From: an uncultured Bacteriovoracaceae bacterium
GTDB taxonomy: Bacteria > Bdellovibrionota > Bacteriovoracia > Bacteriovoracales > Bacteriovoracaceae
Assembly: GCA_938017795.1 (NCBI GenBank)
Contig: CALIJZ010000030.1
Coordinates: 1 to 64,000 of the forward strand
DNA: 64,000 bases
Reading direction: 5' to 3'
The position numbers and the translations under genes are program-made. Positions 1 through 64,000 of the stretch are shown piece after piece. The stretch's first letter is position 1, and every line of letters begins with the position of its first letter. The notes under the pieces are model-generated. The model did not search any database. It was given only the letters and a program-made list of their open reading frames with translations, and was not told the origin of the DNA.

Positions 1-69
1 AGGTTTACTCTCAATTTTTACGCGCTTTGACAGGCCAGTGACCTGGTATAAGTTTTGTTCCACTTCCAT
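1..69 (-). CDS. 5' end of an unidentified gene (runs off the window)
   Basis: An ATG at 69-67 opens a frame that stays open to the window edge, encoding 23 residues that begin MEVEQNLYQVTGLSKRV. A purine-rich AAAGGGG lies about 8 nt upstream, a plausible ribosome-binding site. The gene follows the small exported protein by 13 nt on the same strand, so it is probably the next gene of the TPR/beta-barrel operon. Too little is present to assign a family; no signal peptide is visible in the part seen. Confidence 0.5.
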   Translation of the reverse strand, partial: MEVEQNLYQVTGLSKRVKIESKP

Positions 70-82
70 GTGAAATACCCCT

Positions 83-325
83 TTACTGTATCATATCAAG
101 AGAATCTAGAACCTCTGTGTTAAAAGACTTTTTTTCCGGTAATTTATTTTTAAACCTGACTCTAAACCTTGGGTTTACCGAAATATCTCCCGGTGAACTT
201 GAATCTCCAGCTACAGACATCTTACTGAAATCAAATTTTTCAAATTTCTTATATCTATATTTAGGAGTTTGAGAAAAACCCTCAAGTGATATAAGCGAAA
301 ATGTAATAATTAATATATATCTCAT
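83..325 (-). CDS. Small exported protein of the TPR/beta-barrel operon
   Basis: 80 aa. Residues 1-19 form a signal peptide (MRYILIITFSLISLEGFSQ), leaving a mature protein of about 61 residues that is rich in Lys, Arg and Phe and has no Cys. The start overlaps the stop of the preceding TPR lipoprotein gene in an ATGA arrangement (322-325), so the two are probably translationally coupled. I recognise no family. By position it is likely a small periplasmic accessory of the Glt-like envelope complex; that is inference from context only. Confidence 0.6.
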   Translation of the reverse strand: MRYILIITFSLISLEGFSQTPKYRYKKFEKFDFSKMSVAGDSSSPGDISVNPRFRVRFKNKLPEKKSFNTEVLDSLDMIQ

Positions 326-1194
326 TTAACGATCCTTTGAACTTCGGAAAATAAACCATAATTTGGATTTTCTGGTCTAACCTGCATTGTTGAAATAATT
401 GTTTTCGCTTCTTGCTTTTTTCCCAGCTTGGCATAGGAATAAGATTTAAATAACTTCATGGCCTCAGACGAGCTAGAAGTTTTAGAAAATAGACTTATTG
501 CTTTTTGATGCTTACCACTCATTGAGTAGGCCATTGCATGTTTACCTACTACATTTTTATTATAGAAGTTTTTATCTTTTACCCTTGAGAAATGGGTTAT
601 TGCTTTTTCTCCATGACCAAAAGCAAGGTATAAGCGACCAAGGTTAAAATTACTAACCTGAGATGATGGATTGATTCGAGCGGCAGCTTTAAATTGATCT
701 CGAGCTACAAACCAATTACGTTCTCTAATTGCAATTAGCCCTAAATTATTCTTTGCTGGAGCAAAATTACTTTTTATCTCCAGAGCTTTATTGAAAAAAA
801 TTTTCGCACTATAATTATTATTCTGAATATAATAGCAAAGACCGATTGCATTCCAGTATGTTGGCCATTTTGAATACTTATTATGTAAAGTAGCAGCTTT
901 TGATTGGCCACTAGAAGCCTGACCTGATCTACATAGTTTTGTGATTTCTAATATCTCATCATTAGTTTTAGTAACTACCCCTGGGTTAATTCCATCCAAG
1001 GTCTCACTATTAAAACTTCCCAAATTTGCAATTCTTATTTTATCTGAACTTGCTGAATAACTAACAGACCTTGGAGGAGTTTTTTTCTTAATGATTTCTT
1101 GAGTTTTCTTTTCAACTCTTGGTTCATTAGAACTAGAGTCTTCTTCAAGACCGGCACATGAGATAAAAAATACAAAAATAATAAGTAACTTCAT
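322..1194 (-). CDS. TPR lipoprotein, AglT/GltE-like
   Basis: 290 aa. The N-terminus is a lipoprotein signal (LIIFVFFISC, Cys at 13), then a low-complexity Ser/Glu/Lys linker to about residue 95. Tetratricopeptide-like helical repeats follow from about 100 to 285 (for example the repeat around KAATLHNKYSKWPTYWNAIG and ALEIKSNFAPAKNNLGLIA). Outer-membrane TPR lipoproteins of this build are part of the Myxococcus gliding complex (AglT/GltE). The operon partners (more TPR proteins, a myxobacteria-type beta-barrel) support that assignment, but orthology cannot be proved here. It directly follows the large TPR gene with no gap. Confidence 0.6.
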   Translation of the reverse strand: MKLLIIFVFFISCAGLEEDSSSNEPRVEKKTQEIIKKKTPPRSVSYSASSDKIRIANLGSFNSETLDGINPGVVTKTNDEILEITKLCRSGQASSGQSKAATLHNKYSKWPTYWNAIGLCYYIQNNNYSAKIFFNKALEIKSNFAPAKNNLGLIAIRERNWFVARDQFKAAARINPSSQVSNFNLGRLYLAFGHGEKAITHFSRVKDKNFYNKNVVGKHAMAYSMSGKHQKAISLFSKTSSSSEAMKLFKSYSYAKLGKKQEAKTIISTMQVRPENPNYGLFSEVQRIVK

Positions 1195-4041
1195 TTATCT
1201 TCCTGTCCTTTCAGCGTCATAAAACTTCATATCATCAAATACGTTATACACCGGAGTTTGTTTCATACCTTGGTATGTTGAAAGAATTTCATTGTCTTTT
1301 ACGGCTCTTTGGGCCAAATTTTGAAAATTTTTCACTTTTTCTTTCAATTGACCACTTACTTGCCCCATAGATTGTTTAAAACTAGCAACATATTGAGGAC
1401 TCTTGCCTGGGGGAGTAAAGCTATCTATCTCATTAATGAGTGACTGATATCCTTCTATTAAAATTGGATATGAGTGGGCTACACCGAAGTTTGCTCCCAT
1501 TTTTTGAACACGCTTAACATTTCCTTGTAAGGCATCTAGTTTTTTAATCTTAGATTCCAAAGTAGATGTAAACCTATCTTCCGGAAAAGCTAACCTTACA
1601 GCTTTGACTCGCCTTAGCTCATCTTTTAATTTTGCAATATCAAACATCGAAACCGCATTAAGTCCCTCTGGTGGAACTTTTAACCTTCGAGATTTAGAGT
1701 TTTTGTATAACTGTTCAATCTTTGATTGCCAAAAACTTAGCTTTCCAGTGTTTCTTTGTTTTTGATAATGAGCATATATTCTAAATGCAGGATCAATTAA
1801 GTACGGTTGAAGATCTAAACTTTGCTCAGCTATTGGAAAGAAGCGCTCTAGAGAACTGAAATCATTTTTTGAAACATAGTAGTCAACGATTTCTTTATCT
1901 GTTGAAGTAATCGACTTTGTATCCATTCTACAAGTTCGAGCTGAGTTTCTAAGCTTTATTAAATTAGAAATCTGATTAGATGCTTTATACATTGATACAG
2001 AGTTATTATAAAAGCTCTTTTTAGCACTCGAATTTGATTTACAAAGTTTTGCATATCCTCGATGAGAAATATCTGCTGAAGATTTAAACTGAAGTCTTTC
2101 AAATAAATATTTACTCACACTTAAAAATGTTCCTTTATATTTAGTAAACTCTTTGTCGTCCATTAAACTAAGAGCTTGGGTTCCCCAAGAATAGGTATCT
2201 TGTAATTTTTTATCTTCATAGTTAAGAACCATTAAGTTATAAGCTGCATTTGCTTTTGCTACTTTTGAACTACCTGTTGAGAAAATTTTAAGATAGGACT
2301 GCTTGGCAGATTTAAAATCTTTCTTAGCTAGATATTTTTCTGCTTTTTTCACTTCAATTTTTTGCCCAACATCAGCAAGATCTTTCATTCCCGCTGAGGA
2401 CATTCTGTATTTACCTTTCTTAATATCACCTAGTAACATTGCAAGATCTCCATCTTTACCTTGTTTAGAATAAATATTAACAAGAGAATTCACCATCTTT
2501 TCTTGATCAGCAGTAGCATTTGGATATTTCTTTGAAAATGTTCCTAAGATTTTTTTCATTTCAGTAATGTTTTGTTTTTCATATTGAATTTTATATAACT
2601 TTTTATATATCTCTTTAGCTTTACTAGATGACGAGTCATGCTTTAGATAGGCCATATACACTGGATAGTAGTATTTCTCCCTATTTGGGAACTTCTCTTT
2701 AGATTGAGCAATTGCTTGCAACATTCCTTCTATAGATCTATCCATTGTTTTTTTATTATTTGTTTTTTTAGCAATCGCGTATCCTTTCTTATAATTATCA
2801 ATTGCCTTGTCATATTGTCCCGCTTGAAAATATGTCTCAGCCATATAGAAATGATTATCATTCTGAGTTTGCGGCTCTAGCCCTTTAAGAAGTGTCAAGT
2901 ACTTTACTACTTGATTAACTTTTTCATTTGTTACAACTTTTGATTTTTGATATGACTTATCACCAATTTTTTTTTGTAGTTTTCCAATTTGTTTTTTTAC
3001 TTGAAACTTGAAGAGTTTTTGCTGGTCGGCAGTTAGTTTGTAATTTTTTGTTAATTTATAAAGAGCAATACTATCTTGAAGATGATAATTATTTTTCTCA
3101 TACTTATCAAATAGCTGCATTCTCGTTAAGTAAATTTTCGCCTTACTTTTATTATCTTTTGCAATTTTCAATGCTTCATTTAAAACAGTTGTTGCCTGAG
3201 TTAGCTTGCCTGATTCTTTTAAGAAAGTAGCAATTGTAATTAACTCTAATGTGAAGTCTTTATTATATTTTTTATAATGCCTTACTCCTTCATCCATACG
3301 ACCAGATTCAGCATAAAAGAGACCAATGTCTTTATTTACCTGGCTTGTCATATCAACATATTTTTTATTAGCACTTAACTTCTCAACATCTTTCATATAC
3401 CTAATGGCTGGATCATAATTTCTCACTCTAAAATATGACCACGCTAAATTATATGCATCTTTCGTCCACCATCTATCACTCTTGTTATTAATGTTTTTCT
3501 CATAATAATTGATAGCTTGTTTATACTTCTTGTTATTGTAATACATTTCCGCTAGTGCATTTTGAATTCTAACTTTAGACTTTGAATCATTACCTGATTT
3601 TTGTTCTGCTTTGATTAAATAGTCTAGAGCTTTCTTGTCATCTCCAAACTCTTTCTCATTAAAACCTAGAATATAGTAAACATCTCCTGCTTTTTCATAA
3701 TCTGGAAATTTTCTTAATAATCCAAGAGCTTCATCTCGCGCTTTCAAAAATAGCCCGTAAGATCCTCGAAAATGTGAGTCTTTGCTTGTCGACTTTCTTT
3801 GACTAACAGACAAAGAAAGATATCTATTATTTTCTTGTTCCTTAATCAATCTACCTTTTTCTAAATATAATTCTGACTTTCTAAAAAGTATATTAGGGTT
3901 CTGACCTTGAAACTGCCTAGAAAGTCTTGTAACTTCCTGTATTTCTTGATCAATAATGTTAATGATTCTTTGGCTTCTATTACTTTGACCAAAAGAAAAC
4001 AAAGGTAGAATTAATAATATATATAAATATTTATTTTTCAT
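1195..4041 (-). CDS. Large periplasmic TPR-repeat protein, GltD/PglI-like
   Basis: 948 aa from the ATG at 4041. This start gives a clean signal peptide (MKNKYLYILLILPLFSFGQ) and has GGTGGAG a few nt upstream; the longer frame starting at 4071 would only add residues from inside the previous gene. The mature protein is almost entirely TPR-like helical hairpins (for example ALDYLIKAEQ, QAINYYEKNI, AETYFQAGQYDKAIDNYKKG) with a Lys/Ser-rich composition. Very long TPR proteins of this kind occur in the Glt/Agl gliding machinery (GltD/PglI class). The start overlaps the preceding gene by 11 nt, implying coupling. A structural scaffold in the periplasm is the likely role. Confidence 0.6.
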   Translation of the reverse strand: MKNKYLYILLILPLFSFGQSNRSQRIINIIDQEIQEVTRLSRQFQGQNPNILFRKSELYLEKGRLIKEQENNRYLSLSVSQRKSTSKDSHFRGSYGLFLKARDEALGLLRKFPDYEKAGDVYYILGFNEKEFGDDKKALDYLIKAEQKSGNDSKSKVRIQNALAEMYYNNKKYKQAINYYEKNINNKSDRWWTKDAYNLAWSYFRVRNYDPAIRYMKDVEKLSANKKYVDMTSQVNKDIGLFYAESGRMDEGVRHYKKYNKDFTLELITIATFLKESGKLTQATTVLNEALKIAKDNKSKAKIYLTRMQLFDKYEKNNYHLQDSIALYKLTKNYKLTADQQKLFKFQVKKQIGKLQKKIGDKSYQKSKVVTNEKVNQVVKYLTLLKGLEPQTQNDNHFYMAETYFQAGQYDKAIDNYKKGYAIAKKTNNKKTMDRSIEGMLQAIAQSKEKFPNREKYYYPVYMAYLKHDSSSSKAKEIYKKLYKIQYEKQNITEMKKILGTFSKKYPNATADQEKMVNSLVNIYSKQGKDGDLAMLLGDIKKGKYRMSSAGMKDLADVGQKIEVKKAEKYLAKKDFKSAKQSYLKIFSTGSSKVAKANAAYNLMVLNYEDKKLQDTYSWGTQALSLMDDKEFTKYKGTFLSVSKYLFERLQFKSSADISHRGYAKLCKSNSSAKKSFYNNSVSMYKASNQISNLIKLRNSARTCRMDTKSITSTDKEIVDYYVSKNDFSSLERFFPIAEQSLDLQPYLIDPAFRIYAHYQKQRNTGKLSFWQSKIEQLYKNSKSRRLKVPPEGLNAVSMFDIAKLKDELRRVKAVRLAFPEDRFTSTLESKIKKLDALQGNVKRVQKMGANFGVAHSYPILIEGYQSLINEIDSFTPPGKSPQYVASFKQSMGQVSGQLKEKVKNFQNLAQRAVKDNEILSTYQGMKQTPVYNVFDDMKFYDAERTGR

Positions 4042-5386
4042 TCGGACACTCCACCGGAAGAGCAAAGACATAATCTCCTAACTCATCACTCCAAAACTCT
4101 TTATTGAAACTCCAAAAGTATTGTCTATCATTTCTTTTTAGATACTTGATATCACCTCTTTTAGTAGAGAATTCTTTCCCCTCATAAAGGGCCTCTTTTT
4201 TTCGACCGAGCACTTCTAGTTTGATATAACTCATTGCTTGAAAAGATTTTCGTAAATCTAATCCATGTTTTTCTAATTTACTCTGTGCAACCAAACCAAT
4301 AACCTTTTTCTGAATCTTAACAAACTCATCAATATTATTATTTAAAAGGCTTTGTAACTTACCAGATTTAACTTTTCTGATCTTCTTTCTTTCAGCTTCT
4401 GCAAACCGAATATTATCAAAAAATGATTTAACATTGGGAGATTTATAAACCCCCTTAAGGGCGTACTGAAACTCTTCGTCTGATTCGTTTTGATAATTTT
4501 TCACTAATTGATAATAATAATCTGGATTACTTTGTTCTTGCTTGATTAATTGCTCTGACTTTTGAGCTGTTTTTTCATATCTATTATAAAAGTCCTCAAC
4601 AACTTTAGATACATCTCCATATAAACACATTCTCAGGTAAGTCGTAGCTCTTAATAAATATATCTCAGGGTTTGAAACAAATCTTAATTGTGGAGCCTTG
4701 TAAGTTACTAATTTACCTAAAGTTCTATTATAATGCTTTCTATAATAACTACTCCATGCTTCCTCTAATAAAATTGGAGGCCAAGCAATAGATCTTTTAT
4801 CTAAGTCTAAATATGTATAGTCTGCTTTTTTATAATTTTTTTGTGCATAGTGAACTCTAGGAATTCCAGCTATACAGATGTCTCTATTTACCTTAATTTG
4901 CTTAAAAACTCTTGTAGACAGAGAGTCATCCAACCTTGAAGCAGACGAATCTAAACAACTTTGATAATGATTTAGAGAGCTTGAATACTCTTTTTTTAAG
5001 TAACTAATTACTGCAAGAAAATTTTGAGCAAAAGGATAAAACGTACTAGTGGATCTAATTCTTGAAAAGAGACTTTTAGCTTTGTCGTAATCTCCTTCAC
5101 CAAATACTTTTTTGGCAGCTAAATATCTCATACTAGTAGTTGAGCCTCTTAATAGAAGCGAAGTATCTAGCCCTTCAAAGTTCCTAGCTCCTACTGTTAA
5201 GATAATCTTTTGTAGATATTTCTCGACTGATCCAATATTTCCTTTAGATAAGTAAATATGTTCCTTTAGTAAAGGAACAAGTGAATATCTCAAGCCTTTT
5301 GAATAACCATACTTAATATTTTGTACAAGCTTACCTTGTCCATAGGAATATAATGAGAATATGAATAAAAATAATACTTTAAGCAT
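4031..5386 (-). CDS. Exported TPR protein of the Glt-like cluster
   Basis: 451 aa. It has a signal peptide (MLKVLFLFIFSLYSYGQ), then TPR-like helical repeats (around residues 80-180, for example KVFGEGDYDKAKSLFSRI and the following repeat), a Lys/Gln-rich helical middle and a short C-terminal segment rich in aromatic residues (FWSFNKEFW). It lies between the beta-barrel gene (15 nt upstream) and the large TPR gene (11 nt overlap). It probably acts in the periplasm as a linker between the outer-membrane barrel and the TPR lipoprotein. Function is by context only. Confidence 0.55.
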   Translation of the reverse strand: MLKVLFLFIFSLYSYGQGKLVQNIKYGYSKGLRYSLVPLLKEHIYLSKGNIGSVEKYLQKIILTVGARNFEGLDTSLLLRGSTTSMRYLAAKKVFGEGDYDKAKSLFSRIRSTSTFYPFAQNFLAVISYLKKEYSSSLNHYQSCLDSSASRLDDSLSTRVFKQIKVNRDICIAGIPRVHYAQKNYKKADYTYLDLDKRSIAWPPILLEEAWSSYYRKHYNRTLGKLVTYKAPQLRFVSNPEIYLLRATTYLRMCLYGDVSKVVEDFYNRYEKTAQKSEQLIKQEQSNPDYYYQLVKNYQNESDEEFQYALKGVYKSPNVKSFFDNIRFAEAERKKIRKVKSGKLQSLLNNNIDEFVKIQKKVIGLVAQSKLEKHGLDLRKSFQAMSYIKLEVLGRKKEALYEGKEFSTKRGDIKYLKRNDRQYFWSFNKEFWSDELGDYVFALPVECPNEK

Positions 5387-5401
5387 CCTTGCTTCCTTAA
5401 A

Positions 5402-6127
5402 TTAAAATAAAAAGTTAATTCCTAACCCCATATTATAGTTATGAAAAGTTACATCAAATTCTTCTGGAGTGGCACCACTTTCCTCTCTGGTCCATACACC
5501 CTGATAATGAAAACCTGTAAATTCAAGTCGCAATCCTATTGATTTTGTTAGATACCATAAAAGCCCAGTTGACCATGTTAAACCAAGAGAACTATCTTCA
5601 TTTGTATCAAATTGTTTCGCTTTTACTTGTGATGGAGAGACTGAAACATCAAAAGCAGGAGAATCATCTTCTGTTGAGACTTGAGCAACTCCTAAAGAAA
5701 CATACCAGTCTACATAATAAATAACATTGAATGTATTAAACTTTCCATACCACGGAGACCAGACAACGCTAGCAGAAATATGTTGAGTGATAGCATTATA
5801 GAAAGGAACTGCTTGTTGCTCTGCAACCCGATCAAAAGTATCATTATAACTTGGTTTACCTATTCCAAAACCAAACTCTACTCCCCAATCTTCTTTAAAA
5901 AAATAGGCTGCTTTAATTCCACCACCAAAAGTATTCACAAACTTATCAGAAATATTTAAATTTCCCATTAAGGATAAATTAAATCTTCCGGACTTTCTAA
6001 ACTTTCTATTTTGTAAAACATAAATTTCTTTGTCATCATCCATCCACTCAAATTGATACAAAGAATTATCTGCACTAAAAGTTGGAAATGAAATTGTGAC
6101 AAATAACATTAATAAAATTTTCTTCAT
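5402..6127 (-). CDS. Outer-membrane beta-barrel protein, GltA/GltB-like
   Basis: 241 aa. A signal peptide of about 19 residues (MKKILLMLFVTISFPTFSA) precedes alternating amphipathic beta strands (FNLSLMGNLNI, NTFGGGIKAAYFF, WGVEFGFGIG, SASVVWSPWYGK) and a terminal strand ending in FLF, typical for barrel insertion by BAM. The W-G-V-E-F-G and S-P-W-Y-G-K segments are typical of the outer-membrane barrel family shared by myxobacteria and Bdellovibrio that includes the gliding barrels GltA/GltB. It is the first gene of the operon, preceded by a promoter at 6169-6196. Confidence 0.65.
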   Translation of the reverse strand: MKKILLMLFVTISFPTFSADNSLYQFEWMDDDKEIYVLQNRKFRKSGRFNLSLMGNLNISDKFVNTFGGGIKAAYFFKEDWGVEFGFGIGKPSYNDTFDRVAEQQAVPFYNAITQHISASVVWSPWYGKFNTFNVIYYVDWYVSLGVAQVSTEDDSPAFDVSVSPSQVKAKQFDTNEDSSLGLTWSTGLLWYLTKSIGLRLEFTGFHYQGVWTREESGATPEEFDVTFHNYNMGLGINFLF

Positions 6128-6168
6128 TGTTTTATTTACCTTTTTAATAATTTTAAATAGTTATCTAG

Positions 6169-6196
6169 ATTTTATCATGCTCTGCGTTTCAATCAA
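6169..6196 (-). promoter_or_regulatory. Sigma-70 type promoter of the beta-barrel/TPR operon
   Basis: On the minus strand TTGATT (6196-6191) is followed after 16 nt by TAAAAT (6174-6169), with TG just upstream of the -10 (TGATAAAAT, an extended -10). Transcription would start about 35 nt before the ATG at 6127. An AAAAGG ribosome-binding site lies in between. Confidence 0.45.
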
Positions 6197-6259
6197 CCTA
6201 TTGAATGTAAATTCAGACAATGATTGAGTAAAATGCTTTTTACTATTTTTAAGATTTCA

Positions 6260-9259
6260 TTACTTGGAACAAATTAGTTGATGAGAACAATCTAAGCAGT
6301 GATCATAATTTTTTAAAGAATAGTCTGTTTGGGATTCAAATAATTCACACATAAAATCACTCAAGTTCTCATTTTTGTTTGTACATTCAATAAGCTTTTT
6401 ATCGTCCAGAGAGACAATAAACGACTCAGAACTATAGTTTTCTAACTCAAAAACCTGAGTAATTCCATATAAGTATATTTTTAATTGGGCCTTATAGCTA
6501 TCTAAATGTCTCGCAACATCTCCAGTTTTGAAGTCCCATAAAACAACTTTTTTATCTTTATGATTTATAAAAAAAGCATCCGCTGTTCCTGAAATCATAA
6601 ACTTCTTAAAAGAAAATTTGATATTTTTTTCCGTAAATTTTTCAAAATCGTTAAATTTAACAAGCTCACTTTCAACCCAAGATAAAATATCACCGTCTTT
6701 ATCTCCAAAAACTTCATCACCTTGAATTAACTTTTCTAATTGATGGTGTAGTCTAATCCCTCGACTTAAAGAACTTTTCACATTTAATTTTTCATCTATA
6801 AATAATTTATTCATTGATCGTAAATCATTTTCTCTTATTTTTAAGACCTCGCTTAAGTAAAATAAATGAGAACAAACCGCTAACTTAGATAACCCAGTAA
6901 CAGAAACGTCTGGAAAAACCTTGAATACTTTATTTGAAACTTTGTTTCGAAAACCTAGATCGTATTTTATATAAGCACCTTTAATACTCTTAATCTTATT
7001 CATATTCACTTCAACATTTTTACTCTCGATTTCCCAATGTTTTCTAAGTAAGTTTGCCCACCTCGTATCTTCTTTATAAGGAGTTGATTCTAAAACGACA
7101 AAGTTAAGAGACTCACGTGCTCTAGTAGTTGCAACATAAAACAATCTTTTTTCTTCTTCTATGTTTTTTCTCTTCTCAGCAATTTTATTAAAGTGATACT
7201 GAGGTGTTATTTCATCAATTCCTGAATAGTTTTTAAATTTCAGACCGGTATTTTCATTAATAATAAGAGAGAGATCAGATGGTGAACGATTAAGAGCATG
7301 AAGATCAGCAACTGCAACAAAGTCAAACTCCAGCCCTTTAGATGAATGAATAGTCATGATTTCAACGTATTTATCTTCAATCTCCTCTTGTAAATAAACT
7401 TTTACTTTATCGCCTTTAATTGAGTCTAGGTACTGGTAAGTCTTAGCAAAGTTTTCTTCAAAGGCCTCGCAGGCCTGCTTAATTAATAATAAATTAACAT
7501 CGTACTTAGAGATGACAATCGATTTACGTGAAAGAAATAAAATAAATGAGAGGTAGAGACCATGAAGAGTGATATCTTCTTGTAAGGTTTCAAGATCTGA
7601 TTTTTTAACAAGCTCAGTTCCATTAAAGAAATGAATAATTCCATTTATAAAGTACAGACTCTTTTCAAACTCCTCAACGTTTTCAACTGAAAGCAAACTT
7701 TTTAATAAGTATTGAAAAATATTGAGCAAAGGTTCACTATCATTAGGTATTTTGATCTCTGCTACAAAAGGAATTCCCTCGTTTGCAAGCTCTTCAACAA
7801 GTATAGAGACTCCGGTTAAGTTCTTATACAAGACAGCAAAAGTATTTAGCCCAGGATCGGCTAACTTCTCTTTAATGACTTTTGATAAAATCTTAGCTTC
7901 AGCTTCTCTTAACTCTTCAATCTTAGAACTTGAAAAATCCATATCTCCATTATAAAAATTAACCTCTCCTCCAGTTTCTTGAGAGACTTGGTTTACATTC
8001 TCTCTTGAAAAAATATCTGAGAATAATTTATTATTAAAGTTTACGATTTGAGATTTAGATCTATAATTATTACTTAACTCTAGCAAAGGAAGTTCACTTT
8101 CTGCACTTTCAAAAACTTCAACCTCACCTCCTCTAAAGGAGTAAATGGCTTGCTTTATATCTCCAACATAAAGCTTAGATTCATTTGTATTCACTAACTT
8201 ATCTATTAGCTCACATTGTAAAAAAGATGTATCTTGAAATTCATCAACTATCACCTTCTCTAACTTTAGAGATATTTTATCTATATTTTTAAGAAGTAAG
8301 TATTCAAGGTCAGTATGTCCAATATACGAGTCGTTATAATAATGCTTGTCTACAAATTTAAAGATCTGATTCAATCCATTACTAAAGTTTTTAAAATACT
8401 GCTTTTTTTCTTTAAAGTTTTCTATTAGCGGGAAAAAAGACTTAAAGCTTGTTTGATATTCTTTAAGAGATTCAAAGAACTCTACCACCTGCCCACTTAC
8501 AGATTCATTTTTCCGAGGTGATTTTCTTGTTTGAAATAAGAATACACCCAGCTCGTCAAATCTTTTTTCGAGATCAGCTATTTCAAAAATTCCTTTAAGC
8601 TCTAAATAATACTTCTCCCAAGCTTTCTTTGGTTCTAATGATGAGACTGGAAACTGAAGATCATAATATTCAAACCACACTCGCTTAAAATAAGCTTCAT
8701 CATTATGAGGAACATCCCTCCAGTTAAGTCTAGCAGAGGCATTATTGAAAACATGAGTGAATGTTTTTAAAAGCCTTGCTTCATTATAATAAAATATTTC
8801 TTTATTTTCGCTTAAAGAATCAATTCCTTGAGAGACAAGCTTTCTTAATTTTTCTTGTATAACAAAGAAATCAACATGCTCCTGATCGCTTCTTAAAAGA
8901 GAATGACTTCTCAATAAATATGAACAAAGGGAATGTATGGTTCCAACAAATAAATAGCTTAAATTATTAAGGATTAACTCGAAGACTTTTGAATCCTCAG
9001 CAACCTCTTCAAAAGCCTTATAAATTCTTTCATAAATTTCATTTGTAGCTTTATTAGTAAATGTAATCACACAAATTGAACGTAGAATATTCCTAATCTC
9101 TTCTTCTTCATCTATAAGCTCATTACTAAGATCAATCTTGTTAAAATAAGCTTTCAAATACTCGATGATAACAAATGTTTTCCCTGCACCAGCACCAGCA
9201 CTAAGAAGCAATGCACCTTTATGATTAATAACTTTGACTTGTTCGGAACTAAGTTTCAT
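6260..9259 (-). CDS. addA: AddA-type helicase-nuclease with four-Cys nuclease domain
   Basis: 999 aa from the ATG at 9259, which overlaps the addB stop (ATGA) and has GGAG 7 nt upstream; a longer TTG-initiated frame is less likely. UvrD/Rep superfamily 1A helicase motifs are clear: Walker A SAGAGAGKT, motif II VDEFQD, VGDIKQAIYSFRGG, NNYRS, IHSSKGLEFD and YVATTRARE. The C-terminus is a PD-(D/E)XK nuclease (GTADAFF, LWDFKTG, then AQLKIY). With AddB it would process double-strand ends for RecA. Unusually, the nuclease carries Cys796 and C988-x2-C991-x5-C997, the same layout as the Fe-S AddB/Cas4 nucleases. AddA of Bacillus has no such cluster. Confidence 0.85.
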   Translation of the reverse strand: MKLSSEQVKVINHKGALLLSAGAGAGKTFVIIEYLKAYFNKIDLSNELIDEEEEIRNILRSICVITFTNKATNEIYERIYKAFEEVAEDSKVFELILNNLSYLFVGTIHSLCSYLLRSHSLLRSDQEHVDFFVIQEKLRKLVSQGIDSLSENKEIFYYNEARLLKTFTHVFNNASARLNWRDVPHNDEAYFKRVWFEYYDLQFPVSSLEPKKAWEKYYLELKGIFEIADLEKRFDELGVFLFQTRKSPRKNESVSGQVVEFFESLKEYQTSFKSFFPLIENFKEKKQYFKNFSNGLNQIFKFVDKHYYNDSYIGHTDLEYLLLKNIDKISLKLEKVIVDEFQDTSFLQCELIDKLVNTNESKLYVGDIKQAIYSFRGGEVEVFESAESELPLLELSNNYRSKSQIVNFNNKLFSDIFSRENVNQVSQETGGEVNFYNGDMDFSSSKIEELREAEAKILSKVIKEKLADPGLNTFAVLYKNLTGVSILVEELANEGIPFVAEIKIPNDSEPLLNIFQYLLKSLLSVENVEEFEKSLYFINGIIHFFNGTELVKKSDLETLQEDITLHGLYLSFILFLSRKSIVISKYDVNLLLIKQACEAFEENFAKTYQYLDSIKGDKVKVYLQEEIEDKYVEIMTIHSSKGLEFDFVAVADLHALNRSPSDLSLIINENTGLKFKNYSGIDEITPQYHFNKIAEKRKNIEEEKRLFYVATTRARESLNFVVLESTPYKEDTRWANLLRKHWEIESKNVEVNMNKIKSIKGAYIKYDLGFRNKVSNKVFKVFPDVSVTGLSKLAVCSHLFYLSEVLKIRENDLRSMNKLFIDEKLNVKSSLSRGIRLHHQLEKLIQGDEVFGDKDGDILSWVESELVKFNDFEKFTEKNIKFSFKKFMISGTADAFFINHKDKKVVLWDFKTGDVARHLDSYKAQLKIYLYGITQVFELENYSSESFIVSLDDKKLIECTNKNENLSDFMCELFESQTDYSLKNYDHCLDCSHQLICSK

Positions 9260-11478
9260 CTTCGCTCCAAGCAAACATTTCTAAATTCACAATAAGAGCA
9301 AGACATTTCATCTTGAGGTGAAGCCAAAAACTGTCTATCAATTGAAATTCTTTTGATTAATTCATCTTCAAACTGTTTATAATTTTGAACTGTATCTAAC
9401 AAGCTATTATTGGCCCTTTTATTTTTACCATCTTGTTCATAACTAAAAGTTGATAATATTCTTGAATCTTTTGGAGATGTTAAATTGAAATACCCCACCA
9501 TAAAGTCATCTTTTTTAACTATTTTGTCGGCATAAAATAGAGTTTGAATCTTTTTTAATTCAATAATCCCCTTAACTGTAGGAATTGAGGATTGACCTGC
9601 TTTAAAATCAATAATTGCTTCACGGTTTTTTCCAACCACATATAGATCAATAGAACCTTTATAACCAGGATTTGTAATTTCTTTTTCAAAATATATTTGT
9701 GGTTCTTCAAATTGCTCTAAAAGTGCTCTGGTAAACTTCACTCCATTATGTATTCGATGAAATGAGATCTCTTTCATACTACTAAACTCTTTGAACTCGA
9801 CTTTCTTGTTAGCAAAAAACTCTAAGAAAAAATTCTCATACCACTGCCCCATCTCAGAATCAGCGATATTCTCAGTCATGAACTTCTCTATTCCTAAATG
9901 TTCAAATCGTCCTCGCTCCAATGAGCTCATAAGCTCTGACGAGTCTAATGGCTTCATAAGCTTAGTTTCATACTTAAAGTAAAACTTACGAGGGCAATCT
10001 AAGTAAGCTTGCAAGGAAGTTGCCGAGTGATACTTCCTATTACTTTTAACGTTTGCAGTTAAGTTCACATAGCTGTTTATATTCTTAGTAAGACTCTTTA
10101 CTTTCCATCTCGAAACATCTCCTCCCTCTAAAGTAGATTGAATGTTTTTATTTTCTAAATAAAACTTCTGATCAATTAATAATTTCTTTGTTTTATCAAA
10201 AAAGAGCTCATCTCTATAAAAATTCTTATAGAGCTCTTCAAAGCGAGTGTTTTTTATTGCTCCAATAGCACCCAGAGCTTTTAAAGTTTCCTTAGGTAAG
10301 TTCCAAAAGGGATTACTGGCATGAGTTTTATCAGACTCATAAAAACAAATAACTTCTTTGTCTCCTATATAAAGTAGTTCATCTAAAGAGTAGAGAGCAT
10401 AGTCTTCATTAAAATTTACAAGGAAAACTCTGGGTAAATCCAAGTCTAAAATGCTTATAGTTAGATGAAAGTCGAAAAAAGAAAATTTCTTTTCTTCAGA
10501 AATTTTTTCAATTTGAGCCAGGATTAAAGATAAAATCTTTATCTCTTTATATTTATATTCTTTAATCATTGACTCTAGTAGAGCTGATAAACTTAACTTT
10601 AAGCCTTTTACTTCTTTTCCAATATATTTTTTTAGTATTTTTTTAAATTTAATAAGAACTTGCTTGAAATATTCCTGTTCGGTCTTAAAATAAACTTCAC
10701 TTCCTAAGGATTGTATCCACTCCAAGTCAAACGAGTTTACAGATAAAATATTACTATCACTACCTGCAAGAAAGTCTCTTTTAAAGCTCAAATTTTCTAT
10801 AAAATTATTCGATGGAACTTTTGACCTCGCAATCCCAAGTTCTTTGATCTCATAGTCTGCTATCCAATTCACCCAATCAAGATGTGTACTCTCATTTATA
10901 ACTTCAGAAGGTATTCCTATAGATACTTTTGTAGTCCTAGATAATTCGTTAAAAAAATCTATTTGGTTTGAGTTAAAAAACTTAAAGCCCCAAAATATAT
11001 AATTTTCTTTTGTAAAACTTGAGATCCTACTTTGCAATTCATTAATAAGTTTTGCTTCATCGTAAAATTCATGCTCTTCAAGGATGCGATAAGAATGATA
11101 GTAAAAAGATTGTTGCTCTTTTGTTAAGGTCTCAACGACAGATGAGAAACTATCAAAATCATTGGTATTATTTCTAATTTCAGTAAAGTAATCAAAGGCC
11201 ATCTTGAATAAATTAAAGTTTTCATCTTGGCCAGTCTTAATCCAAATCTCGGATAATAGTTTCATCAATTCTGATTTTTTTAAAACCTCAAGGTCTCCAC
11301 TGTGGTTTTGAAGAAAATTAGAAAATGAAATAACTTCCAAATGATTTAATTGGGCCCTTAAAAGGTCTGCTTCATTTGGACTAGGAACTATAATTATGGA
11401 CTTTTCACTTGATATGTCTGACCAAAACTTATCTTTATAAAGACCGTTTATAGATTTAAAGGTTAATAAATTTAGCAT
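9256..11478 (-). CDS. addB: AddB-like subunit with Fe-S PD-(D/E)XK nuclease
   Basis: 740 aa from the ATG at 11478, 4 nt after the pdxH stop; a GTG at 11514 inside pdxH is an alternative. The N-terminal region resembles an inactivated helicase and has no Walker A motif. The C-terminal nuclease is complete: SATSLQAYLDCPRKFYF (Cys495), GSIDLYV, IIDFKAGQ, and C727-x2-C730-x5-C736, the four Cys that hold a 4Fe-4S cluster in AddB. It forms the AddAB recombination helicase-nuclease with the following gene (ATGA overlap). Divergent sequence over residues 1-450 is usual for AddB/RecC-type subunits. Confidence 0.8.
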   Translation of the reverse strand: MLNLLTFKSINGLYKDKFWSDISSEKSIIIVPSPNEADLLRAQLNHLEVISFSNFLQNHSGDLEVLKKSELMKLLSEIWIKTGQDENFNLFKMAFDYFTEIRNNTNDFDSFSSVVETLTKEQQSFYYHSYRILEEHEFYDEAKLINELQSRISSFTKENYIFWGFKFFNSNQIDFFNELSRTTKVSIGIPSEVINESTHLDWVNWIADYEIKELGIARSKVPSNNFIENLSFKRDFLAGSDSNILSVNSFDLEWIQSLGSEVYFKTEQEYFKQVLIKFKKILKKYIGKEVKGLKLSLSALLESMIKEYKYKEIKILSLILAQIEKISEEKKFSFFDFHLTISILDLDLPRVFLVNFNEDYALYSLDELLYIGDKEVICFYESDKTHASNPFWNLPKETLKALGAIGAIKNTRFEELYKNFYRDELFFDKTKKLLIDQKFYLENKNIQSTLEGGDVSRWKVKSLTKNINSYVNLTANVKSNRKYHSATSLQAYLDCPRKFYFKYETKLMKPLDSSELMSSLERGRFEHLGIEKFMTENIADSEMGQWYENFFLEFFANKKVEFKEFSSMKEISFHRIHNGVKFTRALLEQFEEPQIYFEKEITNPGYKGSIDLYVVGKNREAIIDFKAGQSSIPTVKGIIELKKIQTLFYADKIVKKDDFMVGYFNLTSPKDSRILSTFSYEQDGKNKRANNSLLDTVQNYKQFEDELIKRISIDRQFLASPQDEMSCSYCEFRNVCLERR

Positions 11479-11482
11479 TGTT

Positions 11483-12115
11483 TTATGGGTATTTCCTAAA
11501 AATACTCCACTCACCAGTTTCCAAAAATTCGCAAGCTATTCTATCGTGTAATCTATTATCTCTTCCTTGCCAAAATTCAATTGAAGTGGCTTCTACTTCA
11601 TAACCACCCCAATCATCTGGCTTATCTAGGTTTTTTTTCTCTTGTAATAACTTATATTCATTTATTAATACTTCTCTTGATATTAGTTTTTCACTTTGCT
11701 TTGAAGCTAAGGCCGCAGCTTGACTATCAAAAGGTCGCGACTGGAAATATTCTATAGACTTTTGTTGCGATACTTTCCTAGCAACACCCGAAATTTTCAC
11801 TTGTCTAAATTCATCAACCCAAAAAAAACTCAATCCTACTCGGTTCTCCTCATCTATATCAAGACCTTTTTGACTCAAGTAGTTTGTATAAAAGATAAAC
11901 TTTCTTCCTTCTAATTCTTTTAACAATACGACTCTAGAGCTGACTCCATTTTTTGAAGAATAAGTCGAAAGAGTCATTGCATTTGCTTGAATGACCTTGT
12001 TTTCAATTGCTTGTTCTAACCAAAGTTTAAAAAATGCTATAGGATCACCATGAAGATGTTCTTTGCTTAAACTCTTATCTCCATAATTAGCTCTCAATGA
12101 CTTAATATTTTTCAC
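11483..12115 (-). CDS. pdxH: Pyridoxamine 5'-phosphate oxidase
   Basis: 210 aa. FMN-dependent enzyme that oxidises PNP/PMP to pyridoxal 5'-phosphate in the cytoplasm. Family signatures are visible: HLHGDPIAFFKLWLEQA, a phosphate-binding SSRVVLLK, FYTNY.SQKG, the long SRPFDSQAAALASKQSE segment and the C-terminal EFWQGRDNRLHDRI, which contains substrate and FMN contacts. Length is normal for PdxH. It starts with GTG immediately after the stop of the upstream lipoprotein gene and has no clear Shine-Dalgarno sequence, so translation probably depends on coupling. The context (addB downstream) suggests only shared transcription. Confidence 0.92.
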   Translation of the reverse strand: MKNIKSLRANYGDKSLSKEHLHGDPIAFFKLWLEQAIENKVIQANAMTLSTYSSKNGVSSRVVLLKELEGRKFIFYTNYLSQKGLDIDEENRVGLSFFWVDEFRQVKISGVARKVSQQKSIEYFQSRPFDSQAAALASKQSEKLISREVLINEYKLLQEKKNLDKPDDWGGYEVEATSIEFWQGRDNRLHDRIACEFLETGEWSIFRKYP

Positions 12116-13069
12116 TTAAAGATTTTTATTAATTGTTTGAAATTGATAAATACCACAAAATAATTCAGAACTCGCACCATAACTTAAAAGAGGTGAAATA
12201 ATTCCTCTCTTTTCCGTTTTAACTGAATTACTTAAGTCTCCCCAATCTTTTCCTCTTTTTGGAAAATCAAGGTTAATAGTTCCTCCCCCAGTTAGCAGTA
12301 TTAGTGTGTCTGTTGAGTTATATGTTTTCTTTATAAAGTTGATGAAATTTTCAATTTCAATTAAAACCTCTTGAGCAGCTTTATAGTTCCTAGAATTTAA
12401 GAACCTAGAATAATTTAAGTTTCTATAAACGAAAACTACTTCATCATTAACAAATCTTTGATTAAGAGAAATAAAATTTTCTTGCAAAGAATTAAAGCAT
12501 TTTCTTTGCGTACAAGACTTATCATCATACAGCCCAGCATTTAACTTCTTAGTATTATTAGCATGAAAGCTTAATCTTTCTGATGACATCATACTGTTAG
12601 TTCTATTTAGGTAGACAAGATTTGTTAACCAAGAACTAGATTTACAATTTAAACTTTTAACAAGTGAATCCTGAGAATCAAACCCTTCTTCAACAATAAT
12701 CTTAGAATGGTCTCGATATTTAACTTTCTGATAAAATGGATCTGAAGAAAAACTTTGGCAATTCAAGTCATCAAAACTTGTGCCTGAAATTTGGGAATTT
12801 AGCGAATGAGAAACCCTCGGCCTCATTTCAAAAAGAGTATAATCCCAAAAACTCCCCAAACAAGAAAACCTACTATAAGTCTCTCCTTTAGATGGATTCC
12901 AATCGGTAAATTTCAATAAAGCCAAATGTTCTTGAGAAAATCCTGGAAGTTGAATCCAAAAAATATTTTGTGCCTCTTTGCCAACTTTATGCTCATTCCC
13001 ACCAAGCTCTATCGTTTGCGAGCAAGAAAGAAGAAAAAAACATAAAAAAGTTTTAACTAAGTTGTTCAT
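12116..13069 (-). CDS. Lipoprotein with alkaline-phosphatase-superfamily features
   Basis: 317 aa from the ATG at 13069. A lipoprotein signal (FLCFFLLSC, Cys at 16) is followed by a globular domain. The stretches WIQLPGF near the start, then LILLTGGGTINLDFPKRG and a late SPLLSYG, resemble the layout of alkaline phosphatase/sulfatase-fold proteins (an early D/T region and a late metal-binding strand such as TSDHG). The usual metal-binding Asp/His residues are not obvious, so the enzyme may be inactive or the resemblance spurious. It overlaps the glycosyltransferase gene by 17 nt and could act on envelope glycans. A Sec-exported lipoprotein is certain; the fold is a weak guess. Confidence 0.55.
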   Translation of the reverse strand: MNNLVKTFLCFFLLSCSQTIELGGNEHKVGKEAQNIFWIQLPGFSQEHLALLKFTDWNPSKGETYSRFSCLGSFWDYTLFEMRPRVSHSLNSQISGTSFDDLNCQSFSSDPFYQKVKYRDHSKIIVEEGFDSQDSLVKSLNCKSSSWLTNLVYLNRTNSMMSSERLSFHANNTKKLNAGLYDDKSCTQRKCFNSLQENFISLNQRFVNDEVVFVYRNLNYSRFLNSRNYKAAQEVLIEIENFINFIKKTYNSTDTLILLTGGGTINLDFPKRGKDWGDLSNSVKTEKRGIISPLLSYGASSELFCGIYQFQTINKNL

Positions 13070-14030
13070 TAATTTTACCAAATACTGCCTCAGGTCTTAT
13101 ATCTACCATACATTTTTTGTAGGTATCTTGCGAACACTTTCCACGCCCATCTTTGCTACATGGTCGACAAGCCAGATTTACCTCAAGTACCTCTACGTTT
13201 TTACTTGTCGGATAACCAAATGCTGTTGGCCCCATTAAGCACACTCCGGGAACATCTAAGCTATCACCAATGTGTAAAAGACCTGTATCAGCTGAGACAA
13301 ATTGCTTGGATTGAGACACGATATAGCAACTCTCTAGCAAAGAGCATTTTCCAACATAATTTAGAACTCTCTTAGAAAATTGATTCATCACTTTGTCAGC
13401 GACATTTTTTTCTAGTTCTCCTCCAAGCAAAACAACCTCTTGGTTAGTCTTGCTTAAAATTAAATCAATTAAAGTAATCCAATGCTTAGTTGGCCAAATC
13501 TTTAAATCCCAATTCGCTCCAAGGACTAAAGCTATTTTTCCTTTAGGTAAATCATTACGTGAGATATCAAAAGTCCATTCAGACGATTCAACCTTCTCAA
13601 ACCCAAGAGGGCTAACAAAGCTCAAGCGAGAAATAAAAGGCCAATTCTCAAAATAGTTCTTTCTAAATTTAAAAAGAAAAAGTCTCTTTAGCCTCGATTT
13701 TTTCCTAGTTATAATTTTTGAACCTTTACCAATTCTAAGAAGACTTTTAACGATAAAACTCCGAATGTTACTATGCGCATCATAGATATGATCATACTCT
13801 TGTGCTCTCAATCCCCAGGCCATCTTAATAAGACCTATAAGACCATGGCCTTTATTAAATGAATGTATTTGAGTTATCTTTTTCTCGAGTCCAACGATCT
13901 CACTAAAATTTGTTTTAGTAAGAAAATCGATCTGAATATTTGGGTATTTACTCAACAAGACAGGAATACACGACAAACTTTGTACGATATCTCCAAAACT
14001 GCTGAATCTTATTATTAATAGCTTTTTCAT
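13053..14030 (-). CDS. Glycosyltransferase family 9 (heptosyltransferase-like)
   Basis: 325 aa from the ATG at 14030, which gives the standard GT9 N-terminus KKLLIIRFSSFGDIVQSL; an upstream ATG at 14060 would add 10 residues. The second Rossmann half has LVLGANWDLKIWP, VVLLGG and the nucleotide-sugar binding SADTGLLHIGDSLDVPGVCLMGPT. A Cys-rich insert near the end (CRPCSKDGRGKCS) is typical of GT9 enzymes from delta-type bacteria. It should add a heptose or similar sugar to LPS core at the cytoplasmic face of the inner membrane. Sugar specificity cannot be read. Confidence 0.85.
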   Translation of the reverse strand: MKKLLIIRFSSFGDIVQSLSCIPVLLSKYPNIQIDFLTKTNFSEIVGLEKKITQIHSFNKGHGLIGLIKMAWGLRAQEYDHIYDAHSNIRSFIVKSLLRIGKGSKIITRKKSRLKRLFLFKFRKNYFENWPFISRLSFVSPLGFEKVESSEWTFDISRNDLPKGKIALVLGANWDLKIWPTKHWITLIDLILSKTNQEVVLLGGELEKNVADKVMNQFSKRVLNYVGKCSLLESCYIVSQSKQFVSADTGLLHIGDSLDVPGVCLMGPTAFGYPTSKNVEVLEVNLACRPCSKDGRGKCSQDTYKKCMVDIRPEAVFGKINEQLS

Positions 14031-14089
14031 TTCTTTTAACTTTCTGACTATAATAGTCATTAAATAATCTAATTTAAAGGAACAATCCT

Positions 14090-16093
14090 ATGGATATGAA
14101 TGCTTCTCGAGAAATCATGTGGAACATCCCTTCATCGTTTAAATACGCGATGTACGCCTTCTTCTTACTTTCAGTTTGTATTTTCTTGAAAGGGACTTAT
14201 TCCAAATATCAATTCGTTACTCAAGGTGGATCTATAAAAGGATTATTACCTGAGAAACTAAATTGGAAAAATCTTTTTGAAACAATATTCTTTCAAGGAA
14301 AGATCAAAAGATTTAAGGCCCCAGGAATTTTTCATACATTAATTTATTATGGATTTGTTGTTTTATTTATTGCAACAGAGTTAGTTGCAATACATTTTGA
14401 TACTCCTTTTAAAGTTTTCAAAGGACCTACTTATATTATTGTAAGCTTTCTGGCTGACTTTGGTGGACTAGCAATTTTAATCGGTCTAGGACTTGCTTAT
14501 AAAAGACGTTATATTGATCAGCCAGATTACTTAAGTTCCACCAAACCAAATCAAGAAAAGTTTATGTACTTTATGTTAGCAGCTCTAGTTATCCTAGGCT
14601 TCCTACTTGAAGGTATTAGAATTGTAGGTGTTGAAGACCTAGCAACAACTCCTGAGTCTATGTATTCACCTATTGGATTTTGGATTGCCAAGTTTTTAAG
14701 TATATTTAATATGAGTGATTCAACGTTAAGCCTTGTGTATCGAGTCTCTTGGATGGTTCATATGATTAACACCATGGCATTTGTCGCATCAATTCCTTAT
14801 ACAAAGTTCTTTCACTTCATTGCAGCGCCTATAGGAGCCTTAGTTACTCCACCAATGCGAGGAGCAGTTTTAGAGCCAATGAACTTTGAAGATGAAACTG
14901 CAGAAACATTTGGTCTAGGCAAACTATCTGAACTTACAATGAAGCAGAGACTAGATACTCTATCATGTGTTGAATGTGGAAGATGTACTCAAGTTTGTCC
15001 TGCTAATCTTGCAGAGAAACCATTAGATCCTAAGAAAATCATTACTAAAATGCGAGACACTGCTGAGGCTGCGGGTAAAGCAGATAAAGATCTCTGGGAA
15101 GAGCAGGTTTATTTAAATAATGAATTAGATGCCTGTACAACTTGTGGTGCTTGTATGGAAGAGTGTCCGATGAATATTGAACACGTTGATTTAATCATGG
15201 ATCTTAAAAGATATAAGGCACTTACTCTTGGTCAACTACCTCCAGCAGCAGCTGATGCCACAAATAAAATTAGAGTTAATGGTAACCCATGGGGAATCTC
15301 TCAAGATGAGCGATTTAAATGGGCTGAAGGACAAGACGTTCCAGTGGCAGTTGAAGGTGAAAAAATAGATTATTTATATTACGTAGGTTGTGCTGGATCT
15401 TATGATGCTTCAAACCAAAAAGTTGTGAAAGACACTGTAATGCTTTTAAAGAAGGCCGGTGTAAACTTTGCAGTAATGGGTAAAACAGAAAAATGTAATG
15501 GTGACCCAATTAGAAGATTTGGTGATGAATATACATTCTTTGAAATAGCTATTGAAAATATCGCTAATATGAATAAATATACTTTTGATAAAGTTGTTAC
15601 TCACTGTCCACATTGCTTGCACACTATTGGAAAAGAGTATGCAAAATTTGATGACGGTGACTTTGATACTGTTCATCATACTGAACTATTAAGTCAACTT
15701 GTAAGAGATGGAAAATTACAACCTAAAAAATCGATCAATGAAGAAGTAACTTTCCATGATCCATGTTACCTAGGTCGCCACCACGGTGAATACAATGCAC
15801 CAAGATCTATTCTTGAAGCCATACCAGGACTTAAAGTTACCGAGATGGAAAAAAATAAAGACAAGGCCTTATGCTGTGGAATGGGCGGTGGAAATATGTG
15901 GTATGAACTAGATGAAGGAAAACACCTTGCTGAGAATAGACTAGAAGAGATTGGAGAAACAAAAGCTCCAAAACTTGCTACAGCTTGTTCTTATTGTATG
16001 ATCAATTTCAACTCATCTAAAGGAACTGTCTCAACGACAGAGAATCTCGAAGTAGAGGATATTGCACAAATTCTAGCAAAATCGATTGAATAG
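14090..16093 (+). CDS. Membrane Fe-S oxidoreductase (ETF:menaquinone oxidoreductase type)
   Basis: 667 aa. About five transmembrane helices form a NarI-like cytochrome b domain (residues about 15-250). It continues into a double 4Fe-4S ferredoxin domain (CVECGRCTQVCP near 293, CTTCGACMEECP near 348) and two CCG domains (HCPHCLH; DPCYLGRHHGEYNAPR near 558; LCCGMGGGNMW near 594), as in HdrD. Proteins of this build pass electrons from electron-transfer flavoprotein to menaquinone. No etfAB genes are in the window. AAAGGA lies 8 nt before the ATG. Three secreted-protein genes follow, the first 1 nt after its stop. Confidence 0.85.
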   Translation: MDMNASREIMWNIPSSFKYAMYAFFLLSVCIFLKGTYSKYQFVTQGGSIKGLLPEKLNWKNLFETIFFQGKIKRFKAPGIFHTLIYYGFVVLFIATELVAIHFDTPFKVFKGPTYIIVSFLADFGGLAILIGLGLAYKRRYIDQPDYLSSTKPNQEKFMYFMLAALVILGFLLEGIRIVGVEDLATTPESMYSPIGFWIAKFLSIFNMSDSTLSLVYRVSWMVHMINTMAFVASIPYTKFFHFIAAPIGALVTPPMRGAVLEPMNFEDETAETFGLGKLSELTMKQRLDTLSCVECGRCTQVCPANLAEKPLDPKKIITKMRDTAEAAGKADKDLWEEQVYLNNELDACTTCGACMEECPMNIEHVDLIMDLKRYKALTLGQLPPAAADATNKIRVNGNPWGISQDERFKWAEGQDVPVAVEGEKIDYLYYVGCAGSYDASNQKVVKDTVMLLKKAGVNFAVMGKTEKCNGDPIRRFGDEYTFFEIAIENIANMNKYTFDKVVTHCPHCLHTIGKEYAKFDDGDFDTVHHTELLSQLVRDGKLQPKKSINEEVTFHDPCYLGRHHGEYNAPRSILEAIPGLKVTEMEKNKDKALCCGMGGGNMWYELDEGKHLAENRLEEIGETKAPKLATACSYCMINFNSSKGTVSTTENLEVEDIAQILAKSIE

Positions 16094-16094
16094 A

Positions 16095-17915
16095 ATGAAT
16101 TATGCTTTTTTAGCATATATATTTTTTTTTATATTTTGCTTTGATATAAATGCTCAAAGTAATCAAGGGATTTTGCACTCCCTTGATAATCTTATTTTTA
16201 AAGATAAGCAAAAGATCTCTTTCTATGCTTCCAATTCAAGTTTTCCTGTTGTTGTTTCTAAAGAGTCTGATCTTGATATCAAAAAATACTCTTATGAGTT
16301 AAATATAGATTATCTAAACTCTTTATTTTTTAATTCTTCAAATACCCTCAATAATACAATTAAATCAAACCTTTGCACTTTGTATGAACTACTTTATCTA
16401 AATGTTTATCAGCATAAAGTATTTAATAATAATCTTTTGGCTAATCAAATTAACAAGCGAACAAAACAAGCAAGAATAATAAAGGGATCAAAGACAGTAA
16501 TTCTAAATCATTTAATTAACAAAAATTGTCCTCAGTCTAAAGCCAATATCACTCTTGCAAAAAATAACAACTCTAGAATTTTAAAAAACTATAGTTTTAA
16601 CGAATTATTACAAAGCAGTAGATGCGAACAAAAAATATCAACTCTTATTAAGTCTCAAAACTTTTCTTATCTCGCCTATTTATCCAAAAGAGCTAAAGCT
16701 AAGCCTTCACTTTTTAAATCTCTTTCTCAGCAAGAACTAAATGGTCTAAAGCTATTCAATGAATATTTGCAAAGTAACTCTAAGATTTGCTCCGTTCACA
16801 CAGGAGAAAACCTCCTAAGTATTAGCCAAGATCAACTAACAAGAAAAAACTATATAACACCTCTTTGCAAAGACTATTTCAAAACGAAAAGATCGTTAAA
16901 AGAAAATGAAATTTTAAAATGCGTAAACTCAATAAGAGATAATCTAGACTTCTGCTATACTCATAAATCACGTTATAATAATGCATTTTTCCCATTACAA
17001 GACTGCAAAGTGATCGGTGAGAACTTTATTTTAAATAAGTATAAAAACCTAACTTCTGATTGTCCTGGCAAAATTGCTAATGAAGGAATCGTCAACGCAG
17101 CTCGAGTTATCTCGACTCTTAGTAATACAAAAGAAATAAATCACTGCTTTTCTAAGAAAATTGAAAAGCTTGTAGAGTTTTCAAGCAAGGCCGGGATTGA
17201 AGATGTATGGGATGTGAAACTCTGTTACTTAAATAAATTCTACAATGACAAGAGATGTTACAAGACACTCTTTGATAAAGTAGATGGCCCTCTCTCCTAT
17301 AAAAGTATCATTGAAAAAATCTTGAAAGACTCTAAAATTATTTCTTCCAATATAAGTTGTATGACTACCAAGTATAAAGTTCTAAAAATCGGTGAGTCGA
17401 CTTCTGGCTGTGCTATTCAAATCGACCCAACGATTTGTTCTTTAAACTCATGTCCTTTTGTTATCTATATTAATGGAAATAAAATCAAACATGATATCGC
17501 TTTAGAATCAAAAATTAATCTGAGCTATTTCCCCAAAACTAATCGAGATATTAGCAATTCTTTCCAGAGTCTTTTAAAGTCTCAATATAAAATGAATTCT
17601 AGCCCTGTAAAAAACATGACTCAGCTTAGAAAGTTTATAAAAAAGAAAAGATCAATCATACACGGTGTAGGGTGTGCCGAAGAACTACTTTCAAATTTTT
17701 ATTTCAGAAAATCTTTTGCAAGCTGTCGTCCAGTCCCCTTTCTTATTTCGGGGATCAAAACTGATAAACGAGGATATAATAATGCACTTGTTAATCTTTC
17801 AATAGATAATATGATAAATACTAGAGAGATAGCATGGAATGATATTTCATCTTCTATTTCAAGTTACTCAAAACACTTTGGTCAATGGAGTCTTTATGCA
17901 ATTTATAAAGATTAG
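16095..17915 (+). CDS. Cys-rich secreted protein of unknown function
   Basis: 606 aa from the ATG at 16095, 1 nt after the preceding stop; a TTG at 16086 is an alternative start. A signal peptide (FLAYIFFFIFCFDINAQ) is followed by a Ser/Asn/Lys-rich mature protein with about 18 Cys spread along the length (pairs such as ICSLNSCP), which suggests disulfides in the periplasm or outside the cell. The C-terminal part has a GVGCAEELL motif and a late SKHFGQWSLYAI, a Cys and a His that could form a papain-like dyad; this is speculative. No family recognised. It shares an operon with the next two secreted proteins. Confidence 0.65.
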   Translation: MNYAFLAYIFFFIFCFDINAQSNQGILHSLDNLIFKDKQKISFYASNSSFPVVVSKESDLDIKKYSYELNIDYLNSLFFNSSNTLNNTIKSNLCTLYELLYLNVYQHKVFNNNLLANQINKRTKQARIIKGSKTVILNHLINKNCPQSKANITLAKNNNSRILKNYSFNELLQSSRCEQKISTLIKSQNFSYLAYLSKRAKAKPSLFKSLSQQELNGLKLFNEYLQSNSKICSVHTGENLLSISQDQLTRKNYITPLCKDYFKTKRSLKENEILKCVNSIRDNLDFCYTHKSRYNNAFFPLQDCKVIGENFILNKYKNLTSDCPGKIANEGIVNAARVISTLSNTKEINHCFSKKIEKLVEFSSKAGIEDVWDVKLCYLNKFYNDKRCYKTLFDKVDGPLSYKSIIEKILKDSKIISSNISCMTTKYKVLKIGESTSGCAIQIDPTICSLNSCPFVIYINGNKIKHDIALESKINLSYFPKTNRDISNSFQSLLKSQYKMNSSPVKNMTQLRKFIKKKRSIIHGVGCAEELLSNFYFRKSFASCRPVPFLISGIKTDKRGYNNALVNLSIDNMINTREIAWNDISSSISSYSKHFGQWSLYAIYKD

Positions 17916-18882
17916 TCTCTTGTTGATCGTTAACTTCAGTAACGCATCAGTGAGTGCTAAATTATTTAATCCAAAGTTCTCCACTTCACAAATAAGAGCT
18001 TATTACCCTGATCTTAATATTAATTATACTCAAAATTTCAAAGGTGAGTTATTTGTCTCAAAAAACAATAGAAAAAAGAAGGTCATGCAAAGCTCAAATT
18101 CTGATGTCCTATATACTCTGAACTCACATGGTAATAAAATTATAGGAATTGAAAAAATAGAGAATTTTTCACAAAATTTAAATTTCAGAAAATTATCTTC
18201 TCTGTATTATTCGACTATTGGTGAACAAAAAGTCACAGAACTTGGTAAAGGAGTTTCTCTAAGTATTCATTTAAATGGTGAGTATGCTAGTTTTTACAAC
18301 CCCAATAATAAAAAGATAACTATTAAAGGTCTAAAAGATTATTCAGAAAAAACAATTTTATTAAACAACAAATGGAATCCATACTTTTTCCCTTCAATTA
18401 TTATGAACTATTCTAAAGACATTATTTATAATGAATATGCCGATAATGGAAAAATGATTGTTAGTAAGTTTAACTTAAATAGCAAGAAGAAATCTACCCT
18501 TGTTAGGTCCAAGAGTATTAAAAGAAGATTTGATTTTTGTATAAATCACTCAAATGAAATGATCTATATTCTCAACTCTAGTATTGATACAAAAAACTCT
18601 CTGCCAACATTTATTACAACCTTAACTGGAGAGCAAATCTATAAGACTGACTATAAGATAACAGGGAAATTAATCTGTCATCAAGGTTCACTTTTTTTCT
18701 CTCAAGAAAAAACTAAATTATCAAATGATTTAGATTATAAATATTCATTAAGAGGGTATGAATTTAAAAACTCAAAGCTTAGCGAAATTCATAATTCTCA
18801 ATACCAAATAAACCTCTTTAAACAATCTGACTCTGTATACTTTCAAAACAATAATAATATTTACGAGCTATTTAATAAATGA
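17896..18882 (+). CDS. Exported protein, possible beta-propeller, unknown function
   Basis: 328 aa from the ATG at 17896, chosen because it gives a signal peptide (FIKISLLLIVNFSNASVSA) and has GGAG 6 nt upstream; it overlaps the previous gene by 20 nt. The mature protein is rich in Asn, Ser, Lys and Tyr with regularly spaced short beta strands (SLYYSTIGEQKVTELGKG, IYNEYADNGKMIVSKFNL, MIYILNSSIDTKNSLP), a pattern like WD40/TolB-type propeller blades. I cannot name a family. Coupling to its neighbours suggests it works with the Cys-rich protein. Confidence 0.55.
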   Translation: MQFIKISLLLIVNFSNASVSAKLFNPKFSTSQIRAYYPDLNINYTQNFKGELFVSKNNRKKKVMQSSNSDVLYTLNSHGNKIIGIEKIENFSQNLNFRKLSSLYYSTIGEQKVTELGKGVSLSIHLNGEYASFYNPNNKKITIKGLKDYSEKTILLNNKWNPYFFPSIIMNYSKDIIYNEYADNGKMIVSKFNLNSKKKSTLVRSKSIKRRFDFCINHSNEMIYILNSSIDTKNSLPTFITTLTGEQIYKTDYKITGKLICHQGSLFFSQEKTKLSNDLDYKYSLRGYEFKNSKLSEIHNSQYQINLFKQSDSVYFQNNNNIYELFNK

Positions 18883-19469
18883 AATATTTCATCATCGTTT
18901 TATTCACTCTCAAACTTTGGTCTCAATCAACAACCGATCCAATAGAATTAAGATACCTAAATGCTTGCCTTAATAATCAAACCTCAAAGATAAGTAATAT
19001 TTCTCTTTCTCAAGATCAATATAGTTTTGTTTTAAAATCAATTATTTTAAAAGGGATTTTATCTCGAGACAACTTCCCGAAGTATCTTACAAATAAAAAT
19101 ATAACGAAAAAGGAGATACCTAAAATTTTTGAAATCGCAGAAAAGAAAAAATCTCTTTTTTGTCCTCTGACTAAATACATAGTAAATGGTTTGAAAAATG
19201 ATTATTTGAAAGATAAAGAAAAGTTTATACGCTACTTACCTCATTTAACTCCCTGGCTGTCTTACCTAAAGAACTCAACAAGCCCAGAAGCAATCAAGCC
19301 ACTTTATTACAAAGTAGATCAACAAATAAAAGAAAGACTTTCAATTTTTAGTGGTAAGGTAGAAATTCAATCATTTTACCTGCCAGCTAACCAAGAAACG
19401 ATGATAGAAAAAGTACCAATTATCGATATGGACGCTGAATTAGATTCAATTTTTGAAACAATCGAATAA
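18879..19469 (+). CDS. Small exported helical protein of unknown function
   Basis: 196 aa. Signal peptide MKYFIIVLFTLKLWSQ, then a mainly helical, Lys-rich domain with two Cys (LNACLNN and LFCPLTKY) that could form a disulfide, and a Pro-rich to acidic tail (DMDAELDSIFETIE). The ATG overlaps the preceding stop (ATGA at 18879), so it is the coupled third gene of the secreted set. Its end meets the oppositely oriented dehydrogenase gene with no gap and no visible terminator. Confidence 0.55.
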   Translation: MKYFIIVLFTLKLWSQSTTDPIELRYLNACLNNQTSKISNISLSQDQYSFVLKSIILKGILSRDNFPKYLTNKNITKKEIPKIFEIAEKKKSLFCPLTKYIVNGLKNDYLKDKEKFIRYLPHLTPWLSYLKNSTSPEAIKPLYYKVDQQIKERLSIFSGKVEIQSFYLPANQETMIEKVPIIDMDAELDSIFETIE

Positions 19470-20579
19470 TTAATGTCTATTCATTCTTCCAGGAAAACGA
19501 TGCTGTACATTACCTAAAGTAGATGTTTTGATTTTCTTGATTGAGTCAATTCTTCTTTCTGCCAATCTATCAGTCGCATGATTAACAGGAATACCTTCAT
19601 TGTCAGAAATATCAAAAACATTTAATGTTTGCTCATAGATACTATCAATCATTCTCCGCGACTTAGAATCACTCCAACCTTCAAATTCAATACTAACATT
19701 CATTAACCCACCAGCATTAATTAAATAATCAGGTGCATATAAAATATTTCTTTTCTTTAATTCATTGCCATGATGGTCTTGATCTAATTGATTATTAGCA
19801 GCTCCACATACGATATCACATTTAATTCGAGAAATCGTATCGTCATTAATTGAAGCTCCTAATGCACAAGGAGAAAAAATATCACATTCTACATCATAAA
19901 TTTTTGAAGGATCTATAAACTCAGCACTTGGAATAGCTTCTTTCATTCGCATAATATTCTTTTCAGAAATATCAGTGAAAATAATTTTGGCACCTTGCTC
20001 ATTTATAAGTTTAGCAAGTTCAAAGCCTACAGAACCGACTCCTTGAAGGGCCACTACTTTTCCCGCAGGAGATCTTGTTCCGTAAGTTTTAAAACAAGAA
20101 GCTTCTAAACCTCTAAAAACGCCAAGAGCAGTATAAGGAGCAGGATTTCCAGAGCCTCCCCTAATTTTAGCAACACCAACGACATTACTTGTCTCAACAA
20201 ACATCTCTTCAATATCACCAACTGTAATATTCACATCTTCGGCTGTAATATATCTTCCGTTTAAAGATTCAATAAAACGCCCATAAGATCTAAAAAGCGC
20301 TTCTGACTTATCAACTTTAGGGTCTCCAATTATAACAGCTTTACCTCCACCTAGGTGCAGGCCAGAAACAGCTGCTTTATAAGTCATTCCTTTGGAAAGT
20401 CTTAGAACATCTTTAAGAGCATCTTCTTCTGTAGCATAAGACCACATCCTTGTTCCACCTAATGCTGGCCCAAGAGTTGTATCATGAATTGCTATAATGG
20501 CTTTTAAATTACATGTTGGATCACTAAAGAAGACAACCTGCTCATGGCCCATACTATTTACTTGTTCAAATATGCTCAT
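19470..20579 (-). CDS. Leucine/branched-chain amino acid dehydrogenase
   Basis: 369 aa, typical for the Leu/Val/Phe dehydrogenase branch of the Glu/Leu/Phe/Val family. Motifs: GPALGGTRMW, the catalytic-lysine region GMTYKAAVSGLHLGGGKAVI, AEDVN in the substrate domain, and the NAD-binding GVGSVGFELAKL. The FSPCALGASIN and APDYLINAGGLMNV segments are diagnostic. It reversibly deaminates branched-chain amino acids to 2-oxo acids in the cytoplasm, consistent with catabolism of amino acids or supply of branched fatty acid starters. AAAGGA precedes the ATG by about 6 nt. It is transcribed divergently from the ferredoxin gene. Confidence 0.88.
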   Translation of the reverse strand: MSIFEQVNSMGHEQVVFFSDPTCNLKAIIAIHDTTLGPALGGTRMWSYATEEDALKDVLRLSKGMTYKAAVSGLHLGGGKAVIIGDPKVDKSEALFRSYGRFIESLNGRYITAEDVNITVGDIEEMFVETSNVVGVAKIRGGSGNPAPYTALGVFRGLEASCFKTYGTRSPAGKVVALQGVGSVGFELAKLINEQGAKIIFTDISEKNIMRMKEAIPSAEFIDPSKIYDVECDIFSPCALGASINDDTISRIKCDIVCGAANNQLDQDHHGNELKKRNILYAPDYLINAGGLMNVSIEFEGWSDSKSRRMIDSIYEQTLNVFDISDNEGIPVNHATDRLAERRIDSIKKIKTSTLGNVQHRFPGRMNRH

Positions 20580-20668
20580 AACTTTCCTTTAATAAATATT
20601 CTAAAAATTGTGATAAAAACTAGATTATATTAGTAGATTTTTTACAGTTTTTGGGTATAAATTTAAGT

Positions 20669-20971
20669 ATGCACCGTGCAACAAATCTTTCATCAACTAA
20701 ATCTATTGACCTCATTGATCATGAAACTATCTGTGACGGTTTTGATAGAAATAACCTAGAACTAAAGCATGGCTGCTTGGCCGGAAGCTGTGGAGTTTGC
20801 CTCATTGAAGTAGTATCTGGCGAGCAATTCTTAACTCCTGCTAAAACTATAGAAATAGATACGCTTGAGAGAGCAAAAAGAAGTAAGCCCGAACTTCAAA
20901 ATCTATCAATTCGTCTTGCTTGTAAATCCAGAATCTCAGCAGAGGGTGAAGTTAAATTTAGAAAGCTTTAA
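20669..20971 (+). CDS. 2Fe-2S ferredoxin
   Basis: 100 aa from the ATG at 20669. The plant-type cluster-binding loop is clear (KHGCLAGSCGVC, a C-x4-C-x2-C pattern) with the fourth Cys in RLACKSRI. It is a soluble one-electron carrier; its partner is unknown. No Shine-Dalgarno sequence is visible, and TATAAA (20656-20661) lies 7 nt before the ATG, so the message could be leaderless, although no good -35 is present. A TTG at 20651 could add six residues. It ends convergently with the pseudo-receiver gene, overlapping by 4 nt. Confidence 0.8.
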   Translation: MHRATNLSSTKSIDLIDHETICDGFDRNNLELKHGCLAGSCGVCLIEVVSGEQFLTPAKTIEIDTLERAKRSKPELQNLSIRLACKSRISAEGEVKFRKL

Positions 20972-21525
20972 CTATATTTTAGAAGAACTCTGTAAAAATC
21001 TTCCATCGTAAATGGCATATTTAAATAGTCATGAACACCTAAGTCTGATTCTAAATGAGCCTTTACTTTTTCAGGAGTAAGATGCTTTGAAGTAAGTGTT
21101 ATCTTAACATGCTTAAACTTTTTCTTCACTAAAGGAATCATTTGATTACAGAGTCTTGGGTAACCACTGTAATTAAGAAAAAGCACAGTATTTCTTTCAT
21201 CTTTTAAAGTTTTAGGTAGGTCTTCAAATTCCTTAATGATTTCCATATCTAAAGATGAATCAATCTCAGGAAGCAGTCCTTCAAAATACCCTGACTTATA
21301 ATCAAAGAACACAACCCTAGCTTTTATTTTATCAATTTGAGTTGCATATTCTCGCAGAACAACGTTTTGAGGTCCAGCAGCAACTCCGCCCAACATCTCA
21401 GGAAGGTTTGCTCCCACTCCAACTTGAACAACTTCTGGTCCTTGCTTATTTTCAATCTTTCTTTTTACTTTTTCATCAATTTTAAAGATTAAATCAGTTT
21501 CAATATCAAATTCTTTATTTGTCAT
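20968..21525 (-). CDS. Receiver-like (pseudo-receiver) protein
   Basis: 185 aa, no signal or membrane segment. The C-terminal 120 residues look like a CheY-like alpha/beta fold: VFFDYKSG, TVLFLNYSGYP at the place of the phospho-acceptor strand, KITLTSKH, and DYLNMPFTMEDFYRVL as the equivalent of the usual D-Y-L-x-K-P-F ending. The expected Asp and Lys are replaced (N/Y and M), so it would not be phosphorylated in the usual way. The N-terminal 65 residues are of unknown type. It lies 2 nt after the flavoprotein gene, so the two are almost certainly co-transcribed. Confidence 0.5.
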   Translation of the reverse strand: MTNKEFDIETDLIFKIDEKVKRKIENKQGPEVVQVGVGANLPEMLGGVAAGPQNVVLREYATQIDKIKARVVFFDYKSGYFEGLLPEIDSSLDMEIIKEFEDLPKTLKDERNTVLFLNYSGYPRLCNQMIPLVKKKFKHVKITLTSKHLTPEKVKAHLESDLGVHDYLNMPFTMEDFYRVLLKYS

Positions 21526-21527
21526 AT

Positions 21528-22517
21528 CTAGTTTAATTCTAATACTTTTTTTCTATTTTCTCTTCTTATTTTCGCATTTATATCATCTGCAGCATCTACG
21601 GCACTATCCCATGCAGTATATATTTGTTTTTTAAGACCAGCTCTGAGATCTCCAGCAATATAAAGGCCGTCTATATTAGTTTCACCCTTAGGATTTGTTA
21701 ATACAAAACCTCTTTGATCAACTTCTGCTCCAGCAGCGATAGCGAGTTCATTATAAACAATCATCCCGAGGGAAATGAAACAAATTTCAGCCGAAATATT
21801 CTTGCCTTCAGATAAAACAAATCCATCAAGAGACCCCGATCTAACATCTCCAAGTATTTGCATTATCTCCTCGTCATGAACTTCTATTTTATAAGCTTCA
21901 AGAAGTTTAGAAGTCTCGTCTGAAAATTCTACTTTCTTACCATTTGTTAAAATATTAACAGTAGTATTCCTATATCTCTCATAAAGCATAATCGCGACCC
22001 AAGCAGTTGAATTGGTCTCACCAATAATAGCAAGTTCTTTATCAAACACATGATGACCATCACATCTTAAGCAATAATCGGCTGTCTGTTTATTAGCAAA
22101 AGGGAGTATATCTCTTATGGATTCTTGTATATGAGGTTGAACATCTGTAACTCCAGTACATAAAATAACATGCTTACATTCATAAACTTGGTCTTCAGAG
22201 TCAGTAACTTTAAAAACATCTCCGGTTTTGACAAGTGAAGTGACGCCAAGGTCTTTTTTCCAATGAAATTTCTTTTTAAAAACACCTTCTGCTAACCAAT
22301 TCAAAGATTCTAAATTAGGCTCCTGAATTCCTCGAGTATATTCTAAATGCCCTGGCATATTCTCAACTTTCTTCACCCACTTTTCACGAGATTTTTTTCT
22401 ATCTTTTTTTGTTCCAGGAAAAAATAGAGTTTCATCATTATTAAGAACAGTTCTTAAAACAGCCATTACTCCAGCAGAACCTCCACCAATAACACATATA
22501 GGATATATTTTATTCAT
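21528..22517 (-). CDS. FAD-dependent oxidoreductase, thioredoxin-reductase-like
   Basis: 329 aa. Rossmann FAD motif IGGGSAGVMA near the N-terminus, a redox-active pair in YCLRCDGH (compare CATCDG of thioredoxin reductase), a second dinucleotide site (IIGETNSTAW) and the FAD-closing motif GLYIAGDLRAGLKKQIYTAWDSA. Insertions around residues 30-60 (Lys-rich) distinguish it from true TrxB. It likely reduces a disulfide or small redox protein with NAD(P)H; the substrate is unknown. Downstream of corC by 24 nt, upstream of the pseudo-receiver. Confidence 0.75.
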   Translation of the reverse strand: MNKIYPICVIGGGSAGVMAVLRTVLNNDETLFFPGTKKDRKKSREKWVKKVENMPGHLEYTRGIQEPNLESLNWLAEGVFKKKFHWKKDLGVTSLVKTGDVFKVTDSEDQVYECKHVILCTGVTDVQPHIQESIRDILPFANKQTADYCLRCDGHHVFDKELAIIGETNSTAWVAIMLYERYRNTTVNILTNGKKVEFSDETSKLLEAYKIEVHDEEIMQILGDVRSGSLDGFVLSEGKNISAEICFISLGMIVYNELAIAAGAEVDQRGFVLTNPKGETNIDGLYIAGDLRAGLKKQIYTAWDSAVDAADDINAKIRRENRKKVLELN

Positions 22518-22541
22518 AAAAAGAGATTAACTTAATTGCAA

Positions 22542-23873
22542 TCAAGAAGAAAGTGATTTTGAAGCCAACTCAACATCATCAATTTTCTCTTGAGCAGTTG
22601 CACTTTCAATTGTGTGGCCATCTAAAGATTTTATTATAATTTTCTCTATATTGGAATTTGTCACTTTTTCTAATTCAAAAGAAAAATTCTCCCATAATAT
22701 TACTTGACCCTCTTTTGGAAAAACGTCTTCAAGCATATCAAGAATAAATCCTGTCAAAGTAGAATAATTGTCATTAAGAGGAATCTTTATATCATATTCA
22801 TTATATAAATCTCTCAATGAAATAACACCAGAAACTGTTAAACCATCAGGCCCAATAATATGATTAGCTGTTGGAAGATCAGCTTCTTCAGTATCATGTT
22901 CATCCAGGATTTCTCCAAAGATTTCTTCCATAATATCTTCAAGAGTAATAATCCCTACTACTAGACCACTTTCATCTTTAACTAATGCAAGATGAACCTT
23001 ATTTTTATTCATATGATCAAAGACTGCATGGATTTTCATACTCTCATAAACATAAAATGGATCTTTAATATATTTTTTTAAGTTAAAGTTTTCTCTTTCT
23101 TCCTCATCAACAAAAGCAAGGTCCTTAACGTGTAAAAAACCAACCGGTGAATCGAGGTTATCTTCAAAAATAGGATATCGAGTATGTGAATGTTCTCTAA
23201 CTGCAGCTATAACTTCATTAAAGTTTGAATTTATCTGAATTCCATTCACTTTAGTTCTTGGAACCATTGCATCTTTAACTTTGATCATTGGAAACTCTAA
23301 AACAGAGTTAAGCATATCAATTTGTTTAGAATCAATGGATTTTTCTTCTTCAGCTTGATTGACCATAAATTCAATATCATTTTGTGTAACAAGCCTTTCA
23401 TTAATTTTTGCATTTTTTCCAAGAAAGCTCTCTAAAAGAAAAGTTATAAAAAAGACAGCAGGTGAGAATAAGTAATAAAAAAATTTTAAAATAAATAAAA
23501 GTGGAACTACTAATCTTTCAGCACTAGATCGAGCAAAAGTTTTAGGAAAGACTTCTCCAAAAATTAAAATTAAAGTTGTCGTCACACCTGTTGCAATTGC
23601 TATAACATTACTTTGAAATAACTTCATTGCAATTGTAGTAGTTAATGCTCCTAAAAAAACGTTCACTAAATTATTTCCAATCAAAATAGTAGTCAGAAGT
23701 TCATTAGGTTTATTTAACAAAAACTCTAAGTTTTTATATTTCTTCTCATTGTCCTCAATTAGTTGTTTAACTCGATCTTGAGGGATCGTCATTAAAACAG
23801 CTTCAGAACCTGAGAAAAATGCAGAACCAATTAGTCCAAGAACAAATAAACCGACATCATACATATCAAGCAT
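22542..23873 (-). CDS. CorC/HlyC-family membrane protein (CNNM-CBS-CorC)
   Basis: 443 aa. An N-terminal DUF21/CNNM domain with about four membrane helices begins with LGLIGSAFFSGSEAVLMTIP and includes GEVFPKTFAR. Two CBS modules follow (KDAMVPRTKVNGI; THTRYPIFEDNLDSPVGFLHVKD; LALVKDESGLVVGIITLEDIMEEIFGEI) and a C-terminal CorC_HlyC transporter-associated domain. Members handle divalent cations, probably Mg2+ efflux or tolerance, at the inner membrane. AAGGAC lies about 8 nt before the ATG. The gene has a strong promoter about 170 nt upstream and thus a long leader. Confidence 0.85.
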   Translation of the reverse strand: MLDMYDVGLFVLGLIGSAFFSGSEAVLMTIPQDRVKQLIEDNEKKYKNLEFLLNKPNELLTTILIGNNLVNVFLGALTTTIAMKLFQSNVIAIATGVTTTLILIFGEVFPKTFARSSAERLVVPLLFILKFFYYLFSPAVFFITFLLESFLGKNAKINERLVTQNDIEFMVNQAEEEKSIDSKQIDMLNSVLEFPMIKVKDAMVPRTKVNGIQINSNFNEVIAAVREHSHTRYPIFEDNLDSPVGFLHVKDLAFVDEEERENFNLKKYIKDPFYVYESMKIHAVFDHMNKNKVHLALVKDESGLVVGIITLEDIMEEIFGEILDEHDTEEADLPTANHIIGPDGLTVSGVISLRDLYNEYDIKIPLNDNYSTLTGFILDMLEDVFPKEGQVILWENFSFELEKVTNSNIEKIIIKSLDGHTIESATAQEKIDDVELASKSLSS

Positions 23874-24034
23874 TTATAAAGTCCTTAAAAATATTGTAAA
23901 AATTATTAAAATAGATAGGTTAGATTCAGACGGGGGTTTTATTCAGTTCTCCTTTTTTCGTCTCTAATTCTGGCAACTAGTTATTAAGCTAATCTTCCTT
24001 TCATGAAAACCCACATTTTTGGGCCCAGATTATT
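23874..24034 (-). other. Long 5' leader of corC, function unknown
   Basis: About 160 nt lie between the predicted start of transcription and the ATG. The minus strand contains a GGGCCC-rich segment with a run AAAAATGTGGG (about 24023-24005), a 10-codon frame starting at that ATG, an AAAAAAGGAG element without a start codon at proper distance, and complementary GACG/CGTC blocks flanking it. No M-box or other riboswitch consensus that I know is recognisable. It may be a cation-responsive leader, given the CorC product, but that is a guess. Confidence 0.3.
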
Positions 24035-24040
24035 AGATTG

Positions 24041-24069
24041 ATTATAGCATGAGTCAATTTTTTGCTCAA
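24041..24069 (-). promoter_or_regulatory. Strong sigma-70 type promoter of corC
   Basis: On the minus strand TTGAGC (24069-24064), a 17-nt spacer and a perfect TATAAT (24046-24041) preceded by TGC (extended -10). This is the best consensus promoter in the window. Transcription would begin near 24034. It lies just after the stop of the zinc-ribbon gene. Confidence 0.6.
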
Positions 24070-24087
24070 ATCTGAACTCGAAAATAT

Positions 24088-24537
24088 TCAATGCTCCAGC
24101 TGTTTTCCTTCGAAATTATGATCTGAATACACGATTCTATCGTGCATTTCATGATTAAAACCATAAATAGATGGCAAATTCTTCACTTTACGGAAGTTCG
24201 TATTACATTTATAGCAGATGACAACATTGCCAATTTTACTGAACAAAAATAGGTCAAATAGCCACAAGACGATAAGGCTAACTCCATAGGTCCAAATCGA
24301 TAAAATAGCAGCAATAATAAATAAACCAACACCAACCTTCCTGTTGAAATCTTTTTGCTTATAAAAATCTTTCCTAGAACAAGAGGGGCAATCTGACAAA
24401 ACACCTTCTAAATGATCAGGTGTAAACTTTACACCTGTAACATGCTCACAAACTGAACACTTAACCTTAGAGGCTTCTAGTGAGGGAATAACTTCGATCC
24501 CTGAATGACATTCTTCACATGTAAATTGAACTTCCAT
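24088..24537 (-). CDS. Membrane protein with zinc-ribbon motifs
   Basis: 149 aa from the ATG at 24537, which overlaps the previous stop (TAATG). The N-terminus has two C-x2-C pairs (TCEECH, KCSVC) typical of an MJ0042-like zinc finger, a third pair (DCPSC), then two transmembrane helices (VGVGLFIIAAILSIWTYGVSLIVLWLF), and a fourth C-x2-C (VICYKCN) after them. Zinc binding is inferred from the Cys pairs. No function known. It is last in a cluster that includes a Nudix hydrolase. Confidence 0.6.
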   Translation of the reverse strand: MEVQFTCEECHSGIEVIPSLEASKVKCSVCEHVTGVKFTPDHLEGVLSDCPSCSRKDFYKQKDFNRKVGVGLFIIAAILSIWTYGVSLIVLWLFDLFLFSKIGNVVICYKCNTNFRKVKNLPSIYGFNHEMHDRIVYSDHNFEGKQLEH

Positions 24538-25322
24538 TAAAGCATCCATGATTTGTTAACAAAATAATATAATGCAATCAATTCAGAAGTTAGAACAAAG
24601 AATGTTGTAACATACATTACGCCAGTAGCACTTTGAATTGATCTCATTTTTGATAAACGATAACTGAAAATACTCAAAACGGAAATAGCTAAAAATCCCC
24701 ATAATAGTCTCATGCTAATCATTATCATATCAAACATGCTTGCAATATTTAGATCGATATTAAACTTCCAAATAGAAAAAATACAAAATAAAATCTTAAT
24801 AGTTAATAGGGCCCACAGAACCCAATGTAAATTAAGTAAAGGCCTCTCGCTTAATTTAGGTACAACTAAATAATAATGCCCCAGTATCATCGAAAAAATT
24901 ATATTACTAAAATATAAAGTAGAAATTAATAAGTAACTACTTGAATATAAAAAATTAGTTTTGAAATAACTTTGAAAAGAAATCAAAGAAACCAATCCAA
25001 CAACCATAGAAAAGCATGATAAAAGAAAGACGAAAAACTTTAATCTCCCTTGATCGACCTTTTCAATAAAGAAAACAAAACAAAAACTAGAAAGTGTAAC
25101 TCCAAGGAGTAAAATCTCATATAGCTCAAAGCTCATTTCAGTATTAATAAATTTCTTTGTTATAAAAATTGCAGAGATATTACAAACAACACTAATCAAA
25201 ACTACAAGTTTATGAAAACCTGGACCAGTTTTTAAAATATTAACAAATGGGAGGAAGAATAACATTCCTAAAGAAATATAAATCAGAAAATAACAAATCA
25301 CTTTATAATAAATCATTTCCAT
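24537..25322 (-). CDS. Polytopic membrane protein of unknown function
   Basis: 261 aa with about eight hydrophobic helices and almost no soluble domain. One segment, MILGHYYLVVPKLSERPLLN, has a conserved look (His, Tyr and Pro at a helix end), and the last helices contain RLLWGFLAISVLSIFSYR. The start at 25322 is chosen over an in-frame ATG two codons later because GAGGGA sits at proper distance from it; it overlaps the Nudix gene by 10 nt. No family recognised. Confidence 0.55.
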   Translation of the reverse strand: MEMIYYKVICYFLIYISLGMLFFLPFVNILKTGPGFHKLVVLISVVCNISAIFITKKFINTEMSFELYEILLLGVTLSSFCFVFFIEKVDQGRLKFFVFLLSCFSMVVGLVSLISFQSYFKTNFLYSSSYLLISTLYFSNIIFSMILGHYYLVVPKLSERPLLNLHWVLWALLTIKILFCIFSIWKFNIDLNIASMFDMIMISMRLLWGFLAISVLSIFSYRLSKMRSIQSATGVMYVTTFFVLTSELIALYYFVNKSWML

Positions 25323-25744
25323 AAAAATCCCTCAAATTCTAAGAATTCCTTCATATCATTTCCAAAGAATGATTTCAAATCTGAAAAAATTTGTAGGTTT
25401 GCCGGTGGAATTTCTTTATAAAAACGATCATCTTCAATACTAAACCAGTCTTTCAATTTATGATCTTCATCATTCTTAAAGAGATGTATATAAAAGAGAT
25501 ATGTTTTTTGCTTGTTCTTATATCTAAAGAGTTTAAAAAAAAGTGGTTTATCGACTTTAATACTCACTTCTTCTTCAATTTCTCTTATAATTGCATCTCC
25601 TGGGGATTCTCCATTTTCAATTTTCCCTCCAGGAAACTCCCAAAAGTTATAGAGATCTCCTTCTTCAAGTCTTCTTTGCATAAAGACATGAGGCTTGCCA
25701 TCTATAAATTTATAAATAATTCCAAGTGAAATAAGAAGTGTCAC
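25313..25744 (-). CDS. Nudix hydrolase (MutT-like)
   Basis: 143 aa. The Nudix box GGKIENGESPGDAIIREIEEEV matches G-x5-E-x7-REU-x-EE closely, with Ser instead of the usual Gly near its end. Upstream NFWEFPGGK is typical of MutT/8-oxo-dGTP diphosphatases, so cleansing of oxidised nucleotides is the best guess. It begins with GTG, 3 nt after the preceding stop, and has no other Met before residue 22. Confidence 0.8.
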   Translation of the reverse strand: MTLLISLGIIYKFIDGKPHVFMQRRLEEGDLYNFWEFPGGKIENGESPGDAIIREIEEEVSIKVDKPLFFKLFRYKNKQKTYLFYIHLFKNDEDHKLKDWFSIEDDRFYKEIPPANLQIFSDLKSFFGNDMKEFLEFEGFLWK

Positions 25745-25747
25745 TAA

Positions 25748-26194
25748 CTAGAAGTACCAACGAGCTATTAAAGCAGCCTCAAAATCAAAATCTGTTTCTT
25801 CAATTATTGAAAAAACTCCCGCTGCTTCGACAAAGACCTCTAAAGGAATAGACTTCCAAAAGTGCCCAATCCCAACAACTGCTCTTGGTCCAAAAAGAAA
25901 GTCTTGATTTTCTTTATCCTTCATTCTCAAGCCAGCCCCATAATAAATATCTATAAAATACTCATCAATGGTAAAAAGGTTTCTCTTATGTCTTAAAAGA
26001 TCTGCTCTAATATTAAAAAATTCGTCAAAATCGTAAGAGAGCATCCCGTCAACTGACCAGCTTTGATTTAAGAAGTAATTTAAAGAAATTCCTGTAGGAA
26101 CACCAAGAGAAACTCCTGCTCCAAACTTTCTAATTTTCTCAGCAAGTCCAATATTGGAAACTAGGATAAAACTTAGAATTATAAATTTTTTCAT
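25748..26194 (-). CDS. Small outer-membrane beta-barrel protein
   Basis: 148 aa. Signal peptide MKKFIILSFILVSNIGLAE, then about eight amphipathic strands (FGAGVSLGVPTGISLNYF, WSVDGMLSYDF, YYGAGLRM, RAVVGIGHFW, EVFVEAAGVF) ending in ALIARWYF, a barrel-type terminal Phe. Similar 8-stranded barrels are often found next to envelope genes, but the role is unknown. Its ATG overlaps the rny stop (TAATG at 26194), so it is translated from the same mRNA as RNase Y. Confidence 0.65.
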   Translation of the reverse strand: MKKFIILSFILVSNIGLAEKIRKFGAGVSLGVPTGISLNYFLNQSWSVDGMLSYDFDEFFNIRADLLRHKRNLFTIDEYFIDIYYGAGLRMKDKENQDFLFGPRAVVGIGHFWKSIPLEVFVEAAGVFSIIEETDFDFEAALIARWYF

Positions 26195-27753
26195 TATTTT
26201 GCAATCCCCACAGCTCTTGTTTCTCGTATTACAGAAACTTTAATTGTACCCGGGTAAGACATCTCTTCTTCAATCTTTTTAGCAATGTCTCTAGATAAAA
26301 TTACAGTCGTCTCATCATTGATTTTATTATTCTCAACCAATACTCTAATCTCCCTACCGGCAGAAATTGCATAACTCTTTTTCACGCCCTCGAAGCTATT
26401 TGCAATTTTTTCAATATCAGTAACTCTACTTACATAAGATTCTTTCAAGAACTTTCTAACTCCAGGCCTTGCTCCACTAATTGCATCAGCGGCCATGACT
26501 AAATGGGCAAGTACTGTTTCTGGCTTCACATCCTCATGGTGAGCTCTAATAGCATGAACAATATCAGCATGCTCTCCATATTTTTTTACAAAGTCAGCCC
26601 CAACCATCGCATGGGATCCTTCCATGGAAGCATCCATGACTTTTCCAATATCATGAAGCAATCCAGCTCTTCTTGCTTGTTTGGTATTTAATCCAAGCTC
26701 AGCTGCCATTGCTCCACATAAGAAAGCAACCTCAAGTGAATGCTGATATTGATTTTGCATATAAGAAGTTCTCCAGTTTAATGCACCAATCATTTTTAAA
26801 ACTTCTGGATGCATTCCGTGAACTCCAATTTCCATTTGAGCTTTTTCTCCAAGATCTCTTAGTCTCGACTCAAATTGTACTTTTGACTTTTCATAAAAAT
26901 CTTCAATTTTAGCTGGATGAATTCTTCCATCTGCAATTAATCTCTCTAGTGTCATTCTTGCTATCTGCTTTCTCACAACATTAAAACAAGAGATAACAAC
27001 CATTCCTGGAGTATCATCAATAATTAAATCAACACCACAAATTTGCTCAAAGGCACGAATATTTCTACCTTCCCTTCCAATAAGACGACCTTTAATATCA
27101 TCACCAGGCAGTGCAACAGAAGAAATCGTTTGCTCAGCAACATACTCTCCAGCAAATCTTTGAATTGCTGTAGAGATAACTTTCTTGGCCATCTTTTCAG
27201 ACTGCTCTTTTGTATCTTCTTCAATTCTTTTAATTTCTTTAGAAGCATCTACTTTTGCTTCTTGAGTATAGATATTAATAAGTTCTTCTTTAATACTATC
27301 CTTACTCATCCCTGAAACAGAAGAAAGCTTTTCAGCATACTCTTGTTCTTTGGTTTCATATCTAATTTCTTTTTCTTTTAATTTTGTCTCTAAAATATCT
27401 AGAGTAGATTTTTTATCTTTAAACTCAATTGCAAGTTTCTCTTGATACTCAAGTTTTTGATCAAGTTTAACTTCTTTTTTTGCAAGCTCTCTTTCAATAT
27501 TTCCCAACTTATCATTTCTGGATTGGTACTCTCTTTCTAGATTTACTCTTTCATCTCTAATAATAACTTTGGCTTCTCCTCTGGCTTCAGACTTTATCGA
27601 TTTTGCTTTATCTTTAGCAGAATTTAAAATCTCATCGCCCTCTTTTTCTCTTCTTTTTTTCTCGCTAGAGCTTTTTACATAACCTGGAGCATAGCCTAAT
27701 ACTAAACCAGCTACTCCCACTAACCCTGTAACAATGATTGAACTCGAATCCAT
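26194..27753 (-). CDS. rny: Ribonuclease Y
   Basis: 519 aa, the usual length. One N-terminal membrane helix (residues about 5-25), a long Lys/Glu-rich coiled coil (about 30-200), a KH domain with GRLIGREGRNIRAFE, and an HD domain with HSLEVAFLCG, LLHDIGK and SHAMVGADF. It is the membrane-bound endonuclease that starts bulk mRNA decay. It lies 20 nt after the 5-formyl-THF cyclo-ligase gene, in the order zapA, cyclo-ligase, rny. Confidence 0.95.
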   Translation of the reverse strand: MDSSSIIVTGLVGVAGLVLGYAPGYVKSSSEKKRREKEGDEILNSAKDKAKSIKSEARGEAKVIIRDERVNLEREYQSRNDKLGNIERELAKKEVKLDQKLEYQEKLAIEFKDKKSTLDILETKLKEKEIRYETKEQEYAEKLSSVSGMSKDSIKEELINIYTQEAKVDASKEIKRIEEDTKEQSEKMAKKVISTAIQRFAGEYVAEQTISSVALPGDDIKGRLIGREGRNIRAFEQICGVDLIIDDTPGMVVISCFNVVRKQIARMTLERLIADGRIHPAKIEDFYEKSKVQFESRLRDLGEKAQMEIGVHGMHPEVLKMIGALNWRTSYMQNQYQHSLEVAFLCGAMAAELGLNTKQARRAGLLHDIGKVMDASMEGSHAMVGADFVKKYGEHADIVHAIRAHHEDVKPETVLAHLVMAADAISGARPGVRKFLKESYVSRVTDIEKIANSFEGVKKSYAISAGREIRVLVENNKINDETTVILSRDIAKKIEEEMSYPGTIKVSVIRETRAVGIAK

Positions 27754-27772
27754 TAATAACTCCTAATATAAC

Positions 27773-28291
27773 TTAATTAACTTTTAATATTTCTTTATCT
27801 TTTACAATATACTCAACAGCAATATCATGATCTTCTCTTGGAAGTTCATCTACATGATTAAAGCTCACTCCAAGAGTTAGTCCTTTATAATCAGCAAGGT
27901 AGCGATCATAAAACCCTCCACCTCTACCAAGACGTATCCCTGATTTATCAAACGCTAAAGCTGGAACGACGATTGCTTCTGGAGTAATATCTTCTCCCCT
28001 AAATTTTGGTTCTAAATCATAGCTTGGATTCTTATTCAAAATAGATTTATCAACTGAAGCAAACCTCATTTGTGATTTATCTAAATAAGGAAGAGAAACC
28101 GAAGTCGTCTTAAATAAATCAAGATCTACAAAATTTATTTCATCATCTAAGGCAACATAAGCTCCAACTGAACTTAAGTTTTTCTCAGAAATAAAATTTT
28201 GAATAATACTTTTAACTTCTAAACAAAGATGACTTCTTTGATCATTGGATAAAATTTTCTTTTTAAATGTGATTCGTAATTCACTTTTCAT
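27773..28291 (-). CDS. 5-formyltetrahydrofolate cyclo-ligase
   Basis: 172 aa. It converts 5-formyl-THF to 5,10-methenyl-THF using ATP. The signature VPALAFDKSGIRLGRGGGFYDRYLADYKG, with the GRGGGFYDR ATP/phosphate loop, is diagnostic, as are SLPYL and the early R-x-x-K region. In E. coli the homologue (ygfA) follows zapA with 6S RNA in between; here the order is kept, but only 35 nt separate zapA from this gene, so 6S RNA is not at this site. Confidence 0.9.
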   Translation of the reverse strand: MKSELRITFKKKILSNDQRSHLCLEVKSIIQNFISEKNLSSVGAYVALDDEINFVDLDLFKTTSVSLPYLDKSQMRFASVDKSILNKNPSYDLEPKFRGEDITPEAIVVPALAFDKSGIRLGRGGGFYDRYLADYKGLTLGVSFNHVDELPREDHDIAVEYIVKDKEILKVN

Positions 28292-28326
28292 AATATTAAA
28301 AGCGAATCTAAGTTTTGAGTCGTTAC

Positions 28327-28644
28327 TTAATTAACAATAGTAGAATTGTCCTCAACTACTTTAAATTTGTTAATAAATTCCATTGCTTTATTAATGGAAC
28401 TTTCAAACGAATTGATTTGTTCTTTACACTCTTTTTTTAAACGAACATTATCTGCGGCTAATTTCAAAGATGCCAATAAAATAGTCTTAGATCTATCCAA
28501 GTTGCTAGAGTGGTTAGTGATAGAGTCAATCTCAGCCTTCAATAACTTTATAACTTCATCAGGGTTTATATCTGTTGAAGATTCTGTTAATCGTACTTTG
28601 TGACCCAATATGTCAAATTCTTTAATCTCATTAGATTCATTCAT
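28327..28644 (-). CDS. zapA: Cell division protein ZapA
   Basis: 105 aa from the ATG at 28644. ZapA features: an N-terminal domain with FDILGHKVRL, then a C-terminal helix (coiled coil) with SKTILLASLKLAADNVRLKKE, typical for the tetramer that bundles FtsZ filaments. An upstream in-frame start would add 12 residues unlike the family. There is no Shine-Dalgarno sequence, but a promoter 7 nt before the ATG, so the message may be leaderless when made from it. It follows ftsY by 53 nt. Confidence 0.75.
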   Translation of the reverse strand: MNESNEIKEFDILGHKVRLTESSTDINPDEVIKLLKAEIDSITNHSSNLDRSKTILLASLKLAADNVRLKKECKEQINSFESSINKAMEFINKFKVVEDNSTIVN

Positions 28645-28651
28645 TGTATAA

Positions 28652-28680
28652 AGAGTAAGGAAATTGGTAGACCTAGTCAA
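28652..28680 (-). promoter_or_regulatory. Possible zapA promoter giving a leaderless mRNA
   Basis: Minus strand: TTGACT (28680-28675), 17-nt spacer, TACTCT (28657-28652), then 7 nt and the zapA ATG. The -35 is good and the -10 is moderate. Confidence 0.35.
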
Positions 28681-28697
28681 TTTGATATTGAGAAAAC

Positions 28698-29948
28698 TTA
28701 GCCAAGAAGTGCGTCTAAGTACTCATCAGTATTAAAGATCTCAAGATCCTCGACGTCCTCACCTACTCCAATATAAGTAATTGGAACTGATAAGCTAGAT
28801 GCCATACTAATTGCGTTTCCAGCTTTAGATGACCCATCGCACTTAGTAAGAACTAACCCAGTTAGATCTAATGCTTTATTGAACTCTTTAGCTTGAGCAA
28901 GAGCATTTTGTCCGGTTATAGAATCAATTACCAAAAGAGTTTGATCTGGAGCACCAGCAACTACTTTCGACAAAACATTTTTTGTTTTAGCTAGTTCATC
29001 CATTAAACCTTGAGCTGTATGTAATCTTCCAGCTGTATCTAAAATACAATAATCAGCGTTCATACTTTTAGCTTTAGCAAGCGTATCGTAAGCAACCCCA
29101 CTTGGATCAGCCCCAGAGCCAGCTTTAATAATCTCAACTCCTGCTCTTTCACACCAAACTTCTAATTGCTCAACAGCTGCGGCCCTGAAAGTATCACATG
29201 CCCCAACAACAACTTTAGCACCTTGTTTTTTTAATTTAGTTGCAAGCTTTCCAATCGATGTTGTTTTACCAGCTCCATTTACACCAACAACCATAATAAC
29301 TTTTAATCCTGATCCGGGCTCATATTGAAATAAAGAAGTCTCTGCAGTTTTTTGAACATCTTCTAATTTATCTTTCAGGTATTGTCTCGTCCAAGATTTA
29401 AAATTGGTAAAACTTGAATCAGCTTTTCCCATTTCTTTTTTGAAGTTTTCAGTAATATCATCAATGATTTCATGTCCCATATCAGCACTATAGAGAAGCT
29501 CCTCAATTTGATCTAAAGTGTCTTCATCAATTTTTTTTGAGGAAAATATATTTTCAAGTTTTCCCCAAACTCCGTTTCTAGTTGCCGATAACCCTAAAGA
29601 TAATCTATCTTTCCATGATTTTGATGGTTCGATTTTCTCGATAACTTCAGGAGCTACTTCTTCAACTTTCTCTTCAAGCTCTAATTCTTCTTTGGCACTT
29701 GGTTCATCAACAACTTCGCTCTCTCCAAACCCATCCGGTAATTCATCTTCTGAGATCTCTTGGACTTTCTCAATCTTTGATCTTTTACGTTGAATTTTAA
29801 TTAGAAAAAGGAATCCTATTAAAGATAAAAGTACACCTAAGCCTAAATACTTATCTTGCTCAGATAATAAATAATACTGCTCCCTTATTAGGTCAGAATA
29901 TTGATTGATCAAATCTTGAGCTTGAATGACTATTTCGTTAAAATCCAT
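28698..29948 (-). CDS. ftsY: Signal recognition particle receptor FtsY
   Basis: 416 aa. A transmembrane helix near residues 34-50 (YLGLGVLLSLIGFLFLI) precedes an acidic A domain and the NG GTPase domain: G1 GVNGAGKTTSIGKLA, DTFRAAAVEQL, G3 DTAGRLHT, G4 TKCDGSSKAGNAIS. It docks SRP-ribosome complexes at the membrane. The built-in membrane anchor, in place of the amphipathic helix of E. coli FtsY, is seen in several delta-type lineages. It is divergent from epmA. Confidence 0.95.
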   Translation of the reverse strand: MDFNEIVIQAQDLINQYSDLIREQYYLLSEQDKYLGLGVLLSLIGFLFLIKIQRKRSKIEKVQEISEDELPDGFGESEVVDEPSAKEELELEEKVEEVAPEVIEKIEPSKSWKDRLSLGLSATRNGVWGKLENIFSSKKIDEDTLDQIEELLYSADMGHEIIDDITENFKKEMGKADSSFTNFKSWTRQYLKDKLEDVQKTAETSLFQYEPGSGLKVIMVVGVNGAGKTTSIGKLATKLKKQGAKVVVGACDTFRAAAVEQLEVWCERAGVEIIKAGSGADPSGVAYDTLAKAKSMNADYCILDTAGRLHTAQGLMDELAKTKNVLSKVVAGAPDQTLLVIDSITGQNALAQAKEFNKALDLTGLVLTKCDGSSKAGNAISMASSLSVPITYIGVGEDVEDLEIFNTDEYLDALLG

Positions 29949-29966
29949 AAAATTATTGTAAGAATA

Positions 29967-29995
29967 ATTACATAAGCAATTACATTCAGTAAAAT
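29967..29995 (+). promoter_or_regulatory. Possible epmA promoter giving a leaderless mRNA
   Basis: Plus strand: ATTACA (29967-29972), 17-nt spacer, TAAAAT (29990-29995), then 6 nt and the epmA ATG at 30002. No Shine-Dalgarno sequence fits in the interval. Confidence 0.35.
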
Positions 29996-30001
29996 TGTTC
30001 T

Positions 30002-30901
30002 ATGAGTAATTTAGAACAAAGACTCCTATTTATTAATAAAATTCGAACCTTTTTTGCTCAAAATCGATTCATTGCAGTAGACTCTCCTCCAATTGTGGAT
30101 AACCCTGGAATGGAACCTCATATTCACCCTTTTTCAGTGGGAGAGAAGTATCTTCACACTTCTCCAGAATTTAGAATGAAAGAGGCCCTAGCAAAAACAA
30201 ATTTGAGTGCAATTTACTCCCTGGGTTATTGCTTTAGAAAAGAACCAGTCAGTCCTATTCATAGATCTCAATTTCTTATGTTGGAGTGGTATCGAACAAA
30301 CACATCACTTTTTAATCTTATTGATGATATCAAAAAGCTGTGTACCTTTTTAAAAGGTTCAGAAATAGAACTTAAAATAATTTCGATGCAAGAAATCTTT
30401 AAAGAGTTTTTAAAAATAGATATCCTCGACTTTTTAACAATTGAAAAAATAAATACTCTTTTTAAATCATCCTTTAAAGATTTGCTACCTACTGATCAAT
30501 CTAAACTTGCTTGGGATGACTATTTTTTCTTACTATTTCTAAATCATATTGAACCCAAATTAAAAAAGTATCCTTATCTCGTTATTACTGATTTCCCAGC
30601 TCCTCTCTGTGCACTCGCTGAAATAAGTGAAATTGATAAGCGAGTTGCTAAAAGGTTTGAGTTCTATATCGAGGGTATAGAAATTGCTAATGCCTTTTAT
30701 GAGTTAAGAGACCCGTTAGAGCAAGGTTTTCGATTTAAAAAATATGAAGAACAAAAAATGAGAGATTATAAATATTCACTACCATGGCCCAATAGGTTTT
30801 TAGAAAATCTTGAGCACCTTCCTAAGTCAGTTGGTATTGCTTTGGGAGTAGAGAGATTATTTGGTCAATTAGTTAATGGTAAAGAAATTTTCTGGGATTA
30901 A
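30002..30901 (+). CDS. epmA: Elongation factor P lysine(34) lysyltransferase
   Basis: 299 aa, a truncated class II lysyl-tRNA synthetase without the anticodon-binding domain. Motif 2 is seen in LGYCFRKEPVSPIHRSQFLMLEWYR and motif 3 in GIALGVERLF; ELRDPLEQ and the N-terminal PGMEPHIHPF are typical of EpmA (PoxA/GenX). It attaches beta-lysine to EF-P to relieve stalling at polyproline. No efp or epmB is in the window. It ends convergently with rimO, overlapping by 4 nt. Confidence 0.9.
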   Translation: MSNLEQRLLFINKIRTFFAQNRFIAVDSPPIVDNPGMEPHIHPFSVGEKYLHTSPEFRMKEALAKTNLSAIYSLGYCFRKEPVSPIHRSQFLMLEWYRTNTSLFNLIDDIKKLCTFLKGSEIELKIISMQEIFKEFLKIDILDFLTIEKINTLFKSSFKDLLPTDQSKLAWDDYFFLLFLNHIEPKLKKYPYLVITDFPAPLCALAEISEIDKRVAKRFEFYIEGIEIANAFYELRDPLEQGFRFKKYEEQKMRDYKYSLPWPNRFLENLEHLPKSVGIALGVERLFGQLVNGKEIFWD

Positions 30902-32250
30902 TGAACGATTTTCCCAACTAAGTCATAGTCATGTGAGTCTGTGATTAGAACCTTTACTATATCGCCAGGATATCCTAATCCATCATTAATAATAACACAT
31001 CCATCAATATCTGGAGCCTGCCCAACATGCCTACCTTTAATCAGTAAAGCTGTTTCAGGGTGAGCGCCTTCTACTAAAACTTCTAAAGTTTTACCTATAT
31101 GGCTAATCATTTTTTTGGCACTGATTTCTTTTTGTATTTCATAAACTTCATCAAAACGCTCATCAATAACTTCTTGAGAGATTTTATCACCAAGATTAAT
31201 AGCTGGAGTTCCTTCTTCATCTGAATATTTAAACACGCCAAGGTGATCAAATTCTACTTCAGCAATCTTTTCTTTTAAAAGATTAAAATCATCTTGTGTC
31301 TCACCAGGAAATCCTACAATTACTGATGTTCTTAGAAATATTCCAGGGATTTTTTCTTTCAATCTATAAATTTTTTCCATCATCTCTTCAGTCGAAATTT
31401 TACGATTCATCTTTCTTAAAATCTTTGATGAGAAATGTTGAACTGGCATATCTAGATAGGTACAAATTTTCTTTGAATTTGCGATAACATCTATTACTTC
31501 TTCTGTTAAATCATCAGGGTAGTAATAAAATAACCTGATCCATTCAATCCCATGTACTTGTTCAAGAGCAAGAAGCAATTCATGTAAGTCATTTTTTTCA
31601 TTTAGATCAACACCATAATCAGAAAGGTCTTGCGAGATAAGGTTTAACTCTTTGACTCCACTTTCAGCCAATCTTGTTGCTTCTTTAACTAGAGACTCAA
31701 CTGATCTTGATCTAAGCTTCCCTCTCAAAGTAGGAATAATACAAAAAGTACAATTTCTATTACACCCTTCACTGACTTTAAGCCAGGCCATATATCCTGG
31801 AGAGGTGTTGATTCGAGGATCCATATCAGAATGAATATATTTGGGTATTTCTACAAATGATTTTTTCTCTAATTTATCTTCTTCTAAGGCCTTTAATAGA
31901 ATTGTAATTTTGTTGTATTCACCAGTTCCAATGAACAAATCAACTTCTGGCATAGAATCTTCAAGATCTGTACTATATCTTTGTGCCATACACCCGGCCA
32001 TCACTAAGGCCTTACATTTACCCTGTTTAGGATCCTTTAAATCAGCAAAGTCTAAAATGGTTTCAATAGATTCTTTTTTTGCAGCTTCCACAAAAGAGCA
32101 GGTATTTACAATTATGACTTCTGCTTCTTTAGGCTCTGTAACTACGTTGTATCCATCTAAGCCTAAGTATCCAAGCATAACCTGAGAATCAACAAGGTTC
32201 TTAGAACACCCTAAAGAGGAAAAATAAAGACTTTTTTCTGACATGCTCAT
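30898..32250 (-). CDS. rimO: Ribosomal protein S12 methylthiotransferase
   Basis: 450 aa. Radical SAM methylthiotransferase with the N-terminal UPF0004 cluster Cys residues (SLGCSKNLVDS, NTCSF, AGCMAQRY), the radical SAM motif CNRNCTFC, and a C-terminal TRAM domain. SLGCSKNLVDSE-like sequence and EGCNRNCTFCIIP mark RimO rather than MiaB. It adds a methylthio group to the conserved Asp of S12. There is no clear Shine-Dalgarno sequence; ATG codons at 32250 and 32244 are both possible. Confidence 0.92.
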   Translation of the reverse strand: MSMSEKSLYFSSLGCSKNLVDSQVMLGYLGLDGYNVVTEPKEAEVIIVNTCSFVEAAKKESIETILDFADLKDPKQGKCKALVMAGCMAQRYSTDLEDSMPEVDLFIGTGEYNKITILLKALEEDKLEKKSFVEIPKYIHSDMDPRINTSPGYMAWLKVSEGCNRNCTFCIIPTLRGKLRSRSVESLVKEATRLAESGVKELNLISQDLSDYGVDLNEKNDLHELLLALEQVHGIEWIRLFYYYPDDLTEEVIDVIANSKKICTYLDMPVQHFSSKILRKMNRKISTEEMMEKIYRLKEKIPGIFLRTSVIVGFPGETQDDFNLLKEKIAEVEFDHLGVFKYSDEEGTPAINLGDKISQEVIDERFDEVYEIQKEISAKKMISHIGKTLEVLVEGAHPETALLIKGRHVGQAPDIDGCVIINDGLGYPGDIVKVLITDSHDYDLVGKIVH

Positions 32251-32339
32251 ACTTACGAAAATTGAACATATAGGTCAATTTAGGTGCATAGAAATTACAA
32301 TGTATACGTGGAATTCACCAAAGAATTTAACTAATAAGC

Positions 32340-32630
32340 TTAATTGTCACTTCTTCTGAACTTTTTCTTAAAACTCTTTCTAAAAAGCTCTCTTTTTTCA
32401 TCATCTAGATAGATCTCTTTTAGCTTCTTTCTTCGTTTGGGAGGTAACTTCTTAAGTTTACTCATTCTTTTTCTGAGACGCTTTTTCTTATTTTCTGGTA
32501 ATTTTTTAAACTCATTGACCCTTTGCTCTCGAGTCATTTTTCGCCACTTCCCATAATCTTCAATATTCATAGGTTCATCAGCCAATACAAATGATGAGAA
32601 TCCAATTATTAGAGCTAACAAAAACTTCAT
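32340..32630 (-). CDS. Small exported basic protein of the ECF sigma operon (DUF3106-like)
   Basis: 96 aa. Signal peptide MKFLLALIIGFSSFVLA, then a strongly basic helical protein with repeats of the type W-R-K-M-T-R-E-Q-R and LPENKKKRLRKRMSKLKKLPP. The pattern resembles DUF3106/periplasmic zinc-resistance-type small sensors that accompany ECF sigma factors. The start overlaps the stop of the anti-sigma-like gene by 1 nt (TAATG). It could be the envelope sensor; this is inference. Confidence 0.6.
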   Translation of the reverse strand: MKFLLALIIGFSSFVLADEPMNIEDYGKWRKMTREQRVNEFKKLPENKKKRLRKRMSKLKKLPPKRRKKLKEIYLDDEKRELFRKSFKKKFRRSDN

Positions 32631-32977
32631 TATGATTGACCTTCTTCTAATAACTCATCCCATTCTTCATGAGCAACATCCAGTACTTCATCATCAATAT
32701 GCATCAATAGTTCCATATTCTGAAGGATATCCTCATCTTCATCAATTACTGATTCTACTATTATATTTTCAGTTGAGGTTGAACTAGAGTTATAAAAGAC
32801 TACTCCCATCAATAACATTGCGGCTACAGAAGCCGGCACCATCCAAAAGGCCCAAAACTTAGAAGGTTTTTTTTCATTAAACTCTTCATTAAATCCTTTC
32901 CAAAAGTCTTTATCAAAGTCCTTTGAAAGGTCATGTTTTAGTTTAGATTTTAATCCATCAAAAAATTCATCACTCAT
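32630..32977 (-). CDS. Putative membrane-bound anti-sigma factor
   Basis: 115 aa. A charged cytoplasmic N-terminus of about 40 residues (FFDGLKSKLKHDLSKDFDKDF), one transmembrane helix (FWAFWMVPASVAAMLLMGVVFY), and an acidic outer segment of about 55 residues. Topology and position directly after the ECF sigma gene (8 nt overlap) fit a small anti-sigma factor; no zinc-binding H-x3-C-x2-C motif is present. The acidic outer part could bind the basic small exported protein encoded next. Confidence 0.6.
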   Translation of the reverse strand: MSDEFFDGLKSKLKHDLSKDFDKDFWKGFNEEFNEKKPSKFWAFWMVPASVAAMLLMGVVFYNSSSTSTENIIVESVIDEDEDILQNMELLMHIDDEVLDVAHEEWDELLEEGQS

Positions 32978-33608
32978 GGATATCTCCTTTTTCTAAACAA
33001 TCCTTCACACAAGCGATAAGATTGTTTTTAGCTCTATTTAATAGAGACTTTGTCGCCGATAAAGTAATATTTAATGTTTCAGCAATTTCATCGTAACTTT
33101 GCTCACTGAATATTCTCAAATTCAAAGCATCCTTTTGACTAAGCTTCATATTATCTAAGCATTTCATAACGATTGCTTTATCAGATTCTAATACTAATTT
33201 TTCTTCTATTCCCATTGACTCATCAACGATTTCAAACTCTTTTCCATCTTCTGATCGAAATTTTTCTATAGAGATTTCTTTTTTCTTCCTTAAATAGTCA
33301 TAAGTAGTATTTCTAGCGATTGTCCAAAGCCAAGTAGTAAATTTGTACTCATTTCTATAAGAACCTCGACTTTTATAAACCTTCATGAAACTAGTCTGAG
33401 CAAGATCTTCGGAAATCCCAGGGTTTTTAGTCATGTTGTAAATAAAGCTCACTATTGGTCCTTTATACTTATCAAAAAGAACTCTGAAAGCTTCTTGATC
33501 ATTTTCTTGAACCAAAAGCATAAGCTCTTTATCACTTATAGGTTTTACGGACGTCTTATCGAAAGGTTTCGAAAAAATTTTTGTTTGTTTCTTAATAAAT
33601 TCAGTCAC
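32970..33608 (-). CDS. ECF-family RNA polymerase sigma factor
   Basis: 212 aa. Region 2: DQEAFRVLFDKYKGPIVSFIYNM, DLAQTSFMKVYKS and FTTWLWTIARNTTYDYLRKK; region 4: LRIFSEQSYDEIAETLNITLSATKSLLNRAKNNL. It starts with GTG, has no Shine-Dalgarno sequence, and a promoter with its -10 6 nt before the GTG predicts a leaderless mRNA. An extra 25-residue N-terminus precedes region 2. Genes for a membrane anti-sigma-like protein and a basic exported protein follow with overlaps, an envelope-stress-type arrangement. Confidence 0.9.
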   Translation of the reverse strand: MTEFIKKQTKIFSKPFDKTSVKPISDKELMLLVQENDQEAFRVLFDKYKGPIVSFIYNMTKNPGISEDLAQTSFMKVYKSRGSYRNEYKFTTWLWTIARNTTYDYLRKKKEISIEKFRSEDGKEFEIVDESMGIEEKLVLESDKAIVMKCLDNMKLSQKDALNLRIFSEQSYDEIAETLNITLSATKSLLNRAKNNLIACVKDCLEKGDIHE

Positions 33609-33614
33609 TTAAAG

Positions 33615-33643
33615 ATTCTAAGATTATTCAGAACCTTTTTCAA
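33615..33643 (-). promoter_or_regulatory. Promoter of the ECF sigma operon
   Basis: Minus strand: TTGAAA (33643-33638), 17-nt spacer, TAGAAT (33620-33615), 6 nt to the GTG at 33608. It looks like a housekeeping sigma-70 promoter rather than an autoregulated ECF one. Confidence 0.5.
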
Positions 33644-33729
33644 ATTGAGGCGTATTATACTCATACCCGCTGATTCTACTACGAAATGTTGTAGTTAAAT
33701 CACGTAACATACTGAAAAAGGAGGGTTTT

Positions 33730-34062
33730 ATGGAACCATTTATACTAGCTACAGGGATTTTAATTGGAAGTGCTGTTAGTCAGGGAAACATTAATCACCG
33801 TCACCCGCATGTTGAAACAAGAGTACATTACCACTCGGATCATTGCCCGGACTCTCACTTTAGATCAACTTTTACTTATCGAAGTCCTAGACCAAGGTAC
33901 AGACATTACAGACCTAGATTAAGACCTGTTACTTATAGAAGACACCACTTTCATAAGAAGCATACTTATATCAAACCCAGAGTAAGAAGTGGTGTACGAT
34001 ATAGACCAATAAATACTAGAACCCAAACAAGAAGTTCTCGATCTCGATTGAGAAAAATTTAA
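33730..34062 (+). CDS. His/Arg-rich small basic protein
   Basis: 110 aa, with an excellent ribosome-binding site (AGGAGGG, 4-5 nt before ATG). The first 18 residues are hydrophobic (FILATGILIGSAVSQG) but without the usual positive N-terminus. The rest is very rich in His, Arg and Tyr (HRHPHVETRVHYHSDHCPDSHF, then RPRYRHYRPRLRP), with one Cys. Nucleic acid, metal or polyanion binding are all possible; no family recognised. It is divergent from the ECF sigma operon by 121 nt and followed by a terminator. Confidence 0.65.
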   Translation: MEPFILATGILIGSAVSQGNINHRHPHVETRVHYHSDHCPDSHFRSTFTYRSPRPRYRHYRPRLRPVTYRRHHFHKKHTYIKPRVRSGVRYRPINTRTQTRSSRSRLRKI

Positions 34063-34088
34063 TCAACCTAAGATTAAATGTGTTTTTG

Positions 34089-34113
34089 AAGGGTCCATAA
34101 GGGCCCTTTTTTT
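34089..34113 (+). terminator. Intrinsic terminator after the His/Arg-rich gene
   Basis: AAGGGTCC-ATAA-GGGCCCTT (34089-34108) pairs fully in RNA with one U-G wobble, followed by a T run to 34113. It touches the stop codon of nadB on the other strand; in that direction there is no U tract. Confidence 0.85.
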
Positions 34114-35635
34114 ATGCATGAAGTGCTGCGTGAATAATCATTTGAGTAACCTCAACGCTATTTCTTAAACCAATAAGCTCGTCTCTTAGCTCTGCATTTC
34201 GATAAAATTTTTGAATCTGAATATTTAATTCTCTCATCATTGCTTGAGCTCTTAACAATCTATTTCTTGATTTTTTAATTCCTACGTAATTCCACATCGT
34301 GTGCTTGATAATCATCTTATCTTGATTGATTAAACTAAGATCAATTTCTTCTTTTGAAGTAACCCAGTCTTTTATTTTTTCATTTTTATAAAGTTTACAC
34401 TCTTTAATCTGCTCTTGGATATCAACTGCAGCTTTATAGCCAAAAGTTAACCCCTCTAACAATGAAGTTGAAGCTAATCTATTCTCACCATGTAAGCCAG
34501 TACAAGCGACCTCTCCGACTGCGTATAAATGCTTTATAGTTGTTCGACCTAAAAGATCTACCTTGACTCCTCCACAAGTATAGTGGGCTGCAGGAACTAC
34601 TGGGATAAGATCAGTGCTCATATTAATTTTATGTTCAATTAGATGATTAAAAATTGTCGGAAACCTATGTTTTAAATGTTTTTCAGACTCATGAGTAATA
34701 TCAAGAAAAACTGAATCCCATTTATTTTCTATCATCTCTGTCATGATTGCATCTGAGACAACATCCCGTGGAGCAAGCTCAAGATCTTTATGATAGCGTT
34801 CCATAAAACGCTCTCCCTTAGGGTTGACTAGCTTAGCCCCCTCACCTCTTACAGCCTCACTTATAAGAAATCTTTTCTGAGCAACCGGCCCAAAAAAGGT
34901 AGTTGGATGAAATTGTATAAATTCCATATTGGTAACTAACCCACCTGCCCGACGTACCATCGCATGACCATCTCCCCTCGCTCCTAATCCATTGGTATGG
35001 TGAAGATAGAGTGCATTAAGACCTCCAGTTGCAAGAACTGTTTTCTTAGCTAAGACTTTCATCACATTTTTTTTCTCTTGATCAAATATATAAGCACCAA
35101 CTATCTTATTTTCTTCATATCTTTGATGAATTGTCGTTCCATGATGGGATGGAGCAATCAAATCGATAGCTGTAGCTTTCGTATAAATAGTAACATTTGA
35201 AAACTTAGAGAGATAATTTAAAAGAGATATTTCAATTGCTTTCCCTGTCGCGTCAGCATTAAAGAGAATTCTTGGGAATGAATGAGCAGCTTCTTGAGTA
35301 AAGGCGAGAGAACCGTCATCATTTTTTGTAAATTCAGTCTTAGCTTTCTCAAATAAGATCTCTCTTAAAATAGGAGAAGATTCATTTACTAAAACTTCTA
35401 TCGCTTTATCAAAGGAAGTATCTCTACTTGCACTTTGGATATCATTACCTATAAGTTTATCATCATCTTGAATATAGATGATCCCACCCTGGGCCCAGTA
35501 AGTATTACTCTCTTCAGGTTTTTTTCCTCTTGTTACAAGAGCAATCTTTAAATCTTTATTTTCAGCCAACTTCATTGCACAAGTTAAGCCTGATATTCCT
35601 GTTCCAATTATTAAAACGTCATAATTTGCATTCAT
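34112..35635 (-). CDS. nadB: L-aspartate oxidase
   Basis: 507 aa. FAD enzyme that turns L-aspartate into iminoaspartate for quinolinate synthesis. Motifs: DVLIIGTGISGLTCAMKLA (FAD), SNTYWAQGGI, the active-site HPTTF and RGEGAKLVN, PVVPAAHYTCGGV, and YAVGEVACTGLHGENRLASTSLLEGL. Length is normal. The cognate quinolinate synthase gene nadA is not in the window; nadC lies directly upstream in the same operon (1 nt gap). Confidence 0.95.
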   Translation of the reverse strand: MNANYDVLIIGTGISGLTCAMKLAENKDLKIALVTRGKKPEESNTYWAQGGIIYIQDDDKLIGNDIQSASRDTSFDKAIEVLVNESSPILREILFEKAKTEFTKNDDGSLAFTQEAAHSFPRILFNADATGKAIEISLLNYLSKFSNVTIYTKATAIDLIAPSHHGTTIHQRYEENKIVGAYIFDQEKKNVMKVLAKKTVLATGGLNALYLHHTNGLGARGDGHAMVRRAGGLVTNMEFIQFHPTTFFGPVAQKRFLISEAVRGEGAKLVNPKGERFMERYHKDLELAPRDVVSDAIMTEMIENKWDSVFLDITHESEKHLKHRFPTIFNHLIEHKINMSTDLIPVVPAAHYTCGGVKVDLLGRTTIKHLYAVGEVACTGLHGENRLASTSLLEGLTFGYKAAVDIQEQIKECKLYKNEKIKDWVTSKEEIDLSLINQDKMIIKHTMWNYVGIKKSRNRLLRAQAMMRELNIQIQKFYRNAELRDELIGLRNSVEVTQMIIHAALHA

Positions 35636-35636
35636 A

Positions 35637-36485
35637 TTATTTATTGTATTTTAATGAGAGATCTACTTTTTGGGGGGCGTAAGTTAGCATTCCAATGCTC
35701 ATGGCGTCCACCCCTTCAATAGCATAATCTTTTAAAATTCCTAGATGTAATCCGCCAGAGACTTCATAAGTCATTGAATCTTTTTTAATCTTAACCGCTT
35801 CTCTAATTTCATCAGGAGTAAAGTTATCTAGCATTACATGCTTCACACCCAACTTCATAGCAGCTTCCAATTCTTTGAGGTCATGAATCTCAACAACCCT
35901 AGGATTATAAAAAGCTCCCATCGAATCAAAAAACTTCATTGCCTCTTCAAGTCCTCCAAAGAAAGACTTATGATTATCTTTAATCATCCAAACATCTGTT
36001 TGATGCATTCTATGATTAAATCCTCCGCCAATTCTAACTGCATACTTTTCAAATGCCCGTAAACCTGGGGTAGTTTTTCTTGTATCAAGAATTTTTATAT
36101 TTTTATCTTTTACAACATCAACAAACTCTCTAGTTGTAGTTGCAATGCTGGACATTCGATTTAATAAATTTAAAGCAAGTCTTTCCAAGGTTAAGGCCAC
36201 ACTAAAAGGAAGTTGGAAATGAACTTCTTTTTTTTCTTCTTCTTTAAAAAATTGACCTTCAAATTTTAAAAACTCTTTATAATCAATTGGTTTATCTAAA
36301 AAGACATTAAAACATTCAAAAAAATACGGAAGTCCTGCAAGTACAAGATCACTTTTAATTTTCAACTGACACTTCACGACATCGGACGGAAGAGATTGTA
36401 TATAGAGGAAGTTTTCTTGAAACCCGTCTTCTTCTAAACTTCTATAGACAAACTTTTTAATAAATTCTTTTGTTAGACTCGTCAT
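35637..36485 (-). CDS. nadC: Nicotinate-nucleotide pyrophosphorylase (quinolinate PRTase)
   Basis: 282 aa from the ATG at 36485 (a GTG three codons upstream is possible). Family motifs: ERLALNLLNRMSSIATTTREFVD, ILDTRKTTPGLRAFEKYAVRIGGGFNHRM, VEIHDLKELEAA, HVMLDNFTPDEI and YEVSGGLHLG. It makes nicotinate mononucleotide from quinolinate and PRPP. It is first of the nadC-nadB pair and is divergent from the ComEC-like gene, with 55 nt between the starts. Confidence 0.95.
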   Translation of the reverse strand: MTSLTKEFIKKFVYRSLEEDGFQENFLYIQSLPSDVVKCQLKIKSDLVLAGLPYFFECFNVFLDKPIDYKEFLKFEGQFFKEEEKKEVHFQLPFSVALTLERLALNLLNRMSSIATTTREFVDVVKDKNIKILDTRKTTPGLRAFEKYAVRIGGGFNHRMHQTDVWMIKDNHKSFFGGLEEAMKFFDSMGAFYNPRVVEIHDLKELEAAMKLGVKHVMLDNFTPDEIREAVKIKKDSMTYEVSGGLHLGILKDYAIEGVDAMSIGMLTYAPQKVDLSLKYNK

Positions 36486-36540
36486 TTTAACCACTTAGTT
36501 TTTTTTATATATTACAGGTAATTGCAGTAATTCTAAACCC

Positions 36541-37488
36541 ATGAATAGAAACTATTTAATTATTCTGCTTATTAGTTCAGCCTTACTCTCTCTTGAGAGC
36601 AAAAAGTTCAACTATTCAAACAAGCAATTTTATCAGAGAAGAGCAAAACTAAAGATCTCCGTCCCAAACTGTAAGAGTATTGCTTGCAAATTAGAACTAG
36701 CAATTAACACAGGAGTGAAAAAGATTCCACGATCAGAGATCTTGATATACAAAAAATTAAACCTAATTCACCTCTTTACTCCATCTGGTTTACATCTGGT
36801 TCCTATTTCCTTTTTAGCTAGAGCCTTCTTGAATAAATATATTCATATACTTATCATTTTTTTTGGCTATTTATTGCTATTGGGAACAAACAACTTAATG
36901 TCACTAGAGAGGATTTTTTCTTTAAAGTTGTTTTATCTGTTTTTAAAAAATTTAAATTGCTCTATAACAAGTGTTTTTCTTATTGCTATGATTTGTAATT
37001 TATTGACCGGGAATTTTGAAACATCAACCCTAAGCTTTGTATTTAGTTTTCTATTTTTAGGTTCGGTCATTTCTGGAGAGAATATAAAAGAGATCTCACT
37101 GAACTTATATATTAGTAACTTATTAATTTCTTATTTCTTCATTGGAACTGTGAACTTCATTGCACCAATATTTGGTATCATCATCTCAAGTATTTTTACA
37201 TTTCTTTACCCTTTTCTCTTTCTAAACTTCTGGATAGGTAAAATGTTGTTGGGTTATCATAATGATTTTATAATGGATTTATTTCATCAAAGCGTAAAAT
37301 CTCTTTATTTACTTTCAACAACTCTTCCTGACATTGAACTTTCCTTGGGAATAATTTTTATTATCTTACTCTCAAGAAGTAATAAAAAAGCTTTCTTATT
37401 ATTAATCTTGATTTGTTTTGATCTAAATCAACATCAGATTCACGCAAGAAGTAAGACTTTTTATAAAAGAGTTGATATATCTAGATAG
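36541..37488 (+). CDS. Minimal ComEC/Rec2-like membrane protein
   Basis: 315 aa. A signal-like or membrane N-terminus, then about seven hydrophobic helices. The motif NLIHLFTPSGLHLVPISFL at about residue 78 matches the hallmark of the ComEC Competence domain (H-x-x-x-x-SG-x-H). Full ComEC proteins are 600-800 aa with an N-terminal OB-fold and a C-terminal metallo-beta-lactamase-type nuclease; both are absent here. It may be a DNA-uptake channel working with separate parts, or a diverged homologue. No Shine-Dalgarno sequence is seen. It overlaps the next gene tail-to-tail by 28 nt. Confidence 0.6.
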   Translation: MNRNYLIILLISSALLSLESKKFNYSNKQFYQRRAKLKISVPNCKSIACKLELAINTGVKKIPRSEILIYKKLNLIHLFTPSGLHLVPISFLARAFLNKYIHILIIFFGYLLLLGTNNLMSLERIFSLKLFYLFLKNLNCSITSVFLIAMICNLLTGNFETSTLSFVFSFLFLGSVISGENIKEISLNLYISNLLISYFFIGTVNFIAPIFGIIISSIFTFLYPFLFLNFWIGKMLLGYHNDFIMDLFHQSVKSLYLLSTTLPDIELSLGIIFIILLSRSNKKAFLLLILICFDLNQHQIHARSKTFYKRVDISR

Positions 37489-38216
37489 ATTTCTTTTTTG
37501 CTTGTATTTACTTTAAGAAATTCACTTTCTCTTTCTTTTAATTTGCTGAGTAGTTTACTAGTAAAAGAGAAAATTCCTAATTTTGCTGAGTTCACTTTTA
37601 TAGTAACTATTTTTCCTGACTCATCATAAGTTCCCAAACCAGAAATTCTCAATTTTCCACTTAAGCCTACTATAGCATCAGATTCTATAAATATTTTCCC
37701 ATCTCTTATTTTAATATAACCATCTTCAAATCGACTTTTGCTTTTTGGAGTCTTAATTGAAATTATAGATTCCTTTAAATCCCCTTCATGAAAGCAGTTC
37801 CGTATAACGTCTTCTAAAAAGTTGGAACTTTTGTTATCAGCAGTGCATTTTAAATCAATATCACTGAGGGCGACCTCACTATCTTTTGTGTTACCTAAGA
37901 AAGATTTAAAACTCAAAGATATTTTTTCTTCGTTTGTATTATTAAATTCCAGAGCTTTAAGAGAAAGTGAAGAGATCTCTTTGATACTTGATGGAATACT
38001 CTCAAGAGATAAATCTTGATCATCAAAGATAAGACTTAACTCTTCATCTTGGTAAGCTAGAAGAAAATTCTGATTGTTCCAGCTCTGCTGTTGTAAGTGT
38101 AATGCAGAAAAATCTCCTTCACCAGAGAAGTCCAAGTATTCTAGATTTAGATTTTTTAAAACAACACCTGAAAAGGCTTGTAAACAGAAAAAGGCAACAC
38201 AAATAAGTAACTTCAA
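37461..38216 (-). CDS. Exported protein of unknown function
   Basis: 251 aa, starting with TTG at 38216 (AAGGA about 8 nt upstream). Signal peptide LLICVAFFCLQAFSG, then beta-rich sequence with two Cys (LKCTADN, RNCFHEG). The C-terminal part (GYIKIRDGKIFIESDAIVGLSGKLRISGLGTYD) looks like a curved beta-sheet domain similar to AsmA/DUF2125-like lipid-binding barrels, but I cannot assign it. It lies 31 nt after the trigger factor gene and could be co-transcribed with it. Confidence 0.55.
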   Translation of the reverse strand: MKLLICVAFFCLQAFSGVVLKNLNLEYLDFSGEGDFSALHLQQQSWNNQNFLLAYQDEELSLIFDDQDLSLESIPSSIKEISSLSLKALEFNNTNEEKISLSFKSFLGNTKDSEVALSDIDLKCTADNKSSNFLEDVIRNCFHEGDLKESIISIKTPKSKSRFEDGYIKIRDGKIFIESDAIVGLSGKLRISGLGTYDESGKIVTIKVNSAKLGIFSFTSKLLSKLKERESEFLKVNTSKKEIYLDISTLL

Positions 38217-38247
38217 AACACATCCTTATGTTTTTAAAAATTTAAGA

Positions 38248-39534
38248 TTACTTTATTATAATTTCTTTTTTGATGGCATCAAAGGTTTTTTCTTCTCTGA
38301 TTGCGTAAGTCAGGTTCTGCTTAAGTTTTTCGTTACCACCGTAAATAGTTTTAACTTGATCAATGGGAGTACTGGAAAGATCTGCCATTGCTTGAAATTT
38401 CTCATCAAGGTCAGACTCTTCAACTTTAACTTCATATTTTGCTGCTAATTTTTCAAGAATTAATCCAGATCTAACTTGGAACGTTGCTCTTTGTTTAAAG
38501 TCATCTTCCCACTTTGAGTAATAGTCTGAAAGCATTTGCTCATTTAGACCACTTCTTAGAAGATTGGCTTTTGTCTCTTCTTTTAAAGAGTTCACTTGAT
38601 TAACAATTAAAGTTGCAGGCACATCAAACTCATTATCAGCAACTAGTTTTTCTAATATTTTTTGATGAAGTGTTTCATCGGACTTTCTCTTCTTCTCTGC
38701 TATCAATCTTTTATTTGTTCTTTCTTCAAAGTCACTAGTGGATTCAAAGCCAAACTCTTTAAGAATTTCATCATTATACTCAGGAAGTTTTTTTTCTTTA
38801 ATCTCTAAAAGTTCTACTTCGAAAGTAACCTTGGCCCCTTTTAAATCTTCAGAGTGATAATCTTCAGGGAAAGTAAGTTCGATATTCTTTTTCTCACCTT
38901 TTTTCATTCCTTCCATCTTTTCTTCAAATCCAGGAATAAATTGTCCAGATCCAATCTCAAGAACATAGTCTGTTCCTTTCATATTCTCAGGACGCTCTCC
39001 ATCTTCTTTGACACCTTGAAAATTCATAGTAGCAAAGTGTGACTTTTCTAAGGCTTGATCTGGTTTAGTAACTTCAACCATTTCACTTCTTGAACTTAGC
39101 ATTTGATTTTTAACATCATCAAAGTCTTTAGCTGTAACTTCGTCACTGGTTTTTTCAAATTCATATTTAGAATAATTTCCTACTTCAAATTCTGGAAAAG
39201 TTTCAACCTCCGCAACAAAAGAAATATTTTTCTTCTCTACTTCATAGTTTGTATCTGAAAATTTTGGATAACCAATAGCTTTAATACCTTCAGTTTGAAT
39301 TGCTTCATAAAATTCTTTTGTAACAAATCTATAAAGAGCATCATTTTCAACTTGGGGACCATACATACTCTGGATCATAGATAGAGGAGCTTTACCTGGC
39401 CTATAACCTTTTAACTTTGCTCCCTTTTGTTTTTCTTTTAGAGCTTCGTTAATTTCATTAGACAAATCTACAGATTCAAATTTAAAGCTTAATTTCTTAG
39501 TGCAAGTGTTGATATTCTCAATAGAGTAATTCAT
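38248..39534 (-). CDS. tig: Trigger factor, ribosome-associated chaperone
   Basis: 428 aa. N-terminal ribosome-binding domain with LKGYRPGKAPLSMIQSMYG (the G-F-R-x-G-K type signature), FKBP-type PPIase domain around residues 150-240 (ALEKSHFATMNFQG, QFIPGFEEKMEGMKKGEKK) and a helical C-terminal chaperone domain. Length is typical. AAGGA lies about 9 nt before the ATG. clpP/clpX, the usual neighbours, are not present. Confidence 0.93.
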   Translation of the reverse strand: MNYSIENINTCTKKLSFKFESVDLSNEINEALKEKQKGAKLKGYRPGKAPLSMIQSMYGPQVENDALYRFVTKEFYEAIQTEGIKAIGYPKFSDTNYEVEKKNISFVAEVETFPEFEVGNYSKYEFEKTSDEVTAKDFDDVKNQMLSSRSEMVEVTKPDQALEKSHFATMNFQGVKEDGERPENMKGTDYVLEIGSGQFIPGFEEKMEGMKKGEKKNIELTFPEDYHSEDLKGAKVTFEVELLEIKEKKLPEYNDEILKEFGFESTSDFEERTNKRLIAEKKRKSDETLHQKILEKLVADNEFDVPATLIVNQVNSLKEETKANLLRSGLNEQMLSDYYSKWEDDFKQRATFQVRSGLILEKLAAKYEVKVEESDLDEKFQAMADLSSTPIDQVKTIYGGNEKLKQNLTYAIREEKTFDAIKKEIIIK

Positions 39535-39666
39535 AGGTCAGTATCCTTTATTGTAAACAAGTTATATTTTGATGCGAAATTATCATATATTGCCCTTCAG
39601 GACAAGCTGCTTGACTATACAAAGATAATTTTATTTAAAGCTCAATAAACTTTTGGAAGCCTCATC

Positions 39667-40149
39667 TTACGAGTCGCGTTACTGTTATCAATCTTTTTTG
39701 CACCTATGGAAGAATATACTCCATTTACGAATATCTTTATCCCTCAAGGTTTTGATAGCAACGATATTATTGAAGTTATTGTAGAAGGTTACGCTCTAAC
39801 CCTTTGCCATTATGAACCAAAAATCAAAGTTAAAATTGTTAAGAATACGATCAATCTGAGTGCAATTTCTCAATACAGGGCCCAAGCAGATTGTGTAAAA
39901 TCTATGGTCCTTTTCAAAAAGACAAGCTTAGTATTGAGAAGATATCAAATACGATCGTGGTTTTACCTGAGTTAAAAATTGAAAAATATGCTAACTGTTG
40001 AAATGATCCCATTTAAATATTCTATAAATTTACCTAAAGAGTACCTAGATAATAAAAAAGTAATAATTCATATACGGAAAATGAGTGGAGAATCTATCAA
40101 CTATATTTTTGATCCAAGTCTTTTTAGTCTTTTTAGTCTTTCAATTTAA
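39667..40149 (+). pseudogene. Decayed gene for a secreted protein (frameshifts, no start codon)
   Basis: Frame 1 encodes a signal-peptide-like LRVALLLSIFFA (39670-39705) with no usable start codon before it, then TPFTNIFIPQGFDSNDIIEV from 39719. Good coding sense jumps to another frame near 39897-39900 (IYGPFQKDKLSIEKISNTIV, stop at 39998), probably by loss of an A in a short A run. It returns to frame 1 near 39995 (EMIPFKYSINLPKEYLDN) and ends at TAA 40147-40149, inside a 9-bp tandem repeat. The reading needs two compensating shifts, so it is a pseudogene or a mis-sequenced gene of a conserved exported family. Confidence 0.6.
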
Positions 40150-40912
40150 TATTCTGTAAAAATAATCCACGAGGGTCTAATACTTTTGATAATTTATTAG
40201 GAAGCTTTTCCTTTAGAGATTTTTCAATATCACTAATATCTAGGGATCCTTTACCAACTTCTATAATTGCTCCCATGATCAAACGAATCATCTGCTTTAA
40301 AAAACCGTTACCAGTAATTTTCAAAGTGAAAACATCACTTGAAAAACTAAGAGGAAAATCTTCAGATTTTAGTTTAAAAATCTGTGAAGAAAGTATTTTT
40401 CTTTTTGTAGTCGAGATATCAGATCCTAAAGTATAATAGTTATAAAAATCATGTTCTCCAACGAAAATACCTGCTGCGTGTTTCATTTTTTCTAAATCAA
40501 GTTGAAATGGTTCAAAATGAATGAATTGATTTTCAAAAATATTAGGTCTTAAAGGCTGAATTTTAAACAAGTATAAATATGTTTTTTCTTTAACACTGTA
40601 TATAGGATGAAATTCTTCACTAGTGCGAAAAATATCTCTAACTAAAATATCTGCTGGTAATTGATCATTAAGAGCTTTCAATAGATTTTTTTCAGGTACA
40701 TTACAATCTATCGAAAGTTTGCATAATTGGTCTAAGGCATGAACACCTCTGTCTGTTCTGCTCGCTCCAAGCGTTTTAAAAATACTTTTGGGAAATGCTC
40801 TCTTTAAAGCCTTTTCAATTTCCCCTTGTACGGTTATCTGATCATTTTGGATTTGCCATCCAAAATATTTACTCCCCAAATATTGTAATCTAAGTTGATA
40901 GAAATTATTCAT
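40133..40912 (-). CDS. truA: tRNA pseudouridine synthase A
   Basis: 259 aa. Catalytic Asp in ASRTDRGVHALDQ, preceded by YLGSKYFGWQIQ and VQGEIEKALKRAF; the C-terminal FLKQMIRLIMGAIIEVGKG and PRGLFL segments are typical. It makes pseudouridine at positions 38-40 of tRNA anticodon arms. It is the last gene of the rpsB operon, overlapping pssA by 8 nt. Its 3' end contains part of a 9-bp tandem repeat shared with the pseudogene on the other strand. Confidence 0.93.
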   Translation of the reverse strand: MNNFYQLRLQYLGSKYFGWQIQNDQITVQGEIEKALKRAFPKSIFKTLGASRTDRGVHALDQLCKLSIDCNVPEKNLLKALNDQLPADILVRDIFRTSEEFHPIYSVKEKTYLYLFKIQPLRPNIFENQFIHFEPFQLDLEKMKHAAGIFVGEHDFYNYYTLGSDISTTKRKILSSQIFKLKSEDFPLSFSSDVFTLKITGNGFLKQMIRLIMGAIIEVGKGSLDISDIEKSLKEKLPNKLSKVLDPRGLFLQNIKLKD

Positions 40913-41630
40913 CGATATCTAATAAATCATCAACTACATTTTTTCTATTTTTTAGAAATAAAACTAAAGAGATCAAGGCATAGACATTTAGAATTCCAAA
41001 AAGAATAACTTCTTCGTAAACAAAGATCAGAGCAATTAATAAAACTATTAATAAAAAAACTTTTCTCTTATGTTTTTGAATGAATTCTGACTTCTTAAAG
41101 GAAAAAAATGGAATAGTTGAAATTAGAAATAAAGAATAAACAAAAATATAAATTGAAGAAATATACTTGTCATTAAAAATATTAAAATCAAGAGAAATTA
41201 AAATATAACTTATTAAAGCCAGAGCTCCGCCAGGAATCGGTAACCCTTGAAAATAATCTGAGCTTACCTTATTTATGTTTACATTAAATCTAGCTAATCT
41301 TAAAGCTCCACAAAGAAGATAGATAAAAGCCAAGACAATTCCTAACCTTTCGTAACCTGATAAGAATTTCGTATAAAAAATAATTGCTGGAGCCATTCCA
41401 AATGATATTAAATCACTCAAGGAATCAAACTGTTCACCAAAGGAAGATTGTGTTCCAGTCCATCTAGCTACTCGACCATCAAATAAGTCAAATATAGAAC
41501 CAACTCCTACAAAAAGACATGCCTTATAGAACTCTCCTTTAAAGGCTAAAAGGATTGCAACAAAACCACAGGCCATATTAAGAGCAGTAAATAGATTCGG
41601 TAAGAAAAAGGATATTTTTTTTGTTTCCAT
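40905..41630 (-). CDS. pssA: CDP-diacylglycerol--serine O-phosphatidyltransferase
   Basis: 241 aa. The CDP-alcohol phosphotransferase motif is complete: DLFDGRVARWTGTQSSFGEQFDSLSD (D-G-x2-A-R-x8-G-x3-D-x3-D). About seven membrane helices follow and flank it. It makes phosphatidylserine from CDP-diacylglycerol, made by the CdsA encoded in the same operon. The ATG overlaps the stop of the psd-like gene by 1 nt. In most bacteria the partner upstream is a working Psd; here that partner lacks the catalytic residues. Confidence 0.92.
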   Translation of the reverse strand: METKKISFFLPNLFTALNMACGFVAILLAFKGEFYKACLFVGVGSIFDLFDGRVARWTGTQSSFGEQFDSLSDLISFGMAPAIIFYTKFLSGYERLGIVLAFIYLLCGALRLARFNVNINKVSSDYFQGLPIPGGALALISYILISLDFNIFNDKYISSIYIFVYSLFLISTIPFFSFKKSEFIQKHKRKVFLLIVLLIALIFVYEEVILFGILNVYALISLVLFLKNRKNVVDDLLDIDE

Positions 41631-42253
41631 TAGTTTGCCCTACATAGAAATGTTTCTAAGGCATAAACACTCATACCTTCTTTAATATTTAGTTTTACAT
41701 CTCCTGATATATTTAACAATAGTTTTCCTCCCAAAGGAAAAAGACCTATATTGCTACCAAGAGAACATTGATCACCTATGTCTACATTTACAACTAATTC
41801 ATTATACTTTCTTCTTTTTAAAAACCTCATTTCAATTTCAACATCTTCACTTTCTAAGTTAATGAATTCAAAGCTTTCAGACGAATTTGAACTTACTTGA
41901 TAGTTTTTATCTAGTGGTTTTTTTTTATCAAATCCAAGATTAGAGATTATACAATTAGATGGAGCGTAAATTCCCCATGGTTTATAAAATGGTGAAGAGA
42001 TTAACACACTGATATTTCTCGGATCTAATACTTCAATTTTTTTCACTATACCAGAAACAGGCAGGAAAAAAATATTATCAGTTACATATTCTTGAGATGA
42101 ATTTTTAAAATTTTTCTTTCTAAGAAAAAAAAGAATGATCATTACAAGTACTAAAAATGGGACAATCGCAGAGTAAGAGAAAAAATTGATAATCAAAGTC
42201 ACTATTGAAAGGAATATTAATACAACCCATTTATTTATAAAAAAAAAGTTCAT
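41630..42253 (-). CDS. Phosphatidylserine decarboxylase homologue lacking catalytic residues
   Basis: 207 aa, the length of short-form Psd proteins. Two membrane helices at the N-terminus, then VSGIVKKIEVLDPRNISVLIS, as in Psd. The cleavage site that should read F-G-S-R-V-D reads LGGKLLL, so the Ser that becomes the pyruvoyl group is Gly176. The motif V-H-V-N-R-x-P is replaced by PWGIYAP, losing His and Arg. The C-terminal pattern of Gly and hydrophobic residues still matches Psd. It cannot self-process and is probably inactive or repurposed. It overlaps tsaB (ATGA) and pssA. Confidence 0.7.
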   Translation of the reverse strand: MNFFFINKWVVLIFLSIVTLIINFFSYSAIVPFLVLVMIILFFLRKKNFKNSSQEYVTDNIFFLPVSGIVKKIEVLDPRNISVLISSPFYKPWGIYAPSNCIISNLGFDKKKPLDKNYQVSSNSSESFEFINLESEDVEIEMRFLKRRKYNELVVNVDIGDQCSLGSNIGLFPLGGKLLLNISGDVKLNIKEGMSVYALETFLCRAN

Positions 42254-42849
42254 AACCTTTTATACTCTTCAGATAAGGATCTATAATAAAAGACATCTTT
42301 TTCTAATTTATTACTTAAAACTTCATTAAAAAAATCCGAGAATTTTTCATCAAAAACCTTGAAGTAATCCTCATCTTTGAGTGAATCATCATAGGAAATC
42401 ACCTCTCTATCAAGCCTTTTAGAATTTAGTACATCTTTTGATATTTTCCTATACTCTATTTGTTCACAGTTTTTTTCAGCAACAAAAAATTCTTTTTTAA
42501 AAGCATTTGCCACAAAAAGATATTTCAACTCTAGTACTTTCAAAATTTCAAAACTATAAAAGTCATAACAGTTAAATTTATTAAGTTTTAGGTACTCTTC
42601 AAGCCCTTGTGATATTCTAAGCCCAGTATAAGATCCTGGGCCTTTACAGAAATAAAAATCTTGAATATCCCCAATTGCTAAATTATTTTGAGTTAAAATT
42701 AAATTTAAGTTAGTTAAAAGTTTTTTTGAAGGCCGCTGATCACTTATACTTAAGTCTAAAATCTTACAATCTAAGACTAACCAAATACAAGTTTTATAGC
42801 TTGTATCAATGATAATACTAAATTTTTTAGAAGAATCTAATAAAGTCAT
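42250..42849 (-). CDS. tsaB: tRNA threonylcarbamoyladenosine biosynthesis protein TsaB
   Basis: 199 aa. Diverged actin-like ASKHA fold with an N-terminal IIIDTSYKTCIW and the family signature FCKGPGSYTGLRISQG; YFLVANAFKKEFFVA also fits. TsaB dimerises with TsaD in t6A37 formation. The sequence after residue 100 is very diverged. It overlaps rseP by 23 nt at the start and the psd-like gene by 4 nt at the end. Confidence 0.82.
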   Translation of the reverse strand: MTLLDSSKKFSIIIDTSYKTCIWLVLDCKILDLSISDQRPSKKLLTNLNLILTQNNLAIGDIQDFYFCKGPGSYTGLRISQGLEEYLKLNKFNCYDFYSFEILKVLELKYLFVANAFKKEFFVAEKNCEQIEYRKISKDVLNSKRLDREVISYDDSLKDEDYFKVFDEKFSDFFNEVLSNKLEKDVFYYRSLSEEYKRL

Positions 42850-44341
42850 TAATAATCACAAAGGCCATTAAAGAAAGCAGTAGAAATAGTCCCGTTTGCT
42901 GAACAATCATCAACTTCTTTTCAGAAAGTGGTTTTCCTAAAATCGTCTCCACTCCTAATAAGAGAATATGACCACCGTCTAATACTGGCACTGGTAAAAG
43001 GTTAAAAATACCTAAATTTATCGAAAGAATGGCCATCAAGCTAAAGAAATGTTCTAAGCCGATATGAAAAGATTGAGAAGCCATATTCGCAATTGCAACT
43101 GGCCCACCTAAAGACCCAAGTACTTTTTTATCAAAACTAAATAACTTCATTATCACTTCAAAGGTTTTAGTTATTCCTCTCCACGTTTTAAATAATCCTG
43201 CTTTCAATGAACCCAAGATCCCTTTAGAAGGTAATGTATGAACACCAGGGTCATATAGCATCATTGAACTTTGAATACCTATTAAAAACCTTTCATCTAC
43301 TTTTTTAGGAGTAATTTTCAGGTCTAATTCTTGACCATCTCGAATAATTTTTAGATTTGCCTCATTGTTTTCAAACTCTTTCAAAGCAATAGGAAGGTCG
43401 TAAAATGAATGTAAAGGTTTATCATTATATTCAATGAGAATGTCATCAATCTTTAGATTAGCACTTTGAGCTGCGGAGTCAGGCATAACTGCTGCAACTT
43501 TTAAATCGTTTACAAAATATCTCGCTCTTCTTAACAAGTTAAACATATCTTCCTGAGTATTACTTTGAAGAGATGAATGATACTTCTTTTTATTATCAAA
43601 TAAATAGAGATTCCCGGTAAACCTTTCTTCAATTTCTAATAAAGACATTTCTAAGATTTCATTCTCCTCTAAAGATAAGAAGAACTTATTTCCATTTTCA
43701 TTAAAAACTATCGCTTGAATTAAGTACTTTGAGTTTTGTACATAGTCTTCTAATAATGCCTCTACTGATTCGCTTGTTTCAATATTAACAATTTCATTTG
43801 CTCTTTGAACCTCAAAATTATTATTTAGATCATCTAGGAAAAAGATATCCTCTTGAGTATAGATTAAATCACCATTTAATTTTTTTATTATATCGCCGGA
43901 TTTAAATCCTACTTTACTCATTAATGCTGTCTCTTTTAACTCTGCAAGTTTAAACTTTTTTACCGCTCCTCCTTTTAAAATAAGGAGTGAATAAATGAAA
44001 TATGCTAAAATAAAATTTGCAATTGGCCCTGCAAGAACAATCCAAAATCTTGCAAACTTTGATTTATGATTAAAAGCTACTTTTTTTTCTTCTTCTGTTA
44101 ACTTCTCGGCTCTTGTCGGATCATCACCAAACATTTTGACATATCCACCTAAAGGGATAAGAGCAAACTTATATTCAGTATCACCTTTTTTGAACTTTAA
44201 TAAGCTTTTACCAAATCCGATCGAAAACTTTTCAACTTTTACTCCAAAAAATCTGGCTACTAAAAAATGACCTAATTCATGAATAAATACTAAAGGACCA
44301 AGAAAAATTAAAAAAATACCAATCTTTTGAAGAATTTCCAT
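42827..44341 (-). CDS. rseP: Site-2 zinc metalloprotease RseP
   Basis: 504 aa. HELGH at residues 21-25 in the first membrane helix, the second active-site motif NLLPVPVLDGGHILL near residue 445, and PDZ-type sequence between (MPDSAAQSANLKIDDILIEYNDKP; also GFKSGDIIKKLNGD). It performs intramembrane cleavage of anti-sigma factors and signal-peptide remnants at the inner membrane. The ECF anti-sigma-like protein in this window is a conceivable substrate. Located after cdsA by 4 nt; the usual intervening dxr is missing. Confidence 0.93.
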   Translation of the reverse strand: MEILQKIGIFLIFLGPLVFIHELGHFLVARFFGVKVEKFSIGFGKSLLKFKKGDTEYKFALIPLGGYVKMFGDDPTRAEKLTEEEKKVAFNHKSKFARFWIVLAGPIANFILAYFIYSLLILKGGAVKKFKLAELKETALMSKVGFKSGDIIKKLNGDLIYTQEDIFFLDDLNNNFEVQRANEIVNIETSESVEALLEDYVQNSKYLIQAIVFNENGNKFFLSLEENEILEMSLLEIEERFTGNLYLFDNKKKYHSSLQSNTQEDMFNLLRRARYFVNDLKVAAVMPDSAAQSANLKIDDILIEYNDKPLHSFYDLPIALKEFENNEANLKIIRDGQELDLKITPKKVDERFLIGIQSSMMLYDPGVHTLPSKGILGSLKAGLFKTWRGITKTFEVIMKLFSFDKKVLGSLGGPVAIANMASQSFHIGLEHFFSLMAILSINLGIFNLLPVPVLDGGHILLLGVETILGKPLSEKKLMIVQQTGLFLLLSLMAFVIINDFIRFF

Positions 44342-44345
44342 TTTT

Positions 44346-45158
44346 TTATATTAGTTTAATAAGAAGTAAATAAAAAGGAGCAGTAAATAGAATGCTGTCA
44401 GCTCTATCGAAAAATCCGCCATGCCCAGGTATTAGTGAGGAACTATCTTTTATTGAGTAATATCTTTTCAATTTAGATTGAATAAGATCCCCTAATATCG
44501 AGACTATAGCTAGCATCATAAAAAACAAAGCTACATTTAAGCTGGCTGAAGGAAATGCCCATGTCCAATATAGAGTCATAAAAATGGCCGTACATAATAT
44601 TCCTGCAATCGCTCCTTCACGAGTTTTATTCGGACTTACACTTTTCCATAAGGGAGTTTTTCCAAAATTCTTCCCAAAAAACCAAGCTCCAGCATCAGCA
44701 CTCATTACTAGAATAATTAAGCCAATTAAGGCATATGGAAAGCTTGCAGAATCTATAATTCTAAAAATGGTGAGAATAAAAAAAGAGAGCAAAAAAGGAC
44801 TCATTTTCTCTAGAGTATTTTTTGCTTTGATCGTTTTAAAATCAAATAAGAATGAACCCAAGAAGCAGCAGATACATAATGCTAAAAATAAAGTTCCATT
44901 ACTCCAAAGCGGAAATATATCTAGAGATGAAACAAAAAAAGAATCAAAAGCTATTATTGCGATATATGAAAAAACAGATAAGCTATAACTAGTAGAAAAT
45001 CTTTTAATTTTATAAAAGTTTGTAAACAATTCATCGCAAATCAAAAGTCCAAATAAAAAGGAGATTATCTTGGAAGGAATAATTCCAAGCCATATACTTA
45101 AAGCAAGTATTGCGATAATGACGGATGCCGATAATAATCTCTTTTGAGTTGTACTCAT
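44346..45158 (-). CDS. cdsA: Phosphatidate cytidylyltransferase
   Basis: 270 aa from the ATG at 45158, 1 nt after the uppS stop; the longer frame to 45356 only reads through uppS out of frame. About seven membrane helices and the CdsA signature SPNKTREGAIAGI with later ILGDLIQSKLKRYYSIKDSSSLIPGHGGFFDRADSILF. It makes CDP-diacylglycerol, the precursor used by PssA in the same operon. Confidence 0.92.
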   Translation of the reverse strand: MSTTQKRLLSASVIIAILALSIWLGIIPSKIISFLFGLLICDELFTNFYKIKRFSTSYSLSVFSYIAIIAFDSFFVSSLDIFPLWSNGTLFLALCICCFLGSFLFDFKTIKAKNTLEKMSPFLLSFFILTIFRIIDSASFPYALIGLIILVMSADAGAWFFGKNFGKTPLWKSVSPNKTREGAIAGILCTAIFMTLYWTWAFPSASLNVALFFMMLAIVSILGDLIQSKLKRYYSIKDSSSLIPGHGGFFDRADSILFTAPFYLLLIKLI

Positions 45159-45159
45159 T

Positions 45160-45891
45160 TTATAAATGTGTCTGGTTTTGGAACTCTGCCTGCTCGTTGG
45201 TATGAACTCCACCAAATCTCCTCTCTCGTTTTGAAACTTGAGATAGGATATCTTGAAACTCCTGTGAAGAAAAATCTGGCCAATAAGTGTTGGTAAAAAA
45301 GAGCTCAGCATAAGCTGACTGCCAAAGTAGGAAATTAGAGATTCTCTGATCTCCACCTGTTCTTATCAGAAGGTCTATATTGGGAATTTCATCATATAAA
45401 TGTTTAGAGATATTTTCTTCAGTTGCAGGAATATTCAACGAAATTAACGTATTACATGCGTCAACTATTTCGGCTCTTCCTCCATATCCAAAAGCAAATC
45501 TTAGTTTTAAACCATTATTATTTTTGGTTAAACTTTCAAGCTCTTTAACTTTTTCAAGAGTTGCCTCATTTAAGAAATCAAAGTTACCAATAACTTTAAA
45601 GTGAATATTATTTTTTAAAATTTTCTGCTTTTCTTTAATTAAGAATTTATCTAATAGTTTGAATAAAAACTTAACTTCTTGCACGGGTCGAGAAAAGTTC
45701 TCAGTACTAAAAGCATAAAGAGTTAAGGAACTTAAACCAAGATCACTAGCACGTTCAGCAATTTTAGAAACAACACCCGCTCCTCGAACATGTCCCCATA
45801 TTCTCGGTCTTGATCTGTTTTTTGCCCATCGCCCATTACCATCCATAATAATAGCAATATCTTGAATTTTACTCTTTTTAGTTAAGTTCAA
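45160..45891 (-). CDS. uppS: Undecaprenyl diphosphate synthase
   Basis: 243 aa. Cis-prenyltransferase motifs: IAIIMDGNGRWAKNR, GHVRGAG, LTLYAFSTENFSRP, FAFGYGGRAEIVDA, and PNIDLLIRTGGDQRISNFLLWQSAYAELFFTNTYWPDF. It makes the C55 lipid carrier for peptidoglycan and LPS precursors. It lies 1 nt after frr. Confidence 0.95.
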   Translation of the reverse strand: MNLTKKSKIQDIAIIMDGNGRWAKNRSRPRIWGHVRGAGVVSKIAERASDLGLSSLTLYAFSTENFSRPVQEVKFLFKLLDKFLIKEKQKILKNNIHFKVIGNFDFLNEATLEKVKELESLTKNNNGLKLRFAFGYGGRAEIVDACNTLISLNIPATEENISKHLYDEIPNIDLLIRTGGDQRISNFLLWQSAYAELFFTNTYWPDFSSQEFQDILSQVSKRERRFGGVHTNEQAEFQNQTHL

Positions 45892-45892
45892 A

Positions 45893-46450
45893 TTAGATAG
45901 TCATTAATTCTTTTTCTTTTGCGACAATAACATCATCTACTTTTCCTACAAAAGAATCTGTAACTTTTTGTATTTCTGCTTGAAACTTCTTTGTATCGTC
46001 TTCTGTAATTTCTTTTGCTTTTTCAGCTTTCTTTACAGCATCGTTTTGATCTCTACGCAGGTTTCTGATTGCAATCTTTGTTTCCTCTCCCATTTTCTTA
46101 ACAGACTTCACAAGATCTTTTCTTTTATCTTCTGTTAAAGCAGGAAAAATAATTCTAATAAGGTTTCCATCATTGGAAGGAGTTAAGCCTAAGTTAGCAT
46201 TAATAATTGCTTTTTCTATTTCACTAATAAGTGATTTATCAAATGGTTGAATCTGAAGAAGCCTCGCTTCAGGAGTACTCATTTGACCAACCTGTTTAAG
46301 GGGAGTCGCAGTTCCGTAATAATCTACAGAGACTCTATCTAAAACGGCAGGATTAGCTCGTCCAGTTCTTACTTTTAAAAGTTGTCCACTTAATTTAACA
46401 ATGGATTTCTCCATATCTTGATTGAGTGTTGTTTTAATTTGATCGATCAT
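45893..46450 (-). CDS. frr: Ribosome recycling factor
   Basis: 185 aa, usual length. Signatures: LLKVRTGRANPAVLDRVSVDYYGTATPLKQVGQMSTPEARLL, IQPFDKSLI, GNLIRIIFPALTEDKRKDLVK and the charged helical C-terminus with IRNLRRDQNDAVKKAEK. It splits post-termination ribosomes with EF-G. It lies 12 nt after pyrH, in the conserved order tsf-pyrH-frr-uppS. Confidence 0.96.
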   Translation of the reverse strand: MIDQIKTTLNQDMEKSIVKLSGQLLKVRTGRANPAVLDRVSVDYYGTATPLKQVGQMSTPEARLLQIQPFDKSLISEIEKAIINANLGLTPSNDGNLIRIIFPALTEDKRKDLVKSVKKMGEETKIAIRNLRRDQNDAVKKAEKAKEITEDDTKKFQAEIQKVTDSFVGKVDDVIVAKEKELMTI

Positions 46451-46462
46451 AAGAGTTTCCTT

Positions 46463-48149
<1,687 letters not shown>

Positions 48150-48173
48150 TTTTATATCCTTTTATCTTTAAAA

Positions 48174-49046
48174 TTAAGCGTCTTTAGTGCTTGTATCTTT
48201 TGCAGCTTCAGCGGTTGCAGTATTTTCTGCTTCAATTTCAGCTTCGATTGGATCTGCAAATTCTGCTTTAAGCTCTACATCTTTTTCATACTTTTCAATG
48301 ATTTCTTTCTCTAAGGATACATCTCTTGATGAGTCTCCATCATTTTTAGCTTTAACTTTTACGTTCTTAGAACCTTCTGTTACTGCTTGAGCAAAGTAAT
48401 TTGTAAAAAGTGAAATAGACTTAATTGCATCATCATTTCCAGGTACAACGTAATCAACATCAGTTGGGTCGCAGTTTGTATCTGTAATTGCTACAACAGG
48501 AATCTTTAAATTTTTTGCTTCTTGAATAGCAATTTTCTCACAACTTGGATCAATAACAAAAATTGCTCCAGGAAGTTTTCTCATATTCTTGATTCCACCA
48601 AGGTTTTTTTCAAGCTTATCAATGTCTTTATTGATTTTTGATTGCTCTTTTTTTGTAAGTAACTCAAAGTCACCATTAGCTTTCATCTTTTCAACTTTTC
48701 TAAGTTTATCGATAGATAAAGAGATCGTTTTGTAATTTGTTAACATTCCACCTAACCATCTATAAGTAACGTGAAAAGCTCCACACTGATCAGCAGCGTC
48801 TCTCATTACCTGAGAAGCCTGTCTTTTTGTCCCAACAAATAAAACAGACTTACCACTTGCTGCAGTCTTTTTAAGAAAGTTGTACGCCGTTTCCGCTAAA
48901 GTAACACTTTGAGCGATGTCGATGATGTAGATTCCATTTCTCTCCCCATATACATAGGGTTTCATTTTTGGATTCCACTTTTGAGTTTGATGTCCGAAAT
49001 GTGCACCTGCTTGTAACAGGTCTTCTAGAACTAGTTTGCTTGCCAT
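48174..49046 (-). CDS. rpsB: 30S ribosomal protein S2
   Basis: 290 aa. Signatures: LLQAGAHFGHQTQKWNPKMKPYVYGERNGIYIIDI, FVGTKRQASQ, YRWLGGMLTNYKTI and PVVAITDTNCDPTDVDYVVPGNDDAIKSISLFT. The C-terminus is extended by about 50 residues rich in Glu, Ala and Lys. AAAGGAG lies 7 nt before the ATG inside a structured leader, which is likely the S2 autoregulatory element. Confidence 0.96.
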   Translation of the reverse strand: MASKLVLEDLLQAGAHFGHQTQKWNPKMKPYVYGERNGIYIIDIAQSVTLAETAYNFLKKTAASGKSVLFVGTKRQASQVMRDAADQCGAFHVTYRWLGGMLTNYKTISLSIDKLRKVEKMKANGDFELLTKKEQSKINKDIDKLEKNLGGIKNMRKLPGAIFVIDPSCEKIAIQEAKNLKIPVVAITDTNCDPTDVDYVVPGNDDAIKSISLFTNYFAQAVTEGSKNVKVKAKNDGDSSRDVSLEKEIIEKYEKDVELKAEFADPIEAEIEAENTATAEAAKDTSTKDA

Positions 49047-49052
49047 GAATGT

Positions 49053-49121
49053 CTCCTTTGGTCGTTAAGCTCGCATCACCCCTGACTGCTTGACGCAGAC
49101 GTCCAAAGTTGGGGAGGTGAT
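49053..49121 (-). promoter_or_regulatory. rpsB leader with Shine-Dalgarno-sequestering pseudoknot
   Basis: In the mRNA, ATCACC(TC)CC (49121-49111) can pair with GGGGTGAT (49082-49075), closing a loop. That loop holds a small hairpin GACG-TCTG-CGTC (49103-49092) and the sequence CTTTGG (49108-49103). CTTTGG is an exact complement of CCAAAG (49061-49056), which overlaps the rpsB Shine-Dalgarno sequence. The CTTTGG final G and the hairpin share one base at 49103. This stem plus pseudoknot resembles the known S2-binding rpsB leaders, so feedback repression by S2 is likely. Confidence 0.5.
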
Positions 49122-49135
49122 TATTTTCTTCGAGA

Positions 49136-49164
49136 AATTTAACATGTCGCTATGAAAACGACAA
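49136..49164 (-). promoter_or_regulatory. Promoter of the rpsB operon
   Basis: Minus strand: TTGTCG (49164-49159), 17-nt spacer, TAAATT (49141-49136) with TGT directly before it (extended -10). The predicted transcript starts near 49129 and begins just before the leader fold. Confidence 0.55.
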
Positions 49165-49230
49165 TTCTTTATACTTAAAAGAAGGACTAATTACTAGAAT
49201 TTAGGAAATTTTAATGATTCTTTGGTGGGA

Positions 49231-49256
49231 GTCTCTAGGATTATTCTCCTAGAGAC
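49231..49256. other. Perfect 10-bp inverted repeat
   Basis: GTCTCTAGGA, a 6-nt loop, TCCTAGAGAC. It lies 33 nt after the metzincin stop on the minus strand. A T run follows only on the plus strand (AGTTTTT), so for the gene that should need it the terminator lacks its U tract. Role uncertain: transcript end protection, or a terminator against plus-strand transcription. Confidence 0.5.
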
Positions 49257-49289
49257 AGTTTTTATGGCCTTAGATATTAAAAAATAATA

Positions 49290-51047
49290 TTAACACTCAT
49301 CCTCAGCTTTCTTGTCGATCGCAAAAGGAATACTTTGTTTTCCTACTTTTGAGTCTTTCTCAACAGCATTGATAATTCCAGAGTTTCCAGTCAACTTTAG
49401 TAAATCTGCATTTTTAACCTTTAACTTTGATTTAACTTCTACTTTTTTACCAGCTGCAACTTTAATAACCTGTATTTCCTCAAGTTGAAATACTTTTGAG
49501 TCAAGGCCGATATTAAAAGCTAAAGCTCCACATTCTAGATCATTATTATTCTCAATTTTATAAACAACTTCATAGCCTGGTTGATTTGCAACGCTTACTA
49601 AGCTTGAAGTTACTTTTGTATTATCACACTTACTTCCTTCATAAGGAGGATTTTCAGAAGGGTTATCAAAAGTTAACTTAAACTTTAGAGTTTCTTTTGT
49701 AGCACCTTCAACTAACTCAACTTTACCACCAGAGAAGTTGTAGCTTTGACCACTTGAGTTTAAAACTGCGAGGTAACTTGAAACTCCACCTCTACTTAAA
49801 GAAGCTTCAGTAATATTTAATCCAATAAATTTTGAAACTTGAGAAGGGGCATCTGCATCTTCTCCTACTTTAAACCTATGCTCTAAATAATATGTTTTTG
49901 AACCACTTTTTACAGTTATAACTCTTGGCAATGTTCCACCTTCACTAAAGCTTACTCCATGACCAATAGCTTCGATTTCGTAAGTTCCATTATCAGTTAG
50001 TGTTCTTCTAAGTTCTGGACGATTATCCATTAATCCAAGCATCAATGTTTTCGGAGCATTAAAGTGAGTTACATTATCAGCAAATGAATTTCCCATTGGA
50101 CAAATTGTATGAGCATAAGTAACTCCAGGTCTTCCAGAATGTCCTAATCCCCACGTATGACCTAATTCGTGCAAGATTACATTAAACTTAGGAATTGCAA
50201 CATGAGTTCCACCATTTTTTCCACTTCCTAGAGAACCAACATTAGCAACTCCACCATAACCACAAATTGGATCATTTCCACTTAGTCCAGGAGAAGCTAC
50301 ATAGATAATTGTGTCATAGTCAGATGTTTTGTGATTTTGTAATAATCCAGCAAGATCTACATTATTTCCAATCCTAGGAGTACAATCTCCTCTACCAAAG
50401 TTTCTATTAATTTTAATTAACTCTACATCTGGTGAACCATCACCATTAGCATCGATATTGAAATCCATTTGACCACCACTATTGTCAGCAGCATATTTTT
50501 TTAATTTTTCTAAATCAGCTTTACCACGGGCTACTGAGTAAACTTTAGAAGATTCTCTGTTATTAAAGTCCATAACAATTGTTAAAATCTTTAAGCTATA
50601 ATCTTTCATACTTAGTTGTTGAATTTTTGAATTCATTACTTTCAATGAACTTACATGTAATTGCTCAATACCATTTGTATTTGCTCTAATTAAGCCTTGA
50701 TTATTTCCTTTAACCTCAATTGTATCTCCAATGCTAACACTCTCAAGATCAATATCACCGATTAACTCTAATCGACTTCCTTCTAAAGTTGTCAGGAAGT
50801 TTCTTCTACTATGTGTACCTGCTGAAAAATTATCTTGAATTTCAGAACTAAACTCTCCTACTGTTTTTTCTTCAGTAGCAAATCTAATTTCACAACTTTT
50901 ATCTCCTGAAACCCCTGGTCCTTTTGCAAAGTCTCCACCATCTTCAGTTGATACTCCTGCTGTAATTGCATTGAGGCTCGACTTAGCTCCTCCAAAACAA
51001 CCCATTAAAGTTAAACTCAAACTTAAAAATAAAATCCGTAAAATCAT
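49290..51047 (-). CDS. Metzincin-type zinc protease lipoprotein
   Basis: 585 aa. Lipoprotein signal LTLMGC (Cys17). The long zinc motif H293-E-L-G-H297-TWGLG-H303 (HExxHxxGxxH) and a following CPMGNS as Met-turn place it among metzincins (M12/M10-like). The preceding part (DVDIELIKIN, TIIYVASPGLSG) includes the strands of the catalytic fold. C-terminal beta-rich region of about 200 residues with a Cys pair is unclassified. AAAAAGGATGG lies before the ATG. A surface or secreted protease; a role in prey degradation is conceivable but not shown. Confidence 0.8.
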   Translation of the reverse strand: MILRILFLSLSLTLMGCFGGAKSSLNAITAGVSTEDGGDFAKGPGVSGDKSCEIRFATEEKTVGEFSSEIQDNFSAGTHSRRNFLTTLEGSRLELIGDIDLESVSIGDTIEVKGNNQGLIRANTNGIEQLHVSSLKVMNSKIQQLSMKDYSLKILTIVMDFNNRESSKVYSVARGKADLEKLKKYAADNSGGQMDFNIDANGDGSPDVELIKINRNFGRGDCTPRIGNNVDLAGLLQNHKTSDYDTIIYVASPGLSGNDPICGYGGVANVGSLGSGKNGGTHVAIPKFNVILHELGHTWGLGHSGRPGVTYAHTICPMGNSFADNVTHFNAPKTLMLGLMDNRPELRRTLTDNGTYEIEAIGHGVSFSEGGTLPRVITVKSGSKTYYLEHRFKVGEDADAPSQVSKFIGLNITEASLSRGGVSSYLAVLNSSGQSYNFSGGKVELVEGATKETLKFKLTFDNPSENPPYEGSKCDNTKVTSSLVSVANQPGYEVVYKIENNNDLECGALAFNIGLDSKVFQLEEIQVIKVAAGKKVEVKSKLKVKNADLLKLTGNSGIINAVEKDSKVGKQSIPFAIDKKAEDEC

Positions 51048-51203
51048 AATCCATCCTTTTTGAAATTTCCCCTACCAAAATTTTAAGTCTGATCATGGGA
51101 ATTTCAGCAAAGATAAGGATAAAACATGTAATTTAAGGTACTTAGTATTTTTAAGAGGTGAGATTTCTGCCTTGAAAACATGTCAACATGCCTTGAGGAC
51201 GAA

Positions 51204-53447
51204 TTAAATTAATACTTTTCTAGGTTTAGAGCCTTGTTGAGGACCAACAACTCCATCTGATTCCATTTCTTCAATCAAGTTAGCCGCTCTATTATAGCCA
51301 ACTTTAAGTCGTCGCTGCAAAAATGAGGCACTTGCTGATCGTGTTTCTTGAACAAGATTAACGGCATCTTTATATAATACATCTCTATTAGAGATTTCTG
51401 GAAATGTTTGATCAACTTTAACTTCATCTGGAAACCTGAGATCTCCTCCCCCACTTTCCATTTCTTCTAAAAACTCCATTGCCTGGTCATTAAACTTCGG
51501 TTGTCCTGAACTCATTTTAGCAATAAAGTTTTCAATCTCATTTTCATCTATATATGAAGCATGTAAACGCTCCATTTCAACCCCATGTTTGTAGAGCATA
51601 TCACCTTTACCTAATAACTTTTCAGCTCCCATTGAGTTTAAGATCGTTCTTGAATCAACAGGAGAGGTAACTCTGAAAGAAACTCTTGTTGGAAAGTTCG
51701 ATTTCACAAGACCAGTAATAACATCAACAGATGGTCTTTGCGTTGCAAGTACTAAATGGATACCAGATGCTCTGGCTTTTGCTGCTAGCCTACAAATATT
51801 AGTTTCAATATCTTTTCCTACTTTACTTAAAATTAGATCCGCAAACTCGTCTACGATGATAACAATATATGGAAGCTCTAGTGGTTCTCCAGTCTTATAT
51901 AGCTTTTTGATTTTTTCAACATCTTGCTTGCTAGAACGAGCCAGCTTTTCATTAAAACCGTCAATATTTCTAACTCCCATTTCTTTTAAAATGGTATAGC
52001 GTCTCTCCATTTCTTGGCAGGCCCATAGTAATGCTAGTGATGAGCTTTTTGGGTCAGTCATAACCGGCATTAACAGATGAGGGAGCTTAGAATATAAAGC
52101 AAGCTCTAATTGTTTTGGATCAACTAAGATTAATTTTAACTTATCAGGGTTAAGCTTAACTAATAAAGATACAAGAAGTGTATTGATAAACACTGACTTA
52201 CCAGCTCCAGTAGCACCTGCAACTAGCATATGCGGCATAGCTCCAAGGTCTACAACTTTAGTAGCTCCAAAAGCATCTTTACCCATAGCAATAGGTAGTT
52301 TCATTGATGAGTTTTTATAGGCCCTTGCTTTCAGTACTTCATCTAAATAGATAATCTCTCTTGGGTTTCTTGGAACTTCTATTCCCATTGTTGTTCTACC
52401 TTTAAGTGGATAGATCATTCGGATGGGAGCTCCTGATAAGGCAAGAGAGAGGTCTTCAGTTAAACCAGTTACTTTTGATACTTTGACCCCAGGTCCAAGC
52501 TCTACTTCAAATGTATCAACTACAGGCCCTTTGAGAGCATTAATAACTTTTGCTTCAATTTTAAACTCACCTAACTTATCTTCAATCCTGTTCATAATAC
52601 TTTCAAAGTATTTTTGATCTGGACCAGCAATCACTTTTCTAGACATACTCTCAAGAGAGGTAATCAATGAGTCTTGAGATTGATAAGAGCTTGTTGGCCT
52701 CTTCTTCTTTCTAGAAAGAGATCCCTTTATTTTTGAAACTTTTTGTAATGCTTTCACTGGATTAGGACGAACCGCAATTTCAGCTTTTTGTTCATCTATA
52801 AAGAATTCGTCTTTAGATAATTGTTCAAGATCTACTTCATTTTCATCTTCTTCAAGAGTCTCTTCATCAAAAACTTCATCTTCAAAATCAAATTCCTCAA
52901 AACTTTCAGAGATATTTTCTTTAGACTTTAAATTAAATAATTTTGGAATTGTGATAGATTTATATTTAGAGAAATCGATATTAAATGTAGGTCTAAAAGA
53001 AAGAACTGATTTTCCTAAAAGACAAAATGCAATACCAAATAAAGAAGCCGAACAAATTAGAAAAATTACAGAGCCACCAAAAGACTTATAATATGAATCA
53101 AGCCCAAACCCAATCATATGCGGGTAGAAATATGAACTAAAAAAACTGCCAAGAATAAATAAAAATGCAAAGCAAAGAGTACTGACAATCATATTTTTTG
53201 AACTCAAAAATTTATCATGAAGAAGTAGAAACACTCCAAAGGCCATACAAACAAACACCCCTGTATAAAATTCAATAAAAGCAAAAGCTGAAAATATATA
53301 ATAGGTAAATGAATTTGCTGAACTAGAAGATGATGAGATGTGAAAAGCATTATCAACTAATGAGTTTGAGAAAAAAAAGTAAAATGCATTAGTTAAAGCA
53401 AAAACGCCTAATCCAATAAGTAAGAAATGTCTTGAAATGACACGCAC
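51204..53447 (-). CDS. ftsK: DNA translocase FtsK/SpoIIIE
   Basis: 747 aa. Four N-terminal membrane helices, an acidic linker (about residues 175-220), a RecA-like motor with AGATGAGKSVFINTLLVSLL, VDEFADL and LATQRPSVDVITGLVKSNFPTRVSFRV, and a C-terminal winged-helix gamma domain (SASFLQRRLKVGYNRAANLIEEME) that reads KOPS-like polar sites. It pumps chromosome DNA at the septum. The start is GTG with no Shine-Dalgarno sequence; a promoter ends 6 nt before it. The membrane region begins at residue 8, so this GTG is needed. Confidence 0.94.
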   Translation of the reverse strand: MRVISRHFLLIGLGVFALTNAFYFFFSNSLVDNAFHISSSSSSANSFTYYIFSAFAFIEFYTGVFVCMAFGVFLLLHDKFLSSKNMIVSTLCFAFLFILGSFFSSYFYPHMIGFGLDSYYKSFGGSVIFLICSASLFGIAFCLLGKSVLSFRPTFNIDFSKYKSITIPKLFNLKSKENISESFEEFDFEDEVFDEETLEEDENEVDLEQLSKDEFFIDEQKAEIAVRPNPVKALQKVSKIKGSLSRKKKRPTSSYQSQDSLITSLESMSRKVIAGPDQKYFESIMNRIEDKLGEFKIEAKVINALKGPVVDTFEVELGPGVKVSKVTGLTEDLSLALSGAPIRMIYPLKGRTTMGIEVPRNPREIIYLDEVLKARAYKNSSMKLPIAMGKDAFGATKVVDLGAMPHMLVAGATGAGKSVFINTLLVSLLVKLNPDKLKLILVDPKQLELALYSKLPHLLMPVMTDPKSSSLALLWACQEMERRYTILKEMGVRNIDGFNEKLARSSKQDVEKIKKLYKTGEPLELPYIVIIVDEFADLILSKVGKDIETNICRLAAKARASGIHLVLATQRPSVDVITGLVKSNFPTRVSFRVTSPVDSRTILNSMGAEKLLGKGDMLYKHGVEMERLHASYIDENEIENFIAKMSSGQPKFNDQAMEFLEEMESGGGDLRFPDEVKVDQTFPEISNRDVLYKDAVNLVQETRSASASFLQRRLKVGYNRAANLIEEMESDGVVGPQQGSKPRKVLI

Positions 53448-53453
53448 TATTAA

Positions 53454-53482
53454 AATTTAACACGTTATTGCATAGCGTTCAA
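53454..53482 (-). promoter_or_regulatory. ftsK promoter giving a leaderless GTG-start mRNA
   Basis: Minus strand: TTGAAC (53482-53477), 17-nt spacer, TAAATT (53459-53454) with TGT before it, then 6 nt and the GTG. With the usual distance of 6-8 nt from -10 to +1, transcription starts at or next to the start codon. Confidence 0.5.
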
Positions 53483-53524
53483 AGTAGTGGAAGTATAATC
53501 TTGAGTATTTAGGTCTAAAATTAA

Positions 53525-53563
53525 AAATGCTCTTTTCGGACATTCATCCCAAAAGAGCATTTT
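53525..53563 (-). terminator. Terminator of the 5S rRNA gene
   Basis: AAATGCTCTTTT and AAAAGAGCATTT flank a GGG...TCC-containing loop region, forming a long stem with T runs on both strands. On the minus strand it follows the 5S gene by about 11 nt. It also insulates the ftsK promoter. Confidence 0.85.
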
Positions 53564-53573
53564 TTAAAAAAGG

Positions 53574-53689
53574 AGGTGCATCGTGCTATTTTGCCACCAA
53601 GTCGCCCTGGCAGTATTTTCGCCGCTGACAGGCTTAACTTCCGGGTTCGAGATGTTGCCGGGTGTTTCACTGTCGCTATAGACACACCA
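53574..53689 (-). rRNA. rrf: 5S ribosomal RNA, solitary
   Basis: On the minus strand the conserved 5S core is present (GTGAAACACCCGG, then CTCGAACCCGGAAGTTAAGC, then TCAGCGGCGAAAATACTGCC). The ends GGTGTGTC (53688-53681) and CGATGCACC (53583-53575) form the closing helix I with two G-U pairs, setting a length of about 116 nt. No 16S or 23S gene is adjacent: ftsK lies downstream and a plus-strand protein gene upstream. It has its own promoter and terminator, so it is an independent transcription unit. Confidence 0.9.
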
Positions 53690-53706
53690 AATCTGGAGTC
53701 CTGGTC

Positions 53707-53735
53707 ATACTAGTTAAGTCAGCTTTCAAAGTCAA
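53707..53735 (-). promoter_or_regulatory. Promoter of the solitary 5S gene
   Basis: Minus strand: TTGACT (53735-53730), 17-nt spacer, TAGTAT (53712-53707). Transcription would begin near 53700, about 10 nt before the mature 5S end. Confidence 0.6.
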
Positions 53736-53802
53736 CCACTTATTCAAATAAAGTGTATTTCATCTATTTTTTTCATATTATATCATTTTAAGGAGAAAAA
53801 TC

Positions 53803-54117
53803 ATGATCTTAACTAACCTTGAGTCAGTTCCAGGTAAAAGTATTTCAACCCATTTTGGACTTGTTAGCGGTAGTACAATTCGAGCAAAACATATTGGAAG
53901 AGACTTTATGGCCGGATTCAAAAATATTCTAGGAGGCGAGCTTAAGGGTTATACAGAACTTTTAAATGAATCAAGGCAAGAAGCTGTAAAAAGAATGATT
54001 GCTCAAGCAAACTCCCTGGGAGCAAATGCAATTATTAATATTAGATTCTCAACAAGTTCAATTACACAAGGAGCAGCTGAGCTTTATGTTTATGGAACAG
54101 CTGTGAGTGTTTCATAA
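53803..54117 (+). CDS. YbjQ-family (DUF74) protein
   Basis: 104 aa. The whole protein is a YbjQ/UPF0145 domain: VSGSTIRAKHIGRDFMAGFKNILGGELKGYTELLNESRQEAVKRM, then GANAIINIRFSTSSI and YVYGTAV. The family forms pentameric rings of unknown function and is often called heavy-metal-binding without proof. AAGGAG lies 8 nt before the ATG. It starts an operon with a membrane-anchored relative and an M48 protease, the stop overlapping the next start (TAATG). Confidence 0.85.
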   Translation: MILTNLESVPGKSISTHFGLVSGSTIRAKHIGRDFMAGFKNILGGELKGYTELLNESRQEAVKRMIAQANSLGANAIINIRFSTSSITQGAAELYVYGTAVSVS

Positions 54118-54569
54118 TGTTTGGATATTCAACTCTAGCCATTTTATTAGCTATTGGTTTCATATTTGGAACAGTTGCTGAAAAAAAACATTTAAAAGAA
54201 TTACGAGAAAAAGAAAATCTACTCAAAGGAATTCTTTTAAGTACTTCAAAAAAACATAGTTTCCTTAAAGATTCTCAACATTCAACTTTAGTTACGGGCC
54301 ATGTTGTAGTGGCTCTTGATTATTTTAAAAGATTTGTAGCTTCAATTGTGAATTTAATCGGTGGAAGAGTTTTCTCATTTGAGAGTTTAGTAGATCGAGG
54401 AAGAAGAGAAGCTATTATAAGAATGAAAGAAGATGCCCACCGAAATGGATTTAATTCAATTGTTAATGTTCGAATTGAAACAAGTAATATTGGCGGAAGT
54501 GCTGGAAAAAAAGGCGGCATGGGTGCCATAGAAGTGATGGCGTATGGAACTGCAGTAAAGCATTCATGA
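54117..54569 (+). CDS. Membrane-anchored YbjQ-like protein
   Basis: 150 aa. One N-terminal transmembrane helix (YSTLAILLAIGFIFGTVA), a Lys/Glu-rich linker, and a diverged YbjQ domain: VTGHVVVALDYFKRFVASIVNLIGGRVFSFESLVDRGRREAIIRM, NSIVNVRIETS, then EVMAYGTAV. It looks like a paralogue of the preceding gene with an anchor added, perhaps forming a mixed ring at the membrane. It overlaps the M48 gene by 4 nt. Confidence 0.75.
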   Translation: MFGYSTLAILLAIGFIFGTVAEKKHLKELREKENLLKGILLSTSKKHSFLKDSQHSTLVTGHVVVALDYFKRFVASIVNLIGGRVFSFESLVDRGRREAIIRMKEDAHRNGFNSIVNVRIETSNIGGSAGKKGGMGAIEVMAYGTAVKHS

Positions 54570-55390
54570 AATATGATCATAACCTCCCAGATGATTCAGT
54601 AAATGCACCCGATGAAGCGTGGTGGAAACAGGTTTTAAAACTTGGTTTTTCTATTATATTTGTTGTTGTAATTATTGGAGTCGGTTCTCATTTTCTAGGT
54701 CATATTGTTGGACCTATTATACCAGGTTCAGTTCATAAAAAATTATCCAATTATTATTCTAAAGCATTTGGAGATATAAGTGATCAAAAGTCTGCTCGCT
54801 TCTTATATACTCAAAGAATTTTTCAAGAAATTTTAGATCAAAAAGATCTAGATCATGAGCAATGGGAAATTAGACAGGTCCAGCAAGAAGTTGTTGCAGC
54901 GACTTTGCCAGGGAAGATCATCGTTTTTTCAGACAAGCTTTTTGATTTTGTTTGTCATGAAAATGCTCTAGGTTTTATAATATCTCATGAGATAGGGCAT
55001 GCTTACCTCAAGCACCCCGAACTTGCATTTGGAAAACTGCTACCAAGCTTAGTCTTAAATTTTGTTTTTAATATAGATGTTGGAAATGATGTTCTTCAAT
55101 CTTTAAGCTCTATGTTTGATTTAAAGGTTTCACGGACAAGAGAAAAAGCAGCTGATGAATTTGCAAAAAAGTTAGCACTAGCTCGTTATGGTCATCTGGA
55201 TGGGGCCGATGAGTTCTTTCAAAGGCATTTAGAAGAGGAAGGTAAAAGCGGTCCTCATGAATGGTTTTCTACTCACCCAGATACTATTAAAAGAATTGAA
55301 GCCATAAATTCTCATTATGGACAGGATAATGAATTAATCCCAATACCTGAAAATGTTCGATCTAAAAAATGTAATATTTTCAATGATTAA
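54566..55390 (+). CDS. M48-family zinc metalloprotease, membrane-anchored
   Basis: 274 aa. One transmembrane helix near residues 30-50 (GFSIIFVVVIIGVGSHFLG), then an M48 domain: ATLPGKIIVFSDKLFDFV, HEIGHAYLKH with ligands His141 and His145 and catalytic Glu142, and the third ligand Glu198 in REKAADEFAKKLA. It resembles the BepA/LoiP/OMA1 group of proteases that survey envelope proteins. Coupled to two YbjQ-type genes, which suggests these are its partners or regulators. It ends 85 nt from the convergent lysA-like gene; no terminator seen between. Confidence 0.85.
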   Translation: MKYDHNLPDDSVNAPDEAWWKQVLKLGFSIIFVVVIIGVGSHFLGHIVGPIIPGSVHKKLSNYYSKAFGDISDQKSARFLYTQRIFQEILDQKDLDHEQWEIRQVQQEVVAATLPGKIIVFSDKLFDFVCHENALGFIISHEIGHAYLKHPELAFGKLLPSLVLNFVFNIDVGNDVLQSLSSMFDLKVSRTREKAADEFAKKLALARYGHLDGADEFFQRHLEEEGKSGPHEWFSTHPDTIKRIEAINSHYGQDNELIPIPENVRSKKCNIFND

Positions 55391-55475
55391 TAAAGTATCT
55401 TCTTATAAAAAAATCAGGCAATCTTATCTCATTTACTAAAATCGAAATCTTAGACAGTGATGAATACTTAGTTTA

Positions 55476-56870
55476 TTAGATAAGTTTTTTCTCTAGAATC
55501 TGATTTCTTAAAAGATCATTAAAGTCTTCACGTTTTCGAATCAGGTAATCTGAGTTTCCTTTAATCGCCACCTCAGCTGGAAGGTAAAAACTATTATATT
55601 CACTGGCCATGCTAAAACCATAAGCACCTGAATCTAACAAGGCAATAATATCTCCAACTTCAGGTTTAGGTAAGAGCCTGTCTTTAGTTAACATATCCCC
55701 AGTTTCACAAATGTTTCCAGCAACCTGAAACTTCTTTGTTTTAGACTTTCCATTTAAAATCCTAACTCTATGATAAGCTTCATACATAATTGGTCTAGCT
55801 AAATGATTAAATCCTGTATCAACATTAATAAAGTTTTTAATATCGGTCATCTTTACTGAATTCACCTTAGATAATAAAACTCCCGCTTCTGCCACAAGGT
55901 AGCGGCCGGGCTCAAGCCAAATCTCTGGAAGATTTTTAAATCCAGAAAATTTTCTCTTGAGAATAGGACAAACAATACTTGCTAAACGTTCAGGAGAAAA
56001 CCTTGCTTGGTTATCTCTATAGGGAATTCCAAGTCCTCCTCCCATATTGATAAAACTAATTTCATAGTTAAATCGTTTTTTAATCTCTAATGACACAGAG
56101 CTTAGAATCTGAGCATTTTTTTCGAAAGGTTTAGATTCTAAAATCTGGGAACCAATGTGACTATGAATCCCTTCAAAAGTCATAAACTTATTATCGATTG
56201 CAATTTTCGCTGCTTTATAGATATCTTCGTTTAAATACATTAACCCAAACTTTGTAAACTTATGACCTGTAGAGATATGTTTGTGAGTTGAAGTTGTTTC
56301 AACATCTGGATTGATCCTAAAACAAACTCTGACTGTTGTTTTTAATTTCCCAACGAGACTTTCTAGATTCTTCAACCCACTAAGAGAATCAATATTTATT
56401 AAAACTTTATTCTTAATTGCAAATCTTAGTTCTTGTTCTGACTTACTATTAGAAGTGAAGATTATATTCTCTCCTTTTTGACCAGCTTTCAAAGCAAAAC
56501 TCATCTCACCGATTGAGATACACTCAGCTCCAGCTCCTAGAGAAGTTAAATAAGAGATAATATTTAAATTTGTATTAGCCTTATAAGCGTAGTGAACTTT
56601 CACCTTAGGATAGTGTTTTTTAAAGCCATCCCTAAATTCTAAATATCTCGTTTTAATTAAATCCCAATCATAAAGATAAGTCGGACTTCCATACTTATTA
56701 GCAATTTTCCTTAAATATGAATGACTAAATCTTCCTACAGATGATTGATATGGATCTAATAAGATCTTTTTTTCTTTGGACGGTGCTGACTTTAGGTCTA
56801 TAGGCATAGAGAGCGCTAGGCCTCCAATTGTCGATATTTGAAAAAATTTTCTTCTATTAAAACTAGACAT
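55476..56870 (-). CDS. lysA: Diaminopimelate decarboxylase with Tat signal peptide
   Basis: 464 aa. Residues 1-29 form a twin-arginine signal (FNRRKFFQ, then ISTIGGLALSM). The rest is a fold type III PLP decarboxylase: PLP lysine K97 in VHYAYKANTN, GAGAECISIGE, HSHIGSQI, NMGGGLGIPY, EPGRYLVAEAG, substrate-site ICETGDMLTKDR and GAYGFSMAS. CETGD fits DAP decarboxylase (CESGD) rather than ornithine decarboxylase. It would act in the periplasm, converting meso-DAP to lysine. Its Shine-Dalgarno AGGAG lies inside a terminator hairpin. Another, cytoplasmic, LysA may exist elsewhere. Confidence 0.8.
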   Translation of the reverse strand: MSSFNRRKFFQISTIGGLALSMPIDLKSAPSKEKKILLDPYQSSVGRFSHSYLRKIANKYGSPTYLYDWDLIKTRYLEFRDGFKKHYPKVKVHYAYKANTNLNIISYLTSLGAGAECISIGEMSFALKAGQKGENIIFTSNSKSEQELRFAIKNKVLINIDSLSGLKNLESLVGKLKTTVRVCFRINPDVETTSTHKHISTGHKFTKFGLMYLNEDIYKAAKIAIDNKFMTFEGIHSHIGSQILESKPFEKNAQILSSVSLEIKKRFNYEISFINMGGGLGIPYRDNQARFSPERLASIVCPILKRKFSGFKNLPEIWLEPGRYLVAEAGVLLSKVNSVKMTDIKNFINVDTGFNHLARPIMYEAYHRVRILNGKSKTKKFQVAGNICETGDMLTKDRLLPKPEVGDIIALLDSGAYGFSMASEYNSFYLPAEVAIKGNSDYLIRKREDFNDLLRNQILEKKLI

Positions 56871-56897
56871 AAAAAAACTCCTGAAATTCAGGAGTTT
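56871..56897 (-). terminator. Terminator hairpin containing the lysA ribosome-binding site
   Basis: Minus strand: AAACTCCTGA, loop ATT, TCAGGAGTTT followed by T residues up to the lysA ATG. The 3' arm holds AGGAG at normal spacing (7-8 nt) from the ATG. It can end the transcript of the upstream Cys-rich gene and, in any read-through RNA, hide the lysA ribosome-binding site. Confidence 0.75.
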
Positions 56898-56933
56898 AAT
56901 ATATAAAGTATTTTAGTGTTAAGATAGTATTTT

Positions 56934-57854
56934 TTACCAATCCTCATCTTCATCAAGTGAGTAATCAGGGATTTGATCGGCTTCATCAACAATATTGCTT
57001 AAAGTAAAATCAGCATCCTCTTCAACACTTGAGATTCCTCTTGTTGACTCCTCTTCTGTTGAAGTAGCTCCAAAAGTATCTTCTTCGAAGTCTGATAATG
57101 ACTCTTCAGTATTCGTTGTCGGGTTTGTATCAGCACTTTCGTCAAACTCACCTGCTGACCAATCTGTATTGTCTTCTTCAGAAAACTCTTTTCCAAGGCT
57201 CTCTGTTGCAATTTGTCTCTTAGTTTTCTCTATTGTCTTGCTAGATTTAATTGGAGCATATTTCGTTCTGTATTTAATTTCTCCAGAATTTGTTCTATGT
57301 AAAACATAAAAACCTTGGTTCTTTACATCTCTTTCAGAGTGATGAGTTCCACAAACATTATTCACAACTTCTTCATTACAAACTGCTTGACCAGCACAAG
57401 TTAACTTTTTACCTTTAAATCTAAAACCAGCTCCACATAAGCAGCTTTGCCCAGGAGATAATTTATCTCCAGCTTCACAAGTTCCAATATTTGAATTACT
57501 CGCTACATATCTAAAGTTTTTACTTTTTACTTTTGAAGAAAAGTGATGAAATTCAGGATTATACTCTCCACTTAAGACAGCTACTTTCTGAGTAGAAGTA
57601 CTTAAATTTTTTCTTGATGTCCCTTTAGTATTACAAAGACTAGATACTAGTTTTTTTCCACATAAATTATCACCAGAGCAAGTTAGCCTTTTACCTTCAG
57701 CAACAGAATCAGCAGGACAATAACAAGTTCTTCCTGGTAGAAGACTTTTATCCGGACTACAAGTTTTTTTAACTTCATCAGCTGCCATACCAGTACTTAT
57801 ACCAAATATTGGTAATCCTAAGCATAGGTACATTAACACATTTAAAATTTTCAT
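56934..57854 (-). CDS. Secreted Cys-rich protein with tandem repeat and acidic tail
   Basis: 306 aa. A signal peptide (about 24 residues) is followed by two copies of a Cys-rich unit of about 45 residues with six Cys: KTCSPDKSLLPGRTCYCPAD...LTCSGDNLCGKKLVSSLC, and GTCEAGDKLSPGQSCLCGAG...LTCAGQAVCNEEVVNNVC. The last 100 residues are rich in Asp, Glu, Ser and Thr. The repeat may be a disulfide-stabilised adhesion or binding module. GGAGG precedes the ATG. A promoter-like and inverted-repeat region lies upstream. No family recognised. Confidence 0.65.
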   Translation of the reverse strand: MKILNVLMYLCLGLPIFGISTGMAADEVKKTCSPDKSLLPGRTCYCPADSVAEGKRLTCSGDNLCGKKLVSSLCNTKGTSRKNLSTSTQKVAVLSGEYNPEFHHFSSKVKSKNFRYVASNSNIGTCEAGDKLSPGQSCLCGAGFRFKGKKLTCAGQAVCNEEVVNNVCGTHHSERDVKNQGFYVLHRTNSGEIKYRTKYAPIKSSKTIEKTKRQIATESLGKEFSEEDNTDWSAGEFDESADTNPTTNTEESLSDFEEDTFGATSTEEESTRGISSVEEDADFTLSNIVDEADQIPDYSLDEDEDW

Positions 57855-57874
57855 TTTTCCTCCAAAATACGTTC

Positions 57875-57900
57875 TACAATTCTTAACGGAAACAATTGTA
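57875..57900. promoter_or_regulatory. Inverted repeat, possible operator
   Basis: TACAATT, 12 nt, AATTGTA, a perfect 7-bp inverted repeat located 21 to 46 nt upstream of the Cys-rich gene ATG, where promoter elements are expected. Either a regulator site or a chance palindrome in AT-rich DNA. Confidence 0.3.
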
Positions 57901-57949
57901 ATTACTTTAATGGAAGTTTAGAAAATCCTATAAAAAATAACGATTTTGC

Positions 57950-60649
57950 TTATAGACGCAATTTGGTGTCAATTTTTATTGGCAGTTCAACCTTGATACC
58001 GACATTATCAAGCCCTTTTATGAGCTCTCGTGGTCGAATCGTTCTACCATCGATATTTAAGACCTCAACTTTGATCCCTCGCCCATCTTTAAAATCAACG
58101 ATTTGCTCTAAATAGTCTTTTTGAACTGTTTCAAAATCGGCTGTAGATTTCTTAATTTCTCCTATATAAGGTCTGATATCTTTTTGAACGTACGCCTTCT
58201 TTTTCTTTACATAAGATTCAACGAACATTTGATCAGTTAATTCTATATTCTTATCTTCTGAAAAAGGAAGAAAATAGGTAATAGATTCAGTGGCCTCTTG
58301 TATAGACTTAACGGATTTATCGATTAACTTACAAGACTCAAAAAATATTCCAGGTTCTGAATGTTCTGCAAGACTTGCTAAAACTTCATCAGGATTTTCC
58401 CAAGGTTCTGGAACTCTCACATCAAAGTGCTCACAAAAGCTGCTCACCCCTACTGATAAAGCAGGACCAAATGATATAAGTGGTCTTAAATTATAACCTT
58501 CAGAAAAAAGAACTTTAATCTGAGCTCTTTTAAATATTCTTTGCATGATTTTTTGAAGATCAAGATGGCCTATAAAACTAATTGGACCAAGTTTAGAAAA
58601 CTTAATTCTATATTTGTAACCTAAGAACTGACCTCTTTTTTCTCTAAAGTCTAAAATATCTTTCTTTAAAACTTCAGGAGCTTTATATTCTTCATCATCA
58701 AAGGCCTTGATTTCAGTTAAGTAATCTCTTCGCTCTTCAACCATGCCTTTAAGGTCACATGCAATACCGCAGTGGTAACAAACTAATCTTTTTTTATCTA
58801 TATCAAATTTCTTCTCAAGAGTAGCTAGGTTAGAATCGTGAACGATATCTCCTGCTACCTTTCCACAAGGTGGTGACAATCTGTTTTTTGTAGCTTTTAA
58901 CCATTCTCTTTCTAAGAACTTTGGTTTTAGTCCAACGTCAATATGATCCCATGGAAGTTTTCCAGTCATTGGGATAGTTCCAAGAGTATATTCAGGGTTT
59001 ATCCCCAACTCTTCTACACATTCCATCCATGTATCAAAATTAAACGTCTCATCCCACCCATCAAACCTTGCTCCTCGTTTCCAAGCAAGTTCTAAGAGTT
59101 CTCCATGCCGTCTATCTCCTCTAGAGATGATTCCTTCAAGAAGTGAAATTTTAGAAAAATGTTTTCTAAATTTTAATTTATAGTTTTTAGCAAGACCGAA
59201 AAGTAGGTTCTGCTTTCTGATTATCTCATCAAGCTTTAACATTGGTGCCCATTGAAAAGGCGTATGCGGTTTTGGAACAAATGTAGAAGCTGAAATAGTA
59301 ATGGTAGGGTTAGAAACTCCACACTCACCCCGAGCGACATCTCTTGCTCGCTTACCTGTCTCCATGATTCCTTGGACGTCTTCATCAGTTTCAGTTGGGA
59401 GACCAATCATGAAGTATAATTTCATTTTCGTCCAACCTCTACTGAACACGTCTCGTGCTGTTTGCATCATATCTTCATCAGAAACGTTTTTATTAATAAC
59501 ATCTCTCATTCTTGCCGTTCCAGCTTCTGGAGCAAATGTTAATGATGAGTTTTTTACTTCTGCTAGTTTATCTAAAATTTTTGTATCTAAACCGTAAGCT
59601 CTAAGAGAACTAATTCCAAGAGTTGATTTATCTTCTGATAACTTATCCAGAAGTTCTACTACTAATGGTGTTACAGCTGAGTAATCAGCAGTAGATAAAC
59701 ACGTTAAGGAAGCTTCATCAAAACCACCATTTTTAATCCCATCCATAACAAGATCAATTACTTGATTAGGTGATCGCTCTCTTACTGGTCTATAAATCAT
59801 ACCAGCTTGACAGAATCTACAACCTTCGGTGCAACCTCTTGCAAGTTCTACTGAAAAACGATCAAAGATCGCAGTCATATGAGGGATAGGAGATTTTGTT
59901 GGAAATGGATAATCTCTTAAACTATCTATGAAAAATCTCGTAATTCGATCTGGGATCTTTCCGGCGTATTCTTTCTTAGCACCAGTAACATATTGAAGAC
60001 CTGATAAATCATCAATAGCAACATCGTAAAACTGAGGAACATAAATTCCTTCCCAAGTTGCTAGTTCTAATAAAATATCATGTCTTGACCTTTTATTTTT
60101 CCTTGCTTCTCCAATAAAACTAGCAAGCATTGCAAAAAGTTTTTCACCATCACCGATAACAAAAAAATCTATAAATGGTGCAAGTGGTTCAGGATGAGTT
60201 GCACAAGGACCACCAGCAATGACAAAAGGATGTTCTTCTTTTCTATTTTCAGAACGCAAAGGAATATGCGACAAATCAAGCATTGTTAAAATATTTGAAT
60301 AACTCATTTCGTATTGAAGAGAAAAACCAACAATATCAAATTCACTTAATGATCTATAGCTTTCTAAACTAACAAGAGGAAGATTTTTTTCTCTAAGCTT
60401 AGCTTCCATATCAATCCATGGAGTAAAGCATCTCTCAGCAAGTAACCCTGGAACTTTATTGATTTCATCATAAAGGATTTTAAAACCAAGGTGACTCATT
60501 CCAATTTCATAAGTATCTGGAAAACATAGTGCTACTTTAGAGTGACATTTATCCCAATCTTTTTTAATCGAGTTATGTTCATTTCCAATATATCGTGCGG
60601 GCTTTGCTACATCTCCTAGAAAGGAGGCATAAGGGTTAATTGTGCTCAT
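57950..60649 (-). CDS. B12-binding-type radical SAM protein fused to DUF2344
   Basis: 899 aa. Residues 1 to about 630 match the TIGR03960-type radical SAM proteins: a cobalamin-type N-terminal domain (VALCFPDTYEIGMSHLGFKILYD, FVIAGGPCATHPEPLAPF) and the cluster motif CTEGCRFCQAG. A zinc-like Cys pair (YHCGIACD) follows. Residues about 690-899 form a DUF2344 domain (YRIKFSKLGPISFIGHLDLQKIMQRIFKRA). The two parts are separate or fused depending on the lineage. The reaction is not known to me; RNA or ribosome modification has been suggested from its neighbours. AAAGGA precedes the ATG. Confidence 0.85.
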   Translation of the reverse strand: MSTINPYASFLGDVAKPARYIGNEHNSIKKDWDKCHSKVALCFPDTYEIGMSHLGFKILYDEINKVPGLLAERCFTPWIDMEAKLREKNLPLVSLESYRSLSEFDIVGFSLQYEMSYSNILTMLDLSHIPLRSENRKEEHPFVIAGGPCATHPEPLAPFIDFFVIGDGEKLFAMLASFIGEARKNKRSRHDILLELATWEGIYVPQFYDVAIDDLSGLQYVTGAKKEYAGKIPDRITRFFIDSLRDYPFPTKSPIPHMTAIFDRFSVELARGCTEGCRFCQAGMIYRPVRERSPNQVIDLVMDGIKNGGFDEASLTCLSTADYSAVTPLVVELLDKLSEDKSTLGISSLRAYGLDTKILDKLAEVKNSSLTFAPEAGTARMRDVINKNVSDEDMMQTARDVFSRGWTKMKLYFMIGLPTETDEDVQGIMETGKRARDVARGECGVSNPTITISASTFVPKPHTPFQWAPMLKLDEIIRKQNLLFGLAKNYKLKFRKHFSKISLLEGIISRGDRRHGELLELAWKRGARFDGWDETFNFDTWMECVEELGINPEYTLGTIPMTGKLPWDHIDVGLKPKFLEREWLKATKNRLSPPCGKVAGDIVHDSNLATLEKKFDIDKKRLVCYHCGIACDLKGMVEERRDYLTEIKAFDDEEYKAPEVLKKDILDFREKRGQFLGYKYRIKFSKLGPISFIGHLDLQKIMQRIFKRAQIKVLFSEGYNLRPLISFGPALSVGVSSFCEHFDVRVPEPWENPDEVLASLAEHSEPGIFFESCKLIDKSVKSIQEATESITYFLPFSEDKNIELTDQMFVESYVKKKKAYVQKDIRPYIGEIKKSTADFETVQKDYLEQIVDFKDGRGIKVEVLNIDGRTIRPRELIKGLDNVGIKVELPIKIDTKLRL

Positions 60650-60665
60650 TTAAATGTCCTTTATT

Positions 60666-60679
60666 CCAAACGTGTTTGG
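60666..60679. promoter_or_regulatory. 14-bp palindrome upstream of the radical SAM gene
   Basis: CCAAACGTGTTTGG is a near-perfect palindrome (6-bp arms, GT centre). It is followed by GGGAGGGGTTCAAACCCTC, a second short hairpin that looks like a tRNA T arm. It is 17 nt before the ATG and could be an operator or an mRNA hairpin near the ribosome-binding site. Confidence 0.3.
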
Positions 60680-60828
60680 GAGGGGTTCAAACCCTCAATT
60701 ATTTACAATGAATGAATCTAACAAAGAAATTGCCTGAGAGCAAAATATTTGACCTTAAGATCATTTAGTCCTAAATCTATTCCAGATAACATTGAATATT
60801 GTTAGTGTTATTCCAAAAAGGAATATTC

Positions 60829-61656
60829 TTGGATTTTTTAAAAAAAGAGCTCGATTATTTTTTTACTGCGGCCATTGAGAAAAGTTTAACAAAAGCAGCT
60901 GATAAACTAGATGTAGGTCAACCTCATTTAAGTAAGGTTATTTCAAAATTAGAGAAACAATATGATGAAAAGCTTTTTTATAGGTCAAAACAAGGAGTTA
61001 AATTAACTCCGGAAGGCAATATCTTATTTGCGAAGATTCAAAAGATTAAGCATGCTTTACTAGATAATGATTATGATGATTTAAGTGATGAATATAGAGG
61101 AAATTATTCTATTTCGCTTCATCCAGTTATTGCTCACTATACGCTTCCAAAGTTTCTAGGGAAAATCTTGTCTGAAAATCCAAAGCTCAATCTTAAGATT
61201 TCCTTTCAGCCGTCCAGGGAAGTCGTAAGAAAAGTAGTGGAAGGAGAACTAGATATCGGGATAGTCATTAACTCCGGTGATCATCCAGATTTAGTTATCA
61301 AAAAGATAGCAAAAGAGAAGTGCTATCTCTTTACGAAAAATAAAAAACAAACTGATATCTTATTTTATAACCCCGAAATGATTCATATTATTTCCAATTT
61401 AAAAAAAATAAAAAAACTCTCACATGTCAAAAAGATAGTCCCTATTTCTAATTATCACTTAATTGCAGAATTAGTTAGCGATAATAATGGTCTAGGACTT
61501 TTGCCTGAATATTTAGCTAAAGATGTTGGTCTTAATATATTTTATCAAAAATCTTTTTTAGAAGCAGATGTTTCACTAATTTATAGATACGAATTACAAA
61601 ACAATAAAACTTTTAAAAGTTTAGTTTCAGAGATAATAAACAAAGTACGTATCTGA
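60829..61656 (+). CDS. LysR-family transcriptional regulator
   Basis: 275 aa from a TTG at 60829, chosen because AAGGA stands 7 nt upstream; the frame could start at 60799. The winged helix-turn-helix is clear (DYFFTAAIEKSLTKAADKLDVGQPHLSKVISKLEKQYDEKLFYRSKQGVKLTPEG). The effector-binding half is LysR-like but diverged. It is translationally coupled (TGATG) to the EamA transporter gene, which is thus a possible target. The gap between this gene and the radical SAM gene contains no other gene. Confidence 0.85.
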   Translation: MDFLKKELDYFFTAAIEKSLTKAADKLDVGQPHLSKVISKLEKQYDEKLFYRSKQGVKLTPEGNILFAKIQKIKHALLDNDYDDLSDEYRGNYSISLHPVIAHYTLPKFLGKILSENPKLNLKISFQPSREVVRKVVEGELDIGIVINSGDHPDLVIKKIAKEKCYLFTKNKKQTDILFYNPEMIHIISNLKKIKKLSHVKKIVPISNYHLIAELVSDNNGLGLLPEYLAKDVGLNIFYQKSFLEADVSLIYRYELQNNKTFKSLVSEIINKVRI

Positions 61657-62519
61657 TGTATATAGCCTTAATGATCCTTGCAACATTTATCTGGGGACTA
61701 GGCTTTGTTGGAACTAGATGGACTTTTGAAGTGTATGATCCTTATTGGTCTCATGCCTGGAGGTATGTGATCGCTGGGTTGATAGTCTCACCTTATGTCT
61801 ATTTAAAGAGAAAGGAGATTCTTTGGGTTCCCGCTCTTTCAATATCAGTACTGCTTTTTGCAGGCATGCTGCTTCAAACTATAGGGATTAAATATACCAC
61901 TTTAGCAAAAAGTGGATTCTTAACAACCTTTTATGCAATCTTTACTCCTTTGTTTTTAGGGGTTTTATATAAACGAACATTTTCCTTAAAATATTGGTCA
62001 TTAGTTGCTCTTTCTATGTTTGGAATGGGGCTTTTATGTGAGTTGCAAATTGAAAACTTTAATTATGGAGATGTCTTTATTCTTATGAGTGCAGTCTTGT
62101 TCTCTCTACATATTATTATCATTGAAAAATATGCTAATGATTTTTCTCCCTTAGTTTTAAACGGAGTGCAGTCTTTAATAATGGGAGTGCTTGGGGTTAT
62201 GACAGCACTTATTTTCTCTGGGACTAGTTCGCCTATCTATTTTATTCCAGGTTCAGATAAGTTTAATTCCCAGGTTTTTCTAGGGTTTGTTATCTTGAGT
62301 ATCTTTTCGGCCTTAGTTGCTTTTAGTATTCAAATATTTGTTCAAAAACATATTAAAGCACATATTATTGGTGTTGTGTTTTTGATGGAAGCTATTTTTG
62401 CTGCTGGGCTTGGTTATTTATTTTTTAATGAAAATCTAAGTAGTATTCAAGTCGCAGGGGCTCTATTAATTTGTATTGCACTCATAATGCTCAATCACCT
62501 TAGTGATGAAATAAGTTAA
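61656..62519 (+). CDS. EamA-family (DMT superfamily) transporter
   Basis: 287 aa with ten membrane helices in two homologous halves (MILATFIWGLGFVGTR at the start and ALVAFSIQIFVQKHIKAHIIGVVFLMEAIFAAGLGYLFFNE in the second half). Members export metabolites, often amino acids, across the inner membrane. The substrate is not predictable. Coupled to and probably controlled by the LysR regulator. Confidence 0.85.
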   Translation: MYIALMILATFIWGLGFVGTRWTFEVYDPYWSHAWRYVIAGLIVSPYVYLKRKEILWVPALSISVLLFAGMLLQTIGIKYTTLAKSGFLTTFYAIFTPLFLGVLYKRTFSLKYWSLVALSMFGMGLLCELQIENFNYGDVFILMSAVLFSLHIIIIEKYANDFSPLVLNGVQSLIMGVLGVMTALIFSGTSSPIYFIPGSDKFNSQVFLGFVILSIFSALVAFSIQIFVQKHIKAHIIGVVFLMEAIFAAGLGYLFFNENLSSIQVAGALLICIALIMLNHLSDEIS

Positions 62520-62551
62520 CATATAGCAGAATTTCGTATTAAATGTAGTAC

Positions 62552-63448
62552 ATGAAAAAAATCTTAACCTTAATAATCATTTGTTCTAATATTACTTACG
62601 CAAAAGAAATTTCTATAAGCTTCGATGATGCTCCGATGAGAAGTATGGCCTTTTACTCAGGAGGCCAAAGAACTATTCAACTAATTAAAACACTTAAAGA
62701 AAAAAACGTAGATGAAGTGATTTTTTATGTAAACCCTGGAAAAATAAAAAAGCCAGAAGACCTGAAAAGACTGCAACTTTATCATAAAGCTGGTCACCTA
62801 ATTGGAAATCATACTTTCAATCATTTATCTGCTAGTAAATCTTCTACCAAAGACTTCATTGACAGTGTAATTAAAACAGATCAATTCCTAAAAAAGAATA
62901 AACTATTAAGTCCTTATTTTCGTTATCCATATTTGAAACGAGGAGAAACAATTCAAAAAATTAGAAAACTAAAAAAAAGCATTTCTAAACTTGGCTATAT
63001 TGATGGTTATGTAACAATAGATAATTATGATTGGTATATGAATCACTTATTCCAAAAATCATTAAAAAAAGGAATCAAGCTAAACCTTAATAACCTCAAA
63101 AGATTTTACGTTGAAAGCTTAATGAAAAGTGTCACTTTTTATGATGAACTTGCTCAAAAGGTTCTTAAAAGATCTCCTCGTCACGTATTGCTTCTTCATG
63201 AAAATGATATATCTACTTTATTCATAGGAGATTTAATAGATGAGCTAAGGACTAAAGGCTGGAAGATCATAGCTCCGGGAGTCTCATATGAAGATCCTGA
63301 TCTAAGCATGTATCCAGATGTATTCAAACATGGACAAGGACGAGTTGTTTCAAAGGCATTAGAGCTTGGTTACCCAGGGAGAATATCCTCTGGATATGAA
63401 AACGAGAAAGTTTTAGATTCGCTTTACTCAAAGTATGAAATAGAATAA
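62552..63448 (+). CDS. Secreted polysaccharide deacetylase (NodB/CE4-like)
   Basis: 298 aa. Signal peptide MKKILTLIIICSNITYA. CE4 motifs: metal Asp pair in SISFDDAP, the zinc His pair in IGNHTFNHLS, FRYPYLKRGET and HVLLLHEND. These are the features of a metal-dependent N-deacetylase. Predatory Bdellovibrio uses CE4 enzymes to deacetylate prey peptidoglycan; whether this one does so cannot be told. A 170-residue insertion-rich centre (GYIDGYVTIDNYDWYMNHLF) is typical of this subgroup. Confidence 0.85.
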   Translation: MKKILTLIIICSNITYAKEISISFDDAPMRSMAFYSGGQRTIQLIKTLKEKNVDEVIFYVNPGKIKKPEDLKRLQLYHKAGHLIGNHTFNHLSASKSSTKDFIDSVIKTDQFLKKNKLLSPYFRYPYLKRGETIQKIRKLKKSISKLGYIDGYVTIDNYDWYMNHLFQKSLKKGIKLNLNNLKRFYVESLMKSVTFYDELAQKVLKRSPRHVLLLHENDISTLFIGDLIDELRTKGWKIIAPGVSYEDPDLSMYPDVFKHGQGRVVSKALELGYPGRISSGYENEKVLDSLYSKYEIE

Positions 63449-63515
63449 ATAGAAATAAAAATAAATGCTTTTGTAATCTCTACTTTTCGCTTTCTTTATG
63501 AGATATTTAGTTCCT

Positions 63516-64000
63516 ATGACTCAAATTTCAAAATCACCCTATAAAGGCTGCAGGGATCTATTTCCTAAAGCAAAAAGAGAACAAGATTACCTATTCTCTA
63601 AAATGAAAGAAATCGCATCCTTATATGCCTATGAACCTTATGATGGGCCCATGCTAGAGCTTGTTGATTTATATATGGCAAAATCTGGTGAAGAACTTAT
63701 TAATGATCAGATTTACTCGTTTAAAGATAGAGGGGATCGATTTGTTGCAATTAGACCGGAGATGACTCCAACAGTTGCTAGAATGATTGCTCAAGTTCAT
63801 AGAGAAACACCAAAGCCCATGAGATGGTATTCCATTCCAAATCTTATGCGCTATGAGCGTCCTCAAAAAGGAAGACTTAGAGAGCATTGGCAATTTAATT
63901 GCGATATCTTTGGAGGTCCTGAAGTATTAAGTGAAATTGAAGTTTTAGAAGTTATTAAAGATCTACTTCAACACTTTGGAGCAAACGACTCTCATTTTTC
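63516..64000 (+). CDS. hisS: Histidyl-tRNA synthetase, N-terminal part
   Basis: The open frame from ATG 63516 runs off the window end (161 codons). It reads GCRDLFP, then RPEMTPTVARMIAQ (class II motif, HisRS type), IPNLMRYERPQKGRLREHWQFNCDIFG (motif 2). An in-frame ATG at 63498 would add six residues. No clear Shine-Dalgarno sequence is visible before either. It charges tRNA-His. Not previously marked as a long frame only because it is cut by the window edge. Confidence 0.93.
   Translation, partial: MTQISKSPYKGCRDLFPKAKREQDYLFSKMKEIASLYAYEPYDGPMLELVDLYMAKSGEELINDQIYSFKDRGDRFVAIRPEMTPTVARMIAQVHRETPKPMRWYSIPNLMRYERPQKGRLREHWQFNCDIFGGPEVLSEIEVLEVIKDLLQHFGANDSHF

Follow-up and report, generated by a model that had tools for sequence, protein, structure and literature searches.

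A diaminopimelate decarboxylase with a predicted twin-arginine leader in a Bacteriovoracaceae genus lacking detectable dapA, dapB and dapD

Known diaminopimelate (DAP) decarboxylases, LysA (TIGR01048; EC 4.1.1.20), are cytoplasmic fold type III PLP enzymes. Export of PLP-loaded enzymes by the twin-arginine (Tat) route is established for PvdN and PtaA of Pseudomonas (PMC6206403), pyoverdine-tailoring enzymes from different PLP enzyme classes. No description of an exported LysA was found in the literature searched, mainly freely accessible papers. The window analysed here, 64,000 nucleotides from an uncultured member of the Bacteriovoracaceae, encodes a LysA that shares with the known enzymes its fold, a full-length match above the equivalog cut-off and a complete active site. 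It differs from them in carrying a Tat-type leader, and in belonging to a lineage without detectable dapA, dapB or dapD. Like PvdN and PtaA, it is predicted to cross the membrane folded and cofactor-loaded via Tat and to act in the periplasm, although homology with them is not claimed.

The lysA gene and its neighbourhood

The lysA open reading frame (55476..56870, minus strand; 464 aa) is complete, with an ATG start and the sequence AGGAG 7 nt upstream. The initial annotation described a complete fold III decarboxylase with a CETGD substrate motif, and profile searches bear this out. The protein scores 437.6 bits against NCBIfam TIGR01048 (cut-off 297.9), with the decarboxylase domain (residues 52–457; 55500..56717, minus strand) spanning profile positions 15–416 of 417; PF02784 and PF00278 each match above their Pfam cut-offs, and the closest solved structure is the M. 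jannaschii DAPDC (1twi, E 3.6e-82). Residue roles for PLP and DAP binding were taken from the TmDAPDC study (PMC8277567). The PLP lysine, Lys97 (56580..56582, minus strand), is invariant in the alignment, and R323, R359 and E389, counterparts of TmDAPDC R249, R285 and E315, are all conserved, the last within the motif C388-E389-T-G-D392 (55695..55709, minus strand). Every position mapped for PLP and for either end of DAP is intact. By sequence, the window protein is a DAP decarboxylase with a complete active site and predicted activity. An AlphaFold2 model built from a 2-row alignment reached a pLDDT of 45 and was set aside.

The genome holds a single LysA. A second TIGR01048 match proved to be SpeA, which the arginine decarboxylase model scores at 805 bits. 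A second lysA without a signal had been suggested as something to look for; as the genome has only this one, the leader-bearing LysA is not a dedicated extra copy. Contamination as the source of the gene was rejected, since the same neighbours flank lysA in genus members.

A perfect, terminator-like hairpin, AAACTCCTGA-ATT-TCAGGAGTTT followed by a T tract (56875..56897, minus strand), was found by a terminator scan directly before the lysA ATG; it is kept in 4 of 4 genus members and encloses the Shine-Dalgarno sequence AGGAG. It may terminate transcription of the gene upstream or, as part of the 5’ UTR, control lysA translation. The product of the upstream gene (56934-57854), which adjoins lysA in genus members, is rich in Cys, is predicted to be secreted, matches no Pfam family and contains an acidic tail and two LLPGRTCYC-like repeats. 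Genes for an EamA transporter and a LysR-type regulator (60799-62519) are also found near lysA, and the other genus members likewise have an EamA-like gene in its vicinity; involvement in the transport of lysine or DAP is conceivable.

Conservation and distribution of the leader

The predicted twin-arginine leader comprises residues 1–31 (MSSFNRRKFFQISTIGGLALSMPIDLKSAPS; 56778..56870, minus strand) and lies ahead of the usual LysA start region, the TIGR01048 match beginning at residue 52. It consists of NRRKFFQ and a hydrophobic stretch whose 13-mer mean is 1.55. Four species of the genus were compared, and their leaders begin FNRRKFFQIS (G000, the window genome), INRRSFFEIS (G066), ISRRSFFEIS (G067) and FNRREFFQVS (G068), each followed by a GG-containing hydrophobic stretch. 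The codons of the twin arginines R6-R7 (56850..56855, minus strand) are invariant in all four and present in G074, from a second genus. A simple Tat test was applied to ORFs of at least 120 aa, requiring RR.[FGAVML][LITMVF] within the first 30 residues plus a hydrophobic 13-mer. Of the 167 such ORFs in the window and the genus loci sampled, the four LysA are the only ones to pass, so the leader is more than a chance resemblance, and the Tat motif and hydrophobic stretch noted ahead of the decarboxylase in the initial annotation are upheld.

Several features bear on whether this leader behaves as a signal peptide. First, the twin arginines, the FF pair and a GG.A pattern are conserved across proteins that are 63–86% identical, and in the second genus. 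Second, between G000 and G068 the nonsynonymous change per site is 0.13 in codons 1–25, 0.24 in codons 26–50 and 0.07 in the enzyme; on these few sites, the RR and hydrophobic part appears more constrained than the stretch behind it, as expected of signal peptides. Third, signal-peptidase sites judged by eye are AHA in G074 and ASA in G067 and are poor in G000, G066 and G068. The window protein offers A-P-S or K-S-A, neither of them textbook, so that cleavage of its leader is uncertain; its h-region is short. The sole alternative in-frame start before codon 60 is an ATG at codon 22, and a conserved cytoplasmic short form was rejected since this start exists in only 2 of the 4 species.

The G074 LysA is 63% identical over the core and has the leader TNRRQFM...DAHA (METNRRQFMQLGLAGGLSLTFLKDAHAGPKK). 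In that fragmented assembly the leader stands in another frame than the core, owing to an indel at an A run (L082:1670-2974 and upstream) that may be genuine or an assembly error, and the two frames were read separately, not joined. The five leader-bearing LysA (G000, G066, G067, G068 and G074) form one clade with support of 100/99, separate from the family's leaderless LysA, and descent of the clade from the latter was rejected, as it stands apart in the tree. About 70 other LysA N-termini from the class and phylum, including ones with long open frames upstream, contain no Tat-type motif in a plausible coding region; one RR, in L142, falls within an upstream open frame that lacks a start codon. 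A contig scan for relatives returned one only, from the same genus.

DAP and cell wall genes in the genus and family

None of the four genus members has a match to dapA, and 67 of 73 good genomes of the class have one. These members likewise lack matches to dapB and dapD; because the dapB model is weak in the class, dapA carries the weight of the absence argument. With genome completeness of 95, 98, 88 and 99%, we estimate the chance that dapA is missing from all four by incompleteness alone at about one in a million. The genus retains DapF, with both catalytic Cys and no leader, and a DAP-type MurE with the DNPR motif, which binds mDAP (PMC3829189). Since DapF and this MurE are kept where dapA, dapB and dapD are not found, DAP probably comes from outside. 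The MurE motif, the missing dap genes and the leader thus point to a genus predicted to build its wall with DAP, to be auxotrophic for it and to export its sole LysA, an enzyme that destroys DAP. The wall of Gram-negative prey contains meso-DAP. Retention of DapF in spite of this hints that LL-DAP, an intermediate of the prey cytoplasm, also enters.

Comparison within the family indicates that loss of DAP synthesis and export of LysA can occur apart from each other. G043 has the standard operon ask-dapB-dapA-dapD-lysA2-deacylase. G074 has that operon (dapA, dapB and dapD) plus its leader-bearing LysA, so that export and DAP loss do not fully coincide. G024 and G063 have no dapA or dapB match, and their LysA, encoded next to pyrE (L087:8779-10047 and L088:8674-9948), lacks a leader, a pattern that may reflect another way of becoming DAP-dependent within the family. 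The window genus combines both traits. The LysA2 of the dap operons in this class is a distant LysA relative (about 30% identity; 179–201 bits to TIGR01048) that has no leader, reads CTxxD in place of CExGD and is absent from the window genus. It occurs at L090:8861-10078 and L081:4527-5690, where it adjoins dapD and an AstE/AspA-type deacylase; loss of the residue responsible for binding the free distal amino group points to a substrate that is N-acylated.

The wall and division cluster differs as well. In five genomes from both leader-bearing genera (L126, L127, L128, L130 and L132), murC is missing at the ftsW-murB junction, where G043 has it (L129:11373-12746). The cluster is otherwise intact, with murD, murE, murF and murB in place, and the only MurC-like protein left is an Mpl-like ligase encoded elsewhere, at about 236 bits to the MurC model. 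That murC loss and the leader occur together could be due simply to the common ancestry of the two genera.

Site of action and source of DAP

The window genome encodes TatC (167.4 bits) and two TatA/B/E proteins above cut-off. The explanation we favour, and hold to be probable on balance, is that a DAP-auxotrophic lineage exports LysA through Tat and uses it in the periplasm to make L-lysine from free meso-DAP of foreign origin. The enzyme would fold and bind PLP in the cytoplasm, cross through TatA/TatC already loaded, and decarboxylate free meso-DAP of other cells; the L-lysine formed would enter by ordinary amino-acid transport. Placing LysA outside the cytoplasm would leave more of the scarce imported DAP to DapF and MurE, and so to the cell's own wall. 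The DAP would most likely stem from prey wall and prey cytoplasm. Predators of this phylum digest prey peptidoglycan (PMC3276566), and a predatory habit of the window genus is assumed from its family alone. The initial annotation had proposed that an exported LysA could convert DAP released from prey wall into lysine or modify free DAP in the bdelloplast, and that PLP loading before export would explain the use of Tat. The conversion of foreign DAP to lysine draws strong, if indirect, support from the absence of dapA, dapB and dapD matches alongside the retained DapF and DAP-type MurE, a pattern which that annotation had not noted. LysA identity, the intact active site, the Tat-type leader, the Tat genes and the single LysA can likewise be read from the sequence; export itself, PLP loading, activity, the prey source, the bdelloplast setting, lysine uptake and the sparing of DAP are predictions. 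Of the two findings that the annotation named together as refuting, a single lysA and a cytoplasmic protein, the first is observed. A further counterpoint comes from G024 and G063, which are poor in the DAP pathway and manage with a leaderless LysA; export is therefore not needed for using outside DAP.

The strongest alternative, which we consider rather unlikely, is that the leader does not function in export and LysA acts in the ordinary way on imported DAP, in the cytoplasm or held at the membrane's inner face. That the genome has no other LysA, the weak cleavage site and the leaderless LysA of related genera are all consistent with this, and DAP must get in anyway, as the leaderless DapF works in the cytoplasm. 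Against it stand the Tat genes and the RR, FF and GG.A pattern, which is preserved at 63–86% identity and in a second genus, and is missing as an extension from the leaderless LysA of other class members. It is improbable that an exported LysA salvages DAP from turnover of the cell's own wall. A periplasmic enzyme would reach its own muropeptides and an Mpl-like ligase is encoded, but a cell without DAP synthesis would be burning a building block it cannot make, and its own turnover would give no net lysine for growth. A substrate other than DAP, such as some other D-amino acid, exported or foreign, or a polyamine precursor, is very improbable: the family does vary in substrate, with DokD, FslC and NspC as recognised relatives, but the window protein falls far under the cut-offs for these three and far over that for LysA, and it conserves R323, R359 and E389, whose counterparts in TmDAPDC bind DAP at its distal end (PMC8277567). 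Least probable is that LysA converts peptidoglycan-bound DAP to lysine and so marks or protects a wall, for although wall-bound meso-DAP has a free carboxylate at its D-centre, on which LysA works (PMC8277567), the residues that recognise the L-end as a free amino acid (PMC8277567) are all conserved, that end is amide-bound in peptidoglycan, and the active site lies buried where the two subunits of the dimer meet.

Conversion of free foreign meso-DAP by an exported LysA allows a broader and more tentative scenario, to which we give somewhat less than even credence. A predatory lineage may have quit DAP synthesis, come to take foreign DAP for its wall and moved lysine synthesis outside, so that the two pathways no longer compete. 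Predators of the phylum have lost many amino-acid pathways, lysine excepted, and lysine is reported as the sole costly amino acid that Bdellovibrionota, unlike animals, still make (PMC11988736). The window genus looks like an exception to this rule, sustained by outside DAP. If this is true, decarboxylation of a wall amino acid would join the few known reactions of Tat-exported PLP enzymes, and the old question of whether predators reuse the DAP of prey walls becomes testable through one enzyme.
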